A stretch of 64,000 nt of DNA from Peptostreptococcaceae bacterium (lineage in GTDB: Bacteria > Bacillota > Clostridia > Peptostreptococcales > Acidaminobacteraceae): NCBI GenBank assembly GCA_027064135.1, contig JAMOQG010000145.1, positions 1-64,000 of the forward strand. The letters are read 5' to 3'. The translations under genes and the position numbers were made by a program. Below, in pieces: positions 1-64,000 of the stretch. Positions within the stretch are counted from its first letter, which is position 1. Each line of letters opens with the position of its first letter. Under the pieces are notes generated by a model. That model was not told the origin of the DNA and searched no databases. It saw only the letters and a program-made list of their open reading frames with translations.

Positions 1-1
1 T

Positions 2-64
2 GTTCTTATTATGATTCGTTCAGGTCACATAGATCATTTAAGAGCTTTTAAAACGGTTGCTTAA
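2..64 (+). CDS. C-terminal fragment of a truncated plus-strand CDS (...VLIMIRSGHIDHLRAFKTVA*), product unknown
   Basis: Frame 2 is open from the window edge to TAA at 62-64; too short to identify. Confidence 0.3.
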   Translation, partial: VLIMIRSGHIDHLRAFKTVA

Positions 65-196
65 TTTATTACTTATTCATATTTGAAAAACTTAATATCT
101 ACATTCTTAGTTTAACTTGCTTATTTTAATAACAAGTTGTTAATAGTCTGTTTCGCAATTGCCTAATCGATACATATCATCACTGTATATATACCA

Positions 197-243
197 AAAA
201 AAAAATTAGATACTCAAAAATATTTTTAATATCTAATTTTTAT
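197..243 (-). terminator. Stem-loop terminator downstream of the 249..440 gene
   Basis: aaaattagata...tatctaatttt inverted repeat next to an A-run (T-run on minus). Confidence 0.55.
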
Positions 244-248
244 ACTAT

Positions 249-440
249 TTAATTTTCATCGTAAATTATATTCTTAATTTCAACCATACCTAAATCTTTT
301 GCTCTTTCTATAATTTCACTATCACTAAGTTCTTTATTAAACCGTTCAGCAGCTATATTTAAAATACCAAACATAATTAAACTCATACCCATAATCAAAA
401 TTAAAAAATAATATGAAAGTTTTTTATAATTCAATTTCAT
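249..440 (-). CDS. Small single-TM hypothetical protein
   Basis: 63-aa ORF, hydrophobic N-terminal segment, abuts the GH18 gene. Confidence 0.5.
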   Translation of the reverse strand: MKLNYKKLSYYFLILIMGMSLIMFGILNIAAERFNKELSDSEIIERAKDLGMVEIKNIIYDEN

Positions 441-2066
441 TTAATCACCAACTTCATCTGAAATAATTTTCCAAATATTTTCTGTTTCAAATCCTTTAGA
501 CCACATTGCAACACCTGCTAAATTTAATTCATTTACAAGTTTTGTTTTTTCTTTTATTGATATCTCTTCTTCAAGCCATACTTTTTTTACTTTTGAATCT
601 TTTATATAACTAACAAAAAACTGCTTTGCCTTATCATCCCAAATAGGCTTAACATCAATATCATTTAATAAATTTCTTTGCCCTTTTAAAGTTATAGTTT
701 TTGATGTTACATCCATTTGATTAACTACTGTTTTTGAAGGAACTTCATACCATATTCTTGTGAAAAAGGGTATTCCCATAATAATTTTTTCGCTATCAAC
801 AATTTCAATAATTTCATTTAATGAATCTTTAACCCAATTGTAAGAAGCAACTGAGCCACTTTCTTTTGAACTTGCCCAATGTTCATCATATGTCATAATA
901 ACTAAATAATCAACTAGCTCTGAAATGCGTAATCTATCATAACATAAAGACCAATTTTCACTTCCACCCATTACTGTAACATCAACACTTACAATAATAT
1001 TCTTTTTAGAAAACTCATAACTTAACTCTGAAATAAACTGAGTAAATTTATCTTTATCTTTCATGTAAATATTTTCGAAATCAATATTAATTCCTTCAAA
1101 TTCATGCTTTTCAAATTCCGTTATAAGATTTTCAATAAATAATTTTCTGCTATTTGAATTATTTAAAAATCTTGACGTCATTTCGATATCACCAAATGTA
1201 TTTGAAACTAGAGGCCATATTTTATAATTGTTATCTTTTGCTGAATTAATATAGTTTTCACTTGATATAGAACTAAAATCTCCAGAATCTGAAGTTAATT
1301 TATACCACGTTGGAGAAATTATATTTAACCCTTTAATTCCACTAATTGTTCTTGAGTCCGAATAAGAATAAATTTGATCCCAAGTCATTATAATTTTATC
1401 CTTATTAGAAAGAGCTAATTCTTTTTTTGCTTTTATTTCAGTTATATTTTTTAAATCATCTTTTTTAATATAACCATATTCAAAGTTTTCATTATAACCA
1501 TAATACCAATTTTCATCTACTTCTGAAACTATAAATTCCTCATCAAGTATTACTACTTTAGTTTTATCACTTTCAATATTATTATATTTATATAAAAACG
1601 CTTCTTTATTTATTTTACCTTTTAAACTATTTCCATTTTCATTTTTAATTAATACTAATTTGTTATCTTCACTATAATATGATTTAATACCAAATTCTCT
1701 TTCAAGTAAATTATAATCAATAAAAACTTCACCTTTAATAATTTTAATATTCTTATCATCTAGGTCAAATCTAAATAACTTATCTCTATTTGAAAGAGTT
1801 ATTATCTTATTATTAAAATCGAAATCATAATCTACATTCCTATTATTTATCAATTTAATAGGTAAATATTCAATTTCATTATTATAAATAATTTGATTAA
1901 AATAATTCTCACTTTTAATAAAAGTTTTTAATTCAAAATCATTTTCAACAATTATTTTAAATTCATCACATTTTGTAATTTTTATAGTATTATCCTCATA
2001 GTTAATATAATAATAAGCTAAGAACCCTATTACTAAAATTAAAATAAAAATTATTATTTTTTTCAT
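441..2066 (-). CDS. Membrane-anchored glycosyl hydrolase family 18 protein with SH3-like domain (YaaH/spore-germination-like)
   Basis: N-terminal TM; GH18 active-site-like EGINIDFENIY and DYLVIMTYDEHW motifs; start taken at internal ATG (ORF track starts at GTG 2075). Confidence 0.75.
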   Translation of the reverse strand: MKKIIIFILILVIGFLAYYYINYEDNTIKITKCDEFKIIVENDFELKTFIKSENYFNQIIYNNEIEYLPIKLINNRNVDYDFDFNNKIITLSNRDKLFRFDLDDKNIKIIKGEVFIDYNLLEREFGIKSYYSEDNKLVLIKNENGNSLKGKINKEAFLYKYNNIESDKTKVVILDEEFIVSEVDENWYYGYNENFEYGYIKKDDLKNITEIKAKKELALSNKDKIIMTWDQIYSYSDSRTISGIKGLNIISPTWYKLTSDSGDFSSISSENYINSAKDNNYKIWPLVSNTFGDIEMTSRFLNNSNSRKLFIENLITEFEKHEFEGINIDFENIYMKDKDKFTQFISELSYEFSKKNIIVSVDVTVMGGSENWSLCYDRLRISELVDYLVIMTYDEHWASSKESGSVASYNWVKDSLNEIIEIVDSEKIIMGIPFFTRIWYEVPSKTVVNQMDVTSKTITLKGQRNLLNDIDVKPIWDDKAKQFFVSYIKDSKVKKVWLEEEISIKEKTKLVNELNLAGVAMWSKGFETENIWKIISDEVGD

Positions 2067-2076
2067 TTTCCCCACT

Positions 2077-2197
2077 TTATCCCAAATTGTGGATAACTTG
2101 TATTGTTTATGCTATTTTATCCACATTTCATTATTTTTTTTTTAAGTAAATATCCACTTTTCTTAAAGTTTTCAACACTATTCACATCTTATCCACA
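2077..2197. promoter_or_regulatory. DnaA-box cluster
   Basis: Perfect TTATCCACA at 2088-2096 (reverse), 2117-2125 and 2189-2197; ctattcaca 2178-2186 and weaker boxes nearby, around a T-rich tract. Confidence 0.7.
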
Positions 2198-3610
2198 TTA
2201 TTTATGTCTAGTTACCCTGAACTTTTCCACAATATAATCCTCAGTTTTATTAATTCCTGCTTTTCTTAATACAATATCAAGTTGTTTTTCTACCGTATCA
2301 ACACCATCTAAATTTGGTAGCAAAAGTCCTCTTTTATAACCGCTTTCAACAATTATTCCATACTTTTTAACATCTAATTCTTTTAAATCATTTACTTTTT
2401 CACTTTTTTCTAAAATATCCACAGAAATTACTAACTCATTTAATTCATATTCTTCAACTTCATTAAATCTAGGATCTTTAGTTGAAGCTTCAATTGCATT
2501 TCTTACAATTTCTTTTGCAATATTTTTTTCTACACCCATACCAGTGGTTCCAATACACCCCCTTAATAAAGAATGCTTTTTAATCGATACAAAAACACCG
2601 GCTCTTTTTTTTAGCATTTCAACCGGTAAATTCATGTTAAAAACATCTATTTTCTTTCCATTTTTAATATATTCTTCAATTGTAGTTCTTGCGAGTTTCA
2701 CATACTCATCTTCATTTTCAACAATTTTTTTCTGCTTTATTATTTCATCATTTAATAAAATATCATATATCTTTTTAGAATTATTATTAATAAAATTTTT
2801 AAAAGAAACTACTCCATAGCCAACACCAAAAGATCCTTCATATGATAAGACTTCAGATTCATAATCATAACCATCAAGAGTTCCAAGCAATGTATCTATT
2901 GATCTTTTTCCGCATTCTGAAGCTTCATTTACAAAATAAGCATCCATATTTAAAATACTTCTTATATCTTTTTCATTTAAATAATTAATTATTTTCTTAT
3001 CAAATAAAACACCATTTGGAGAATAAGTATACGGACCTTTATTTGACAATTTATGTGATAAATCTCCACTTGCAATAAATACAATTTTTTTATTAGTATT
3101 TTCACAAGCTTTTCTAATCGCCATTCCAAATTTATAATGTTCTATATATGAAAGTCCACTGTAATTAATATGAACAAGATTATAATTACTATATATTTTT
3201 TCAATATAATATAGCGGTACAATTATTCCGTGATCAATTTCATCAGTTATATTAAAACGTTTTACTAAATCGTTATCAAGTTTTGCAATAGGTATATTTT
3301 CTAATAAACTTTCAGCAAATATTTCTTCAACTAGAGAAATTTCATTTTCTTTTTTTAATTCAATATTTTCATATCCAAATTTTCCTAAATTACCATATAG
3401 TGAATCTTTATAATTAATAGTAAAAGCATCTGAAAAAACCGTTCCATGTGGAGTAATAACAATAATTGTATCAGGTTTCATATTTTTAATTTCATTTGCG
3501 ATCTTTTCTATAGCATCTTTTGTTTTTTTAACAACTAAAACATCCTCTTTACCTATCATATCAATTATAATAGGGGGATGAGGCATAATGTAACCTGCTA
3601 TTATTGACAT
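2198..3610 (-). CDS. AmmeMemoRadiSam-type fusion: MEMO-like (class III extradiol dioxygenase-like) N-domain plus AMMECR1 C-domain
   Basis: N-terminal MPHPPIIIDMIG..., VFIASGDLSHKL; C-terminal GVFVSIKK...LRGCIGTTGM, KDPRFNEVEEYELNELVISVDIL. Confidence 0.85.
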   Translation of the reverse strand: MSIIAGYIMPHPPIIIDMIGKEDVLVVKKTKDAIEKIANEIKNMKPDTIIVITPHGTVFSDAFTINYKDSLYGNLGKFGYENIELKKENEISLVEEIFAESLLENIPIAKLDNDLVKRFNITDEIDHGIIVPLYYIEKIYSNYNLVHINYSGLSYIEHYKFGMAIRKACENTNKKIVFIASGDLSHKLSNKGPYTYSPNGVLFDKKIINYLNEKDIRSILNMDAYFVNEASECGKRSIDTLLGTLDGYDYESEVLSYEGSFGVGYGVVSFKNFINNNSKKIYDILLNDEIIKQKKIVENEDEYVKLARTTIEEYIKNGKKIDVFNMNLPVEMLKKRAGVFVSIKKHSLLRGCIGTTGMGVEKNIAKEIVRNAIEASTKDPRFNEVEEYELNELVISVDILEKSEKVNDLKELDVKKYGIIVESGYKRGLLLPNLDGVDTVEKQLDIVLRKAGINKTEDYIVEKFRVTRHK

Positions 3611-3617
3611 ATTCTCA

Positions 3618-3935
3618 CTATCCTTTCATATATCCTTTCTTAATTAATTTTTCTATATGTTTACTTATTTTCGCGTCAATATCAATATCATACTTTTCTT
3701 CAAGCACAAACATCATGGAAATTGCAACTTGTGCAACATCTAGAAGTTCCATACTAATTTTATCATAAATTTCTTCATGTTCCATAATCACATCTTCGCC
3801 ATTCATTCCTCTAAATTTTCCAATTACTTGAGCAAGTTCACCAGCTTCTTCCATTAATTTTAATGCTGTAGATTCTAAATTAGGTTCTAGATTGTTTAAT
3901 TTTGGTAAACTTATGCTTTTATATTCTTTAGTCAT
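3618..3935 (-). CDS. MazG-like nucleotide pyrophosphohydrolase family protein
   Basis: LKLMEEAGELAQVIGK...ELLDVAQVAISMM, helical EExxE/D pattern. Confidence 0.75.
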   Translation of the reverse strand: MTKEYKSISLPKLNNLEPNLESTALKLMEEAGELAQVIGKFRGMNGEDVIMEHEEIYDKISMELLDVAQVAISMMFVLEEKYDIDIDAKISKHIEKLIKKGYMKG

Positions 3936-3943
3936 ATTTTCTC

Positions 3944-5053
3944 CTAACTTTTTTTATAAAACTCATACGAAGATCTATATAATGCACGTTCATAATATAT
4001 ATTTGATTTAATATTTAAATCCTTATATCCTTTATTAATTAAAACTTTCAAAATTGGTAACATTTGTTTACCATATCTTTTCATTGATGGTATTGGATAA
4101 ACTCCAGGCCAAGCATTGCAGCTTACTACAGTTCGTCTATTATCGGTACACACTAGTTTTTCTACTTCACCATATATTTTATCATTTTCATTAAACACAT
4201 ATTGATCAAGTGTCCCAGTTGGAATTCCTTCAATTGCTTTCACTTGCGGAGGATATTTTTCAAAATCATATGGATCTGCAGTAATATCTAAAATAACTGC
4301 ATCCTTTTTTAAAATGCCAATCATTTCATTATTAATTATAAATTCAGAGGTGTCTCTTCTTGTAGATGCATCAACAATAATATCTAAACTTTTCAATTCA
4401 TTTTCAAATAATTCCATATTGCTAGTAATACTTCTATTCAAAAAAATAATTCTCATACCAAAATAAGCCTCTTTGAATTCTTTTAGTCTCATATTTGATA
4501 ACTCTTTAAAAGCTTTTGCAACATTTAATCCTACATTACCCATTCCAATTATTCCAACATTAACAGTTCTTGGAATAAATTTATTCTTAAACTTTTTTTC
4601 TAATTCATTAAGTGCACTGTTCGCACCATTAAAAGCTGTAAAATATGCATTAACAACTATACGCTTATTATCATCATCCAACATTGTATCCATTGAAAAT
4701 GAAATAATCCCAAATTTTTTTAATAATAAATTTCTTCTTTCACGAGTAATATAATGTAACATTGAAATGAGAACGGCTCCACGCTTTAAATTTTTCAATT
4801 CATCATTTTCTGGTGCTCTTAGAACTATCACATAATCCATAGAAAAAACTTCTTTTCTTGATGCAAATTTTATATTTTTATTCGCATTGTAATAATCTTT
4901 TTCTGTAAACCCTATCTTAAATCCATAATCGAATTCAAGCCAAATATCAATATCAAACTCTTCTAACTTTTTAAAAAAATCAGGTAAAAAAGCACGTTTT
5001 TCATTAATTTCTTTAGCAATTCTTAAAAATCCAAAACTTTTTCTCATTTTCAT
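3944..5053 (-). CDS. AlaDH/PNT-family dehydrogenase, likely N5-(carboxyethyl)ornithine synthase-like
   Basis: RTVNVGIIGMGNVGLNVAKAFKEL Rossmann motif, overall AlaDH/PNT architecture. Confidence 0.55.
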   Translation of the reverse strand: MKMRKSFGFLRIAKEINEKRAFLPDFFKKLEEFDIDIWLEFDYGFKIGFTEKDYYNANKNIKFASRKEVFSMDYVIVLRAPENDELKNLKRGAVLISMLHYITRERRNLLLKKFGIISFSMDTMLDDDNKRIVVNAYFTAFNGANSALNELEKKFKNKFIPRTVNVGIIGMGNVGLNVAKAFKELSNMRLKEFKEAYFGMRIIFLNRSITSNMELFENELKSLDIIVDASTRRDTSEFIINNEMIGILKKDAVILDITADPYDFEKYPPQVKAIEGIPTGTLDQYVFNENDKIYGEVEKLVCTDNRRTVVSCNAWPGVYPIPSMKRYGKQMLPILKVLINKGYKDLNIKSNIYYERALYRSSYEFYKKS

Positions 5054-5115
5054 CTCCTCGTATTATAACTAATTTAATTATATCATACATGAAAAGTTTT
5101 ACAAAAAATAAAAAA

Positions 5116-5134
5116 GCACCGCATAAAACGGTGC
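5116..5134 (-). terminator. Rho-independent terminator of rplM-rpsI
   Basis: gcaccg-cataaaa-cggtgc with A-run on plus (T-run on minus). Confidence 0.85.
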
Positions 5135-5142
5135 ATATTTCT

Positions 5143-5535
5143 CTATCTTTTTGAAAATTGTGGTGATTTTCTTGCTTTTTTCAAACCATATTTCTTTCTT
5201 TCTTTCATTCTTGCATCTCTTGTTAAGAAACCTTCAGCTTTTAAAGTAGGTCTTAACTCAGCATCAAATTGTAATAACGCTCTTGAAATACCATGTCTGA
5301 TAGCTCCAGATTGTCCTTGAAAGCCACCACCTTTTACAGTTACAATAACATCAAATTTATCTAATGTATCAGTAATTTTAAGCGGTCTTTTTAAATCATT
5401 TATTAAAGTCTCGTAGTTAAAATACTCATCTACTTCTCTTTTATTAACTGTTATATTGCCTGTTCCTTCAATTAGTCTTACTCTCGCAACTGATTTTTTT
5501 CTTCTACCAGTTCCTAAATATTGAACTTTAGCCAT
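5143..5535 (-). CDS. rpsI: 30S ribosomal protein S9
   Basis: [21 protein letters not shown]...[12 protein letters not shown]. Confidence 0.98.
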
Positions 5536-5550
5536 TTATATGCCCTCCTT

Positions 5551-5979
5551 TTATAACTCAATTTTAATTGGATTTTGTGCTTCGTGTTGATGTTCATTTC
5601 CAGCATAAACTTTAAGTTTTTTACCCATTGCGTTTCCAAGTTTTGATTTTGGAAGCATGCCTTTAATAGATTTTTCCAATACTTTTTCAGGTTGATTTTC
5701 AAGCATATAGCCATATGATCTTTCTTTTAACCCACCCATGTAACCAGTATGCCATCTAAACATTTTATCAGCTTTTTTATTTCCAGTTAATCTAACTTTC
5801 TCAGCGTTTAAAACAATAACATAATCTCCAGTATCAACATATGGAGTGTAAGTTGGTTTATTTTTTCCAGTTAAAATTGGAGAAATTTTAGAAGACAATC
5901 TACCTAAAGTTTGACCTTCTGCATCAATAACGTACCAATTTCTTTTAACTTCTTCTTTCTTTGCCATAAAAGACTTCAT
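5551..5979 (-). CDS. rplM: 50S ribosomal protein L13
   Basis: [20 protein letters not shown]... Confidence 0.98.
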
Positions 5980-6102
5980 TGTTACCTCCTAAATTTTTCA
6001 TTTACTTTATATATTTACCTCCGGGAAAGGAATTATAATTATATTTTTACCTATTATAGTTTACCATATTTGTAACTTTTGTCAAGATTTTAAAAAAGTT
6101 AT

Positions 6103-6837
6103 TTAATATTCAACTTTCTCTAAATAAAGACCATTTGCAGGTGCTGTAAATTTTGCTTTTTTTATATCTTTTTCATTAATAATTTTTTCTAATTCATCCG
6201 CTGTAATTAACCCTCTGCCAACATCTATAAGATTTCCAACAATAGTTCTAACCATTTTATATAAAAACCCATCTCCAATTATCACAATATCAATAAATGA
6301 ATCTTTTTTTATAATAGTAATACTTTCTATCGTTCTAATAGTATTTTCTTTATTTACAGATTTTGCAACAAAACTTCTAAAATCTTTTTTGCCAATAATT
6401 TTCTTAGAAGCTTCAATCATTTTATCAATATCTAATTCATAGGGAAAGTGATAATAATAATTATTAAGAAACACATCTTTTTCAATACTATTATAAATTT
6501 TATATCTATATGTCTTTTTTTTAGCGCTAAACCTTGCATGAAATTCTTTATTAACTTCTTCAATATTTTTTATAAAAATATCATCCGCTAAATTTTTATT
6601 TAAAATATACTTAAATTTCTCAAGTGGTATTTTTAAATCCATTTCAAAACTTGCAACCTGTCCAATGCTATGAACAAATTTATCAGTTCTTCCTGAACCA
6701 TGTACTCTTATATTTTGATATGTTATTTTCTTAAATATTCTTTCAATTTCTTTTTGAACAGTTCTTTTATCATTTAATTTTTGCCATCCATAAAACTTGG
6801 ATCCATCATACTCAATCGTCATTCTATAATTTTTCAT
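6103..6837 (-). CDS. truA: tRNA pseudouridine(38-40) synthase TruA
   Basis: MTIEYDGSKFYGWQ, GSGRTDKFVHSIGQVASF; start taken at MKNYRM. Confidence 0.95.
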   Translation of the reverse strand: MKNYRMTIEYDGSKFYGWQKLNDKRTVQKEIERIFKKITYQNIRVHGSGRTDKFVHSIGQVASFEMDLKIPLEKFKYILNKNLADDIFIKNIEEVNKEFHARFSAKKKTYRYKIYNSIEKDVFLNNYYYHFPYELDIDKMIEASKKIIGKKDFRSFVAKSVNKENTIRTIESITIIKKDSFIDIVIIGDGFLYKMVRTIVGNLIDVGRGLITADELEKIINEKDIKKAKFTAPANGLYLEKVEY

Positions 6838-6838
6838 A

Positions 6839-7648
6839 TTACCAAACCATTTTAAAAGCAAATAAAAAAGCAACATATAAAATTAGAACAAAACTTCCAA
6901 TTAAATCTTTTTTTGTATATTTTAAAACTTTCAATTGAGTTCTATTATCTCCACCTCTATAACATCTTGCTTCCATAGCCATAGCTAAGTCATCAGCTCT
7001 TTGAAATGCTGAAATGAATAATGGTACTAACAAAGGAATTAATCCTTTAGCTCTACTAATTATACTCCCGCTTTCAAAATCGGCGCCCCTAGCCATTTGT
7101 GCTTTCATAATCTTATCAGTCTCTTCTAAAAGAGTTGGAATAAATCTTAAAGAAATTGTCATCATCATAGCTAGTTCATGCGCTGGCAAACCAATTCTTT
7201 TAAATGGATTTAGAAGTTTTTCAATACCATCTGTAAGTTTTAATGGTGAAGTTGTTAAAGTTAAAAGTGATGTGCCTATAATCAGAAATACAAGTCTTAT
7301 TGCCATAAAAAACCCTCTATATAAACCTTCATCAGTAATTTTAACTATTTTATATTGAAAAATTATTTTACCTGGAGTAAAAAAAACATTAATTACAAAC
7401 GCAAATATAATAATCAACATTATTGGTTTTAATCCTTTTAAAATATATTTAACAGGAATTTTTGACATCTTTATTAAAAGTGCAATAAATAATGTAACAA
7501 CACCATATCCAATAATATTTTCAACTGCAAATATTGAAATCATATATATGAAACTGGCAATTATTTTAAACCTTGGATCTAAATCATGTATAACAGATTC
7601 ACTCGGGTAATATTGACCAACCGTAATATCTCTAATCATCACTATCAC
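6839..7648 (-). CDS. ecfT: ECF transporter transmembrane component EcfT
   Basis: EcfT family; SLRFIPTLLEETDKIMKAQMARGADF, AMEARCYRGG. Confidence 0.93.
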   Translation of the reverse strand: MIVMIRDITVGQYYPSESVIHDLDPRFKIIASFIYMISIFAVENIIGYGVVTLFIALLIKMSKIPVKYILKGLKPIMLIIIFAFVINVFFTPGKIIFQYKIVKITDEGLYRGFFMAIRLVFLIIGTSLLTLTTSPLKLTDGIEKLLNPFKRIGLPAHELAMMMTISLRFIPTLLEETDKIMKAQMARGADFESGSIISRAKGLIPLLVPLFISAFQRADDLAMAMEARCYRGGDNRTQLKVLKYTKKDLIGSFVLILYVAFLFAFKMVW

Positions 7649-8495
7649 CTCTTAAATGTTTTAAAATAACATTTTTTGCTTCTTCAACATTTAAAACAGT
7701 TTCATTTATATTATAGCCTCTTAAATTAAGTTTATTAATCAATTCTGTAACCTGAGGAACTCCAAGACCAATATCCGTTAATAATTCATATTCTTTAAAA
7801 ACAGAGCGTACATCACCATCTAGTACTTTCTTCCCTTTATCAAGAACTATAAGTCTATCAACTAAATTAGCTACTTCATCCATAGAATGTGAAATTAATA
7901 AAACTGTAACTTTTTTCTTTTTATTAAGCAATTTAATTTGTTTAAGTATTTCATCTCTAGCTTTTGGATCTAATCCTGCTGTTGGTTCATCAAGTATTAA
8001 AACTTCAGGATTCATTGCTAAAACTCCTGCAATGGCAACTCGCCTTTTTTGACCTCCACTTAATTCAAAAGGAGAAACTTGATTAAGCTTTTCAAAATCA
8101 AGCCCTACAAGTTTCATTGATTCTCTTACTCTAATATCTATTTCATCAGCTTTTAAATTTAAATTTTTAGGACCAAATGCAATATCCTTATAAACAGTTT
8201 CCTCAAAAAGTTGATATTCTGGATATTGAAATACTAAACCAACTTTTTTTCTTATATCACTTTTTTTAACCTTTTTATCGGTTAAATCAATATCGTTAAT
8301 AAATATTTTACCTTTTGATGGTTTATAAAGACCATTAATAGTTTGAATTAAAGTTGATTTTCCAGACCCTGTATGTCCAATAATTCCAACAAATTCTCCG
8401 TTTTCAACATCAAAACTAATATTATTAACTGCAATAGTTTCAAAAGGCATTCCTTCATCATATATATAACTTAAATTTTCTATTTTAATTGACAT
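7632..8495 (-). CDS. ecfA2: ECF transporter ATPase (EcfA2-type)
   Basis: Walker [39 protein letters not shown]. Confidence 0.93.
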
Positions 8496-9298
8496 AATTT
8501 TTCCACCATTTCATCAATCTTAATAATATCGTCGTCTATGTTTATACCTTCTTCTTTTAGCATATGCGCAAGCAAAGTAACTTGAGGTACATCCAAACCA
8601 AGATTTCTTACATCTTTTACTCTTGAAAATATCTCTTTTGGCGTTCCTTCCATTATTTTTTTACCCTGATCCATAACAATAATTCTATCTGCATCAACCG
8701 CTTCATCCATAAAATGAGTAATATGAACAATTGTAATTTTCTCTTCTTTATTAAGTTTATGAATTGTTCTCATCACATCTTTTCTTCCTACTGGGTCTAA
8801 CATTGCTGTAGGTTCATCAAGAATTATACATTTAGGGTGCATTGCCAAGATACCTGCAATAGCAACTCTTTGCTTTTGCCCTCCTGATAAGGAAGTAGTA
8901 GGTTTTTGAATATAATCAAACATCCCTACTGTTTTAAGTGATTTATCAACTCTTTTTCTTATTTCTCTTCTTTCAATTGCCAAATTTTCCGGACCAAAAG
9001 CTACATCATCTTCAACAATTGTTGCAACAATCTGATTATCTGGATTTTGGAAAATCATTCCTGCTGATTTTCTGATTTCCCAAATAAGATCTTCATCTGC
9101 TGTATCCATTTTATTAACATAAATTTTTCCTGAATTCGGAAGATATATACCATTAAATAATTTAGCAAGTGTAGACTTTCCAGAACCGTTATGTCCTATA
9201 ATTACTACAAATTCACCATCTTTAATTTTTATATCCATGTTTTCTAATTTAAAACTACCATCTTCATATTCAAAATTTAATTTATCTGTTTTTATCAT
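8480..9298 (-). CDS. ecfA1: ECF transporter ATPase (EcfA1-type)
   Basis: [38 protein letters not shown]. Confidence 0.93.
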
Positions 9299-9360
9299 AA
9301 TATCCCTACTTTATACTTATTTATTAAGTTCCAACTTTTAGAACTTAATAAATAAATTTA

Positions 9361-9383
9361 AAAGGAGCTAAAATTTTAGCTCC
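9361..9383 (-). terminator. Terminator downstream of rplQ
   Basis: Perfect palindrome ggagctaaaattttagctcc. Confidence 0.7.
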
Positions 9384-9389
9384 AAATAA

Positions 9390-9731
9390 TTATACTAATT
9401 CTAATATACTCATTTCACTATTATCTCCACGACGAGGTTCTAATTTTAAAATTCTTGTATATCCACCATTTCTTTCAGAATAGTTTACTGCAATTTCAGT
9501 AAATAATTTATTTAATACTTCTTTGTCATTAATATCTTTTGCAATTTTTCTTCTAGTATTAAAGTTATCTTCTTTAGCAACGGTAATAAGTTTTTCAGCA
9601 AATCTTCTTGCTTCTTTTGCCTTAGCTTGTGTAGTTGTAATTCTGCCATTTTTGAATAACGCTATCGATAAACTTCTCAACGTAGCTATTCTATGTGAAG
9701 AATCGCGACCAATTCTGCCATACTTAGCCAT
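9390..9731 (-). CDS. rplQ: 50S ribosomal protein L17
   Basis: Sequence and synteny after rpoA. Confidence 0.97.
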   Translation of the reverse strand: MAKYGRIGRDSSHRIATLRSLSIALFKNGRITTTQAKAKEARRFAEKLITVAKEDNFNTRRKIAKDINDKEVLNKLFTEIAVNYSERNGGYTRILKLEPRRGDNSEMSILELV

Positions 9732-9746
9732 ATTTTCCCTCCTTTG

Positions 9747-10697
9747 CTAATCTTGCTTAATTTTCAAATTTAATTGAAATTCAATCAATTTTTGTTTAAT
9801 CTCTTTAAGAGATTTTTTTCCAAGATTTCTGATATTCATCAAACCATCTTCAGACTTGCTTAACAAATCACCAACAGTGTTAACACCAGCTCTTTTTAAA
9901 CAATTATAAGAGCGAACAGAGAAATCAAGTTCTTCGATAGTCATATCGTAAACTTCATCTTCCTCTTCAGCTACTTCTTCTTCAATGATTTCAACATTAT
10001 TGATTTCATCTGTTAAATTAATAAACAAATTTAAATGCCCTGATAATATTTCAGCAGCTAATGAAATTGATTGCTCTGGAAGTATCGAACCATCAGTCCA
10101 TACTTCTAAAATCAATTTATCGTAATCTTCTTTTTGACCAACTCTAGTATTTGATACATTATAGTTTACTTTACTAACCGGAGTAAATAATGAATCTACA
10201 GGAATTACACCAATTGGTAATCCTGGCTCTTTATTATCTTCAGCAGAAACGTAACCTCTACCTCTTACTAAACCAATCTCCATATTGAAAGTTGAATTTT
10301 CCTCCAAAGTTGCAATATGCAAATCAGTATTTAAAATTTCAACATCAATATCAGAAATAATATCACCAGCAGTAATTTCTCCTGGTTCAGACATTTCAAT
10401 TCTCAATATTTTTTCTTCATCACTTGAATTTATTTTAGCCGATAAATTTTTCAAATTTAATATGATATCTACAACATCTTCTTTTACACCATTTACTGTT
10501 GTAAATTCGTGAAGTACAGTATCAATTTTAATCCATTTAACAGCAGTTCCAGGTAATGATGATAGCATAAGTCTTCTTAAACTATTCCCTAAAGTAATAC
10601 CGTAGCCTCTCTCAAGAGGCTCCACTACAAACTTACCATATCTACCTTCATCATCTTTCTCTAAACACTCAAATTTTGGTTTTTCAAATTCTATCAC
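9747..10697 (-). CDS. rpoA: RNA polymerase alpha subunit
   Basis: [33 protein letters not shown]. Confidence 0.98.
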
Positions 10698-10743
10698 TAT
10701 TAATAAACCTCCCTACAATATAACTGAGGGATAAACCCTTTTT

Positions 10744-11364
10744 CTACTTAGAATAAAGTTCGACAATTAAATGTTCTGCAATTGGTAAATCAATGTCAGC
10801 TTTTGTTGGTTCAGCAACAATTTCACCAGCAAATTTTTCTTTATCAACTTTAACCCAACTAGGTGTGCTTACAGATGCTTCCAAAATACTTTTAATTTTT
10901 TCAGATTTTCTACTTTTTTCTTTAATTGTTAACACATCTCCAACTTTTAAAGTCATTGAAGGAATAGTTGCTTTCCCATCATTTAATAAAAAATGTCCGT
11001 GATTAACTAACTGTCTAGCTTCTTTTCTTGAACTAGCAAAGCCTAATCTGAAGATAACATTATCTAATCTTAATTCTAATAAACGTAAGAAGTTTTCGCC
11101 TGTTACGCCTTTAACTTTTTCTGCTTCTTCAAAGATTGATTTAAATTGTTTTTCCAACAATCCATAAAATCTTTTAACTTTTTGTTTTTCTCTTAATTGA
11201 ATACCGTAGTTTGACAATTTAGTTCTACCTGTACCGTGCATACCTGGTGCAGTAGCTTTTCTATTTAAAGCACATTTATCGCTATAACATCTTTCGCCTT
11301 TTAAAAATAACTTTTGTCCTTCTCTACGGCATAATCGACACGATGGTCCTGTATATCTTGCCAT
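10744..11364 (-). CDS. rpsD: 30S ribosomal protein S4
   Basis: [26 protein letters not shown]. Confidence 0.98.
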
Positions 11365-11386
11365 TAATTACACCTCCTGATTTTTA

Positions 11387-11782
11387 TTATGGTCTTCTTC
11401 TCTTAGGTGGTCTACACCCATTATGAGCATGTGGAGTTACATCTTTGATAGACTTAACATCTAGCCCAGCAGCCTTTAATGATCTTAATGCTGCTTCTCT
11501 ACCAGAGCCTGGTCCTTTTACAAATACGTCCACAGTTTTTAATCCATGATATTTTGCTTTTTCAACAGCTTGTTCAGCAGCTAATTGAGCCGCAAATGCA
11601 GTTGATTTTCTTGAACCTTTGAAACCTGCTGTTCCAGAACTTGCCCAAGCGATTGTACCGCCTTGCATATCAGTTAAAGTAACAATAGTATTATTAAAAG
11701 TTGCTTTAATATGAGCTTGTCCACGTTCAATATTCTTTTTAGTACGCTTTGCTCTACGTACTTTTCTTTTAGTTTTAGCCAT
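11387..11782 (-). CDS. rpsK: 30S ribosomal protein S11
   Basis: [22 protein letters not shown]. Confidence 0.98.
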
Positions 11783-11793
11783 GTTCAACCTCC

Positions 11794-12153
11794 TTACTTA
11801 ATCAGTCCTTTATTAGGTCCTTTTCTTGTTCTTGCATTTGTTTTAGTTCTCTGTCCTCTTAAAGGTAATCTGCTTCTATGTCTGATTCCTCTATAACAGT
11901 TAATATCTTTTAATCTTTTAATATTTTGTCCAACTTCTCTACGTAAATCTCCTTCAACCATATAGTCGTTTTCAATAACTTTTCTTAAGTCACTTACTTC
12001 ACCCTCAGTCAAATCGTTTACTCTAGTATCCGGATTAATATTTACTTTTTCTAAAATAACATTTGCAGTTGATCTTCCTATACCAAAAATATAAGTTAAA
12101 CCAATTTCAACTCTTTTCTTACGTGGTAAATCGATACCAGCAATTCTTGCCAT
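11794..12153 (-). CDS. rpsM: 30S ribosomal protein S13
   Basis: [26 protein letters not shown]. Confidence 0.98.
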
Positions 12154-12199
12154 TTTACACCTCCTACAGTTTAATTTTTATATTAAACAGCCACGTTTA

Positions 12200-12313
12200 T
12201 TAACCTTGTCTTTGCTTGTGTTTTGGATTCTCACAAATTACCATTACTCTACCTTTACGTCTGATAACTTTACATTTATCACACATAGGTTTTACAGATG
12301 GTCTAACTTTCAT
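12200..12313 (-). CDS. rpmJ: 50S ribosomal protein L36 (37 aa, absent from ORF track)
   Basis: Hand translation [37 protein letters not shown]. Confidence 0.97.
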
Positions 12314-12325
12314 CGTTATACCTCC

Positions 12326-12550
12326 TTAATTTTTAATGCCTCGCCATATAATTCTGCCTTTATCTAAATCATAAGGTGATAACTCTACAGTCACTTTATC
12401 TCCTGGTAAAATCTTAATATAATTCATTCTAAGTTTTCCAGAAATATGACCAAGTACTATATGTCCATTTTCAAGTTCCACCTTAAATTTTGTATTTGGT
12501 AATGCTTCAACAACCGTACCAACAACTTCAATCGCTTCTTGTTTCGCCAT
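12326..12550 (-). CDS. infA: Translation initiation factor IF-1
   Basis: [30 protein letters not shown]. Confidence 0.98.
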
Positions 12551-12565
12551 TAAATTATTACCTCC

Positions 12566-12862
12566 TTATTTTGTATCACTTAATCTGAGTTTAATTATTT
12601 CCTGGTTAATCATAAAATCACTTATTTTTTTACTATTGTTAAGCACTTCTTGAATAACAGCGCTTACTTTATTAATAATCTGTAAATGTTTTATATTTTT
12701 AACTTTGGGATTGTTAACTTTTCTCAAATCACCATCAACTAATTTTACATGTTTATCATTAACAACCTCAGTCACAATAAAAATATAATTTTTATCTCTT
12801 CCTTTGATTGATTTAACATATTGTCCTACCGTTACTTTTGAGGTATCATTCATATTAACCAC
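12566..12862 (-). CDS. KOW-domain RNA-binding protein (L14e/L27e-like)
   Basis: Position between map and infA; KOW-like GQYVKSIKGRDKNYIFIV...VDGDLRKVNNPKVKN. Confidence 0.75.
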   Translation of the reverse strand: MVNMNDTSKVTVGQYVKSIKGRDKNYIFIVTEVVNDKHVKLVDGDLRKVNNPKVKNIKHLQIINKVSAVIQEVLNNSKKISDFMINQEIIKLRLSDTK

Positions 12863-12863
12863 C

Positions 12864-13613
12864 TTATACCATTGTCAATATTTCAGGTTCTCCATCAGTA
12901 ATAGCAATCGTGTTCTCATAATGCGCTGAATAACTACCGTCTATAGTTACAACAGTCCATTTATCAGCTAATGTTTTTACTTCGAACGATCCCATGTTTA
13001 CCATTGGTTCAATAGCCAACACCATACCTTTTTGAAGTCTTGGACCACGTCCAGGTCTACCAAAATTTGGTATTTGTGGTGGTTCATGCAAATTTCTTCC
13101 AACGCCGTGACCAACATAATCTCTCACAATTGAAAAACCATTTTTCTCACAATGTTCTTGAATAGCATGTGAAATATCCGAAAGTCTATAACCAACTTTT
13201 GCAAATTTCAATCCTTCAAAGAAACTCTCTCTAGTTACATCAATTAATTTTTGTGTTTCATCAGAAACTTTTCCAATCGCATGTGTTCTAGCAGCATCTC
13301 CGTAAAAGCCATCTATATAAGAACCAAGATCCACACTTACAATATCGCCTTCTTTAACGATTCTATGTTTCGAAGGAATTCCATGAACAACTTCGTCATT
13401 CACTGAAACACAATTGTTTCCTGGAAAACCACCATAACCTTTAAATCCTAATTTAGCGCCATGTTTTAAAATCACTTGACTAGCAATTTGATCTATTTCA
13501 TAAGTACTCATGCCAGCTTTAATATTATTTTTAATCGCTTCATGAGCTAAACCCACGATTTTACCAGCTTTTCTTAATTTTTCAATTTCCAACTCAGATT
13601 TAATTATAATCAT
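12864..13613 (-). CDS. map: Type I methionyl aminopeptidase
   Basis: GYGGFPGNNCVSVNDEVVHGIP, GHGVGRNLHEPPQIPN. Confidence 0.97.
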   Translation of the reverse strand: MIIIKSELEIEKLRKAGKIVGLAHEAIKNNIKAGMSTYEIDQIASQVILKHGAKLGFKGYGGFPGNNCVSVNDEVVHGIPSKHRIVKEGDIVSVDLGSYIDGFYGDAARTHAIGKVSDETQKLIDVTRESFFEGLKFAKVGYRLSDISHAIQEHCEKNGFSIVRDYVGHGVGRNLHEPPQIPNFGRPGRGPRLQKGMVLAIEPMVNMGSFEVKTLADKWTVVTIDGSYSAHYENTIAITDGEPEILTMV

Positions 13614-14254
13614 TATTCCACTTCCTTAACAATTTGATTGAAAACATCATCTATACTTTGTTCTCCATCAATTATTTTTAGAACATCACGATTCGTGTAA
13701 TACTCAACAAGTGGTGTTGTTTGTTCGATATATACATTTATTCTATTTCTAACAACATCCTCATTATCATCAGATCTCTGATATAACTCACCATTACATA
13801 AGTCACAAACATCTGATTTTTTTGGTTTATTAAAATCAACATGATATGTAGCACCACATTCTTTACAGATTCTTCTTCCTGTAATTCTAGTAACTAATAA
13901 ATCAAGATTAACTTTTATTTTAACTACAGCATCAAGCTTCATATTACTGTTAATTAACATTTCATCAAGTGCCATAGCTTGTTCCAAAGTTCTTGGAAAA
14001 CCATCTAATAAAAATCCGTTTTTAGTGTCATCTTGAATAATTCTATCTCTAACAATATCCATAACAAGACCATCTGGAACAAGTTCACCATTATCAATAT
14101 ATTTCTTAGCAAGTATACCTAATTCAGTATTATTTACTATATTAGCTCTAAATATATCTCCAGTTGAAATATGTGGTATATTATATTTTTTAGCAATTTT
14201 TCCTGCCTGCGTACCTTTACCAGCACCAGGAGGCCCTAAAAGTATTAATCTCAC
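13613..14254 (-). CDS. adk: Adenylate kinase (Zn-lid type)
   Basis: MRLILLGPPGAGKGTQA; C..C...CDLC lid cysteines. Confidence 0.97.
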   Translation of the reverse strand: MRLILLGPPGAGKGTQAGKIAKKYNIPHISTGDIFRANIVNNTELGILAKKYIDNGELVPDGLVMDIVRDRIIQDDTKNGFLLDGFPRTLEQAMALDEMLINSNMKLDAVVKIKVNLDLLVTRITGRRICKECGATYHVDFNKPKKSDVCDLCNGELYQRSDDNEDVVRNRINVYIEQTTPLVEYYTNRDVLKIIDGEQSIDDVFNQIVKEVE

Positions 14255-14267
14255 ATTTTCCCTCCTA

Positions 14268-15533
14268 TTAATCTAAGAAACCTTTATAATGTCTCATCAT
14301 CATTTGGGCTTCAATTTGTTTAGTAGTTTCTAATGAAACACCAACCGCAATTAATAATGAAGTTCCGCCAAATCTTATTTGTAAAGAACCAAGTGCCAAA
14401 ATAATATTTGGTAAAATAGCAATCGCAGCTAAGAAAACTGCACCAGCTAAAGTAATTCTTGTTAATGTTCTACTTAAATAATCAGATGTTGGTCTTCCAG
14501 GTCTTATTCCTGGAATATATCCTCCATTTTGTTTCATATTATTAGAAACTTCAATTGGATTGAATGTAACTGATGTATAGAAATATGTGAAGAATATAAT
14601 TAATATTGCATAAAGTACATTATACAAAATTGTTTGTACACCCATATAATTCTTAATCCAGAAATAGAATCCACTTTGTGGCCAAAACTGGGCAATTGTT
14701 ATGGGGAACATTAATAGTGACATCGCAAATATTACCGGAATAACACCTGCTTGATTCACTTTTAATGGAATATGAGTGCTTTGTCCACCATACATTTTTC
14801 TTCCAACAACTCTTTTAGCATATTGAACAGGGATTTTTCTTTTTCCTTCTTGGATATATATTACTGCAACAATTACTATTACAGCAATCACTAAAAACAC
14901 CAATAAATTCAATATATTTACGTCACCTGTTTGAATTTTTTGAACAGTACTTATTATTCCGCCAGGCAATCTTGAAATAATACCTGCGAATATAAATAAT
15001 GAAATTCCATTTCCAATTCCATTTTCAGTAATTTTTTCACCTAAGTACATTAAAAATGCAACACCTGCAGTTAAAGTTAAAACAGAAACAACTATTGATA
15101 ACGTTCCTGGATTAACAAAAGCATTTCTGAAAATCCCAACACTATATCCAAATCCTTGAATAAGTGCTAAAACAACAGTTCCATATCTTGTATATCTAGC
15201 CATTTTCTTTCTTCCAACTTCGCCCTCTTTAGCTAAAGCTTCTAACGAAGGAATTGCAATTTGCAATAAATTCATTATGATTGAAGCTGTAATATAAGGT
15301 GATATTCCCAAAGCAAATATCGTGAAATTTTTAAAAGATCCTCCAGACATTAAGTTGAAAAAGCCAATTAATCCATCTCCGCTGTTTGAAAATAACTCAG
15401 CTAATTTTGTTTTATCAATTCCTGGTACAGGTATTGTTGCGCCTAATCTGAATATAACAATCATCATCATAGTATATATTAATCTTTTTCTTAAATCAGG
15501 TATTTTCCAAGCATTTCTTAATGTAGTAAGCAA
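14268..15533 (-). CDS. secY: Preprotein translocase SecY
   Basis: Full-length SecY; FNPIEVSNNMKQNGGYIPGIRPG. Confidence 0.98.
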   Translation of the reverse strand: MLTTLRNAWKIPDLRKRLIYTMMMIVIFRLGATIPVPGIDKTKLAELFSNSGDGLIGFFNLMSGGSFKNFTIFALGISPYITASIIMNLLQIAIPSLEALAKEGEVGRKKMARYTRYGTVVLALIQGFGYSVGIFRNAFVNPGTLSIVVSVLTLTAGVAFLMYLGEKITENGIGNGISLFIFAGIISRLPGGIISTVQKIQTGDVNILNLLVFLVIAVIVIVAVIYIQEGKRKIPVQYAKRVVGRKMYGGQSTHIPLKVNQAGVIPVIFAMSLLMFPITIAQFWPQSGFYFWIKNYMGVQTILYNVLYAILIIFFTYFYTSVTFNPIEVSNNMKQNGGYIPGIRPGRPTSDYLSRTLTRITLAGAVFLAAIAILPNIILALGSLQIRFGGTSLLIAVGVSLETTKQIEAQMMMRHYKGFLD

Positions 15534-15534
15534 A

Positions 15535-15975
15535 TTAAATCACCTCTGCCTTTCCACCTGCTGCTTCAATAATTTGAATCGCAGATTTTGAGAATTTATT
15601 TGCTTTAACAGTAATTTTTTTAGTTAATTCACCATCACCTAAAATTTTAACACCGTCATTTAATTTTTTAATCATTCCCTCTTCTAATAATAATTCTGGT
15701 GTTATAACATCACCATCATCATATGCTTCTAAAGCTTGAACATTTAAGATTGAATAATTTTTTCTGAATTTATTTGTAAAACCAACTTTTCCAAGTCTTT
15801 TGAATAATGGAGTTTGTCCACCTTCAAAACCAGGTCTTGTTCCACCACCAGATCTAGAGTTTTGACCATTTTCACCTCGACCTGCAGTTTTTCTTAAACC
15901 AGATCCAGGACCACGTCCAACTCTTTTTCTTTTCTTTGTTGAACCTTCAGCTGGGCTTAATTCATGTAATCTCAT
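15535..15975 (-). CDS. rplO: 50S ribosomal protein L15
   Basis: [26 protein letters not shown]. Confidence 0.97.
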
Positions 15976-15987
15976 GATTTCACCTCC

Positions 15988-16170
15988 TTATATTTCTTCA
16001 ACTTCTACTAAATAGTCTACTACTCTAACCATACCTCTCATTTGAGGGTTGTCTTTCTTTTCAACTACTTGTCTAATCTTCTTTAAACCTAAAGCTTTTA
16101 AAGTTTTTCTTTTCTTTGGTTTTTCTCCAATTGGACTTTTTATCAATTTTATTCTAATTTTGTCAGCCAA
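15988..16170 (-). CDS. rpmD: 50S ribosomal protein L30
   Basis: IRIKLIKSPIG...LGLKKIRQ. Confidence 0.95.
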   Translation of the reverse strand: MADKIRIKLIKSPIGEKPKKRKTLKALGLKKIRQVVEKKDNPQMRGMVRVVDYLVEVEEI

Positions 16171-16181
16171 GAAAATTCCTC

Positions 16182-16688
16182 CTAACCTAGAATTTCTTCT
16201 TTAGAAATACCTCTAAGATTTGCAACCTCTTCGATAGTTCTTAATCTGCTTAATCCTTCAACTGTAGCTCTAACTAAGTTACCCGGATTATTACTTCCTA
16301 ATGATTTTGCTCTAATATCTTGTATTCCAGCTAATTCTAAAACCGAACGAACAGGACCCCCAGCGATAACTCCAGTACCTTGAGATGATTTCATCATAAA
16401 TACTTTGCTAGCACCAAACGCACCTTTAACGTCATGAGGTATTGTTGTTTCCACTCTTGACACTGACATCAAATTGTTTTGAGCATCTTGAACCGCTTTT
16501 TTAATAGCAGCAGGTACTTCTAAAGCCTTACCTGTTCCTATTCCAACATGTCCATTATGGTCTCCAACAACTACTAAAGCAGAAAATCTAATATTTCTAC
16601 CACCTTTCACAACTTTAGTAACTCTTCTAATATCTATTACCTGTTCTTCGAGGTCTAAGTTTTTAGCATCTATAAATTCACGACGCAT
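16182..16688 (-). CDS. rpsE: 30S ribosomal protein S5
   Basis: [27 protein letters not shown]. Confidence 0.97.
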
Positions 16689-16703
16689 GCAAGTACCTCC
16701 TTA

Positions 16704-17072
16704 TTAAAATACTAATCCGCTTTCTCTAGCAGCTTCTGCTAAAGCTTTTACTCTTCCATGATACTTATATCCTGCTCTATCAAAAACAACTGTTGTTATT
16801 CCTTTTTCTAAAGCTCTCTCTGCAACAAGTTTCCCTATTACAGATGCAGTAGCAACATTTCCTGTATGACTAAATTGTGATTTAACCGCTTCTTCTAATG
16901 AAGATGCTGAAACAATTGTCTTGCCAGAAACATCATCTATAATCTGAGCATAAGTATTATTTAAACTTCTAAAAACATTTAATCTAGGTCTATCTTGAGT
17001 ACCGAATACTTTAGCTCTTACTCTTTTTTGTCTAGATTTACGTGCATCACGTTTACTAACTTTTGAAGCCAT
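16704..17072 (-). CDS. rplR: 50S ribosomal protein L18
   Basis: [20 protein letters not shown]. Confidence 0.97.
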
Positions 17073-17092
17073 AAATAATCACTCCCTTCCTA

Positions 17093-17632
17093 CTAATTTG
17101 CTAACTTACCTTCTTTTCTTCTAATGTGTTCATTTTCATATTTAATACCTTTGCCTTTATAAGGCTCAGGTTTTCTCCATGCTCTTATTTTTGCAGCGTA
17201 GTTACCTACTAACTGTTTATTAATACCTTTAACAATTATAGTTGTATTTTCTGGACATTCTGTTGTTATTCCATCAGGATCTATCATAATAACTTGATGA
17301 GAAAACCCTAAACTAAGTTCTAATTTAGAACCTTGTTTCTTTGCACGATATCCAACACCATTAATTAACAATTTTTTTTCATAACCATTAGTAACACCTT
17401 CAACCATATTTGCAATTAAGCTTCTAGTTAAACCGTGTAATGATCTAGATGTTTTAGTGTCATCAGGTCTTTCAACTATAATGTTACCGTCCTCTTCTTT
17501 GATAGTAAGTGTGTTATTAAATGTATCAGTTAACTCACCCATTTTACCTTTTACTACTAAAGTATTTCCTTCTTTAATAGTAACAGTTACACCATCAAGA
17601 ATTTTAACAGGCATTTTTCCTATTCTAGACAT
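17093..17632 (-). CDS. rplF: 50S ribosomal protein L6
   Basis: MSRIGKMPVKI...YKGKGIKYENEHIRRKEGK. Confidence 0.97.
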   Translation of the reverse strand: MSRIGKMPVKILDGVTVTIKEGNTLVVKGKMGELTDTFNNTLTIKEEDGNIIVERPDDTKTSRSLHGLTRSLIANMVEGVTNGYEKKLLINGVGYRAKKQGSKLELSLGFSHQVIMIDPDGITTECPENTTIIVKGINKQLVGNYAAKIRAWRKPEPYKGKGIKYENEHIRRKEGKLAN

Positions 17633-17656
17633 TGTATACCTCCTACTAAATCTTTG

Positions 17657-18055
17657 TTACCAAACGTAACAAATTACTTCTCCACCAACGCCTAATTCTC
17701 TAGCTTTTCTATCTACTATTAAACCAGAAGATGTAGAAATAATCGCGATTCCTAATCCACCTAAAACTTTAGGTACTTCGTCTTTTTTTGCATAAATTCT
17801 TAATCCTGGTTTTGAAATTCTTTTTAAACCAGAAATTACTTTTTTATCATTTGCATATTTTAAAGTTAAACGCAATACACCTTGAAATTCATCTTCGATA
17901 AAATCTACATTACTTACAAAACCTTCATCTAAAAGTATTTTTGCAAGATTTTTTTTCATTTTTGAAGATGGAATATCAACTGTTTCGTGATTAACTGCAT
18001 TTGAATTTCTAATACGTGTTAACATATCTGCTATCGGATCTGTTGTTATACTCAT
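17657..18055 (-). CDS. rpsH: 30S ribosomal protein S8
   Basis: [16 protein letters not shown]. Confidence 0.97.
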
Positions 18056-18083
18056 TAGAAAATACCTCCTCTCAAACCGTTGT

Positions 18084-18269
18084 CTACCAACTTGCTTTTC
18101 TTACACCAGGGATTTGACCTTTATGAGCTAATTCTCTAAAACAAATACGACATACACCGAATTTTTTTAAATAGCCATGTGGTCTACCACATATTGAACA
18201 TCTATTATATTCTCTAGTTGAGTACTTTTGTTTTCTTTGTTGCTTAATTTTTAAAGACTTTTTAGCCAC
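18084..18269 (-). CDS. rpsN: 30S ribosomal protein S14 (zinc-type)
   Basis: 61 aa with two CxxC motifs (CSIC, CRIC). Confidence 0.97.
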
Positions 18270-18280
18270 AACTACACCTC

Positions 18281-18820
18281 CTATTTAGCGAATGGCATTC
18301 CGAATAAACTTAATAATTTTTTTGCCTCTTCATCACTTTTTGCAGAAGTTACAATTGTAATATTCATGCCTCTGATAGCTTCAACGTCATCATAAGTAAT
18401 TTCAGGAAATAACAATTGCTCTTTTAATCCCAAAGAATAGTTTCCTCTACCGTCAAAAGCATTTGCTTTTACACCTTTAAAGTCTCTTACTCTAGGTAGT
18501 GCAATTGTAATAAGTTTATCAAGGAACTCATACATTCTTTCATTTCTTAAAGTAACTTTAGCACCAATTTGCATACCTTCTCTAAGTTTAAAGTTTGCAA
18601 TTGATTTTTTAGCTTCCATTACAACTGGAGCTTGACCAGTTATTTTTCTAATTTCTTCAACTGCGTTTTTTATAACATTTTTATTTTCTTTAGCTTCTCC
18701 TAAACCCATGTTTACAACAATTTTTTCGATTTTAGGAATCTGCATAACACTTTCATATTTAAATTCTTCAATTAACTGTGCTTTAATTTCAGAATTAAAT
18801 TTTTCTTTAAATCTTGCCAT
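18281..18820 (-). CDS. rplE: 50S ribosomal protein L5
   Basis: [20 protein letters not shown]. Confidence 0.97.
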
Positions 18821-18847
18821 AATTAATTACCTCCTTTCAATTAGTAA

Positions 18848-19159
18848 TTAATCTAATACTTCGCCTGATTTTACTGAAACTCTTACTTTAGTTCCATCTT
18901 CTAATATATCATGCTTCACTCTTGTTCCTGTCTTACTCTTAGGATCATAAAGCATAACGTTAGATACATTAATCGAAGCTTCCTGGTGAACTCGTCCACC
19001 TTGCTGCATTTGTCTTGATGGTTTAACATGCTTTGTAATCATGTTTACACCTTCAACAATAACTCTATTTTTTTTAGGGAAAGATTGTAAAACTTTACCT
19101 TTTTTACCTTTATCTACCCCAGAAATTACTACAACCATATCATCTTTCTTAACGTGCAT
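18848..19159 (-). CDS. rplX: 50S ribosomal protein L24
   Basis: [21 protein letters not shown]. Confidence 0.97.
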
Positions 19160-19174
19160 TTATTTCACCTCCTG

Positions 19175-19543
19175 CTATAATACTTCAGGTGCTAAAGAAA
19201 CAATTTTCATAAATTTATTATCTCTTAACTCTCTTGCAACAGGCCCAAATATTCTTGTTCCTACAGGAGCGTTATTATCATCAATGATTACTGCCGCATT
19301 ATCATCAAATTTTAAATAAATTCCATCATTTCTTTTAATTCCATATACAGTTCTTACAACAACAGCTTTTACAACATCACCTTTGCTAACAACTCCGCCT
19401 GGTGTTGCCTTTTTTACAGAAGCTACTATTATATCACCAATGTTCGCGTATCGTCTTCTTGATCCGCCTAAAACCTTTATAGTTTTAATTATCTTAGCAC
19501 CAGAGTTATCAGCAACTTTTAAACTAGTTTCCTGTTGTATCAT
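19175..19543 (-). CDS. rplN: 50S ribosomal protein L14
   Basis: [28 protein letters not shown]. Confidence 0.98.
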
Positions 19544-19571
19544 AATACTGACCTCCTATTTAACACTTTGC

Positions 19572-19817
19572 TTATTTAATAATCTCAGCAAGTCTCCATC
19601 TTTTTGTTTTACTTAATGGTCTTGTTTCAATAATTTTTACTTTATCGCCAATTTTAGCATCATTGTTTTCATCGTGAGCTTTAAATTTGTTGTGTTTTTT
19701 AACACGTTTACCATAAAGGTAATGTTTTTGAGTTCTCGCAATTTCAACAACGATTGTTTTATCCATTTTATCGCTTACTACCATACCGATTCTTTCTTTA
19801 CGGTTATTTCTTTCCAT
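19572..19817 (-). CDS. rpsQ: 30S ribosomal protein S17
   Basis: [21 protein letters not shown]. Confidence 0.97.
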
Positions 19818-19831
19818 GAACTAAACCTCCT

Positions 19832-20026
19832 CTACGCACTTATTCCGCGTTCTCTTAAGATTGTCTTAGCTCTTGCTATATCTATCTTAACAGCTTTAAT
19901 AACCATAGGATTTTCTAATTGCCCAGTAGCTAACTGAAATCTTAAGTTAAATAATTCATTTTTAAATTCATCAATTTTGTGATTTAATTCTTCAGTAGTA
20001 AATTCTCTTAACTTACTTGCTTTCAT
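19832..20026 (-). CDS. rpmC: 50S ribosomal protein L29
   Basis: [31 protein letters not shown]. Confidence 0.95.
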
Positions 20027-20453
20027 TAACACCACCGCCTTCTTGCTCTTTTCTTGTAACAAACTTAGTTTTAATAGGTAATTTCGCAGCAGCTAATCTA
20101 AACGCTTTACGAGCATCCTCTTCAGGGACTCCACCTAATTCAAACATTATTCTATCTGGTTTAACTACAGCCACCCAATATTCAGGTGCACCTTTTCCTG
20201 CTCCCATTCGTGTTTCTGCAGGTCTTGCAGTAACCGGTTTATCAGGAAAAACATTTATCCATAATTTACCTTGTCTTTTCAAACTATTTCTAATTGCAAC
20301 CCTCGCAGATTCAATTTGATTTGCAGTTATCCAATGTGGAGCTTGTGCAACTAATGCAAACTCACCTCTTGTAATAATATTACCTCGAGTAGCTCTACCT
20401 TTCATTCTGCCTCTATGAACTCTACGACGCTTAACCCTTTTTGGTTGTAACAT
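20013..20453 (-). CDS. rplP: 50S ribosomal protein L16
   Basis: [19 protein letters not shown]. Confidence 0.98.
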
Positions 20454-20473
20454 CTTGGATTGCCTCCCTTCGT

Positions 20474-21154
20474 TTATTTATTTTCGTAATCTTTTCTGAT
20501 TAGTTTTTTACCCTCACCAGGTTGTGCTAAAACTTCACCTTTATTGACCCAAACTTTTACGCCAATAATACCGTAAGTTGTATTTGCTTCAGCAAAACCA
20601 TAATCAATATTCGCTCTTAATGTAGATAACGGTACATTTCCTTCAGTGTATTGCTCAACTCTAGCCATTTCAGCTCCATTAAGTCTTCCAGAAACCATTA
20701 CTTTAAAACCTTTAGCTCCAAATCTCATAGCTCTTCCCATAGATTTTTTCATAGCTCTTCTAAAAGATACTCTTCTTTCTATAGAAGAAGCAATTTCTTC
20801 AGCAACTAATTGAGCATCTGTACTAACGTTTTTAACTTCAGAAATATCAACTTTAACAGTTCTTCCAGTTAACTTTTCTAAGTCTGATTTTAATGCTTTA
20901 ATACTTGCTCCGCCTTTGCCAACTAGAATTCCTGGCTTAGCCGCAAAAATATTAACGCTAACTTGCTTTGAAGTAGCTCTATCAATATACATTCTTGTTA
21001 TTCCAGCAATGTACATTTTATTTTTAATGAATTTTCTTATATCATAATCTTCTTTGATTAATTCAGGTACTTCTTTTCCTTCCGCATACCATCTAGAGTC
21101 CCAGTCTTTAATAACTCCAACTCTAAAGCCATGAGGATTAACCTTTTGCCCCAT
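20474..21154 (-). CDS. rpsC: 30S ribosomal protein S3
   Basis: [24 protein letters not shown]. Confidence 0.98.
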
Positions 21155-21175
21155 TAATTTACCTCCTTCTTTTTA

Positions 21176-21511
21176 TTAATTTCTTTCTTTTACAACAACA
21201 CCTAAATGGCTTGTTCTTTTTAATATAGGCTTAGCACGTCCCATAGCTCCAGCTCTGAATCTCTTCATTGTCGGTCCTTGGTTTGCATATACCTCAGAAA
21301 CATATAAGTTTTCTAACTCCATATGATTATTATTTTCAGCATTAGCGGCAGCAGAATTTAATACTTTTAAAAGTAATTTTGCTCCTTTTCTAGTTGTAAA
21401 TCTTAAAATGATTTGAGCTTCTTCTACGCTTTTTCCTCTAATTAAATCATTAATAGGTTTCATTTTCTTAGCAGAAGTTCTTACATTTTTTGCAATTGCT
21501 CTAGCTTCCAT
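21176..21511 (-). CDS. rplV: 50S ribosomal protein L22
   Basis: NDLIRGKSVEEAQIIL...SAAANAENN. Confidence 0.97.
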   Translation of the reverse strand: MEARAIAKNVRTSAKKMKPINDLIRGKSVEEAQIILRFTTRKGAKLLLKVLNSAAANAENNNHMELENLYVSEVYANQGPTMKRFRAGAMGRAKPILKRTSHLGVVVKERN

Positions 21512-21535
21512 TCTTACCTCCTCTCAAAAGAAAGA

Positions 21536-21868
21536 TTACTCTCCTGAGCTAACCTCATCTTTAAAATCATCCCACACCACAGATGATGATGCAGCTGATC
21601 CGCCTGATGTAGTTGCTTTTCCTTTAACTCCGTGTTGTCTGAATGTTCTTGTTTTCGAGAACTCTCCAAGTTTATGTCCAATCATGTCCTCAGTAACAAA
21701 TACAGGGATATGTTTTTTACCATTGTGAACACCAATTGTATGTCCAACTAGTTGTGGATATATCATCGATGATCTAGACCAAGTTCTAAAAGGTCTTTTT
21801 TTACCTGATTTATTCATTTTTTCAATTTTCTTCAAGATACTTGGGTGTATATAAGGTTTCTTTGGCAT
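21536..21868 (-). CDS. rpsS: 30S ribosomal protein S19
   Basis: [31 protein letters not shown]. Confidence 0.97.
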
Positions 21869-21886
21869 CTTTGACCTCCTTTCAGA

Positions 21887-22717
21887 TTATTTCTTTCTTC
21901 TCTTAACAATAAATTTATCTGATTGTTTACGTTTCTTTCTAGTTTTGAAGCCCATTGCTTTTTGCCCCCAAGGAGATACTGGTGAAGGTCTTCCAATTGG
22001 AGCACGACCTTCTCCACCACCGTGTGGGTGATCGTTTGGATTCATTACAGAACCTCTAACATGTGGTCTTCTTCCTAAGTGACGCTTTCTTCCAGCTTTT
22101 CCTATTACTACGTTGTTATGTTCATCATTTCCAACACGTCCGATAGTAGCACGACATGCAGCTAATATCTTACGAACCTCGCCTGATGGTAATTTAATAA
22201 TAACGTATTTGTTATCTTTACCAAGTAATACAGCTTCATTTCCAGCCGATCTTACTAGCTGTCCACCTTTACCGGGTTTCATTTCGATATTGTGAATCGG
22301 AGTTCCATCTGGAATATTTCTTAATTCCATTGCATTTCCAACTTCAATATCTACTTTTGCACCAGACATAATTTTATCTCCAGTAAATAATTTCTTTGGA
22401 CATATGATATATCTTTTTTCACCATCCGCATAGTGAATAAGTGCAATATTTGCTGATCTGTTTGGATCATATTCAACTGCAGCTACAGTTCCAACTACAC
22501 CATCTTTGTTTCTTTTAAAATCAATAATTCTATATTTCTTCTTCGCTCCTCCGCCTCTGTGACGAACAGTAATCTTACCTTGATTATTTCTTCCTGAAAA
22601 CTTGTTCATTGCAACTACCAATGATTTCTCAGGTCTTTTATCCGAAACTTTTTCATTTTTGTTTACTGTCATAAAACGACGGCCAGCTGAAGTAGGTCTA
22701 AAACTTTTAATTGCCAT
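21887..22717 (-). CDS. rplB: 50S ribosomal protein L2
   Basis: [18 protein letters not shown]...[17 protein letters not shown]. Confidence 0.98.
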
Positions 22718-22741
22718 TATATTTACCTCCTCTTCCGTTTA

Positions 22742-23032
22742 TTAAGCCATTCCTTCGAAAAGCTCGATTTTACTTCCTGGAGCTAATTTTACAATAGCTT
22801 TCTTCCAGTTAGGTCTTTTACCTTCATTTTTACCCATTCGCTTAACTTTTCCTTTTACTATTAATGTGTTAACACTAACAACTTCAACTTTGAAAAGTTC
22901 TTCGATTGCTTTTTTTACTTCTGTTTTGTTTACGTCTCTTCTTACTTTGAAAGTATACTTATTTTCTTCCATGTTAGCCATACTTGCTTCAGTAACAATT
23001 GGTTTAATGATAATATCATATGATGTTTTCAT
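22742..23032 (-). CDS. rplW: 50S ribosomal protein L23
   Basis: [12 protein letters not shown]...[20 protein letters not shown]. Confidence 0.97.
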
Positions 23033-23673
23033 TAAGCGTACACCTCCTCAAGTTTGTCAATTGCGCCTTTAGTAATTACTACTTCATCATGATTTAATAA
23101 ATCATAAACATTTAGCATTCCAATATAAGTAACTTTTACTTTTGGAATATTATTAGCTGATAATATAACATTTTCGTTTTTATCTGCTAATACAATTAGC
23201 GTCTTAGTAATATCTTTTGTTGTATTCTTTTCAGATACATTAACTAATACGTTAATCATATCTTTTGTTTTAGGTGCATCTAAGTTTAATTCATTTAATA
23301 TGATAAATTCATTATCTTTAACTTTTCCACTTAATGCTGATTTCATTCCTAAAACTTTCACTTTCTTTGGTAACTTGTAGCTATAATCTCTTGGTTTTGG
23401 TGCAAATATAACTCCACCACCTCTGTTAATTGGTGACTTTAAAGAACCTTGTCTAGCTCTACCTGTTCCTTTTTGTCTAAAAGGCTTTGATGTAGTACCA
23501 GTAACTTCAGCTCTAGTTTGTGCAGATTGAGTACCTTGTCTTTGGTTTGCTAAGTAATTCTTAACAACCTCATGAAGTACACTCATATTTGGCTCAATAC
23601 CGAAAATACTTTCATTTAATTCTATACTGTCAACTGTTTCTCCTGAAACATTTAAAATATCTAATTTAGGCAT
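23032..23673 (-). CDS. rplD: 50S ribosomal protein L4
   Basis: [29 protein letters not shown]. Confidence 0.97.
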
Positions 23674-23687
23674 TTTTGACCTCCTCC

Positions 23688-24317
23688 CTATTTAGATTCT
23701 TTTGATACTGTAATACGTACTAATCCTTTTTTAGGACCAGGTACAGCACCTTTAAGTAAAAGTAAGTTTCTTTCAACATCAACTTTTACTACTTCTAAAT
23801 TTTTAACTGTAACTTGCTCATGTCCCATTCTACCAGCCATTTTCATACCTTTAATAACTCTTCCTGGATATGAAGCTTGACCAATTGAACCTGGACGTCT
23901 ATGGTAATGTGAACCGTGTGTTTCAGGTCCTCTTGACTGATTCCATCTCTTAATTGGGCCAGCAGTTCCTTTACCTTTTGATGTACCAGTTACATTAACT
24001 TTTAACGCATTGTCTAAAACATCAACTTTGATAACTTGTCCTAAAGTATATTCACTAACGTCTTCAACTCTGAACTCAACAAGATGTCTTTTTACATTTA
24101 CATCAGCTTTTGCAAAGTGACCTTTTTTCGGTTTAGTAGCTCTATGTTCTTTCATATCGCCAAAACCAACTTGTATAGCATTGTATCCGTCTGTTTCAAC
24201 AGTTTTGATTTGAACAACGTATATCGGTCCAGCTTCAACAACTGTTGTAGGGATAACTCTTCCATCTTCATTGAAGACTTGAGTCATACCAATTTTTCTT
24301 CCTAAAATGCTTTTCAT
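23688..24317 (-). CDS. rplC: 50S ribosomal protein L3
   Basis: [15 protein letters not shown]...[21 protein letters not shown]. Confidence 0.98.
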
Positions 24318-24408
24318 TAAGCACCTCCTAATAATTTTGCATTGGATTACATAATGTAATCTTACTAAAATCCTTAGGCTTATAAATAAACCATGTTTTT
24401 AGTATTTC

Positions 24409-24723
24409 CTATAATTTGATTTCTATATCTACTCCAGCTGGTAAATTCAATCTCATCAATGAATCTACAGTCTTTTGAGTAGGATTAGTAATATCAATCA
24501 ATCTTTTGTGTGTTCTTCTTTCGAATTGCTCTCTAGAAGTTTTGTTAATGTGAGTTGATCTTAGAATCGTAATTATTTCTTTTTTAGTTGGTAGTGGAAT
24601 CGGTCCAGCTACCTCAGCTCCAGTTTGAGTAACAGATTCAACTATTCTTGAAGCAGAATTGTCTAATAACTGATGATCAAAAGCTTTTAATTTAATTCTA
24701 ATTTTTTGTCCTTTACTTGCCAT
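24409..24723 (-). CDS. rpsJ: 30S ribosomal protein S10
   Basis: [21 protein letters not shown]. Confidence 0.98.
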
Positions 24724-24912
24724 TTTTTCCCTCCTTTTCAAATCGTAATTTAAACACGCCTACGATTCAAGCTCAGCACACAGTACCTGGTGTTCAAATA
24801 TTGTGCTAAACCTACGCCCGTTTCTAGAACGGACAATTCTCGATAGAAACACCAAGAAACTCTAGTTTCTTGCAACCTCCTATCTCATCGCGTAAAGCAG
24901 TGAAACACATAC
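24724..24912 (-). promoter_or_regulatory. Structured 5' leader of the S10 operon
   Basis: Successive inverted repeats at 24853-24872, 24818-24832, 24775-24807, 24741-24767 between promoter and rpsJ. Confidence 0.6.
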
Positions 24913-24918
24913 TTGAAC

Positions 24919-24947
24919 ATTATACTTCATATTTTATTAAATTGCAA
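24919..24947 (-). promoter_or_regulatory. Sigma-A-type promoter of the S10 operon
   Basis: Minus strand TTGCAA-N17-TATAAT. Confidence 0.75.
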
Positions 24948-25029
24948 TAGTTTTTTTATTATTTTTTTACTATAAAAACAAGAAAAAGAAAGTCCTGTGA
25001 AGAACTTCCTTTCAATTAATTTTAATATC

Positions 25030-26232
25030 TTAACTACGATACTCTGCATTTATTTTTACATAATCATATGTTAAATCACATCCCCATGATTTCGCATTAA
25101 ATTTTCCATCATTCATATTAACTTTAATTTCAATTTCAGAATCTGATAATATTTTTGAAGCTACTTTTTCGTTAAATACTAAAGGCTCACCATTTTTCAT
25201 TAACTCTATTTCACCAAAACTACTTTTAAAAATTAAACCAACTCTATTAGGATCCATCTGAGCTCCAGAAGCGCCAAGTGAACTTAACACCCTTCCCCAA
25301 TTTGCATCTTCTCCAAAGAAAGCAGATTTTACAAGACTTGAAGTAATTATTGCTTTCGCAAGAATTTTTGCATCTTTTAAACTTTTTGCATTAATCAAAT
25401 CAACTTTTAATAATTTAGTAGCACCTTCACCATCTCTAGCTATCTCAATTGCTAAAAACTCAGCCAATTCATATAATGCATTTAAAAATTTCTTATAATC
25501 ATCATTTTTCTCTTCTATTAAAGAATGTTTTGCATTTTGATTACTCAGAAGTATGACCATATCATTTGTTGAAGTATCACCATCCACAGAAATCATATTG
25601 TAAGTTTTATCAACCACTTCCGAAAGTGCTTCTTGCATTAACTCTCTAGAAATATTGATATTAGTAATCATAAACCCTAGCATAGTTGCCATATTAGGAT
25701 GTATCATCCCTGATCCTTTCCCCATTCCATTAATAATAATTTCTTCATCTTCAATAAAAAATGAAATATTTCCTTTTTTTTCAAAAGTATCGGTAGTCAT
25801 TATTCCTTTAGGAACTTTATTTAAATTTTCTTCTGACAGTGTATTTTTTAATTTTGAAATTCCGTTTTCAATTTTCTCCATAGGTAATTTTACACCAATT
25901 ACACCTGTAGAAGAAACAAGAACAGAATCTGAATTAATTTTCAATTGCTCTGAAATCAAATCACACATTCTATTCCCATCTTTTATTCCTTGATTCCCGG
26001 TTACTGCATTTGCATTTCCTGAATTTACAATAATCGCTTGAATAGAATTTTTAATTTTTTCTCTACTTATAATAACAGGAGCAGCCACCGTTTTATTTGT
26101 TGTAAACGACCCCGCTGCAATACACGGAGTTTCCGAATAAATGACAGCAAGATCTAAATTTTTGTATTTTATTCCTGAATGAATACTATTTCCTATAAAT
26201 CCATTTATTGTTTTTAAATAGTTATTAATCAT
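25030..26232 (-). CDS. argJ: Bifunctional ornithine acetyltransferase / N-acetylglutamate synthase
   Basis: GKGSGMIHPNMATMLGF autoprocessing region; FGEDANWGRVLSSLG. Confidence 0.96.
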   Translation of the reverse strand: MINNYLKTINGFIGNSIHSGIKYKNLDLAVIYSETPCIAAGSFTTNKTVAAPVIISREKIKNSIQAIIVNSGNANAVTGNQGIKDGNRMCDLISEQLKINSDSVLVSSTGVIGVKLPMEKIENGISKLKNTLSEENLNKVPKGIMTTDTFEKKGNISFFIEDEEIIINGMGKGSGMIHPNMATMLGFMITNINISRELMQEALSEVVDKTYNMISVDGDTSTNDMVILLSNQNAKHSLIEEKNDDYKKFLNALYELAEFLAIEIARDGEGATKLLKVDLINAKSLKDAKILAKAIITSSLVKSAFFGEDANWGRVLSSLGASGAQMDPNRVGLIFKSSFGEIELMKNGEPLVFNEKVASKILSDSEIEIKVNMNDGKFNAKSWGCDLTYDYVKINAEYRS

Positions 26233-26244
26233 ACTTTTCTCTCC

Positions 26245-27282
26245 TTAAATATAATATAAATCGAAATCAATTCCTTTTTTCTCATCAATCCCATACATAA
26301 TGTTCATATTTTGAATCGCTTGTGAAGCCGCACCTTTCATTAAATTATCAATTGCCGAATATAAAATTAAAGTTTTTGAAAACTCATCATAATAATATGA
26401 AATAAAAACTTTATTAGAACGATTTACATCCTTGGTAGAAGGAATGTGGTTTACGATTTCGATAAAATATTCGTTTTCATAACATTCAAAAAAAGCTTTT
26501 TCAATATCTTCCATTGTAACTTGATCTTTTAAACTAACATAAATCGTTGAATATATTCCTCTACTAGAAGGAACAATATGAGGACTAAACAACAAATCAA
26601 TTTTATTTCCCGTTAATTGTCCTAGAATTTCTACAACTTCCGGACTATGACGATGAGATCCAGTTTTGTATGCATAAGTATTATCCTGAATTTCAGTAAA
26701 AAGAAAACTTTCATTTGCTTTTCTTCCTGCTCCACTTACTCCTGTTTTTGAGTCAGCAATAATTTTCCCTTTTAAAAAATTATTTTTTAAAATTGGATAT
26801 AATGGCAAAATCATTGATGTAGGAAAACAACCTGGATTTGCAACATAATTTGATAATGAAATTTCATCTCTAAAAATTTCTGGCAATCCATAAACAAAGT
26901 CTTTAATCATACCTTTTGAAGTATGTTTAAATTCATACCAACTCTCATATATTTTTACATCTTTAATTCTATAGTCTCCTGATAAATCAATAATTTTTAT
27001 TTTTTTTGAATATGCTCTTATTTTTTCAACATATTTCATACTTATTCCATGTGGCAAAGCTAAAAATATCAAATCTACAAATTCAAGTTTTTCCATTGCT
27101 TCTTCCTCATCTACAAGAATACCGTCAATTTTTCCTGAAAACTTTGGATAAATTTCTGAAAACAATTTTCCAGAAAATCTTTTTGAACTCATAAACACAA
27201 TATCAACATCTGCATGTTTTTTTAATAGTGCTATTAATTGCATTCCACCATATCCAGTAGCACCGTAAATACCAACTTTCAT
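26245..27282 (-). CDS. argC: N-acetyl-gamma-glutamyl-phosphate reductase
   Basis: GATGYGGMQLIALL, VANPGCFPTSMILPLYPI. Confidence 0.96.
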   Translation of the reverse strand: MKVGIYGATGYGGMQLIALLKKHADVDIVFMSSKRFSGKLFSEIYPKFSGKIDGILVDEEEAMEKLEFVDLIFLALPHGISMKYVEKIRAYSKKIKIIDLSGDYRIKDVKIYESWYEFKHTSKGMIKDFVYGLPEIFRDEISLSNYVANPGCFPTSMILPLYPILKNNFLKGKIIADSKTGVSGAGRKANESFLFTEIQDNTYAYKTGSHRHSPEVVEILGQLTGNKIDLLFSPHIVPSSRGIYSTIYVSLKDQVTMEDIEKAFFECYENEYFIEIVNHIPSTKDVNRSNKVFISYYYDEFSKTLILYSAIDNLMKGAASQAIQNMNIMYGIDEKKGIDFDLYYI

Positions 27283-27302
27283 ATAATCACCCCTTAACAT
27301 TT

Positions 27303-27385
27303 TGTATAATTATACACATAAATTACTAAATATGCAAATTATTTAGAATTATATTGCATATTAATACATTTTAGTGTATAATTAT
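27303..27385. promoter_or_regulatory. Divergent argCJ/argBD control region with palindromes
   Basis: TGTATAATTATACA (27303-27316), tatgcaa-N16-ttgcata (27331-27360), TGTATAATTAT again at 27375-27385. Confidence 0.5.
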
Positions 27386-27414
27386 CGACAATTACTATAA
27401 ATGGAGATGATCTT

Positions 27415-28281
27415 ATGTATAAAAAAAAAGAAATGGTTAACAATTTAATTGAAGCATTACCGTATATAGAAAAATTTAGAAATAAAATTTTTGTTATCAA
27501 ATATGGCGGTAGTATTATTGGAGATAATGTAAATAAAATTGCATTTGCTAAAGACATATCTCTACTAACACATTTAGGAATGAAAACAATTATAATTCAC
27601 GGAGGTGGCAAACATATTAACAAACATCTTTTAGAAAAAGGAATTAAATCAACTTTTCACAAAGGTTATAGAATTACTGATTCAAATACAATAAACGAAG
27701 TTGAAATGGTTCTTTCAGGGCATCTTAACAAAGATATTACTTTGCTTCTTAATAATTTTGGAACTAAAGCAGTAGGTATCAACGGAAAAGATGCCGGACT
27801 CATAAAAAGCAAAAAGAAAATTATAGACGATGAAGTTGATATAGGTCACGTCGGAGAAATTATAAATATTAACACTGAATTTTTGGAGTTATTATTAGAA
27901 AAAAATTATATTCCCGTTATTTCTCCAATTGGATATGACAAAGAAGGAAACACTTATAATATTAATGCTGATGATGTTGCAAGTGAAATTGCAAATAGCA
28001 TGAAAGCTGAAAAATTATTTCTAATAAGTGATATTAATGGTATATATACAGATTTAAATGATGAATCAACATTTATAAGCAGATTAAATATAAGCGAATC
28101 AAAAAAGCTAATTATAGATGGCTTAATCAACGGAGGTATGATTCCTAAAATGAATTCATGTATTAATTCCATTGAAAACGGTGTAAAAAGTGTTCACATT
28201 ATTAATGGTAAAATAACACACAGTATTTTACTTGAAGTTTTTACCGATCAGGGAATCGGAACTATGATTGAGGAGTGTTAA
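27415..28281 (+). CDS. argB: Acetylglutamate kinase
   Basis: FVIKYGGSIIGD, IIIHGGGKHIN, LINGGMIPKM. Confidence 0.96.
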   Translation: MYKKKEMVNNLIEALPYIEKFRNKIFVIKYGGSIIGDNVNKIAFAKDISLLTHLGMKTIIIHGGGKHINKHLLEKGIKSTFHKGYRITDSNTINEVEMVLSGHLNKDITLLLNNFGTKAVGINGKDAGLIKSKKKIIDDEVDIGHVGEIININTEFLELLLEKNYIPVISPIGYDKEGNTYNINADDVASEIANSMKAEKLFLISDINGIYTDLNDESTFISRLNISESKKLIIDGLINGGMIPKMNSCINSIENGVKSVHIINGKITHSILLEVFTDQGIGTMIEEC

Positions 28282-28282
28282 A

Positions 28283-29440
28283 ATGAGCTTAATGAAAACA
28301 TATAAAAGATTTAACTTAAATTTTGTAGAAGGTAGTGGAGTTTTTCTTATTGAAAAAAATGGAGAAAAATATCTTGATTTTGTAGCTGGTGTTGCAGTAA
28401 ATGTTCTGGGTCATTCAAATCCAGAAATTGTAAATGTTATTAAAAATCAAGCTTCAAAATTAATTCATATTTCAAATTTATATTATGATGATAATCAATT
28501 ATCATTAGCCGATAAACTTGTTGGTCTTTCTGGCTTTTCATCTGTATTTTTTACAAATAGCGGAACTGAATCAATTGAAGGGGCATTAAAAATCGCTAAG
28601 AAATATGGTAAAAATAAAAGAAAAGATAAAATTATATATATGAATCAATCATTTCACGGAAGAACACTTGGCGCTCTTTCTGTAACAGGACAAGAAAAAT
28701 ATCAAAAAGATTTTACTCCTTTAATCAAAAATGTAATCCCTGTAAACTTTAACGATGTTGAGGATTTAAAAAATAAAATGAATAATGAAGTATCAGCTGT
28801 TATTGTTGAACCTATTCAAGGTGAAGGCGGAATAAATGAAATTAATAATGATTTTCTAAATGAAATAAGATCGTTATGCGATAAATATGATTCGCTTTTG
28901 ATTTTTGATGAGGTTCAAGCTGGTGTTGGAAGAACTGGAAAGTTTTTTGCTTTTGAAAATTATAATATCAAACCTGATATTATCACCATGGCAAAAGGCC
29001 TTGGCGGCGGTGTTCCAATAGGAGCATTAATTGCAAATAAAAAAGCCGATGTTTTTACTTATTCAGATCACGGATGTACTTTTGGCGGAAATCCTCTTGT
29101 AACTGCTGTTGGAAATAAAATCGTAGATATCGTTAGTAATAAAGAATTTCTAGAAGAAGTTGTTACAAAAGGAGATTATTTAAAAATAAAACTTACTGAA
29201 TTAAGTGGAAATTTCGATTTCGTAAAAAAAGTTAAAGGAAAAGGATTAATGATTGGCGTAGAAATAGATACAAGTAAAGTTGCTATAAAGAAAATTGTTG
29301 AAACTGCAATTACAAACAAACTTCTAATAATTGGTGCTGGTTCTAACACAATTCGTCTTGTTCCTCCGCTAACTGTAACTATTGAAGAAATAGATTTATT
29401 TATTAAATTATTCGAAAAAACGTTAAAAACATGTTATTAA
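28283..29440 (+). CDS. argD: Acetylornithine aminotransferase
   Basis: FFTNSGTESIEGALKIAKKYG, LLIFDEVQAGVGRTGKFFAFE, ITMAKGLGGG. Confidence 0.95.
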   Translation: MSLMKTYKRFNLNFVEGSGVFLIEKNGEKYLDFVAGVAVNVLGHSNPEIVNVIKNQASKLIHISNLYYDDNQLSLADKLVGLSGFSSVFFTNSGTESIEGALKIAKKYGKNKRKDKIIYMNQSFHGRTLGALSVTGQEKYQKDFTPLIKNVIPVNFNDVEDLKNKMNNEVSAVIVEPIQGEGGINEINNDFLNEIRSLCDKYDSLLIFDEVQAGVGRTGKFFAFENYNIKPDIITMAKGLGGGVPIGALIANKKADVFTYSDHGCTFGGNPLVTAVGNKIVDIVSNKEFLEEVVTKGDYLKIKLTELSGNFDFVKKVKGKGLMIGVEIDTSKVAIKKIVETAITNKLLIIGAGSNTIRLVPPLTVTIEEIDLFIKLFEKTLKTCY

Positions 29441-29446
29441 ACAAAA

Positions 29447-29485
29447 AAACTATCGTATAGCAATCAGATTACTATACGATAGTTT
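29447..29485. terminator. Terminator between convergent argD and tuf (possibly bidirectional)
   Basis: aaactatcgtatag-N11-ctatacgatagttt, 14-bp perfect stem; A-run on left flank. Confidence 0.85.
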
Positions 29486-29491
29486 AAAGTT

Positions 29492-30702
29492 TTAATTATT
29501 CAATAATAGAAATAATAGATCCAGCGCCTACTGTTCTTCCACCTTCACGAATTGAGAATTTTACGTTTTCTTCAATTGCGATTGGTCCTATTAATTGGAT
29601 TTCCATTTCTACGTTATCTCCAGGCATACACATTTCTACGCCTTCTGGCAAGTTTACTTCACCAGTGATATCTGTTGTTCTGAAATAAAATTGTGGTCTG
29701 TATCCGTCAAAGAATGGTGTATGTCTTCCGCCCTCTTCTTTTTTAAGTACATATACTTGTGCCATAAATTTTGTATGTGGGTGAATTGATCCAATTTTAG
29801 CTAATACTTGACCTCTTTGGATTTCTTCTCTTTTGATTCCTCTTAATAATAATCCTACGTTGTCTCCCGCTCTTCCTTCATCCAATAACTTCTTGAACAT
29901 TTCAACGCCTGTTACTACTAACTGTCTTGTTTCTGGGTGTAATCCTACAAGCTCTACTGTATCTTGTACTTTTACTATTCCTCTTTCGATTCTTCCTGTA
30001 GCTACTGTTCCTCTTCCTTTGATTGAGAATACATCTTCTACTGGTAATAAGAAATCTTTATCTGTTTCTCTTACTGGTTCTGGTATATACGAGTCTAAAG
30101 TAGCTGCTAATTCCATTACTTTATCTCCCCATTCACTTGCTGGATCTTCTAATGCTAATAATGCTGATCCTCTTATGATTGGTGTTTCTTCTGAATCAAA
30201 TCCGTACTCTTCTAATAATTCTTGTACTTCCATCTCTACTAATTCTAATAATTCTTCGTCGTCTACCATATCACATTTGTTTAAGAATATGATTAATGCT
30301 GGAACACCTACTTGTCTTGCTAACAAGATATGTTCTCTTGTTTGTGGCATTGGACCGTCTGCTGCTGATACTACCAAAATCGCTCCGTCCATTTGTGCTG
30401 CTCCTGTGATCATGTTTTTAACGTAATCAGCATGGCCTGGGCAATCTACGTGTGCGTAGTGTCTATTTTCTGTTTCATATTCTACGTGAGCAGACGAAAT
30501 TGTGATTCCTCTTTCTCTTTCTTCTGGTGCTTTATCGATGTTTTCAAAATCAACTTTTTCACCTAATCCTGTTCTTACGTTTAATACTTTTGTTATTGCA
30601 GCTGTTAATGTAGTTTTACCGTGATCTACGTGTCCAATTGTTCCTACATTTACATGTGGTTTATTTCTTTGAAATGTTTCCTTTGCCATTTTAATTCCTC
30701 CT
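29492..30702. repeat. 1211-bp repeat copy 1 (tuf plus RBS)
   Basis: Matches 45049-46259 at constant offset 15557; sense and antisense ORF translations are identical. Confidence 0.9.
29496..30689 (-). CDS. tuf: Elongation factor Tu, copy 1 (str operon)
   Basis: [15 protein letters not shown]; start at [12 protein letters not shown] (ORF track extends upstream). Confidence 0.98.
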
Positions 30703-30711
30703 CTATTTTTC

Positions 30712-32778
30712 TTAATTAACTTCCAATATTTTTTCAGCAATTGAATTAGGCACTTTTTCGAAGTGACTAAATTGCATTACATAATTTCCTCTACCTTGTG
30801 ATTTAGATCTTAAATCAGTTGCATATCCGAACATTTCAGATAATGGTACTTGAGCTCTAATGATTTGTGCACCATGAGCAGCTTCCATACCTTCAACTTT
30901 TCCTCTTCTAGAACTAATATCGCCCATAACATCACCCATATATTCTTCAGGTACTGTTACTTCAACAGCCATAAATGGCTCTAATAATATTGGATCTCCA
31001 GCTCTCATAGCTTTCTTAAATGCTGCAGCTGCAGCTAATTTAAAGGCCATTTCAGAAGAGTCAACATCATGAGACGAACCATCATATAATTCAAATTCAA
31101 CGTCTACAACTTCATATCCACCTAAAACACCACATGACATTGAAGCGTGTAACGCTTGATCAACAACACCGATGTATTCTCTAGGTACTGTTCCACCTTT
31201 AACAGAATCAGTAAATTTATATCCTCCACCAACTTCCATAGGTTTAACATTAATTTTAATATGACCATATTGCCCACGTCCACCTGATTGTTTTTGATGT
31301 TTATGATCAATACTAACAGGTTTTTGAATAGTCTCTTTGTATGAAACTTGTGGCTTACCTATATTTGCTTCTATTTTAAACTCTCGAAGTAATCTATCTA
31401 CAATTATTTCTAAATGCAATTCGCCCATTCCCGCGATTATTACTTGTCCAGTTTCTTTATCTGTATATGCTTTAAACGTTGGATCTTCTTGAGCAAGTTT
31501 TGCTAATGCAACACTCATTTTCTCTTGTCCAGCTCTAGTTTTAGGTTCAATTGCAACCTTAATAACTGGCTCTGGAAATTCCATTTTTTCTAAAACAACA
31601 ACATTATTCATTTCACATAAAGTATGTCCAGTAGTTGTATACTTTAATCCAATTGCAGCTGCAATATCTCCAGAATAAACAGTTTCAATTTCTTCTCTTT
31701 TATTTGCATGCATTTGAAGTATACGTCCGATACGTTCTTTTTTCTTTTCGTTTGAGTTCAATACATATGAACCCGAATCTAATTGTCCAGAATACACTCT
31801 AAAGAAAGCTAATTTACCAACATATGGATCAGTCATAATCTTAAACGCTAAAGCAACAAAAGATTCTTCATCAGAAGCTTTAACAAATATTTCTTCTCCA
31901 TTAGCGTCTACACCCTTAATAGGCTTAACATCCAAAGGAGATGGCATATAATCTATTACAGCATCTAACATTAACTGAACACCTTTGTTTTTATAAGCAG
32001 AACCACATAAAACAGGGACCATATCGTTTGCTATAGTAGCAACTCTAACGCCTTCTTTAATTTCCGCTTCAGTGAATTCTTCTCCTTCTAAGTATTTTTC
32101 CATAAGTTCATCATCAGTTTCAGCAACAGCTTCAATTAACTTAAGTCTATACTCGTCAGCTACTTCTTTATAGTCATCAGGAATCTCACGCAATTCCATC
32201 TCTGTTCCTAATTCATCTTTATAGTAAATTGCTTTCATAATAACTAAATCTATAATAGCTTCAAATGTCTCTTCAGCACCAATAGGAATCTGAACTGGAA
32301 CAGGATTAGCTTTTAATCTATCAGCTATCATATTTACAACTCTAAAATAATCTGCACCAACAACGTCCATTTTATTAACAAATGCCATTCTTGGAACTTC
32401 ATATTTATTAGCTTGTCTCCAAACAGTTTCTGACTGAGGCTCAACTCCACCTTTTGCACAGAAAACTGCAACAGATCCATCTAATACTTTTAACGATCTT
32501 TCTACTTCAACAGTAAAGTCAACGTGTCCAGGCGTATCTATAATATTTATTCTGTTTTCTTTCCAAACACATGTAGTAGCAGCAGAAGTAATTGTAATGC
32601 CTCTTTCCTGCTCTTGCTCCATCCAATCCATTTGTGAAGCTCCATCATGAGTTTCACCAATTTTGTGACTCTTACCACTATAATATAAAACTCTTTCCGT
32701 AGTAGTCGTTTTACCGGCATCAATGTGAGCCATAATACCAATATTTCTTGTTTTTTCTAAAGAATAGGCTCTAGCCAT
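30712..32778 (-). CDS. fusA: Elongation factor G
   Basis: [24 protein letters not shown]. Confidence 0.98.
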
Positions 32779-32805
32779 AATCTCCTCCTTAAAAATTTGT
32801 TCATA

Positions 32806-33288
<483 letters not shown>

Positions 33289-33293
33289 TTAAA

Positions 33294-33388
33294 AATAAAT
33301 TAATCTCAACGGTACTCGACAGTTTCCTGTCGCAAGCAGCAATCTAATTTATTCAATATGCCCCATCATCAGATGAGGCATTTAATTT
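33294..33388 (-). promoter_or_regulatory. Structured rpsL-rpsG intercistronic RNA
   Basis: CGACAG-GAAA-CUGUCG hairpin inside AAUAAAUUA/UAAUUUAUU outer stem; second hairpin tgccucauc/gauggggca. Confidence 0.55.
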
Positions 33389-33397
33389 AAATAATAA

Positions 33398-33805
33398 TTA
33401 AGCTTTTTTTGTTCCGTACTTAGATCTTCCTTGTTTTCTTTCATCAACGCCTGCAGTATCCAAAACACCTCTAATTACATGATATCTAACACCTGGCAAA
33501 TCTTTTACTCTTCCACCACGGATTAAAACTATACTATGTTCCTGTAAGTTATGACCTTCTCCTGGAATATAAGCAGTTACCTCTAATCCATTTGTTAATC
33601 TAACTCTTGCAACTTTTCTTAAAGCTGAGTTAGGTTTTTTTGGAGTAATAGTTTTAACAGCAGTACAAACACCTCTTTTTTGTGGTGATGATACTGTAGA
33701 ATAAGTATTTCTTACCGAGTTGTGCTTTCTGTGTAAAGCAGCTGAAGTAGATTTTTTTGAAGAACTTTTTCTTCCTTTTCTTACTAACTGGTTAATAGTT
33801 GGCAT
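33398..33805 (-). CDS. rpsL: 30S ribosomal protein S12
   Basis: [13 protein letters not shown]...[17 protein letters not shown]. Confidence 0.98.
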
Positions 33806-33824
33806 ACGACACCTCCTTCTCTTT

Positions 33825-34079
33825 TTATTTTTTTATAACAACTGCAATTGCAGTACTTATATCAATTTTGCAAATTTCGCCTAATTCTTCCTTCGTTGAA
33901 ATTTCAACGATTTCAATAGCTTTTTCTTTAGCTATTTCAATAGGAATTCTAGTAATAAAACTATCTGCATCTTTTGCAACAAACATAATAATTACGTTAT
34001 CATGTTTTAATTCAAACAAGGATTGTTTTAACCCAACCTTGTAATTAGTTTTATCATCAAATAGAGAATAATCAAACAT
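33825..34079 (-). CDS. L7Ae/L30e-family ribosomal-protein-like protein
   Basis: Position rpoC/rpsL; L7Ae-like fold pattern; start taken at MFDYSLF. Confidence 0.7.
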
Positions 34080-34143
34080 AATATACCTCCTATTTAACGC
34101 ACCATTATATAATAACATTCAAACAGTATGTCTGTCAATTACT

Positions 34144-37100
34144 TTATTCGTTAATATCATTTTTGTTCTGAATTGCAATATCTTGGTATCTTTTCAATCC
34201 GGTTCCAGCAGGAATCAACTTTCCGATAATAACATTTTCTTTCAAACCTTCTAAATTATCAACAGCGCCTTCCATTGCAGCAGCAGTTAATACCCTTGTA
34301 GTTTCTTGGAACGAAGCAGCAGATAAGAATGAATCTGTAGCTAGCGAAGCTTTAGTAATTCCCTGAATTATTCTTTCGCCTACCATCGGCTCTTTTCCTT
34401 CTCCTATAAGTTTTTTATTAATTCTTTTAAACTTAGAAAAATAAAGTTCTTCAGAAGGTAAATAATCAGAATCTCCGGCTTCAGTAATTCTAATTTTATT
34501 AAGCATCTGTTTAATAATTATTTCAGTATGTTTATCTGCAATTTCAACACCCTGCAATCTATAAACTTTTTGAATTTCTTTAACAATATATTCTTGTACT
34601 GCTTTAACTCCATTTATTACAAGTATTTCTTTAGGATCTGCAGCACCTTCAGTTAAATATTGACCTTTTTCAACATAGTCGCCTTCATTTACTTTTAATT
34701 TAGCATTAAACGCAAGTCTTGCAACTGAAGTATTTCCTTCATCATCTGTAATTAATACTTCTCTTTTATTACGTCTTGTTCTTAAAATCACCTTGCCTGA
34801 TTGTTCAGCTATATTTGCTAAATATTTTGGTGTTCTAGCTTCAAATAACTGCTCAATTCTTGGTAAACCTTGTGTAATATCGCCTCCAGCAACACCACCC
34901 GTATGGAATGTTCTCATTGTTAACTGAGTACCTGGCTCACCAATTGATTGAGCTGCAATAATTCCAACAGCTTCACCAACATGTACTGTTTTACCAGTAG
35001 CCATATTAAGACCATAACATTTTGAACAAACACCTTTATTAGCTTCACAGCCTAAAACTGATCTTACTTCAATTTCATCATATCCTGCATTTACAACTTC
35101 TTTAGCTAATTCTTTTGTAAACATTTCATCTTTTGAAATAATCAAATCTGATGTTCCAGGATAATACATATCAACCATCGGATATCTTCCATATATTCTT
35201 TCTTCTAAAAGTTCAATTACTTCATTACCTTCTCTAATTTCCGAAAGAAGAACACCAGAAGAAGCTCCACAATCAAGTTCTCTTACAATTACATCTTGAC
35301 TTACATCAACAAGTCTCCTAGTTAAATAACCAGAATCGGCAGTCCTAAGAGCTGTATCTGCAAGACCTTTACGAGCACCAGTAGTCGAAATAAAATATTC
35401 AAGTACTGTAAGGCCCTCTCTAAAGTTAGATGTAATCGGAATCTCAACTGTTTTACCAACCGCATTCGCCATAAGTCCACGCATTCCCGCTAACTGACGA
35501 ATCTGGCTTCTTGAACCCCTTGCTCCTGAATCAGCCATGATATTAAGACTATTCATATATGTTAAGTTATCCATCAAAGCATCAGTAACATCTTCAGTAG
35601 TTTTTGCCCACTGTTTAATAGTTTTTTCATAACGTTCATTATTAGAAATCAATCCACGTAAATAAGCTTCTTGATACCTATCTACTATTTTATGAGCCTC
35701 AGCCAAAAGTTCAACTTTCTTTTCAGGTATTTTCATATCTGTTACCGAAATTGAAATAGCAGTTTTTGTAGAATATTTAAATCCTGTATCTTTAATATAA
35801 TCAAGTACTTGTGCTGTAATAATATTTCTATGAATTTTGAAACATCTAGCAACAATATCTGCTAATTGTTTTTTACCAGCTAAGAAATCAATTTCAAGTG
35901 AATAAGGATCTTTTTCTCTATCAACATATCCCAAGTCTTGTGGAATACCCTCATTAAAAATAAATCTACCTACTGTACTTTCAACTAATTTACTTTTTCC
36001 AGTAACTTCAGAGTATAATCTAACTTTAACAACAGAATGTAATTTAACATAATCGTTTTGATATGCCATATACATTTCATTAAAATCTTTAAATATTTTA
36101 TTTGTAACAAAACCTTCTTCTTCAGTTCTCTTAATAGTTAAGTAATAAGCTCCCAAAATCATATCCTGAGATGGCAATGTAATTGGCTCTCCATCTTTTG
36201 GAGCTAATATATTGTTAACTGATAACATTAAGAATCTTGATTCAGCTTGTGCTTCAACAGAAAGCGGTAAATGAACAGCCATTTGATCGCCATCAAAATC
36301 GGCATTATATGGCGGACATACTAAAGGATGAAGTCTAATAGCTTTACCTTCAATAAGTACTGGCTCAAATGCTTGTATACCAAGTCTATGAAGTGTAGGT
36401 GCACGGTTTAAAAGAACCGGATGGTTTTTAATTACATGCTCAACTACTGGCCAAACTTCAGGTTTCATTTTTTCAATTATTCTTTTTGCACTTTTAATAT
36501 TGTGAACTATTCCATCAGCAACAAGTTTTCTCATAACAAATGGTTTAAATAATTCAAGCGCCATTGTTTTAGGAAGTCCGCACTGATAGAATTTTAAAGT
36601 AGGTCCAACAACAATTACCGAACGCCCTGAGTAATCAACACGCTTTCCAAGTAAGTTTTGTCTAAATCTACCTTGCTTTCCTTTTAACATATCAGATAAT
36701 GATTTTAATGGTCTATTACCAGAACCAGTAACAGGTCTTCCTCTTCGCCCATTATCTATAAGTGCATCAACAGATTCTTGCAACATTCTTTTTTCGTTTC
36801 TAACAATAATTTCTGGAGCTCCTAATGAAGATAATCTTTTCAAACGATTATTTCTATTAATAACTCGTCTATATAAATCATTTAAATCAGAAGTTGCAAA
36901 ACGTCCACCATCTAATTGAACCATTGGTCTAATATCAGGTGGTATTACTGGTAGTACATCAAGAATAACCCATTCTGGTTTATTACCTGATTTCGAAAGC
37001 GAACGGAGCAATTTTAATCTTCTTAATACTTTCTTTCTTTTTTGACCTTTAACATCATCAACACTTGCAGTTAACTCAACCATTTCAGCTTCAACATTTA

Positions 37101-37641
37101 AATTCTTTAAAATTTCTTTAATTGATTCAGCACCCATGCCAGCTCTAAAGTCATCGCCAAATTTTTCTTTTGCTTCAGAATATTCTTTTTCGGTCAATAA
37201 CTGTTTATAAGTTAATGATGTATCTCCTGAATCAAGTACAATATACGATGCAAAATAAAGCACTTTTTCTAAACTTCTTGGTGACATATCAAGTAATATT
37301 CCAAGCTTAGAAGGAATTCCTTTAAAGAACCATATATGAGATACTGGCGCAGCTAACTCAATATGTCCCATTCTTTCTCTTCTTACTTTTGATTTTGTAA
37401 CTTCAACACCACATTTTTCACAAACAACACCTTTATAACGTATTCTTTTATATTTTCCACATGCGCATTGAAGATCTTTAGTTGGTCCAAATATTCTTTC
37501 ACAAAACAATCCGTCATCTTCTGGTTTCAAAGTTCTATAGTTAATTGTTTCTGGTTTTTTAACTTCCCCGTAAGACCATGATCTGATATCTTCTGGTGAA
37601 GCAAGTCCAATTTTAATCCTATCAAAATTTTTAAATTCCAT
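34144..37641 (-). CDS. rpoC: RNA polymerase beta' subunit
   Basis: [16 protein letters not shown]; Zn-binding [23 protein letters not shown]. Confidence 0.99.
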
Positions 37642-37689
37642 CTAGGGCAACCTCTCCCTTCATATAATTACCGATTAATTTAATCAAAT

Positions 37690-40600
37690 TTATTCTTCAT
37701 CCTCATCAATATCAATATCGATTTCAAGATCTATCATTTCACTGTTATTAATTTCATCAACATCAACGTCAAATTTAGCATTATCCAAATAAACTTCATT
37801 CACTTCGTCATCAATTTCATCATCAAGAACTTCTTCTTCAGGATGATCATTTATCAATTCAACTTTCAAGCAAAGTGATTGGAATTCTTTTATTAATACT
37901 TTGAATGATTCAGGTATTCCAGGTTTAGGTATATTTTCACCTTTTACAATAGCTTCATAAGCTTTAACACGACCAACCACATCATCAGATTTAATTGTTA
38001 ACAATTCTTCTAATGTATGAGCCGCACCATATGCTTCTAACGCCCAAACTTCCATTTCACCAAATCTTTGTCCACCAAATTGAGCTTTACCTCCAAGCGG
38101 TTGTTGTGTTACTAACGAATAAGGTCCTGTAGCTCTTGCATGTAATTTATTATCTACCAAATGGTGAAGTTTTAAAATATACATATAGCCAACAGTAACT
38201 CTATTATCGAACAATTCTCCTGTACGTCCATCTCTTAATTGCAATTTACCATCTGTTGGTAATCCGCTTTCTTCTAGTAAATCAATAATTTGATTTTCTT
38301 TTGCACCATCAAACGCTTCAGTAGCAATTAACCAATTCCTTTTATTTGCCACTAATCCTAAATGCACCTCAAGTACCTGTCCAATGTTCATTCGCGATGG
38401 TACACCTAATGGATTAAGTAAAATTTCAAGCGGTTTTCCATCTTCAGTAAACGGCATATCTTCTACAGGTAATACTCTAGAAATTACACCTTTATTACCA
38501 TGACGTCCAGCAATTTTATCTCCAACTCTAATCTTTCTTTTTTTAGCAACATATACTCTTATTAAAGTATTAATTCCAGGTGCTAATTCATCTCCATTTT
38601 CTCTATCGAAAACTTTAACATCTACAACAATACCATTTTGTCCATTTGACACTTTAAGAGAATTATCTCTAACTTCTCTTGCTTTTTCTCCAAATATAGC
38701 ACGTAACAATCTTTCTTCAGCAGTAAGTTCAGTTTCACCCTTAGGTGTTACTTTACCAACAAGGAAATCTCCCGGGTTTACTTCTGCACCAATTCTGATT
38801 ATTCCACGTTCATCCAAATCTTTCAACGCTTTATCACTAACATTTGGAATTTCTCTTGTAATTTCTTCAGAGCCAAGCTTAGTATCTCTTGCTTCTATTT
38901 CATACTCTTCAATATGAATTGAAGTCAATCTATCTCTTTTAACAATTTCTTCACTTATTAAAACAGCATCCTCAAAATTATACCCATCCCAAGTCATAAA
39001 TCCGATCATAATATTAGTTCCAATTGCAAGTTCACCATCATCAATCGAATAACTACTAGTCAATGAATGATCCGCTTTAATTTTTTGTCCTTTTGATACT
39101 ACAGGCTTTTGATTTAATGTAGTTCCTTGATTTGAACGTCTAAATTTAATTAAATTATGAACTTCTTTTGAATTATCACTGTCTTTTCTTATGACAATTT
39201 TATCTGCTGAAACATATTCAACAACGCCATCATTTTGTGCTAATTCAACCATTCCTGAGTCATGAGCAACAATATATTCCGTACCAGTTCCAATTATTGG
39301 AGCTTGTGGTCTCATTAAAGGAACAGCTTGTCTCTGCATGTTGGCACCCATCAAAGCACGATTGGCATCATCATTTTCTAAGAAAGGTATCAAAGCTGTT
39401 GAAACAGAAATCATTTGTTGTGGTGCAACTTCAACTAAATCAACTTCATTAATTCTAAATTCAGCTATATCTGATAATTTTCTTCCTACAACTTTATCAT
39501 TAACAAATTTATCATTTTCTACAGGTTCATTTGCCGGAATTACAACACTTCCGTCTTCAATATCAGCACTAATATACTCAATATCATTTTTATTAATTAT
39601 CCCTGTAGATTTATTATATTTCATATATGGTGTACTAATAAATCCATACTGATTTAATTTAGCAAATGTACTTAAAGAACCAATAAGACCAATATTTGGT
39701 CCCTCTGGAGTTTCAATAGGACACATTCTACCATAATGAGAATAATGTATATCTCGAACCTCAAATCCCGCTCTTTCCCTTGATAATCCACCAGGTCCTA
39801 AAGCCGAAAGTCTTCTTTTATGTGTAAGCTCAGATAATGCATTCGTTTGATCCATAAACTGAGAAAGTTGAGAACTTCCAAAGAATTCATTTATAGCAGC
39901 AACAACCGGCTTAATATTTATAAGCTTATGTGGTGTAATTGCTTCCATATCTTTAATAGTCATTCTTTCACGAATAACTCTTTCCATTCTTGAAAGACCA
40001 ATTCTAAATTGATTTTGTAAAAGTTCCCCAACTGCACGTATTCTACGATTTCCTAAATGATCTATATCATCTGTTTTACCTATTCCGTGATTTAAATTAA
40101 AACCATAACTTACAGACGCAAAAATATCAGCTAAAATTAAATTTTTAGGAATCAATTCTCTATATCTAGCCTTTATTGCTTTATCAATTTCTTCTTTTGT
40201 TTCATGAGTATCAAGTATCTCTCTTAATACTGGATAATATACTCTTTCTCTTAAACGCAATTCTAGAGCGTTTTCAATGTAATAATTTGCATCAACAAAA
40301 TTATTGCTAATTATAATTACATCTTCACCTCTATCACCTTTAACAACAACTCTAGCAATTCCTCTGTTTTCAATTTCAATTGCCATTTCCTTCGGAACAG
40401 ATTTTCCTTTTTCCAGAATAATTTCACCAGTATGAGCATCAACAACATCATTAACTAAAACTCTATTAACAATTCTTCCAACCATTCCTAATTTCTGATT
40501 GAATTTATATCTTCCCACTCTTGCTAAATCATATCTTTTGGGATCAAAAAACATAGACTTTAATAAACTCTCAGCACTATCTACTGAAGGTGGCTCACCA

Positions 40601-41325
40601 GGTCTGATTTTCTTATAAATTTCAAGTAATGCTTCATCCTTATTTGTTGTTTTATCCTTTTCGATAGTTTTCAACATTTTTTCATCTTCGCCAAACATAT
40701 CGAAAATTTCTTGATCTGTTTCTACTCCCATAGCTCTTAAAAACACAGTAATAGGCATTTTTCTTGTTCTGTCAATTCTAATTGCAAATACATTTCTAGC
40801 ATTTGTTTCATACTCTAACCAAGTTCCCCTATTAGGAATAATAGTAGCAGAATACAATTCTAATCCTGTCTTTTTTTCTTTCTCAACAGAAAAATAAGGA
40901 GCAGGCGATCTAACTAACTGACTTACAATAACCCTCTCCGCACCATTAATAATAAAAGTACCTTTATGAGTCATCATCGGGAAATCTCCCATAAAGACTC
41001 TCTGTTCTTTCACCTCGCCGGTTTCCATATTAATGAATCTTACTTTTGCATACATAGAGCGCGCATATGTTACATCTCTATCCTTGCACTCATACATCGA
41101 ATACTTCGTTTCATTTTCAAACTCGTAATCAATAAACTCCAAGATAAGACTATCAGTATAATCCTTAATTGGCGATATATCTTCGAAAGCTTCCATTAAA
41201 CCTTCTTCCAAAAACCAATCATAAGAATTCTTCTGAATCTCAATCAAATTTGGTCGTTTGATTTTTGCTTCAACATTTGAAAAAAACATCCTAGTTTTAT
41301 TACCAAGTTTTCTAGGTTGTGGCAT
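37690..41325 (-). CDS. rpoB: RNA polymerase beta subunit
   Basis: [19 protein letters not shown], start at MPQPRKLG. Confidence 0.99.
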
Positions 41326-41427
41326 TAAACACTCACCCCTCAATCAACAATTCATTTAATATCTATAATAAAGGAAAATTCCTTTTATTCAAAAAATGCA
41401 AAATGCAGCATACTTATGCATTTTGAA

Positions 41428-41456
41428 ACTATATCACACAATAATGCTTTAGTCAA
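41428..41456 (-). promoter_or_regulatory. Sigma-A-type promoter for rpoBC
   Basis: Minus strand TTGACT-N17-TATAGT. Confidence 0.7.
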
Positions 41457-41501
41457 TTTCTTTTTATTAAAAAATTATAGCTTATAATTTTTTAATAAAA
41501 A

Positions 41502-41527
41502 AAGGCTTCAGATAATTCTGAAGCCTT
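41502..41527 (-). terminator. rplL terminator
   Basis: aaggcttcag-ataatt-ctgaagcctt followed by T-run on minus. Confidence 0.9.
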
Positions 41528-41540
41528 CTACTATTGCAAA

Positions 41541-41903
41541 TTACTTAACTTCTATGCTTGCGCCAGCAGCTTCTAATGCAGTTTTCACTTCTTCCGCTTC
41601 TTCTTTAGAAACTCCTTCTTTAACAGGAGCAGGTACTCCGTCAACTAAAGCTTTAGCTTCTTTTAATCCTAAACCAGTGATTTTTCTCACTTCTTTAATA
41701 ACAGCAATTTTCTTAGCTCCAGTTTCAGTGATGATTACATCAAATTCACTTTGCTCAGCTGCTGCTTCGCCAGCTACCGCTACACCAGCTACTGCAACAG
41801 GTGCTGCAGATACGCCAAACACTTCTTCACATTCTTTTACTAAATCATTTAATTCTAATACAGTCATCGCTTTTATTGCTTCAATTATATCTTGTTTATT
41901 CAT
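41541..41903 (-). CDS. rplL: 50S ribosomal protein L7/L12
   Basis: [36 protein letters not shown]. Confidence 0.98.
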
Positions 41904-41928
41904 TTATAAACACCTCCAAGTATTTTAA

Positions 41929-42429
41929 TTACGCTTCTTCACTTTCCATTTTTTCACTAATATTATTCAACAAGTAAACAAAATTGTTTACAGGAGATTT
42001 AATACTTCCCAAGAACTTAACAATTAATTGATCTTTAGATGGTAATTCAGCAATCTCAAGCATCTTAGCCACTTCATAATATTCGCCTTCAATAACACCA
42101 GTTTTTAAAGTTAATTTGTCATTTGTTTTTGAGAAATTCTTAATTACTTTTGCAGGGATAACTGGATCATCATATCCAAATGCAATTGCGTTTGGTCCAA
42201 CTAAATCTTTTGCTAATTCCGCAAATTCAGTTCCTTCGATAGCAAGTTTAACCAAATTATTTTTATAAACTTTGTATTCAACACCAGCTTCTCTAAAATT
42301 CTTTCTTAACTCTGAAGTTTCAGTAACATTTAATCCACGATAATCAGATAATACAACTGATTTAGATTTCGCCAATTTTTCTTTTATTTCTTCAACAACT
42401 TTTTTCTTCATTTCAAAATTACTACTCAT
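41929..42429 (-). CDS. rplJ: 50S ribosomal protein L10
   Basis: KSKSVVLSDYRGLNVTETSELR; start MSSNFEMKK after gaggaggt RBS. Confidence 0.95.
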   Translation of the reverse strand: MSSNFEMKKKVVEEIKEKLAKSKSVVLSDYRGLNVTETSELRKNFREAGVEYKVYKNNLVKLAIEGTEFAELAKDLVGPNAIAFGYDDPVIPAKVIKNFSKTNDKLTLKTGVIEGEYYEVAKMLEIAELPSKDQLIVKFLGSIKSPVNNFVYLLNNISEKMESEEA

Positions 42430-42535
42430 AGTCCACCTCCTCGTCTGATAATGCAGATGATTAATATCCATTAACAACATCTGTTTTCAATCTTAAAACT
42501 ATCTGCAAACTTATCAATTGAACAATACTAAACTC

Positions 42536-42568
42536 CATGTACAACACTTTGTTTTTAGCATATCATCC
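42536..42568. repeat. 33-bp direct repeat, copy A
   Basis: catgtacaacactttgtttttagcatatcatcc, identical to 42648-42680. Confidence 0.95.
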
Positions 42569-42581
42569 TAAAAAGAACACC

Positions 42582-42603
42582 GCCAAAATCCTTCGGCTTT
42601 TTT
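42582..42603. terminator. Hairpin with T-run on plus strand between the 33-bp repeats
   Basis: gccaaaatccttcggctttttt. Confidence 0.5.
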
Positions 42604-42647
42604 CGTTTGGTCTATTAACTTAATAATATTTCCAAATAAGCAAGCCA

Positions 42648-42680
42648 CATGTACAACACTTTGTTTTTAGCATATCATCC
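42648..42680. repeat. 33-bp direct repeat, copy B
   Basis: Identical to 42536-42568. Confidence 0.95.
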
Positions 42681-42682
42681 AA

Positions 42683-42785
42683 TAAAAAAGCCTTTCAAAT
42701 ATAGAAAGGCATAATTAGGCATAAATAAATTTATTTAATACCTCGGTAGGAAATTAAGCTTTCGCACCTACTGTCTACAGCCAAT
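42683..42785 (-). ncRNA. Ribosomal protein L10 leader with attenuator
   Basis: Minus RNA gacaguaggugc...uuaauuuccuaccgagg L10-leader signature upstream of rplJ, then gcctttc/gaaaggc hairpin with T-run (42683-42710). Confidence 0.85.
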
Positions 42786-42802
42786 ATTCATTTTCAATAA
42801 AT

Positions 42803-42831
42803 ATATTACCATCAAAGGCAATATATGTCAA
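42803..42831 (-). promoter_or_regulatory. Promoter for rplJL
   Basis: Minus strand TTGACA-N17-TAATAT, at the end of rplA. Confidence 0.65.
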
Positions 42832-42832
42832 A

Positions 42833-43525
42833 TTAAAATGATGTTTCGTCTAATTTAATTCCAGGTCCCATTGTTGAAGCAATAGTAACTCTTTTAATAT
42901 ACTTACCTTTTGAAGCAGCAGGTCTATCGTGAATTAAAGCTCCCATCATTGTATTTAAATTTTCTAACAATGCATTTTCATCGAAAGAAATTTTACCAAT
43001 AGCTACATGAATTAAGTTTGCTTTCTCAACTCTATATTCAACTTTACCAGCTTTGATTTCTTTTACAGCATTAGTAACATCAAAAGTTACAGTTCCTGAT
43101 TTTGGACTAGGCATTAAACCTTTAGGTCCTAAAACTCTACCTAAACGACCAATTTTACCCATCATATCTGGTGTAGCAACAATTACATCAAATTCAAACC
43201 AGTTTTCCGTTTGAATTCTTTCAACCATATCATCTGCGCCAACAAAATCTGCTCCAGCTGCTCTAGCTTCATCAGCTTTGTCGCCTTTTGCAAGAACTAA
43301 CACTTTTGTTTCGTTTCCAGTACCGTTAGGTAATACAATCGCGCCTCTTACTTGTTGATCAGCGTGTCTACTATCAACGCCAAGATTAACGTGCAACTCA
43401 ACACTTTCGTCAAAATTAGCAGTTGCTAATTCTTTCATTAATTTAATTCCAGCTTCAGGACTAAATATTTCTTGTTTATCAAATTTTTCTAACATTTCTT
43501 TTCTTTTCTTAGATAACTTCTTCAT
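42833..43525 (-). CDS. rplA: 50S ribosomal protein L1
   Basis: [15 protein letters not shown]; start at [10 protein letters not shown]. Confidence 0.98.
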
Positions 43526-43573
43526 GTTTCCTCCTTTGTGGTATAACGGAAATTCCTCCCACAACAAACGTGA

Positions 43574-43996
43574 TTATTCCACTTCAATTCCCATGCTTCT
43601 AGCTGTACCTGCAATCATTCTTTTTGCAGCTTCTAAACTTGCAGCATTTAAATCTGGTTCTTTTGTTTTAGCAATTTCTTCTAATTGAGCATCAGTAATA
43701 GTTCCAACTTTAGTTGCTTTTGGATCACTTGAACCCGATTTAAGTCCTAAAGCTTTTAAAATTAATACTGCTGCCGGTGGAGTCTTTGTAATGAATGAGA
43801 AAGATCTATCAGCATATACTGAAATTTCTACCGGAATAATCATTCCCATTTGATCTGATGTTTTTGAATTGAAATCCTTACAAAATTGCATAATATTCAA
43901 ACCATGTTGTCCTAACGCAGGACCTACTGGCGGAGCAGGATTTGCTTTTCCAGCTTCGATTTGAAGTTTAATTACCGTTTTAACTTGTTTTGCCAT
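43574..43996 (-). CDS. rplK: 50S ribosomal protein L11
   Basis: [30 protein letters not shown]. Confidence 0.98.
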
Positions 43997-44015
43997 TTCT
44001 TTGCCTCCTTATATC

Positions 44016-44537
44016 TTATTTCTTTACTTGATGAAAATCAAGTTCTACTGGTGTTTCTCTTCCAAACATTGAAACTAGAACAACAACAGTGCCGTGTTCT
44101 GGAAAAATTTCTGAAATAACACCCTTAAAACTTTCAAAAGGACCTTCTGTCACCTCAACTTTATCACCTACCGCAAGGTTAATCTTAGCAACATGCTTTC
44201 CTTCTTCTAAGCCCATATTAATTACTTCTGCGTTAGTTATCGGAACAGGTTTTGCATCAGGACCAACAAATCCTAATACCCCTTTTACATTCCTAACAAC
44301 ATACCACGAATCATTAGTAATTATCATTTTTACAAGTACATATCCAGGCAAAATTTTTCTTTCGATAATTTTCTTCTTCCCGTTAGTAGTTTTAACAACT
44401 TCTTCAGTAGGAACAACAACTTTAACGATTAAATCTTCCATGCCTTTATTAAGTACTAGCAATTCTAAACTCGTTTTCACTTTTTTCTCGTGGCCAGAAT
44501 ACGTATGAACGACATACCATTTTGGTTCTTCAGTCAT
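44016..44537 (-). CDS. nusG: Transcription termination/antitermination factor NusG
   Basis: KWYVVHTYSGHEKKV, KOW GPFESFKGVISEI. Confidence 0.97.
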   Translation of the reverse strand: MTEEPKWYVVHTYSGHEKKVKTSLELLVLNKGMEDLIVKVVVPTEEVVKTTNGKKKIIERKILPGYVLVKMIITNDSWYVVRNVKGVLGFVGPDAKPVPITNAEVINMGLEEGKHVAKINLAVGDKVEVTEGPFESFKGVISEIFPEHGTVVVLVSMFGRETPVELDFHQVKK

Positions 44538-44548
44538 CATAGCGCCTC

Positions 44549-44746
44549 CTACTTTAATAAGAAGTCCAATCCAACTCTAAATACTGAGTCAGCAATCCAA
44601 ATTCCAAAAGCAACTAATACACATACAACAATTACTACAACTGTATATGAATATAATTCTTTTTTATTTGGCCAACTTACTCTTTTCAGCTCAGATTTAA
44701 CTCCCTTAAAAAAATTGCCTATTTTACCTTTACTTTTTGCAGCCAT
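44549..44746 (-). CDS. secE: Preprotein translocase SecE
   Basis: [24 protein letters not shown]. Confidence 0.96.
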
Positions 44747-44767
44747 AAAAACACTCCTTCAACAAAC

Positions 44768-44917
44768 TTATTTAGTCTCCTTATGATTAGTATGTTTCTT
44801 GCAGAATTTACAATACTTCTTCATTTCAAGTCTTTCAGGATTATTCTTCTTATTCTTAGTAGTGTTATAATTCCTGCGATTACATTCTTCACATGCAAGT
44901 GTCACTTTTACTCTCAT
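44768..44917 (-). CDS. rpmG: 50S ribosomal protein L33 (49 aa, absent from ORF track)
   Basis: Hand translation [48 protein letters not shown]. Confidence 0.95.
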
Positions 44918-45018
44918 GCTTACACCTCCTAGCAAATTACTTATATTAATTCAGTCTTAAACATCACCTGTTAACACTATCATAGGAATATAATATTGTC
45001 AATTTTTATTATTTTTTC

Positions 45019-45045
45019 GTGGCAAGAATTTTTTATCCTTGCCAC
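45019..45045 (-). terminator. Terminator of tuf copy 2
   Basis: gtggcaag...cttgccac with T-run on minus. Confidence 0.85.
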
Positions 45046-45048
45046 ATA

Positions 45049-46259
45049 TTAATTATTCAATAATAGAAATAATAGATCCAGCGCCTACTGTTCTTCCACC
45101 TTCACGAATTGAGAATTTTACGTTTTCTTCAATTGCGATTGGTCCTATTAATTGGATTTCCATTTCTACGTTATCTCCAGGCATACACATTTCTACGCCT
45201 TCTGGCAAGTTTACTTCACCAGTGATATCTGTTGTTCTGAAATAAAATTGTGGTCTGTATCCGTCAAAGAATGGTGTATGTCTTCCGCCCTCTTCTTTTT
45301 TAAGTACATATACTTGTGCCATAAATTTTGTATGTGGGTGAATTGATCCAATTTTAGCTAATACTTGACCTCTTTGGATTTCTTCTCTTTTGATTCCTCT
45401 TAATAATAATCCTACGTTGTCTCCCGCTCTTCCTTCATCCAATAACTTCTTGAACATTTCAACGCCTGTTACTACTAACTGTCTTGTTTCTGGGTGTAAT
45501 CCTACAAGCTCTACTGTATCTTGTACTTTTACTATTCCTCTTTCGATTCTTCCTGTAGCTACTGTTCCTCTTCCTTTGATTGAGAATACATCTTCTACTG
45601 GTAATAAGAAATCTTTATCTGTTTCTCTTACTGGTTCTGGTATATACGAGTCTAAAGTAGCTGCTAATTCCATTACTTTATCTCCCCATTCACTTGCTGG
45701 ATCTTCTAATGCTAATAATGCTGATCCTCTTATGATTGGTGTTTCTTCTGAATCAAATCCGTACTCTTCTAATAATTCTTGTACTTCCATCTCTACTAAT
45801 TCTAATAATTCTTCGTCGTCTACCATATCACATTTGTTTAAGAATATGATTAATGCTGGAACACCTACTTGTCTTGCTAACAAGATATGTTCTCTTGTTT
45901 GTGGCATTGGACCGTCTGCTGCTGATACTACCAAAATCGCTCCGTCCATTTGTGCTGCTCCTGTGATCATGTTTTTAACGTAATCAGCATGGCCTGGGCA
46001 ATCTACGTGTGCGTAGTGTCTATTTTCTGTTTCATATTCTACGTGAGCAGACGAAATTGTGATTCCTCTTTCTCTTTCTTCTGGTGCTTTATCGATGTTT
46101 TCAAAATCAACTTTTTCACCTAATCCTGTTCTTACGTTTAATACTTTTGTTATTGCAGCTGTTAATGTAGTTTTACCGTGATCTACGTGTCCAATTGTTC
46201 CTACATTTACATGTGGTTTATTTCTTTGAAATGTTTCCTTTGCCATTTTAATTCCTCCT
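45049..46259. repeat. 1211-bp repeat copy 2 (tuf plus RBS)
   Basis: See 29492-30702. Confidence 0.9.
45053..46246 (-). CDS. tuf: Elongation factor Tu, copy 2 (sigH-side)
   Basis: 397 aa identical to copy 1. Confidence 0.98.
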
Positions 46260-46272
46260 TGAACATTGTCTA

Positions 46273-46920
46273 TTAACTATATAAATGCTTATTCAACTTC
46301 TTTTTAACTCGTTGCAAAGCATTATCCACTGATTTTACTTTTTTATCTAAATCTTTAGAAATCATTTTATATGAATCACCTTGTAGATGTCTTAATAACA
46401 CTTTAAGTTCAAATTTACTTAAAATTGTATCCATTTTTCCTTCAATTTTTTTTAAATTTTCATCTGAAATAATCATTTTTTCCGGATTAATATCGTTTTC
46501 TTTCCATAAAGTATCTAGTAAAGTCATTGATGCCACTTTACCATTTAAAGGTTCATTTAATGAAATTGATAAATTTAAAGGAGAATGTTTTTGTCTTGTC
46601 GCTTTTTTTATAGCTGTAATTATTTGTCTTGTTACGCACATATTTACAAAAGGGGCAAAAGAATCATTCTTTGTTTCATCATAATCATTAATAGCTTTAA
46701 AAATACCAATCATGCCTTCCTGAATAATATCCTCTTTTGAACCTCCAACAATGAAATATATTTTTGTTTTGCTTTTGACAACCCCCATATATTTTCTAAT
46801 TAAATATTCCTGAGCAAAAGGGTCATTAGTTTTAGCCATTTTTACTAATTTTTTTTCATTAATACCTTCATATTTCTTTTCTAAACTTTCTAAATCTAAC
46901 AACAAATCCCTCCATGCCAT
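46273..46920 (-). CDS. sigH: RNA polymerase sigma factor SigH-type
   Basis: [52 protein letters not shown]. Confidence 0.9.
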
Positions 46921-46943
46921 TTCGCCTAATTATACCTTAAAAA

Positions 46944-47498
46944 TCATTGTTTCGTCAAGTTTTGCTTAGCTTTAAAACTCTTTATCTTCTTAATGATTTC
47001 ATCATCAATCATATTCTCAATTAAATTTTCTTTTGACTTTTTATTCTCTTCTTCCACATAAATAAGTTTAAGTCTTTTTTCAGTATCAATAAGCCTATAT
47101 TTAAATTCTTCAGGAGTAACTCTAATAGCACCACTGCCTAAAATATTTTGCTGCTCAGCGTAATCATATGTCACCACTTTAATAACATTTCTTTTATCCA
47201 TTGCAAGCCTTTTAACAATTTCTTCAATATATGAATCAGCATTAATTTTTTCGCGTGTATAAACTACTTTAACACCTTTTATATTCACTTCAGTTCCTTT
47301 ATTATCTTTTACATAATTTGCATCAAAAACCAAAATTACTTTCCCACCGGTTACATATTTATAATTTATAACTTTATCAATTAATAAATCTCTTGCATGT
47401 TCCAAATCAGTTCCAATATATTTTTTTAATTCATCCCATGCATTTATCACATTGTAACCATCTATAATAGTAATAGTCTTCCTATTTATCCTAGCCAT
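46944..47498 (-). CDS. NYN-domain ribonuclease YacP (Rae1-like)
   Basis: TIIDGYNVINAWDEL, VILVFDANYV; between sigH and rlmB. Confidence 0.88.
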   Translation of the reverse strand: MARINRKTITIIDGYNVINAWDELKKYIGTDLEHARDLLIDKVINYKYVTGGKVILVFDANYVKDNKGTEVNIKGVKVVYTREKINADSYIEEIVKRLAMDKRNVIKVVTYDYAEQQNILGSGAIRVTPEEFKYRLIDTEKRLKLIYVEEENKKSKENLIENMIDDEIIKKIKSFKAKQNLTKQ

Positions 47499-48216
47499 TA
47501 TTTTGTCTAAGAACTTCATACATTAAAATTGAAGCTGCAACAGATGCATTTAAAGATTCTATTTTACCTTTCATAGGAATATTTACAATAAAATCACATT
47601 TATCTTTAACAAGACGTCTTATTCCACTTCCTTCACTACCTACTACTATAGCAATATTTCCTTTTAAATCAGATTCAAAATATGGTTTTTCTCCATCCAT
47701 ATCAGCTGCTGTAATCCAATAACCTTTTTCTTTTAATTCATCAATCGCTCTAGCTATATTTGTAACTTTACAAACAGGAACATATTCTGAAGCACCTACA
47801 GAAACTTTAGTTACAATAGGTGTAATTTCAACAGATCTGTTTTTAGGAATCACTACAAGATCCACTCCTGTTGCATCAGCTGTTCTTAAAATTGCTCCAA
47901 AATTATGAGGATCCTGAATATTATCACAAATTAATATAAATCCATTTCCTTCAATTTTATTAATAGCAATATTAAAATTACTATAATTATAATTTTCAAC
48001 TTCAGCAATAACACCTTGATAATTTTCAATTGTAGCAATTTTTTCGATTTCTTCTTTTTCTAAAAAGCTTAACTTAATTTTTCTTTCTTTTGCGATTTTT
48101 TCGATTTCACGAATAGATTCTTTTTTTACATTAAGTGAAATGAAAATTTCATAAACTTTTTTTTTAGTTTTTAAAAATTCATATACTGCATTTCTTCCTT
48201 CTATTTTTCTATTCAT
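47491..48216 (-). CDS. rlmB: 23S rRNA 2'-O-ribose methyltransferase RlmB (SpoU family)
   Basis: DNIQDPHNFGAILRTADATGVD, IVVGSEGSGIRRLV, LNASVAASILMYEVLRQ. Confidence 0.93.
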   Translation of the reverse strand: MNRKIEGRNAVYEFLKTKKKVYEIFISLNVKKESIREIEKIAKERKIKLSFLEKEEIEKIATIENYQGVIAEVENYNYSNFNIAINKIEGNGFILICDNIQDPHNFGAILRTADATGVDLVVIPKNRSVEITPIVTKVSVGASEYVPVCKVTNIARAIDELKEKGYWITAADMDGEKPYFESDLKGNIAIVVGSEGSGIRRLVKDKCDFIVNIPMKGKIESLNASVAASILMYEVLRQNNG

Positions 48217-48225
48217 TATTTCTCC

Positions 48226-48984
48226 TTATATATTTTTAAATTTCTCTCTCACTTCATTTATTTTTCCACAAGTCATATTTCCTTCAGGACATATCCCATT
48301 CATACAACTTGGACCAGCATTTTTGAAAAGTACAGGAGAAACTGATTTCACTTGTCTTAAAACTTCAATAGCCATTTCCCTTATTTCCCACTGAGCTCTA
48401 TTACAACATCTATGTTTAAAGAAATTCATTAAACTTCGAGCATTCATTGTAAAAACAATTTTCGTTTCACATGCATTCGGAAAGACAAAACGAGCATCCT
48501 CAATTGCTTTTTTAGTTGCAAGACTCATAGCTTTTTTTTCACTATTACCTTCTTTAATAAAAGTTTCAATATGTTCTTTAGCTAAAATATCAACTAATTT
48601 ATTATAATATTTCTGATCATTTTCCATTGCTTCAATAAATATTTTTTTTGCAATATCATTTTTTTTAATTTCAGGCGGAATAATATATTCAAATTGTTCA
48701 AGTTTTACATACCTCTGAGATTGTTGAGAATAACTTGCAAGCCTATGCCTAACCAACTGATGCGTAAGAACTCTACTTACACCTTCAATAGCAAATGTAT
48801 AAGATACATGTTCAATTGGTGATTCATGACCAATATCCATTAACATATTTACAAATTTCTCAGTATTCTTCTCTGTTAAGTTATTTTGAATTTCATCAAC
48901 ACCAACAGCTGAATAACATAATTTTGCTGCAGATGCCACAACTTTCTCAGCGTCCGGAGTGTAAGCTATTAATTTAACTTTCAT
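48226..48984 (-). CDS. thyX: FAD-dependent thymidylate synthase ThyX
   Basis: [21 protein letters not shown] ThyX motif (RHR..S.SQ.S.RY). Confidence 0.96.
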
Positions 48985-49300
48985 TTTTCACCTTACTTTC
49001 ATCATACTCAATTTTTATTTTAATATCTGAAAAAGGAAGTACCCCTAAAATATATTTTCTGATTCTACCAATATAAATAATTTTATCATCTTCAGTTTTT
49101 TCTTCTTTAGTAATTTTTACTAATCTATATTTAATAATTGTATTATTATAAGTTTGTTCAATCGTTTTCTCAATATCTTCTTTAAATACAATATCAAAAC
49201 CATCTAAATTTTTCACTTCATCAAAATACAAAGATTTTGAAAACAACAAAAACATGCTTACTACTATAATTACAAGTAAACTCCATTCTCTATTATTCAT
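48974..49300 (-). CDS. Small single-TM hypothetical protein
   Basis: ORF between mrnC and thyX with N-terminal TM. Confidence 0.65.
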
Positions 49301-49733
49301 CTTCACTCCTTGCATCAATTAATTTAATGCTTTCTTTAATAATTTGAAAAATCCTATTATTATTACCAGTTAGATATAAATATCCTAAAAGAGCTTCAAA
49401 ACCAGTTGCGTATTTATAGTCACTTACATTCGCATTTTTTGGCGGCGTTGATTTCTGATTCCTGCCTCTTTTTATAATAGACCATTCTTTTTCAGTTAAA
49501 AAGTTTTCTAAATTTCTAGCCACATATCCTTGAGAAGATGCATTTACATACGATACAGCCATTTTATTAAGCTCATGTATTTTCGACTTTTGTGTATTAA
49601 TTAAATACGTTCTAATATGAACTTCATATATTACATCACCTAAATATGCTAATTTAATAGGGCTTGTCATAGTAAGTTCATCACCAGATAATTTTTCGAT
49701 TCCCATTACTTCTAAAAAACTTTCCATATCCAC
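49293..49733 (-). CDS. mrnC: Mini-ribonuclease III
   Basis: LAYLGDVIYEVHIRTYLI, YKYATGFEALLGYLYL; next to cysS. Confidence 0.95.
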   Translation of the reverse strand: MDMESFLEVMGIEKLSGDELTMTSPIKLAYLGDVIYEVHIRTYLINTQKSKIHELNKMAVSYVNASSQGYVARNLENFLTEKEWSIIKRGRNQKSTPPKNANVSDYKYATGFEALLGYLYLTGNNNRIFQIIKESIKLIDARSEDE

Positions 49734-51119
49734 CTACTTAATAATTCTCCACTTAACACCTTCAGGCGTATCCATCAATTCTATTCCTCTTGAATCTAAC
49801 TCACCTCTTATTTCATCAGCTAATTTATAATCTTTATTTTTTCTAGCATCTTGTCTTTTTTTAATTAACTCTTCAATTTCTGCATCAACATCTTCAGCTT
49901 TATTAACAATACCCAAAACATCAGTAAGTTCATTAAACATATCAATTGCAAACCCAACAGTTTCTTTTGAAATTTTTGAATCTAACATAATATTCATATC
50001 TTTTGCTAGCTCAAAAATAACAGCTATACCATTTGCAGTATTAAAATCATCATCCATTTTTTCAATGAATTCTTCTTTACGTTTAAGAATTTGAGCTTTA
50101 ATTTCTGAATCAATTTCTCCTGATATTGCATTTTCAAATAAAAACTCCAAATTATTTTTTGCATTATACAGTCTATCCAAACCTTTTTGAGAACTTATTA
50201 TTAAATCTTCACTAAAATTAACAGGACTTTTATAATGAGCTGAAAGTAAAAAGAATCTAATAACTTCAGCATCGTATTTTTCTAAAATTTCTCTAACAGT
50301 AAAGAAATTTCCTTTTGATTTACTCATTTTTTTATTATCAATATTAATATATCCATTATGCATCCAATAATTTGCATAAGGTTTTGAAGTTTTTCCTTCA
50401 CTTTGAGCAATTTCATTTTCATGATGCGGGAAAATTAAATCTTGTCCACCAGCATGAATATCAAAATTATCTCCTAATAAAGTAGTACTCATTACAGAAC
50501 ATTCAATATGCCATCCAGGTCTTCCTTCTCCCCATGGGCTTTCCCAACTAGGTTCACCAGGTTTCTTATTTTTCCATAAAACAAAATCCATCGGACTTTT
50601 TTTATCAGTATTTATTTCAACTCTTGAACCTGCTCTAATTTCATCAATATTCTGTTTTGACAATTTTCCATAATCTTCAAATTTTTCAACACTATAATAT
50701 ACATTTCCATTTACTTCATATCCATAACCTTTTTCAATTAAAGCTTCTACAAATTCAATTATTTCATTAATATACTCAGAAACTTTTGGATGATGTGTAG
50801 CTCTTTTGATCCCAAGAGCATCAGCATCTTTAAAATATTCCTCAATATATCTTTCGCTTACTTCTTTTGAACTAATATTTTCCTCAATTGATTTATTAAT
50901 TATTTTATCATCTATATCAGTAAAATTTTGAACATAATTTACAGTATATCCCTTATATTCCATATATCTTCTAAAAGCATCAAACATTAAAAAAGGTCTC
51001 GCATTACCAATATGAAAAAAATTATAAACAGTTGGTCCGCAAACATACATATTTACAATGTTTTCATTCATTGATTTAAACTCTTCTTTCTTTCTTGTCA
51101 ACGTATTATATATTTTCAT
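49734..51119 (-). CDS. cysS: Cysteinyl-tRNA synthetase
   Basis: [28 protein letters not shown]. Confidence 0.98.
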
Positions 51120-51269
51120 ATTAATCATCCTTCTTCTCTTAATAAATCCAACTTACTACTATATTCTTGTGCATTTATCTTAACAAAGATTTATGTTTAT
51201 ATCAAGTTTTACTTTCTTTACTTCTTGTTTTTTATCTTCATAACTTATATAATATTGTGGGGTGATTAT

Positions 51270-51533
51270 ATGAGCGAATATTATAAGTTTTTTCAAAATT
51301 CTAAATGCGAATATTTTCCATGTCATAAAGGTGTAAAAGAAGAAGATTTCAATTGTCTTTTCTGTTACTGTCCGCTTTATATGCTCGGCGAAGATTGTGG
51401 TGGTAATTTCACTTACACACATGGAATAAAAGATTGTTCAAAATGTACGATTCCGCACCAAAAAAACAGCTATAGTTATATAATGAGTAAAATGGATCTT
51501 GTAATTAATAGAACTATGAAAAAAGAAGATTAA
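51270..51533 (+). CDS. Cysteine-rich small domain protein (COG2158-like)
   Basis: KCEYFPCHK...FNCLFCYCPLY...DCSKCTIPH, start at MSEYYKFF with ggggtgat RBS. Confidence 0.8.
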   Translation: MSEYYKFFQNSKCEYFPCHKGVKEEDFNCLFCYCPLYMLGEDCGGNFTYTHGIKDCSKCTIPHQKNSYSYIMSKMDLVINRTMKKED

Positions 51534-51548
51534 TATTTCTTCTTTTTT
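51519..51548 (+). terminator. Terminator overlapping the stop of the Cys-rich gene
   Basis: aaaaaagaaga-ttaatat-tcttctttttt. Confidence 0.65.
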
Positions 51549-51650
51549 TGATTTTTGATTTTTTTTATTTTTTTTATTTTTTTCTTAACAATATTTCAAT
51601 CTTATTATATGATATTAAAAGTGTAAAATGTAATAAGGAGGAAGAAGAAT

Positions 51651-53126
51651 ATGACGGTAAGAGTAAGATTTGCGCCAAGTCCAACAGGATATGTTCATAT
51701 AGGCGGTTTAAGAACAGCTTTATATAATTATTTATTCGCAAAAAAAATGAATGGTACTTATTTAATGAGAATAGAAGATACTGATAGAACAAGATATGTT
51801 GAAGGTGCAATAGAAAATTTAATTCACGCAATGGAATGGTCAGGAGTTATTCACAGTGAAGGCCCATTTATAGAAAATGGCGAAATTGTTCAAAAAGGTG
51901 AATTCGGACCATATATTCAATCAGAAAGATTAGGTCTTTATCAAAAATATGTTGATCAATTAATAGAAGAAGATAAAGCATATTACTGTTTCTGTACAAA
52001 AGAAAGACTTGAAAATGTTAGATCTATTCAAAAGGCTCAAGGAAAAATCACTAAATACGACGGCTTCTGTAGAGGTATTGATAAAGAAGAAGCTAAGAAA
52101 CGTGTTGAAAACGGAGAAGATTATGTTATAAGACTTAAACTTCCAGCAAATAAAATAATAGAATTTGAAGATGTTGTAAGAGGAAAAGTTTCTGTAAATA
52201 CAAATGACCTTGATGATCAAGTGTTAATGAAAAGCGATGGATTCCCAACATATCATTTAGCAGTAATAGTTGATGACCATTTAATGGGCATTACTCATAT
52301 TATTAGAGGTGAAGAATGGCTTCCATCAACACCAAAGCATGTTTATCTTTACGAAGCATTTGGATGGGATTCACCAAAATATGTTCATTTGCCAAATATA
52401 TTAAATGATGAAAGAAAAAAATTATCAAAACGTCAAGGCGATGTTGCTGTTGGTGATTTCAGAAAAAAAGGTTATTTAGCTGAAGGTTTAATAAACTATA
52501 TTTCACTTGTTGGTTGGACTCCAGATGATAATGAAGAAATTATGAATATGGACGAATTGATTGAAAAGTTTAGTCTTGAAAGAGTTTCGAAATCAAGCGG
52601 AGTATTTGATGTTAAAAAACTTAACTGGGTTAATGCTCACTATATTAAAAAATTAGATGTAGATGATTTAACAAATAGATGTATTCCATATTTCATTGAA
52701 GAAGGCATTATTAACGAAGACGAAAAAGATTCAAAATATGAATGGATGAAAAAAATAGTTTCTATCAGTCAAGAAAACATTTCTTATTTAGCAGAAATTA
52801 TTGATAGAGCTCAAATTTTTTTAGGAGAAGAAGTTAAACCAGAGGATGATAATGCTGCTGAAACTTTAAAATTGCCTCACGTTCCTGAAATGCTTAAAGT
52901 ATTTAATAAACATATTCAAGAAAACGAACTTTCAGATGAATTTTTAAAAGGTATTTTCAAGCTAGTTCAAACCGAGACAGGTCATAAAGGGAAAAATCTA
53001 TTTATGCCAGTTAGAATCGCATTAACAGGTCAAAATCATGGTCCTGATATGAAAGCAACAATTAGCATTCTTGGTAAAGAATTAATAGAAAAAAGAATAA
53101 ATTACTCAATTAACAACTATTGTTAA
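51651..53126 (+). CDS. gltX: Glutamyl-tRNA synthetase
   Basis: [33 protein letters not shown]. Confidence 0.98.
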
Positions 53127-53130
53127 TATG

Positions 53131-53159
53131 AAAATAGAGCTCAAAATGAGCTCTATTTT
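53131..53159. terminator. Bidirectional terminator between gltX and phosphohexomutase
   Basis: aaaatagagctc-aaaat-gagctctatttt. Confidence 0.85.
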
Positions 53160-54817
53160 TTTATTGCTTCAACAAAATAATTTTTAATATTTTTTAACCT
53201 TCCAATACTTTCAGTTTTATTCTCACCTTTAACAGAAAAATATATTTTAAGTTTTGGTTCAGTTCCTGAAGGTCTTAAAGCAACCCATGAATCATTTTCA
53301 AGAAAATATTTAATAACATTTTCTTTTCTTAATCCTGTATTATCATACAGATAATCTATTTTACTAACTACGGTTTGATTTAACATTTCTTTTATTTCTT
53401 TTTCTCTAAATGTTTTCATGATATTTTTAATTTTTTTATTTCCTTCAATTCCTTCAAATTTAAAAGACTCTAAATCCTCTGAATAATAACCATATTTTTT
53501 ATACATTTCTTCAATTTTTTCATATAAACTATAACCTTCATTTTTATAATATGCAGCCATTTCTACAATTAGCATAGATGAAATCACACCATCTTTATCT
53601 CTAACCTCAGTACCATATAAATAGCCAAAGCTTTCTTCATATCCAAAAACAAATTCATCCTCTGTTGAATCAAATTCAGTAATTTTTTCACCTATATATT
53701 TAAAACCTGTTAAAGTAGAAAAACTTTTAATCCCATATTCATTCGCAATTTTTTCGCCAATTGTAGAAGTTACAATTGTATTAAGAATCACTCCATTTTT
53801 AGGTAAATCTTTTTTTGTTGATAAAATATATTCAGCTAATAATGCTCCAATTTGATTTCCTGTTAAATTTATATATTCATTATTATCATTTTTCACCATA
53901 ACTCCAACTCTATCACAATCTGGATCTGTTGCTAAAATTAGATCATAATCGTTTTTTTCTGCTTGTTTTAATGCTAAAGTATACGATTCTCTTTCCTCAG
54001 GATTCGGAACATTTACCGTTGAAAATTTAACATCTTGTTCCATTTGTTCTTTAACAACATCTAATTTTTTCAATCCTCTTCGTCTTAAAATTTTAGGAAC
54101 TGGTATTTTACCTGTTCCATGAAGCGGAGAATATAAAACTTTAATATCAGAATTTTCTATAGAATCATTAATTTTCATAGAATAAATATAATCTAAAAAA
54201 TCATTTTCATTATTTTCTAAAATCATTTCTAATTTATTGTTTTTAACTGCTTCTTTTTCATTAATATTTAAAACATCCTTAAAAATATCCGAATTATTAA
54301 TTTCAGAAATTATTTGATTTGCTACTTCAGGATCTATTTGATACCCATCACTATTATAAACTTTATAACCATTATAAATCGAAGGATTATGAGAAGCAGT
54401 AATTACAACTCCCATAGTAGCATTTAATTTTCTAACAGCAAATGATAATTCAGGTACAGGTCTTGCTTCTTTAAATAAATACACTTTAATATTGTTAGCT
54501 GCCAATACTAATGCAGTTTTTTTTGCAAACTCTTTGGATTTATATCTAGTATCATATGCAATTACAACAGTTGGATTAGCACCTTTTATAATATTGTTAA
54601 TGTAATTTGCAACACCTTGAGTCGCTCTTGAAACTGTATATTCATTAATTCTATTTGAACCAATACCAATAATCCCTCTTAAACCACCTGTTCCAAATTC
54701 TAAATTTTTATAAAATCTTTCTTTAATTTCATTTTCATTATCTGAAATGTTCATTAATTTACTTTTATCATTTTCATTTACATTTTTTAACCAATAATCA
54801 AATTCTGTTTTATACAT
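53153..54817 (-). CDS. Phosphoglucomutase/phosphomannomutase (alpha-D-phosphohexomutase family)
   Basis: VVITASHNPSIYNGYKVY, TDPDCDRVGV, VALRPSGTEPKLKIYFSV. Confidence 0.95.
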   Translation of the reverse strand: MYKTEFDYWLKNVNENDKSKLMNISDNENEIKERFYKNLEFGTGGLRGIIGIGSNRINEYTVSRATQGVANYINNIIKGANPTVVIAYDTRYKSKEFAKKTALVLAANNIKVYLFKEARPVPELSFAVRKLNATMGVVITASHNPSIYNGYKVYNSDGYQIDPEVANQIISEINNSDIFKDVLNINEKEAVKNNKLEMILENNENDFLDYIYSMKINDSIENSDIKVLYSPLHGTGKIPVPKILRRRGLKKLDVVKEQMEQDVKFSTVNVPNPEERESYTLALKQAEKNDYDLILATDPDCDRVGVMVKNDNNEYINLTGNQIGALLAEYILSTKKDLPKNGVILNTIVTSTIGEKIANEYGIKSFSTLTGFKYIGEKITEFDSTEDEFVFGYEESFGYLYGTEVRDKDGVISSMLIVEMAAYYKNEGYSLYEKIEEMYKKYGYYSEDLESFKFEGIEGNKKIKNIMKTFREKEIKEMLNQTVVSKIDYLYDNTGLRKENVIKYFLENDSWVALRPSGTEPKLKIYFSVKGENKTESIGRLKNIKNYFVEAIKK

Positions 54818-54831
54818 TATAAGTCCTTTCA

Positions 54832-55764
54832 TTAATTATAAATATTTAAAGCCATTAATGCAGCCCCAACCACTGGAGAATGCTCTAAATCAACTATTTC
54901 AACATCATCAATATTATTTAATAATTTTTTATTAAAAATATTATCAAAAACATCCGAATCAAAATTTCCTCCAACTTTTACAATTTTTATTATTTCATTT
55001 TCAATGCGAATTTTATTATTTACAGCTTTTACCATATTTATAAGCGCATCGATACCATTATTTAAAATTTCAATTGCAGAAATTTCTCCTTCATCTGCAC
55101 ACTCAATTACGACTTTTGAAAGTTGAGCAATTTCAGTTCTATTAAGTTTTTTTTCATATAACATTTTATTAATAATAAATTCATCATCCTCATTTAAATA
55201 TTCTTTAATTCTTCTTGCTAATAAATCTTTTTCATTTCTTCCATCAAAGCATTTTAACATATGTGATATAGCTTTTAAACCAAAATAATAACCACTACCT
55301 TCATCATCAGCAATATATCCCCATCCACCTGATCTAAAAGTAACATCGTTAATGTTTTTTCCATAACAAACAGACCCAGTACCACTAATTAACAAAATTC
55401 CTGCTTCTCCAGATAACCCACCATAAAGCGCAATTTCAGCGTCATTTACAATACGGATTTTATTATTTTCTATTAAATTATATTTCGAAAAAAGTTTTTT
55501 AATGATTTCTAAATCTTTTTCAGTAGAAACTCCACCTAATCCAATAACTAAATAATCTAATTTCTTTTTAATTATTTTAGAATTAGTCCAAGCATTATTA
55601 AGAGCTAGTATTATATTCTCTTCAGTTTCTTTTAAAATTACAGTATCAATACTAGATGCTCCTGATTGTCCTGTCCCTAAAATTTCACCTAATTCATTCA
55701 TTAAAACAGCTCTTGTATTAGTTCCTCCACCATCAATTCCTGCCACAATAATGTTGCTTTTCAT
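54832..55764 (-). CDS. BadF/BadG-type ATPase, N-acetylglucosamine kinase-like
   Basis: GIDGGGTNTRAVL, LISGTGSVCYG, GGWGYIADDEGSGYYFG. Confidence 0.88.
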   Translation of the reverse strand: MKSNIIVAGIDGGGTNTRAVLMNELGEILGTGQSGASSIDTVILKETEENIILALNNAWTNSKIIKKKLDYLVIGLGGVSTEKDLEIIKKLFSKYNLIENNKIRIVNDAEIALYGGLSGEAGILLISGTGSVCYGKNINDVTFRSGGWGYIADDEGSGYYFGLKAISHMLKCFDGRNEKDLLARRIKEYLNEDDEFIINKMLYEKKLNRTEIAQLSKVVIECADEGEISAIEILNNGIDALINMVKAVNNKIRIENEIIKIVKVGGNFDSDVFDNIFNKKLLNNIDDVEIVDLEHSPVVGAALMALNIYN

Positions 55765-55776
55765 TATATCAACTCA

Positions 55777-56754
55777 CTAATATCTAATATTCTCAATAAT
55801 TTCATTTTCAATTTTTTTAATATCCGGTACATAAGTTTTTAAAATTTCAAGTTCTCCTACAATTTTATAATCACCTAAAGTTGCAGGAATCATTACTGTT
55901 TCACCAATATTTATCGTTTCAGTTCCTAAATCATATTCAATAATACCATTTCCACCAATACATGTGATTAAATAAAATCTTTCGTTATCGCTTTTTTCTT
56001 CAATTTTTGTTTTAATAATATATTTTTCAAGCATAAAGTTTTTATCGTAACAATAATAAATTTTCTTATAATCATCATTTTCATAGGATAATCCATAACT
56101 TTTTTCAGCTAATAAACTCAAATCAATTACATCCATTGCTTTTTTAATATGTAATTTTCTTCCATTATCTCCATCATAAACTCTATAAGTGACATCAGAA
56201 TTTTGTTGTATTTCTAAAACTAACACACCTTTCATCGAATGTATTAATCCACTTTTAATAAAATAAACATCGCCTTCTTTTACATTTACTTTATTAACAT
56301 ATTTTTTAATTTCATTATTTCCGATTGCTAACTCTAATTCCTCTTTATTACAATCTTTCGCTCCAAGATACATATATGCGTCTTTATCAGCTTTTAAAAC
56401 AACCCACGCTTCAGTTTTACCTAAATCATTTTCATTTTCAATTGCATATTTATCATCCGGATGAACTTGAATAGATAATTCAGTACTAGAATCAAGAAAT
56501 TTTAATAATAAAGGAAATCTATCTACATCAATTTTATTGCCAATTAATTTTTCTTTTTCAATATCAATTATTTCTTGTAAATTTTTCCCATTATATTTAC
56601 CATTTGTAATAATATTTTTTCCGTTTTGTCTGCAACTCACTTCCCAACTTTCACCTATCTGATATTCTGAATTTATATCTGTTTTTATTTCTTTTAATTT
56701 ATTACCAGCCCACACTTTATTAACATAAATTGATTTAAATTTTAATGGATACAT
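55777..56754 (-). CDS. manA: Class I mannose-6-phosphate isomerase
   Basis: LSIQVHPDDKYA, GKTEAWVVL, SGLIHSM. Confidence 0.92.
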   Translation of the reverse strand: MYPLKFKSIYVNKVWAGNKLKEIKTDINSEYQIGESWEVSCRQNGKNIITNGKYNGKNLQEIIDIEKEKLIGNKIDVDRFPLLLKFLDSSTELSIQVHPDDKYAIENENDLGKTEAWVVLKADKDAYMYLGAKDCNKEELELAIGNNEIKKYVNKVNVKEGDVYFIKSGLIHSMKGVLVLEIQQNSDVTYRVYDGDNGRKLHIKKAMDVIDLSLLAEKSYGLSYENDDYKKIYYCYDKNFMLEKYIIKTKIEEKSDNERFYLITCIGGNGIIEYDLGTETINIGETVMIPATLGDYKIVGELEILKTYVPDIKKIENEIIENIRY

Positions 56755-56797
56755 TTTTTGCTCCTTTTCAAGTTACACTCACTTATCATAACATATT

Positions 56798-57991
56798 TTA
56801 TCTTGACATATTACCGGATTGCTTTTCTCCAAATAAAATTGAAAGAACCTCTTTCCAATCATTTCGCTGCTTTTTATACTTAGCAATAAAATCAATTCCC
56901 GCTCTTTTACCATCAAAAATAATTTTCATATTTTCCATAGTTCCTTGATAGTTTTCAATTTCTCCTTGCGCTAGATAATGCATGCCCAACATTTGCATAT
57001 AATCTTTAGCACGCACTTCAAAATCATCTTTAATAAATATACCTGGATATAACATCATATCATCAATAGTAATTTGTTCTAACTCAAAATGCTTCTGCAA
57101 TGATTTTAATTTTTGCCTAGCATATTTAAATCTGTAAAAATCAGCTCTTGCCTTTTTCCACTCTACACTATGATATTTTGGAGGCATATGAGTAATTTTC
57201 AACTGATTATCAAAAAGAATATTATATCCAAACATTCGAGCATTAAATAAATAATCCATATCTTCTCCACGATGTACATAAATATCATAACAAATATCCT
57301 TTGTTACGTTTTTTGTTAAAACCATATTTCCACCTAAAGCAATTGCTGTTGGTGCAAATCTTTCTTCTGATTCAATTAAAGCTTCAAATGTATCATTCAT
57401 ATACTGTGCTTTATTCCAACCACCATATCGCCAAAATGGCAAATTATCTGTAGACACCTTATAGCTTCCATCTGTAAGATAATAACCAGCTTTTCCATAA
57501 AGTTTTCCATATTTTGTTTCTTCATTTATTGATTCTAATGCTTTCTTAAAATAATCCCTATCTTCAATTATTTCATCATCATCTAAGAATATAGCTAGAT
57601 CAATATCATTCATTATAACTGGAAGAAGCGAAAAATTTCTTGCTTGCGAATATCCCTTAAATTCAAAAAGATAAGCCAATTCTTTTTTATCACCAAGTTT
57701 CCTAATACATTCCAGTAAATAATTATATGAAAACAACTCTATTTTTAACTTCCCCTTATACGGTTTTAGATATTCATCTAAATATTTTTGCACTTTTTCA
57801 TTCAAAACACTTTTATTACTAATTCCAATAATATATATTGGTATATTTTCCATTTCTTTAAACGTCACCAAATTATCTAATAACTTAAATAAAGTTCCTT
57901 TAGTATTTAGCGGTGTTGGATGATCAAAAATTACTTCTTCTCCTGCATTTAACTCTCCCCAATATGTTGGAACAACAACTACTGTTTTCAT
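56798..57991 (-). CDS. GT-A fold glycosyltransferase
   Basis: VVVVPTYWGE, LAIFLDDDEIIED, GGNMVLTKN...HRGEDMDYLFN. Confidence 0.75.
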   Translation of the reverse strand: MKTVVVVPTYWGELNAGEEVIFDHPTPLNTKGTLFKLLDNLVTFKEMENIPIYIIGISNKSVLNEKVQKYLDEYLKPYKGKLKIELFSYNYLLECIRKLGDKKELAYLFEFKGYSQARNFSLLPVIMNDIDLAIFLDDDEIIEDRDYFKKALESINEETKYGKLYGKAGYYLTDGSYKVSTDNLPFWRYGGWNKAQYMNDTFEALIESEERFAPTAIALGGNMVLTKNVTKDICYDIYVHRGEDMDYLFNARMFGYNILFDNQLKITHMPPKYHSVEWKKARADFYRFKYARQKLKSLQKHFELEQITIDDMMLYPGIFIKDDFEVRAKDYMQMLGMHYLAQGEIENYQGTMENMKIIFDGKRAGIDFIAKYKKQRNDWKEVLSILFGEKQSGNMSR

Positions 57992-58021
57992 TTTATTTAA
58001 ACTCCTTCGTTCTGCTATTAA

Positions 58022-58513
58022 TTAACCTTTTATTCCACTTCGAGATGCATTTTCAATAAATTTTCTCTGTGCAATAATAAACAAAATAACTACAGGTAAT
58101 AACGCATCAAACTCGTGGCCATCATCTCAGGCCATTGCGTTAGCCCTTCCTTATCAGAACTAAATCTTGCAATACCTAGCGAAAGCATTTTCATTTTATC
58201 AGAATTTGTTACAATAAGCATCCATATAAAATCATTCTATTAACCTTCGAATAAAAATGTTGCCAATGTAGCTCAACTTGAGAAAGCATAATTGGCCAAA
58301 ACAATCTAATCGGACCTGCTCTATCAATGATTGCTGCTTCTTCCAATTCTCTTGGTATACTTTGAAAATTCTGCTTAAGTAAAATATAATAAAAGCACCA
58401 CCAAACGCACCAAGCATCTGAGGAATAGTCAAAGCTTGATAAGTATCAATGCAACCAAAGTTTTTTATAATCATAAATGATGGAAACATAATAACATATA
58501 CCGGAATCATCAT
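58022..58513 (-). pseudogene. Decayed, 5'-truncated MalG-type carbohydrate ABC transporter permease
   Basis: Permease pieces in different frames: [56 protein letters not shown] (EAA loop); [70 protein letters not shown]. Confidence 0.9.
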
Positions 58514-58540
58514 TTACTTTTTTCATAAATTGCCCCTTTT

Positions 58541-60664
58541 CTACTTATATATTAGTTCAAGTTCTCCACCTTTAATAATTTCATTATATTTAATTCTATA
58601 ATCATTTAATTCAACACCATTTAAAATTGCTTTTTCAATATTTGTACCATTATTATTATTTTCAATAATAATTTTAAAATTTTTCATATTATTAGTTTTT
58701 ATTAAAACTTCATCAAATTGACAATATGCTATTAAATATTCAGGAATTCCTGGAGCAAATTGATAAATTCCAATACTACTTAGTATATACCACGCTGCCA
58801 TACTTCCATTATCTTCATCACCTGGAAATCCATCAACTTCATATGAAAAAGCATCATTTAATATTTTTTTCACATAATAATTCGATCTGTTCACTTCATT
58901 TAATTCAGCAAATATATATGGAATATGAAAACTCGGTTGATTAGAAATTGCACATTGTCCAAAATTCGAACATGCCATTTCACTCATTTCATGAATTTCT
59001 TTTTCATAAGATCCAACTTCAAAATCAGGTTTCATTTTAAAAAGATTATCTATTTTATTTAATAATATATCTTTTCCACCTAGTAATTCACTAAAATTTA
59101 TCATATCATGAGGTACAAACCAACTATTTTGATACGCACTTCCTTCACAATAATCGCCACCCCAAGATAATGCATTAAAATTCTCTTTAAATTTTCCGTT
59201 TTTATCTTTACCACGCATTAATCCAGATTTTATATCAACTAGATTTTTATAGTTTTTAGATAATTTTAAAAATTTTGATTCAATTTTTTTATTATTTATA
59301 TTTTTAGCAAATTGAGCAATACAAAAATCTCCATATGAATAATCTTGAGTTATATTTACATTTTCTTTATGTTCATTTATTACATATCCAAATTTTAAAT
59401 ACTCGTCTATAAACGGCCTTCCATTTCTAGCATTATTAAGTAAAGCATTAAAAATTTCCTCTTTTTCAATATTTAAATTTTTAGTTACAGCATCTGCCAT
59501 TACAGCATCAATAAGAGTTCCAGGCATTGCTCCTCTTTCACTTGGAGCTAACCATTTAGGTAAAAACCCTGTATCTTTATAATAATTTATAAATCCATTT
59601 ATCATTTTTTCAACTTCAATTTTTCTAGTTATTGTCATAAGTGGAAAAAGAGTTCTAAAAGTATCCCAAAAACCAATATCAACATACATAAATCCTTTTG
59701 AAATCCCACCATTTTCTAAATTGAAATGAATAATCTCATTATTTTCATTATATTCATAAAATTTATGAGGAAATAAAAGTGTTCTATATAAACTTGAATA
59801 AAATGTTTTTAATTTATTTTCATCATTTGTTTTAACATCAATTTTATTTAATTCATTCTCCCATATTATTTCACTATCATTTAATAAATCATTAAATGAT
59901 TTATTTTTTAATTCTTTATTATAATTAATTTTTGCTTGATTAATAGAAATATAAGAAATAGCCATTTTAAATTCTACTTCTCTTTTTTTTAATAAATCAA
60001 ATTTAATTAATGCACCAATTTCATAGCCTTCATACTCTTTTATATCTATATCATTAAATTCATTTTCTTTAAAAACATAACTTTCTTTTAAAAGCTTATT
60101 ATCAAATTTCATATAGAAATATTCTTTTAAATCTGCTTTAACCGTATCATCTACATTCTTTGTATAGCCAGAAATAGAATTATCTAATAAATCAATTTTT
60201 ATTTTAGTAATTTTATTATAATCATTATAACTTTTTATTATTAAATGTCCATTATCTTCAGAGTACGATATTCGTTGAATACATCCTCTTGTCGTTGGGA
60301 CTAAAGAGTACTGAATATTATTTCTATTTAAAAAAACTTTCATATAATTTGGTTTTAATATTGTTTTTTCTTTATCAATTGAAGAAGACTGAAAATCATT
60401 TCCAATTAAAACTTCACCACTTTGAGGCATAAATAAAAGTTGCCCATAATCTCTAATCCATGGGCTTGGTTGATGCGTTAATCTAAAACCTTCAATTTGA
60501 TAATCATCAGGATGGAAAAACCACGAACCATCATTACCCCTAGTTTGAATTGAAAATGCAGCCATTCCATTTGGCATTTGAATTAGAGGTAAAGTATTCC
60601 CATTAGAAAACCTTTTATTTGATTTAGTTCCTTGTAAAATATTTATATATTCTATTTTTTTCAA
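58541..60664 (-). CDS. GH92-family alpha-mannosidase-like glycosidase
   Basis: GNTLPLIQMPNGMAAFSIQTR, FWDTFRTLFPLMTI, GFPGDEDNGSMAAWYILSSIGIYQFAPG. Confidence 0.93.
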   Translation of the reverse strand: MKKIEYINILQGTKSNKRFSNGNTLPLIQMPNGMAAFSIQTRGNDGSWFFHPDDYQIEGFRLTHQPSPWIRDYGQLLFMPQSGEVLIGNDFQSSSIDKEKTILKPNYMKVFLNRNNIQYSLVPTTRGCIQRISYSEDNGHLIIKSYNDYNKITKIKIDLLDNSISGYTKNVDDTVKADLKEYFYMKFDNKLLKESYVFKENEFNDIDIKEYEGYEIGALIKFDLLKKREVEFKMAISYISINQAKINYNKELKNKSFNDLLNDSEIIWENELNKIDVKTNDENKLKTFYSSLYRTLLFPHKFYEYNENNEIIHFNLENGGISKGFMYVDIGFWDTFRTLFPLMTITRKIEVEKMINGFINYYKDTGFLPKWLAPSERGAMPGTLIDAVMADAVTKNLNIEKEEIFNALLNNARNGRPFIDEYLKFGYVINEHKENVNITQDYSYGDFCIAQFAKNINNKKIESKFLKLSKNYKNLVDIKSGLMRGKDKNGKFKENFNALSWGGDYCEGSAYQNSWFVPHDMINFSELLGGKDILLNKIDNLFKMKPDFEVGSYEKEIHEMSEMACSNFGQCAISNQPSFHIPYIFAELNEVNRSNYYVKKILNDAFSYEVDGFPGDEDNGSMAAWYILSSIGIYQFAPGIPEYLIAYCQFDEVLIKTNNMKNFKIIIENNNNGTNIEKAILNGVELNDYRIKYNEIIKGGELELIYK

Positions 60665-60685
60665 AAAACCATCCCATTTCTTTGA

Positions 60686-61840
60686 TTATTTATAATAATA
60701 TTCTATTTTATTTGGGCTAATATAAGCAATTACATAATCTTTTTCAATTATTAAATTATCATTCGTTCTTGCTTTATAATTAAAATATATAAAATAGTTA
60801 TTGTTTATTTTAAATGTATAATCATATTTCTCAGCTGTTAGATCATTAAAAGTAAATTTCACATCATTTGTATTTTTAAATTCATTAAAATCCTCATTAA
60901 CAATATTAGGTAAATTTTCTAAATATTTATTATAATTAATTTCAAATTCATCATAGCTTATATTAGCTTCACAATTAATTAATGGTATTTTATATAATAA
61001 GTTTTTATACATATTATTTTCAGTTTGTGAATCCCTAATTAAATTAACATTATTTCTATCTGCATAATCTAATAGTAGCATTCCAATAATTTTATATTCA
61101 TCTTCTTTTTCAAAAAAACCATATTTATTTCTTTTATTTTCAATATAATTATTTAAATTAAAGTCTTTAATATTTTTTCTTTTAACTTTAATTTTATAAT
61201 ATTCTTTTGATCCTTCATAATAATCATAATGCGCAACATTATTATAATCATCTGAATTATAATTTTCCCATTCACTGAAAAAACATTTTACTCTTTTTAT
61301 GTCTCCTTTTTTCTTTAAAAGTTCATCAATTATCATGTTTCTATAATATCTCAACTTAACATCTTCATTCTTAGATGTAAAATAATCTATTTCAAAAGGA
61401 TTTAATTTATTTTGAGATAAAAACAAATATCTATAGCTTTCACTAATCATTCTTTCTTCTAAATTACCAATTAAAGGATCTATATTTATAATCATTGTGT
61501 TTTCATTATTTATTTCTAAATAAAAAGAATTGGTTTTAGTAATGTTTTTTGGAATATCATCATATTTTAAACTACTAATTTTTCCTTTAGAATATATTGC
61601 TGCATTTTTATTAACATTATCAATTAACAATATTGATAATGCATTAATAAATTTAAATTCATTTTTATTATCTTTTCTAATAATATCTATCGCATTATTA
61701 ATTAATGCATTGTCATTATTATATTCATATGTATCAATTTTATATGATTCATTTTGAAGTGATATAAAAGCACTTCTAATAAAAAACCCAAATAAAACCA
61801 GTAAAATTATAAGTATAAACACCATTTTTTTAGAACTCAT
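60686..61840 (-). CDS. Membrane-anchored protein of unknown function, possible degenerate peptidase-like fold
   Basis: N-terminal TM; see finding. Confidence 0.6.
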   Translation of the reverse strand: MSSKKMVFILIILLVLFGFFIRSAFISLQNESYKIDTYEYNNDNALINNAIDIIRKDNKNEFKFINALSILLIDNVNKNAAIYSKGKISSLKYDDIPKNITKTNSFYLEINNENTMIINIDPLIGNLEERMISESYRYLFLSQNKLNPFEIDYFTSKNEDVKLRYYRNMIIDELLKKKGDIKRVKCFFSEWENYNSDDYNNVAHYDYYEGSKEYYKIKVKRKNIKDFNLNNYIENKRNKYGFFEKEDEYKIIGMLLLDYADRNNVNLIRDSQTENNMYKNLLYKIPLINCEANISYDEFEINYNKYLENLPNIVNEDFNEFKNTNDVKFTFNDLTAEKYDYTFKINNNYFIYFNYKARTNDNLIIEKDYVIAYISPNKIEYYYK

Positions 61841-61864
61841 TTTATCACTTCCTATTGTTAAGTA

Positions 61865-62761
61865 TTAGCTGATAAATGGATTAAGTATTTCAATCATTTG
61901 TGCTTGACAATCCCCTATTCCTGCAAACAATTTCACTTTATCACTAAAATAATTAGAAATTCCACCAGGAAACACAATATCTTTTAAACTTTCTTTTTTA
62001 AATTCTTTATTATTAAAATCATCACTTTTAGCAACAATTTTTAAATTCCTAATTGTAAATTCATTATAATTAAAAATAAATGTTATAGGATAATAATGTT
62101 TTATTGTTTCTTCAGTATATTTTGCAATATGGCCTAAAACAAAAATTTCATTTTCATTATATTTTTTAGCCTCATTAACTCCGCCCCATTCTTCATTGTT
62201 AAATAAATCAAGAATTTTAGCTTCGTTAATAATATTTTCGGTTAATTCATCTAAACTATTAATTAATATAAAACCAATTTTGCCTCTTTTGTAAATTCCA
62301 TTTTGAGGACGAGTAAATACTCCGATTTTTTCATCTAACTCAACTAATCGAACATCTTTCATTCCAACAGGTGAAGATGCAAATTCGACTAATTCATTTA
62401 AAGATTTTCCTTTATAAAAAACAGTTTTCCATATTAAATGATTATTATTTTTAGTTACTTTTACACCACCAAAAACAAACTCATCTTTTATTTTTACAAT
62501 AAATGGATCTTCTAAATTGAATTTTGGTAAATCATTACATAATTCATAACTAGTTTCCTGAATTTGTTTAAAAAAACAACTTTTAGCTTCAATATTATTT
62601 CGAGATTCTAATCGCCCAACAATATATTTAGAATTTTTATAATTAAAAGGCGCCGAAATATTATAAACATCTTTATCTAGCACATTTATAAATTTAATTA
62701 TATCAGATTGATTATAATAATCTTGATTTTCTATTAGTAAATCATTTACTGTTTTATTCAT
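61865..62761 (-). CDS. DUF1861 (MTP-1-like) beta-propeller protein
   Basis: DVYNISAPFNYKNSKYIVGRLESR, PFIVKIKDEFVFGGV, AGIGDCQAQMIEI; start at MNKTVND. Confidence 0.75.
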   Translation of the reverse strand: MNKTVNDLLIENQDYYNQSDIIKFINVLDKDVYNISAPFNYKNSKYIVGRLESRNNIEAKSCFFKQIQETSYELCNDLPKFNLEDPFIVKIKDEFVFGGVKVTKNNNHLIWKTVFYKGKSLNELVEFASSPVGMKDVRLVELDEKIGVFTRPQNGIYKRGKIGFILINSLDELTENIINEAKILDLFNNEEWGGVNEAKKYNENEIFVLGHIAKYTEETIKHYYPITFIFNYNEFTIRNLKIVAKSDDFNNKEFKKESLKDIVFPGGISNYFSDKVKLFAGIGDCQAQMIEILNPFIS

Positions 62762-64000
62762 TAATAACCTCCTTAAAAACTTGAACCTCATAAGGCATTA
62801 ATTTATCTAAATAACATTTTTTATAATTTCCAATTATCTTTTTACCATAACAACTTAAATCTACATATTTTATTTTATTTGAATAATTGCCAATTACAGT
62901 TATTTTTTTATTATTAGATCGTCTATTATAAGCAATTAATTCATTTCCTAAATCAATTTCATTAGTTTTACCTTCAATTAATATTTCTTCAGTTTTTCTT
63001 AAATTTATTAGTTTTTTATAATAATTTAAAATCGAATTATCATCAGAAATTTGTTTTTTTACATTTACTGAATCGTAATTAACATTCTCTTTAATCCAAG
63101 GTTTTATATTTGAGAATCCTGCATATTTTGAATCATTCCATTGCATCGGAGTTCTTGCATTATCCCTTGAAATTTTCTGAATATCTTTAAAAACTTCATC
63201 TTTTTCTTCATTTTCAGATATTCTTTTATAATAATAATCTTTAGTTCTAATATCACTATAATCATCAATTAAATTATAATTAGCATTTGTCATACCAATT
63301 TCATCGCCCATATAAATTATTTGGGCGCCTCTTAAAAACAATTGGACTGTAGCTAACATTTTTACTGATTTTTCAAAATAATCTTTATTACCATAATGTG
63401 ATGCCATTCTCGGTAAATCATGACTTCCTAAAAAAACTGTATTAATTAATTTTCCATCATAAGCCTTTTGCCATTTGAAAATAATAGATTTAAATTTTTC
63501 TAGATTAAATTTTTTTAAAGTTCCTAAAGGTCCTTTATCCATATCGGTATGTTCAAACTGCAAAAACAAATCAAGTTGCCTTTTTTCATCTAAAGTATAT
63601 TTATATGCTTGCTCGGTATTTACTCCGCTAGTTTGTCCAATTAAAAGGCAATTAGGATACTCTTTTTCAATTTCTTTTCTAATATTATGAATATAATCAT
63701 GTACCTCAGGTTGGTTTTCAAAATATAATTCAGCATAACCATTTTCTACATTTTTAGCAACATCAGGTAATCCGTCTTTTTTTGAAATTTTATTAATTAC
63801 ATCTAATCTGAAAGCATCAACACCAAAATTTAGCCAAAATTTCATTATTTTAAGTATCTCTTTTCTTAAATTTTCATTTCTCCAATTCAGATCCGGTTGA
63901 TGTGGTGTATATAAATGCAAATAATACGAATTAGTTTCTTTAACATATGTCCAAACTGATTTTCCAGTTCTAGAACTAATCCAATTATTTGGAAATCCAC
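62754..64000 (-). CDS. GH13 alpha-glucosidase (oligo-1,6-glucosidase-like), 5' end outside window
   Basis: FGVDAFRLDVINKISK, DNARTPMQWNDSKYAGFS; frame stays open to the edge (...PNNWISSRTGKSVWTYVKE). Confidence 0.93.
   Translation of the reverse strand, partial: GFPNNWISSRTGKSVWTYVKETNSYYLHLYTPHQPDLNWRNENLRKEILKIMKFWLNFGVDAFRLDVINKISKKDGLPDVAKNVENGYAELYFENQPEVHDYIHNIRKEIEKEYPNCLLIGQTSGVNTEQAYKYTLDEKRQLDLFLQFEHTDMDKGPLGTLKKFNLEKFKSIIFKWQKAYDGKLINTVFLGSHDLPRMASHYGNKDYFEKSVKMLATVQLFLRGAQIIYMGDEIGMTNANYNLIDDYSDIRTKDYYYKRISENEEKDEVFKDIQKISRDNARTPMQWNDSKYAGFSNIKPWIKENVNYDSVNVKKQISDDNSILNYYKKLINLRKTEEILIEGKTNEIDLGNELIAYNRRSNNKKITVIGNYSNKIKYVDLSCYGKKIIGNYKKCYLDKLMPYEVQVFKEVINE

Follow-up and report, generated by a model that had tools for sequence, protein, structure and literature searches.

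We identified, in the intergenic gap between a MEMO/LigB-AMMECR1 fusion gene and a glycoside hydrolase family 18 (GH18) gene, a dense group of DnaA boxes that is probably an extra-origin DnaA-box cluster (DBC) of the Bacillus subtilis type, taking up DnaA and restraining or timing the initiation of replication. The sequence data show that the cluster exists, that it is not an origin, and that relatives keep it 3' of the MEMO gene.

A dense cluster of DnaA boxes behind MEMO-AMMECR1

The window, by which we mean the whole 64-kb stretch of DNA that was analysed, is the start of contig C145 of a draft genome (2.68 Mb, 158 contigs). The intergenic element, which is not assigned to a strand, occupies positions 2067..2197, from the stop codon of MEMO-AMMECR1 to the start codon of GH18. 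It measures 131 bp if the start of GH18 is the ATG at 2066, the open reading frame running from a GTG at 2075. Both flanking genes are on the minus strand: the MEMO/LigB-AMMECR1 fusion at 2198..3610 (Pfam LigB 9.6e-47, AMMECR1 7.5e-43) and GH18 at 441..2066 (Pfam PF00704 3.9e-29). Perfect TTATCCACA boxes are found at 2189..2197 (plus strand, adjoining the MEMO-AMMECR1 stop codon), at 2117..2125 (plus), and at 2088..2096 (minus), the last being opposed to the box at 2117 and 29 bp from it. A weak box with a single mismatch, CTATTCACA, lies at 2178..2186 (plus), in the same orientation as the box at 2189..2197 and 11 bp from it, start to start. The coordinates given for these four boxes in the first-pass annotation are reproduced exactly. 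The weaker boxes that it also listed, TTATCCCAA at 2077..2085 and ATATCCACT at 2150..2158 (both plus), are present but marginal, with two mismatches each to TTATCCACA, and contribute little. The sister species (G001) keeps the box at 2189, reads TTATCCACT at the one at 2117, is identical over the stretch around the marginal box at 2150, and does not keep the one at 2077.

A published rule for DnaA-box clusters requires at least three boxes with an average spacing below 100 bp (cited in PMC7561715). The element has three perfect boxes and a weak one within 110 bp, outside oriC. The 64-kb window contains 5 occurrences of TTATNCACA when 4.7 are expected from shuffles, so its total is at chance level and the clustering alone is unusual. 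The whole draft genome has 21 occurrences of TTATCCACA and 108 of TTATNCACA, and the number of chance triples within 110 bp expected genome-wide is about 8e-6 for the former and about 1e-3 for the latter. The gap beside MEMO is the densest TTATCCACA place in the genome and has no equal elsewhere; two copies of TTATCCACA within 120 bp of each other occur at just one other place, upstream of dnaA on contig C142. The genome-wide counts and the expectation for chance triples thus bear out the initial claim of a dense cluster. Among the observations named in advance as speaking against it were a uniform density of boxes and a lack of conservation in relatives. The density is non-uniform, and the cluster is kept in relatives, as detailed below.

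The origin of replication lies elsewhere

The genome encodes a single full-length dnaA, on contig C142, whose product includes the box-recognition motif GGRDHTTVIHA. The gene order on that contig is rnpA, a box-containing gap (oriC1), dnaA, a second gap (oriC2) with a DnaA-trio CTATTACTATTACTATT and an AT-rich stretch, and dnaN, which adjoins oriC2. Both dnaA and dnaN are therefore outside the window, as had been noted from the window alone. The genome has its own complete, normal bipartite oriC at rnpA-dnaA-dnaN, and the layout matches that of the clostridial bipartite oriC of Clostridioides difficile (PMC7561715). The MEMO-side cluster shares with oriC1 and oriC2 of C. difficile the DnaA box and the placement of clusters in intergenic gaps (PMC7561715). 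What it lacks are the other marks of the clostridial bipartite oriC, which lies on both sides of dnaA and comes with a DUE, a DnaA-trio, and a skew switch.

Dense DnaA boxes together with a T-rich tract in an AT-rich gap would be compatible with a second or alternative replication origin. We judge this very improbable, and reject it given the full canonical oriC on C142 and the behaviour of the GC skew. Throughout the window, each 4-kb step has a negative skew, and the sign is the same to the left and right of the cluster, although only 2 kb of contig lie to the left of the cluster and a switch further left would be invisible in this genome. In the relative G124, which has a complete 5.79-Mb chromosome (20 stretches sampled), the skew stays below zero as far as dnaA at 2.83 Mb and is positive beyond. 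The switch is thus at dnaA, and there is none at the homologous cluster, which is at 3.752 Mb, 924 kb from dnaA or about 32% of the arm. The cluster also lacks an adjacent dnaA or dnaN, and conservation of its T-tract does not extend to the sister species, for which reason we reject a role for the T-tract, or a DUE, in the gap. The first-pass annotation had preferred a secondary DnaA-box cluster over oriC, and had proposed GC skew as a check; the oriC on C142, the unswitched skew, and the chromosome of G124 all support this preference.

The cluster is conserved at the 3' end of MEMO-AMMECR1

We gathered MEMO-AMMECR1 genes from relatives and read the DNA 3' of the stop codon, counting a locus as positive when 300 bp contained two perfect boxes, or three when close variants were included. 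Under this strict rule, 17 out of the 70 MEMO loci of Peptostreptococcales were positive, and those of G058 and G008 were weaker. The same rule picked 1 out of 3500 shuffles and 30 out of 6540 random 300-bp windows drawn from long loci. The cluster was found in five families of the order—Acidaminobacteraceae, where it is shared with the sister species and with other genera, Thermotaleaceae (f11), f5, f8, and f12. Across these families, the cluster comes directly after the stop codon of MEMO, whose 3' end is its constant partner. Boxes are thus maintained at one locus in five families, with conserved box columns.

Most MEMO loci within Peptostreptococcales are devoid of the cluster, and in many of these relatives amrS begins directly after MEMO. 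In the tree of the MEMO protein, the presence of the cluster requires 5 changes, compared with 15.7 when the trait is shuffled, which indicates that it is inherited with its clades. Among the named MEMO loci, mostly from other Clostridia, 79 out of 80 were negative and the lone positive, Anaerosolibacter (the cluster is carried by Anaerosolibacter carboniphilus), belongs to Peptostreptococcales; on these counts we reject a MEMO cluster outside this order.

The boxes themselves are more conserved than their surroundings. In a set of five genomes (f11 and one f5 genome), 77% of the box columns are invariant compared with 13% of the others, and the corresponding values in f8 are 87% and 23%. Closer pairs and genus g7 show less of a difference. 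The spacings are also recurrent: an 11-bp tandem pair is followed by 63–64 bp to an opposed box, and then often by 12 and 35 bp. The tandem 11-bp step is the commonest spacing among relatives, in which steps of 11–12 bp and 63–64 bp recur. The window element retains the 11-bp tandem pair right behind the MEMO stop codon, where the perfect box at 2189 has a position comparable to that in relatives. These comparisons, made on nucleotide columns and distances, show the boxes and their spacing to be under selection.

Since opposed boxes are inverted repeats, the 9-mer might be incidental to a terminator or another RNA structure of the MEMO transcript. The window strand does fold somewhat better than shuffles (z −2.6), and the outer stem is made of two opposed boxes. 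The gap nevertheless has neither an intrinsic terminator nor an Rfam match, which led us to reject this explanation, and the relatives have up to eight boxes, many in tandem, that vary as DnaA-box variants do (TTGTCCACA, TTTTCCACA). Its probability is, in our view, close to nil.

The gene on the far side of the cluster varies

The gene beyond the cluster differs by family. It is GH18 in the window genome, in G011 and, at a weaker cluster, in G008; three genera of Acidaminobacteraceae have this gene at the cluster in common. It is amrS in most members of f5, f8, f11, and f12 and in G010. In four genomes it is convergent: cvpA in G007, G025, and G034, and another gene in G051. Both flanking genes end at the cluster in these four genomes, which leaves no downstream promoter for it to serve.

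These data bear on a role in which DnaA bound in the gap would repress or activate the outward-reading gene, GH18 here and amrS elsewhere, with the control of replication being secondary. The cluster is directly upstream of GH18 in the window genus and, given that GH18 is common to three genera, a regulatory role is possible there. Some B. subtilis DBCs located at promoters affect transcription (PMC4447404), and the element could be likened to those of sda, ywlC, and vpr. On the other hand, a site of the sda type is a cluster conserved upstream of one regulated gene, whereas here the downstream gene changes between families and, in four genomes, reads towards the cluster; what stays constant is the MEMO 3' end, and the gap region has no more promoter-like matches than chance would give. 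We thus reject promoter control as the main role of the cluster and regard it as unlikely.

A second cluster is found 3' of tsaD

In G124, four more boxes are found at 2,228,743-2,228,845 (L208:8743-8845), just 3' of a gene that, from its sequence, we take to be tsaD (gcp). Most of the Peptostreptococcales that we read (L220-L249) have a cluster behind tsaD, often facing a convergent ABC-F-like gene. Phylum-wide, it is present in the first 300 bp in 39 out of 60 Bacillota genomes (L250-L309), compared with 0 out of 3000 shuffles. Among the perfect boxes of the tsaD clusters, 110 out of 120 share one orientation. The window genus has no cluster behind tsaD.

This arrangement is that of a B. subtilis DnaA site described as 'downstream of gcp; downstream of ydiF', which is strong, with 10 sites and a Kd of 0.15 uM (PMC4447404). 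The literature that we searched, with the main B. subtilis papers lying outside it, contains no report that the tsaD cluster is conserved, which is not proof of absence.

Both loci could be scored in 29 genomes: 12 have both clusters, 5 only that of MEMO, 8 only that of tsaD, and 4 neither. Around 3.7 genomes with neither are expected under independence; the data therefore do not show one cluster replacing the other, and we reject a complementary loss of the two. The genomes with neither cluster are G134, G225, G227, and G168, from families f2 and f3 (L138, L147, L148, L149; L229, L231, L233, L236).

Two further observations were made in relatives. Elsewhere in G124, TTATCCACA occurs twice as an opposed pair, each time with a spacing of 28 bp, at L214:10462-10498 and C1:2716505-2716541, the former inside a longer inverted repeat, AAGTTGTGGATAAAA...TTTTTATCCACAACTT. 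The f8 genomes G054 and G043 (L192, L193, L197, L198) have, besides the full-length DnaA, extra open frames of around 300 aa with the C-terminal DNA-binding domain of DnaA.

A proposed role in the control of initiation

Because distant relatives retain the cluster in the same position and it is not an origin, it probably helps to set the time at which copying starts. We infer that DnaA binds it in vivo and acts from there on the timing of initiation, by titration or by inactivation of DnaA, rather than on a neighbouring gene. Cooperative binding of several DnaA molecules to the closely spaced tandem boxes would give a stable complex at a distance from oriC. Duplication of the locus by the fork would double these complexes, free DnaA would drop, and the next initiation would be delayed or restrained. 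No YabA was found above the cut-off in 24 genomes of Peptostreptococcales, which makes control by the availability of DnaA plausible. To our knowledge, the limits to initiation in Gram-positive bacteria outside Bacillus are poorly known.

The B. subtilis DBCs (Okumura 2012, as cited in PMC5295017 and PMC13220808, with sites given in PMC4447404) are the closest known systems. The window element resembles them, and especially the gcp/ydiF site, in being off-origin and intergenic, in having the same box consensus, and in that it can lie between two gene 3' ends; in one complete relative, G124, it is also on a chromosome arm, at about 0.32 of the arm from oriC. It differs in its locus, 3' of MEMO-AMMECR1, in that the window genome has three strong boxes only, in mixed orientation, and in being known here as a sequence element. 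Deletion of six off-origin DBCs in B. subtilis results in early initiation (PMC5295017, PMC13220808), and a position close to oriC is of importance (PMC5010248). Against a titration reading, one review rates these DBCs as minor for initiation (PMC5295017). Furthermore, the main off-oriC regions of B. subtilis have 4-11 sites (PMC4447404), compared with which the three strong boxes of the window genome suggest that titration capacity may be small. The lack of the cluster at MEMO loci in most of Peptostreptococcales and at 79 of the 80 named loci also counts against this reading, as does its place upstream of GH18 in the window genus.

The element is also like E. coli datA, an off-origin DnaA-box cluster that lowers the potential for initiation, which is the role proposed here. 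What is described for datA goes further: it is about 1 kb long, has five boxes, depends on IHF, and promotes the hydrolysis of DnaA-ATP (PMC5295017). A nucleotide switch of the datA or DARS type, which would drive DnaA-ATP hydrolysis or ADP release beyond simply holding DnaA, could account for close and partly opposed boxes at fixed spacings over around 220 bp, as these point to a complex of defined form and not to loose titration. The gcp/ydiF DNA of B. subtilis also prefers ATP-DnaA 16-fold at low DnaA (PMC4447404). However, datA needs IHF, and no such switch is established in B. subtilis (PMC13220808), so we find this role distinctly unlikely. The uptake of DnaA by a B. subtilis-type DBC is the reading that we retain for the MEMO-side cluster, which has good comparative support from the genomes analysed.

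It is conceivable, if tentative, that Bacillota have a few ancient fixed off-origin elements, 3' of tsaD phylum-wide and 3' of MEMO-AMMECR1 in Peptostreptococcales, that would be initiation-control loci on a par with datA and DARS of E. coli; the window genus, without the tsaD element, would then have only the one behind MEMO to rely on. With the tsaD counterpart, a DnaA site known from B. subtilis is seen in 39 of the 60 sampled Bacillota genomes, so that it could be tested across the phylum. As a conserved, non-coding DnaA element that stays with the 3' end of a single gene and sometimes has only converging flanks, the MEMO-side cluster could be cleanly deleted in tests of titration.
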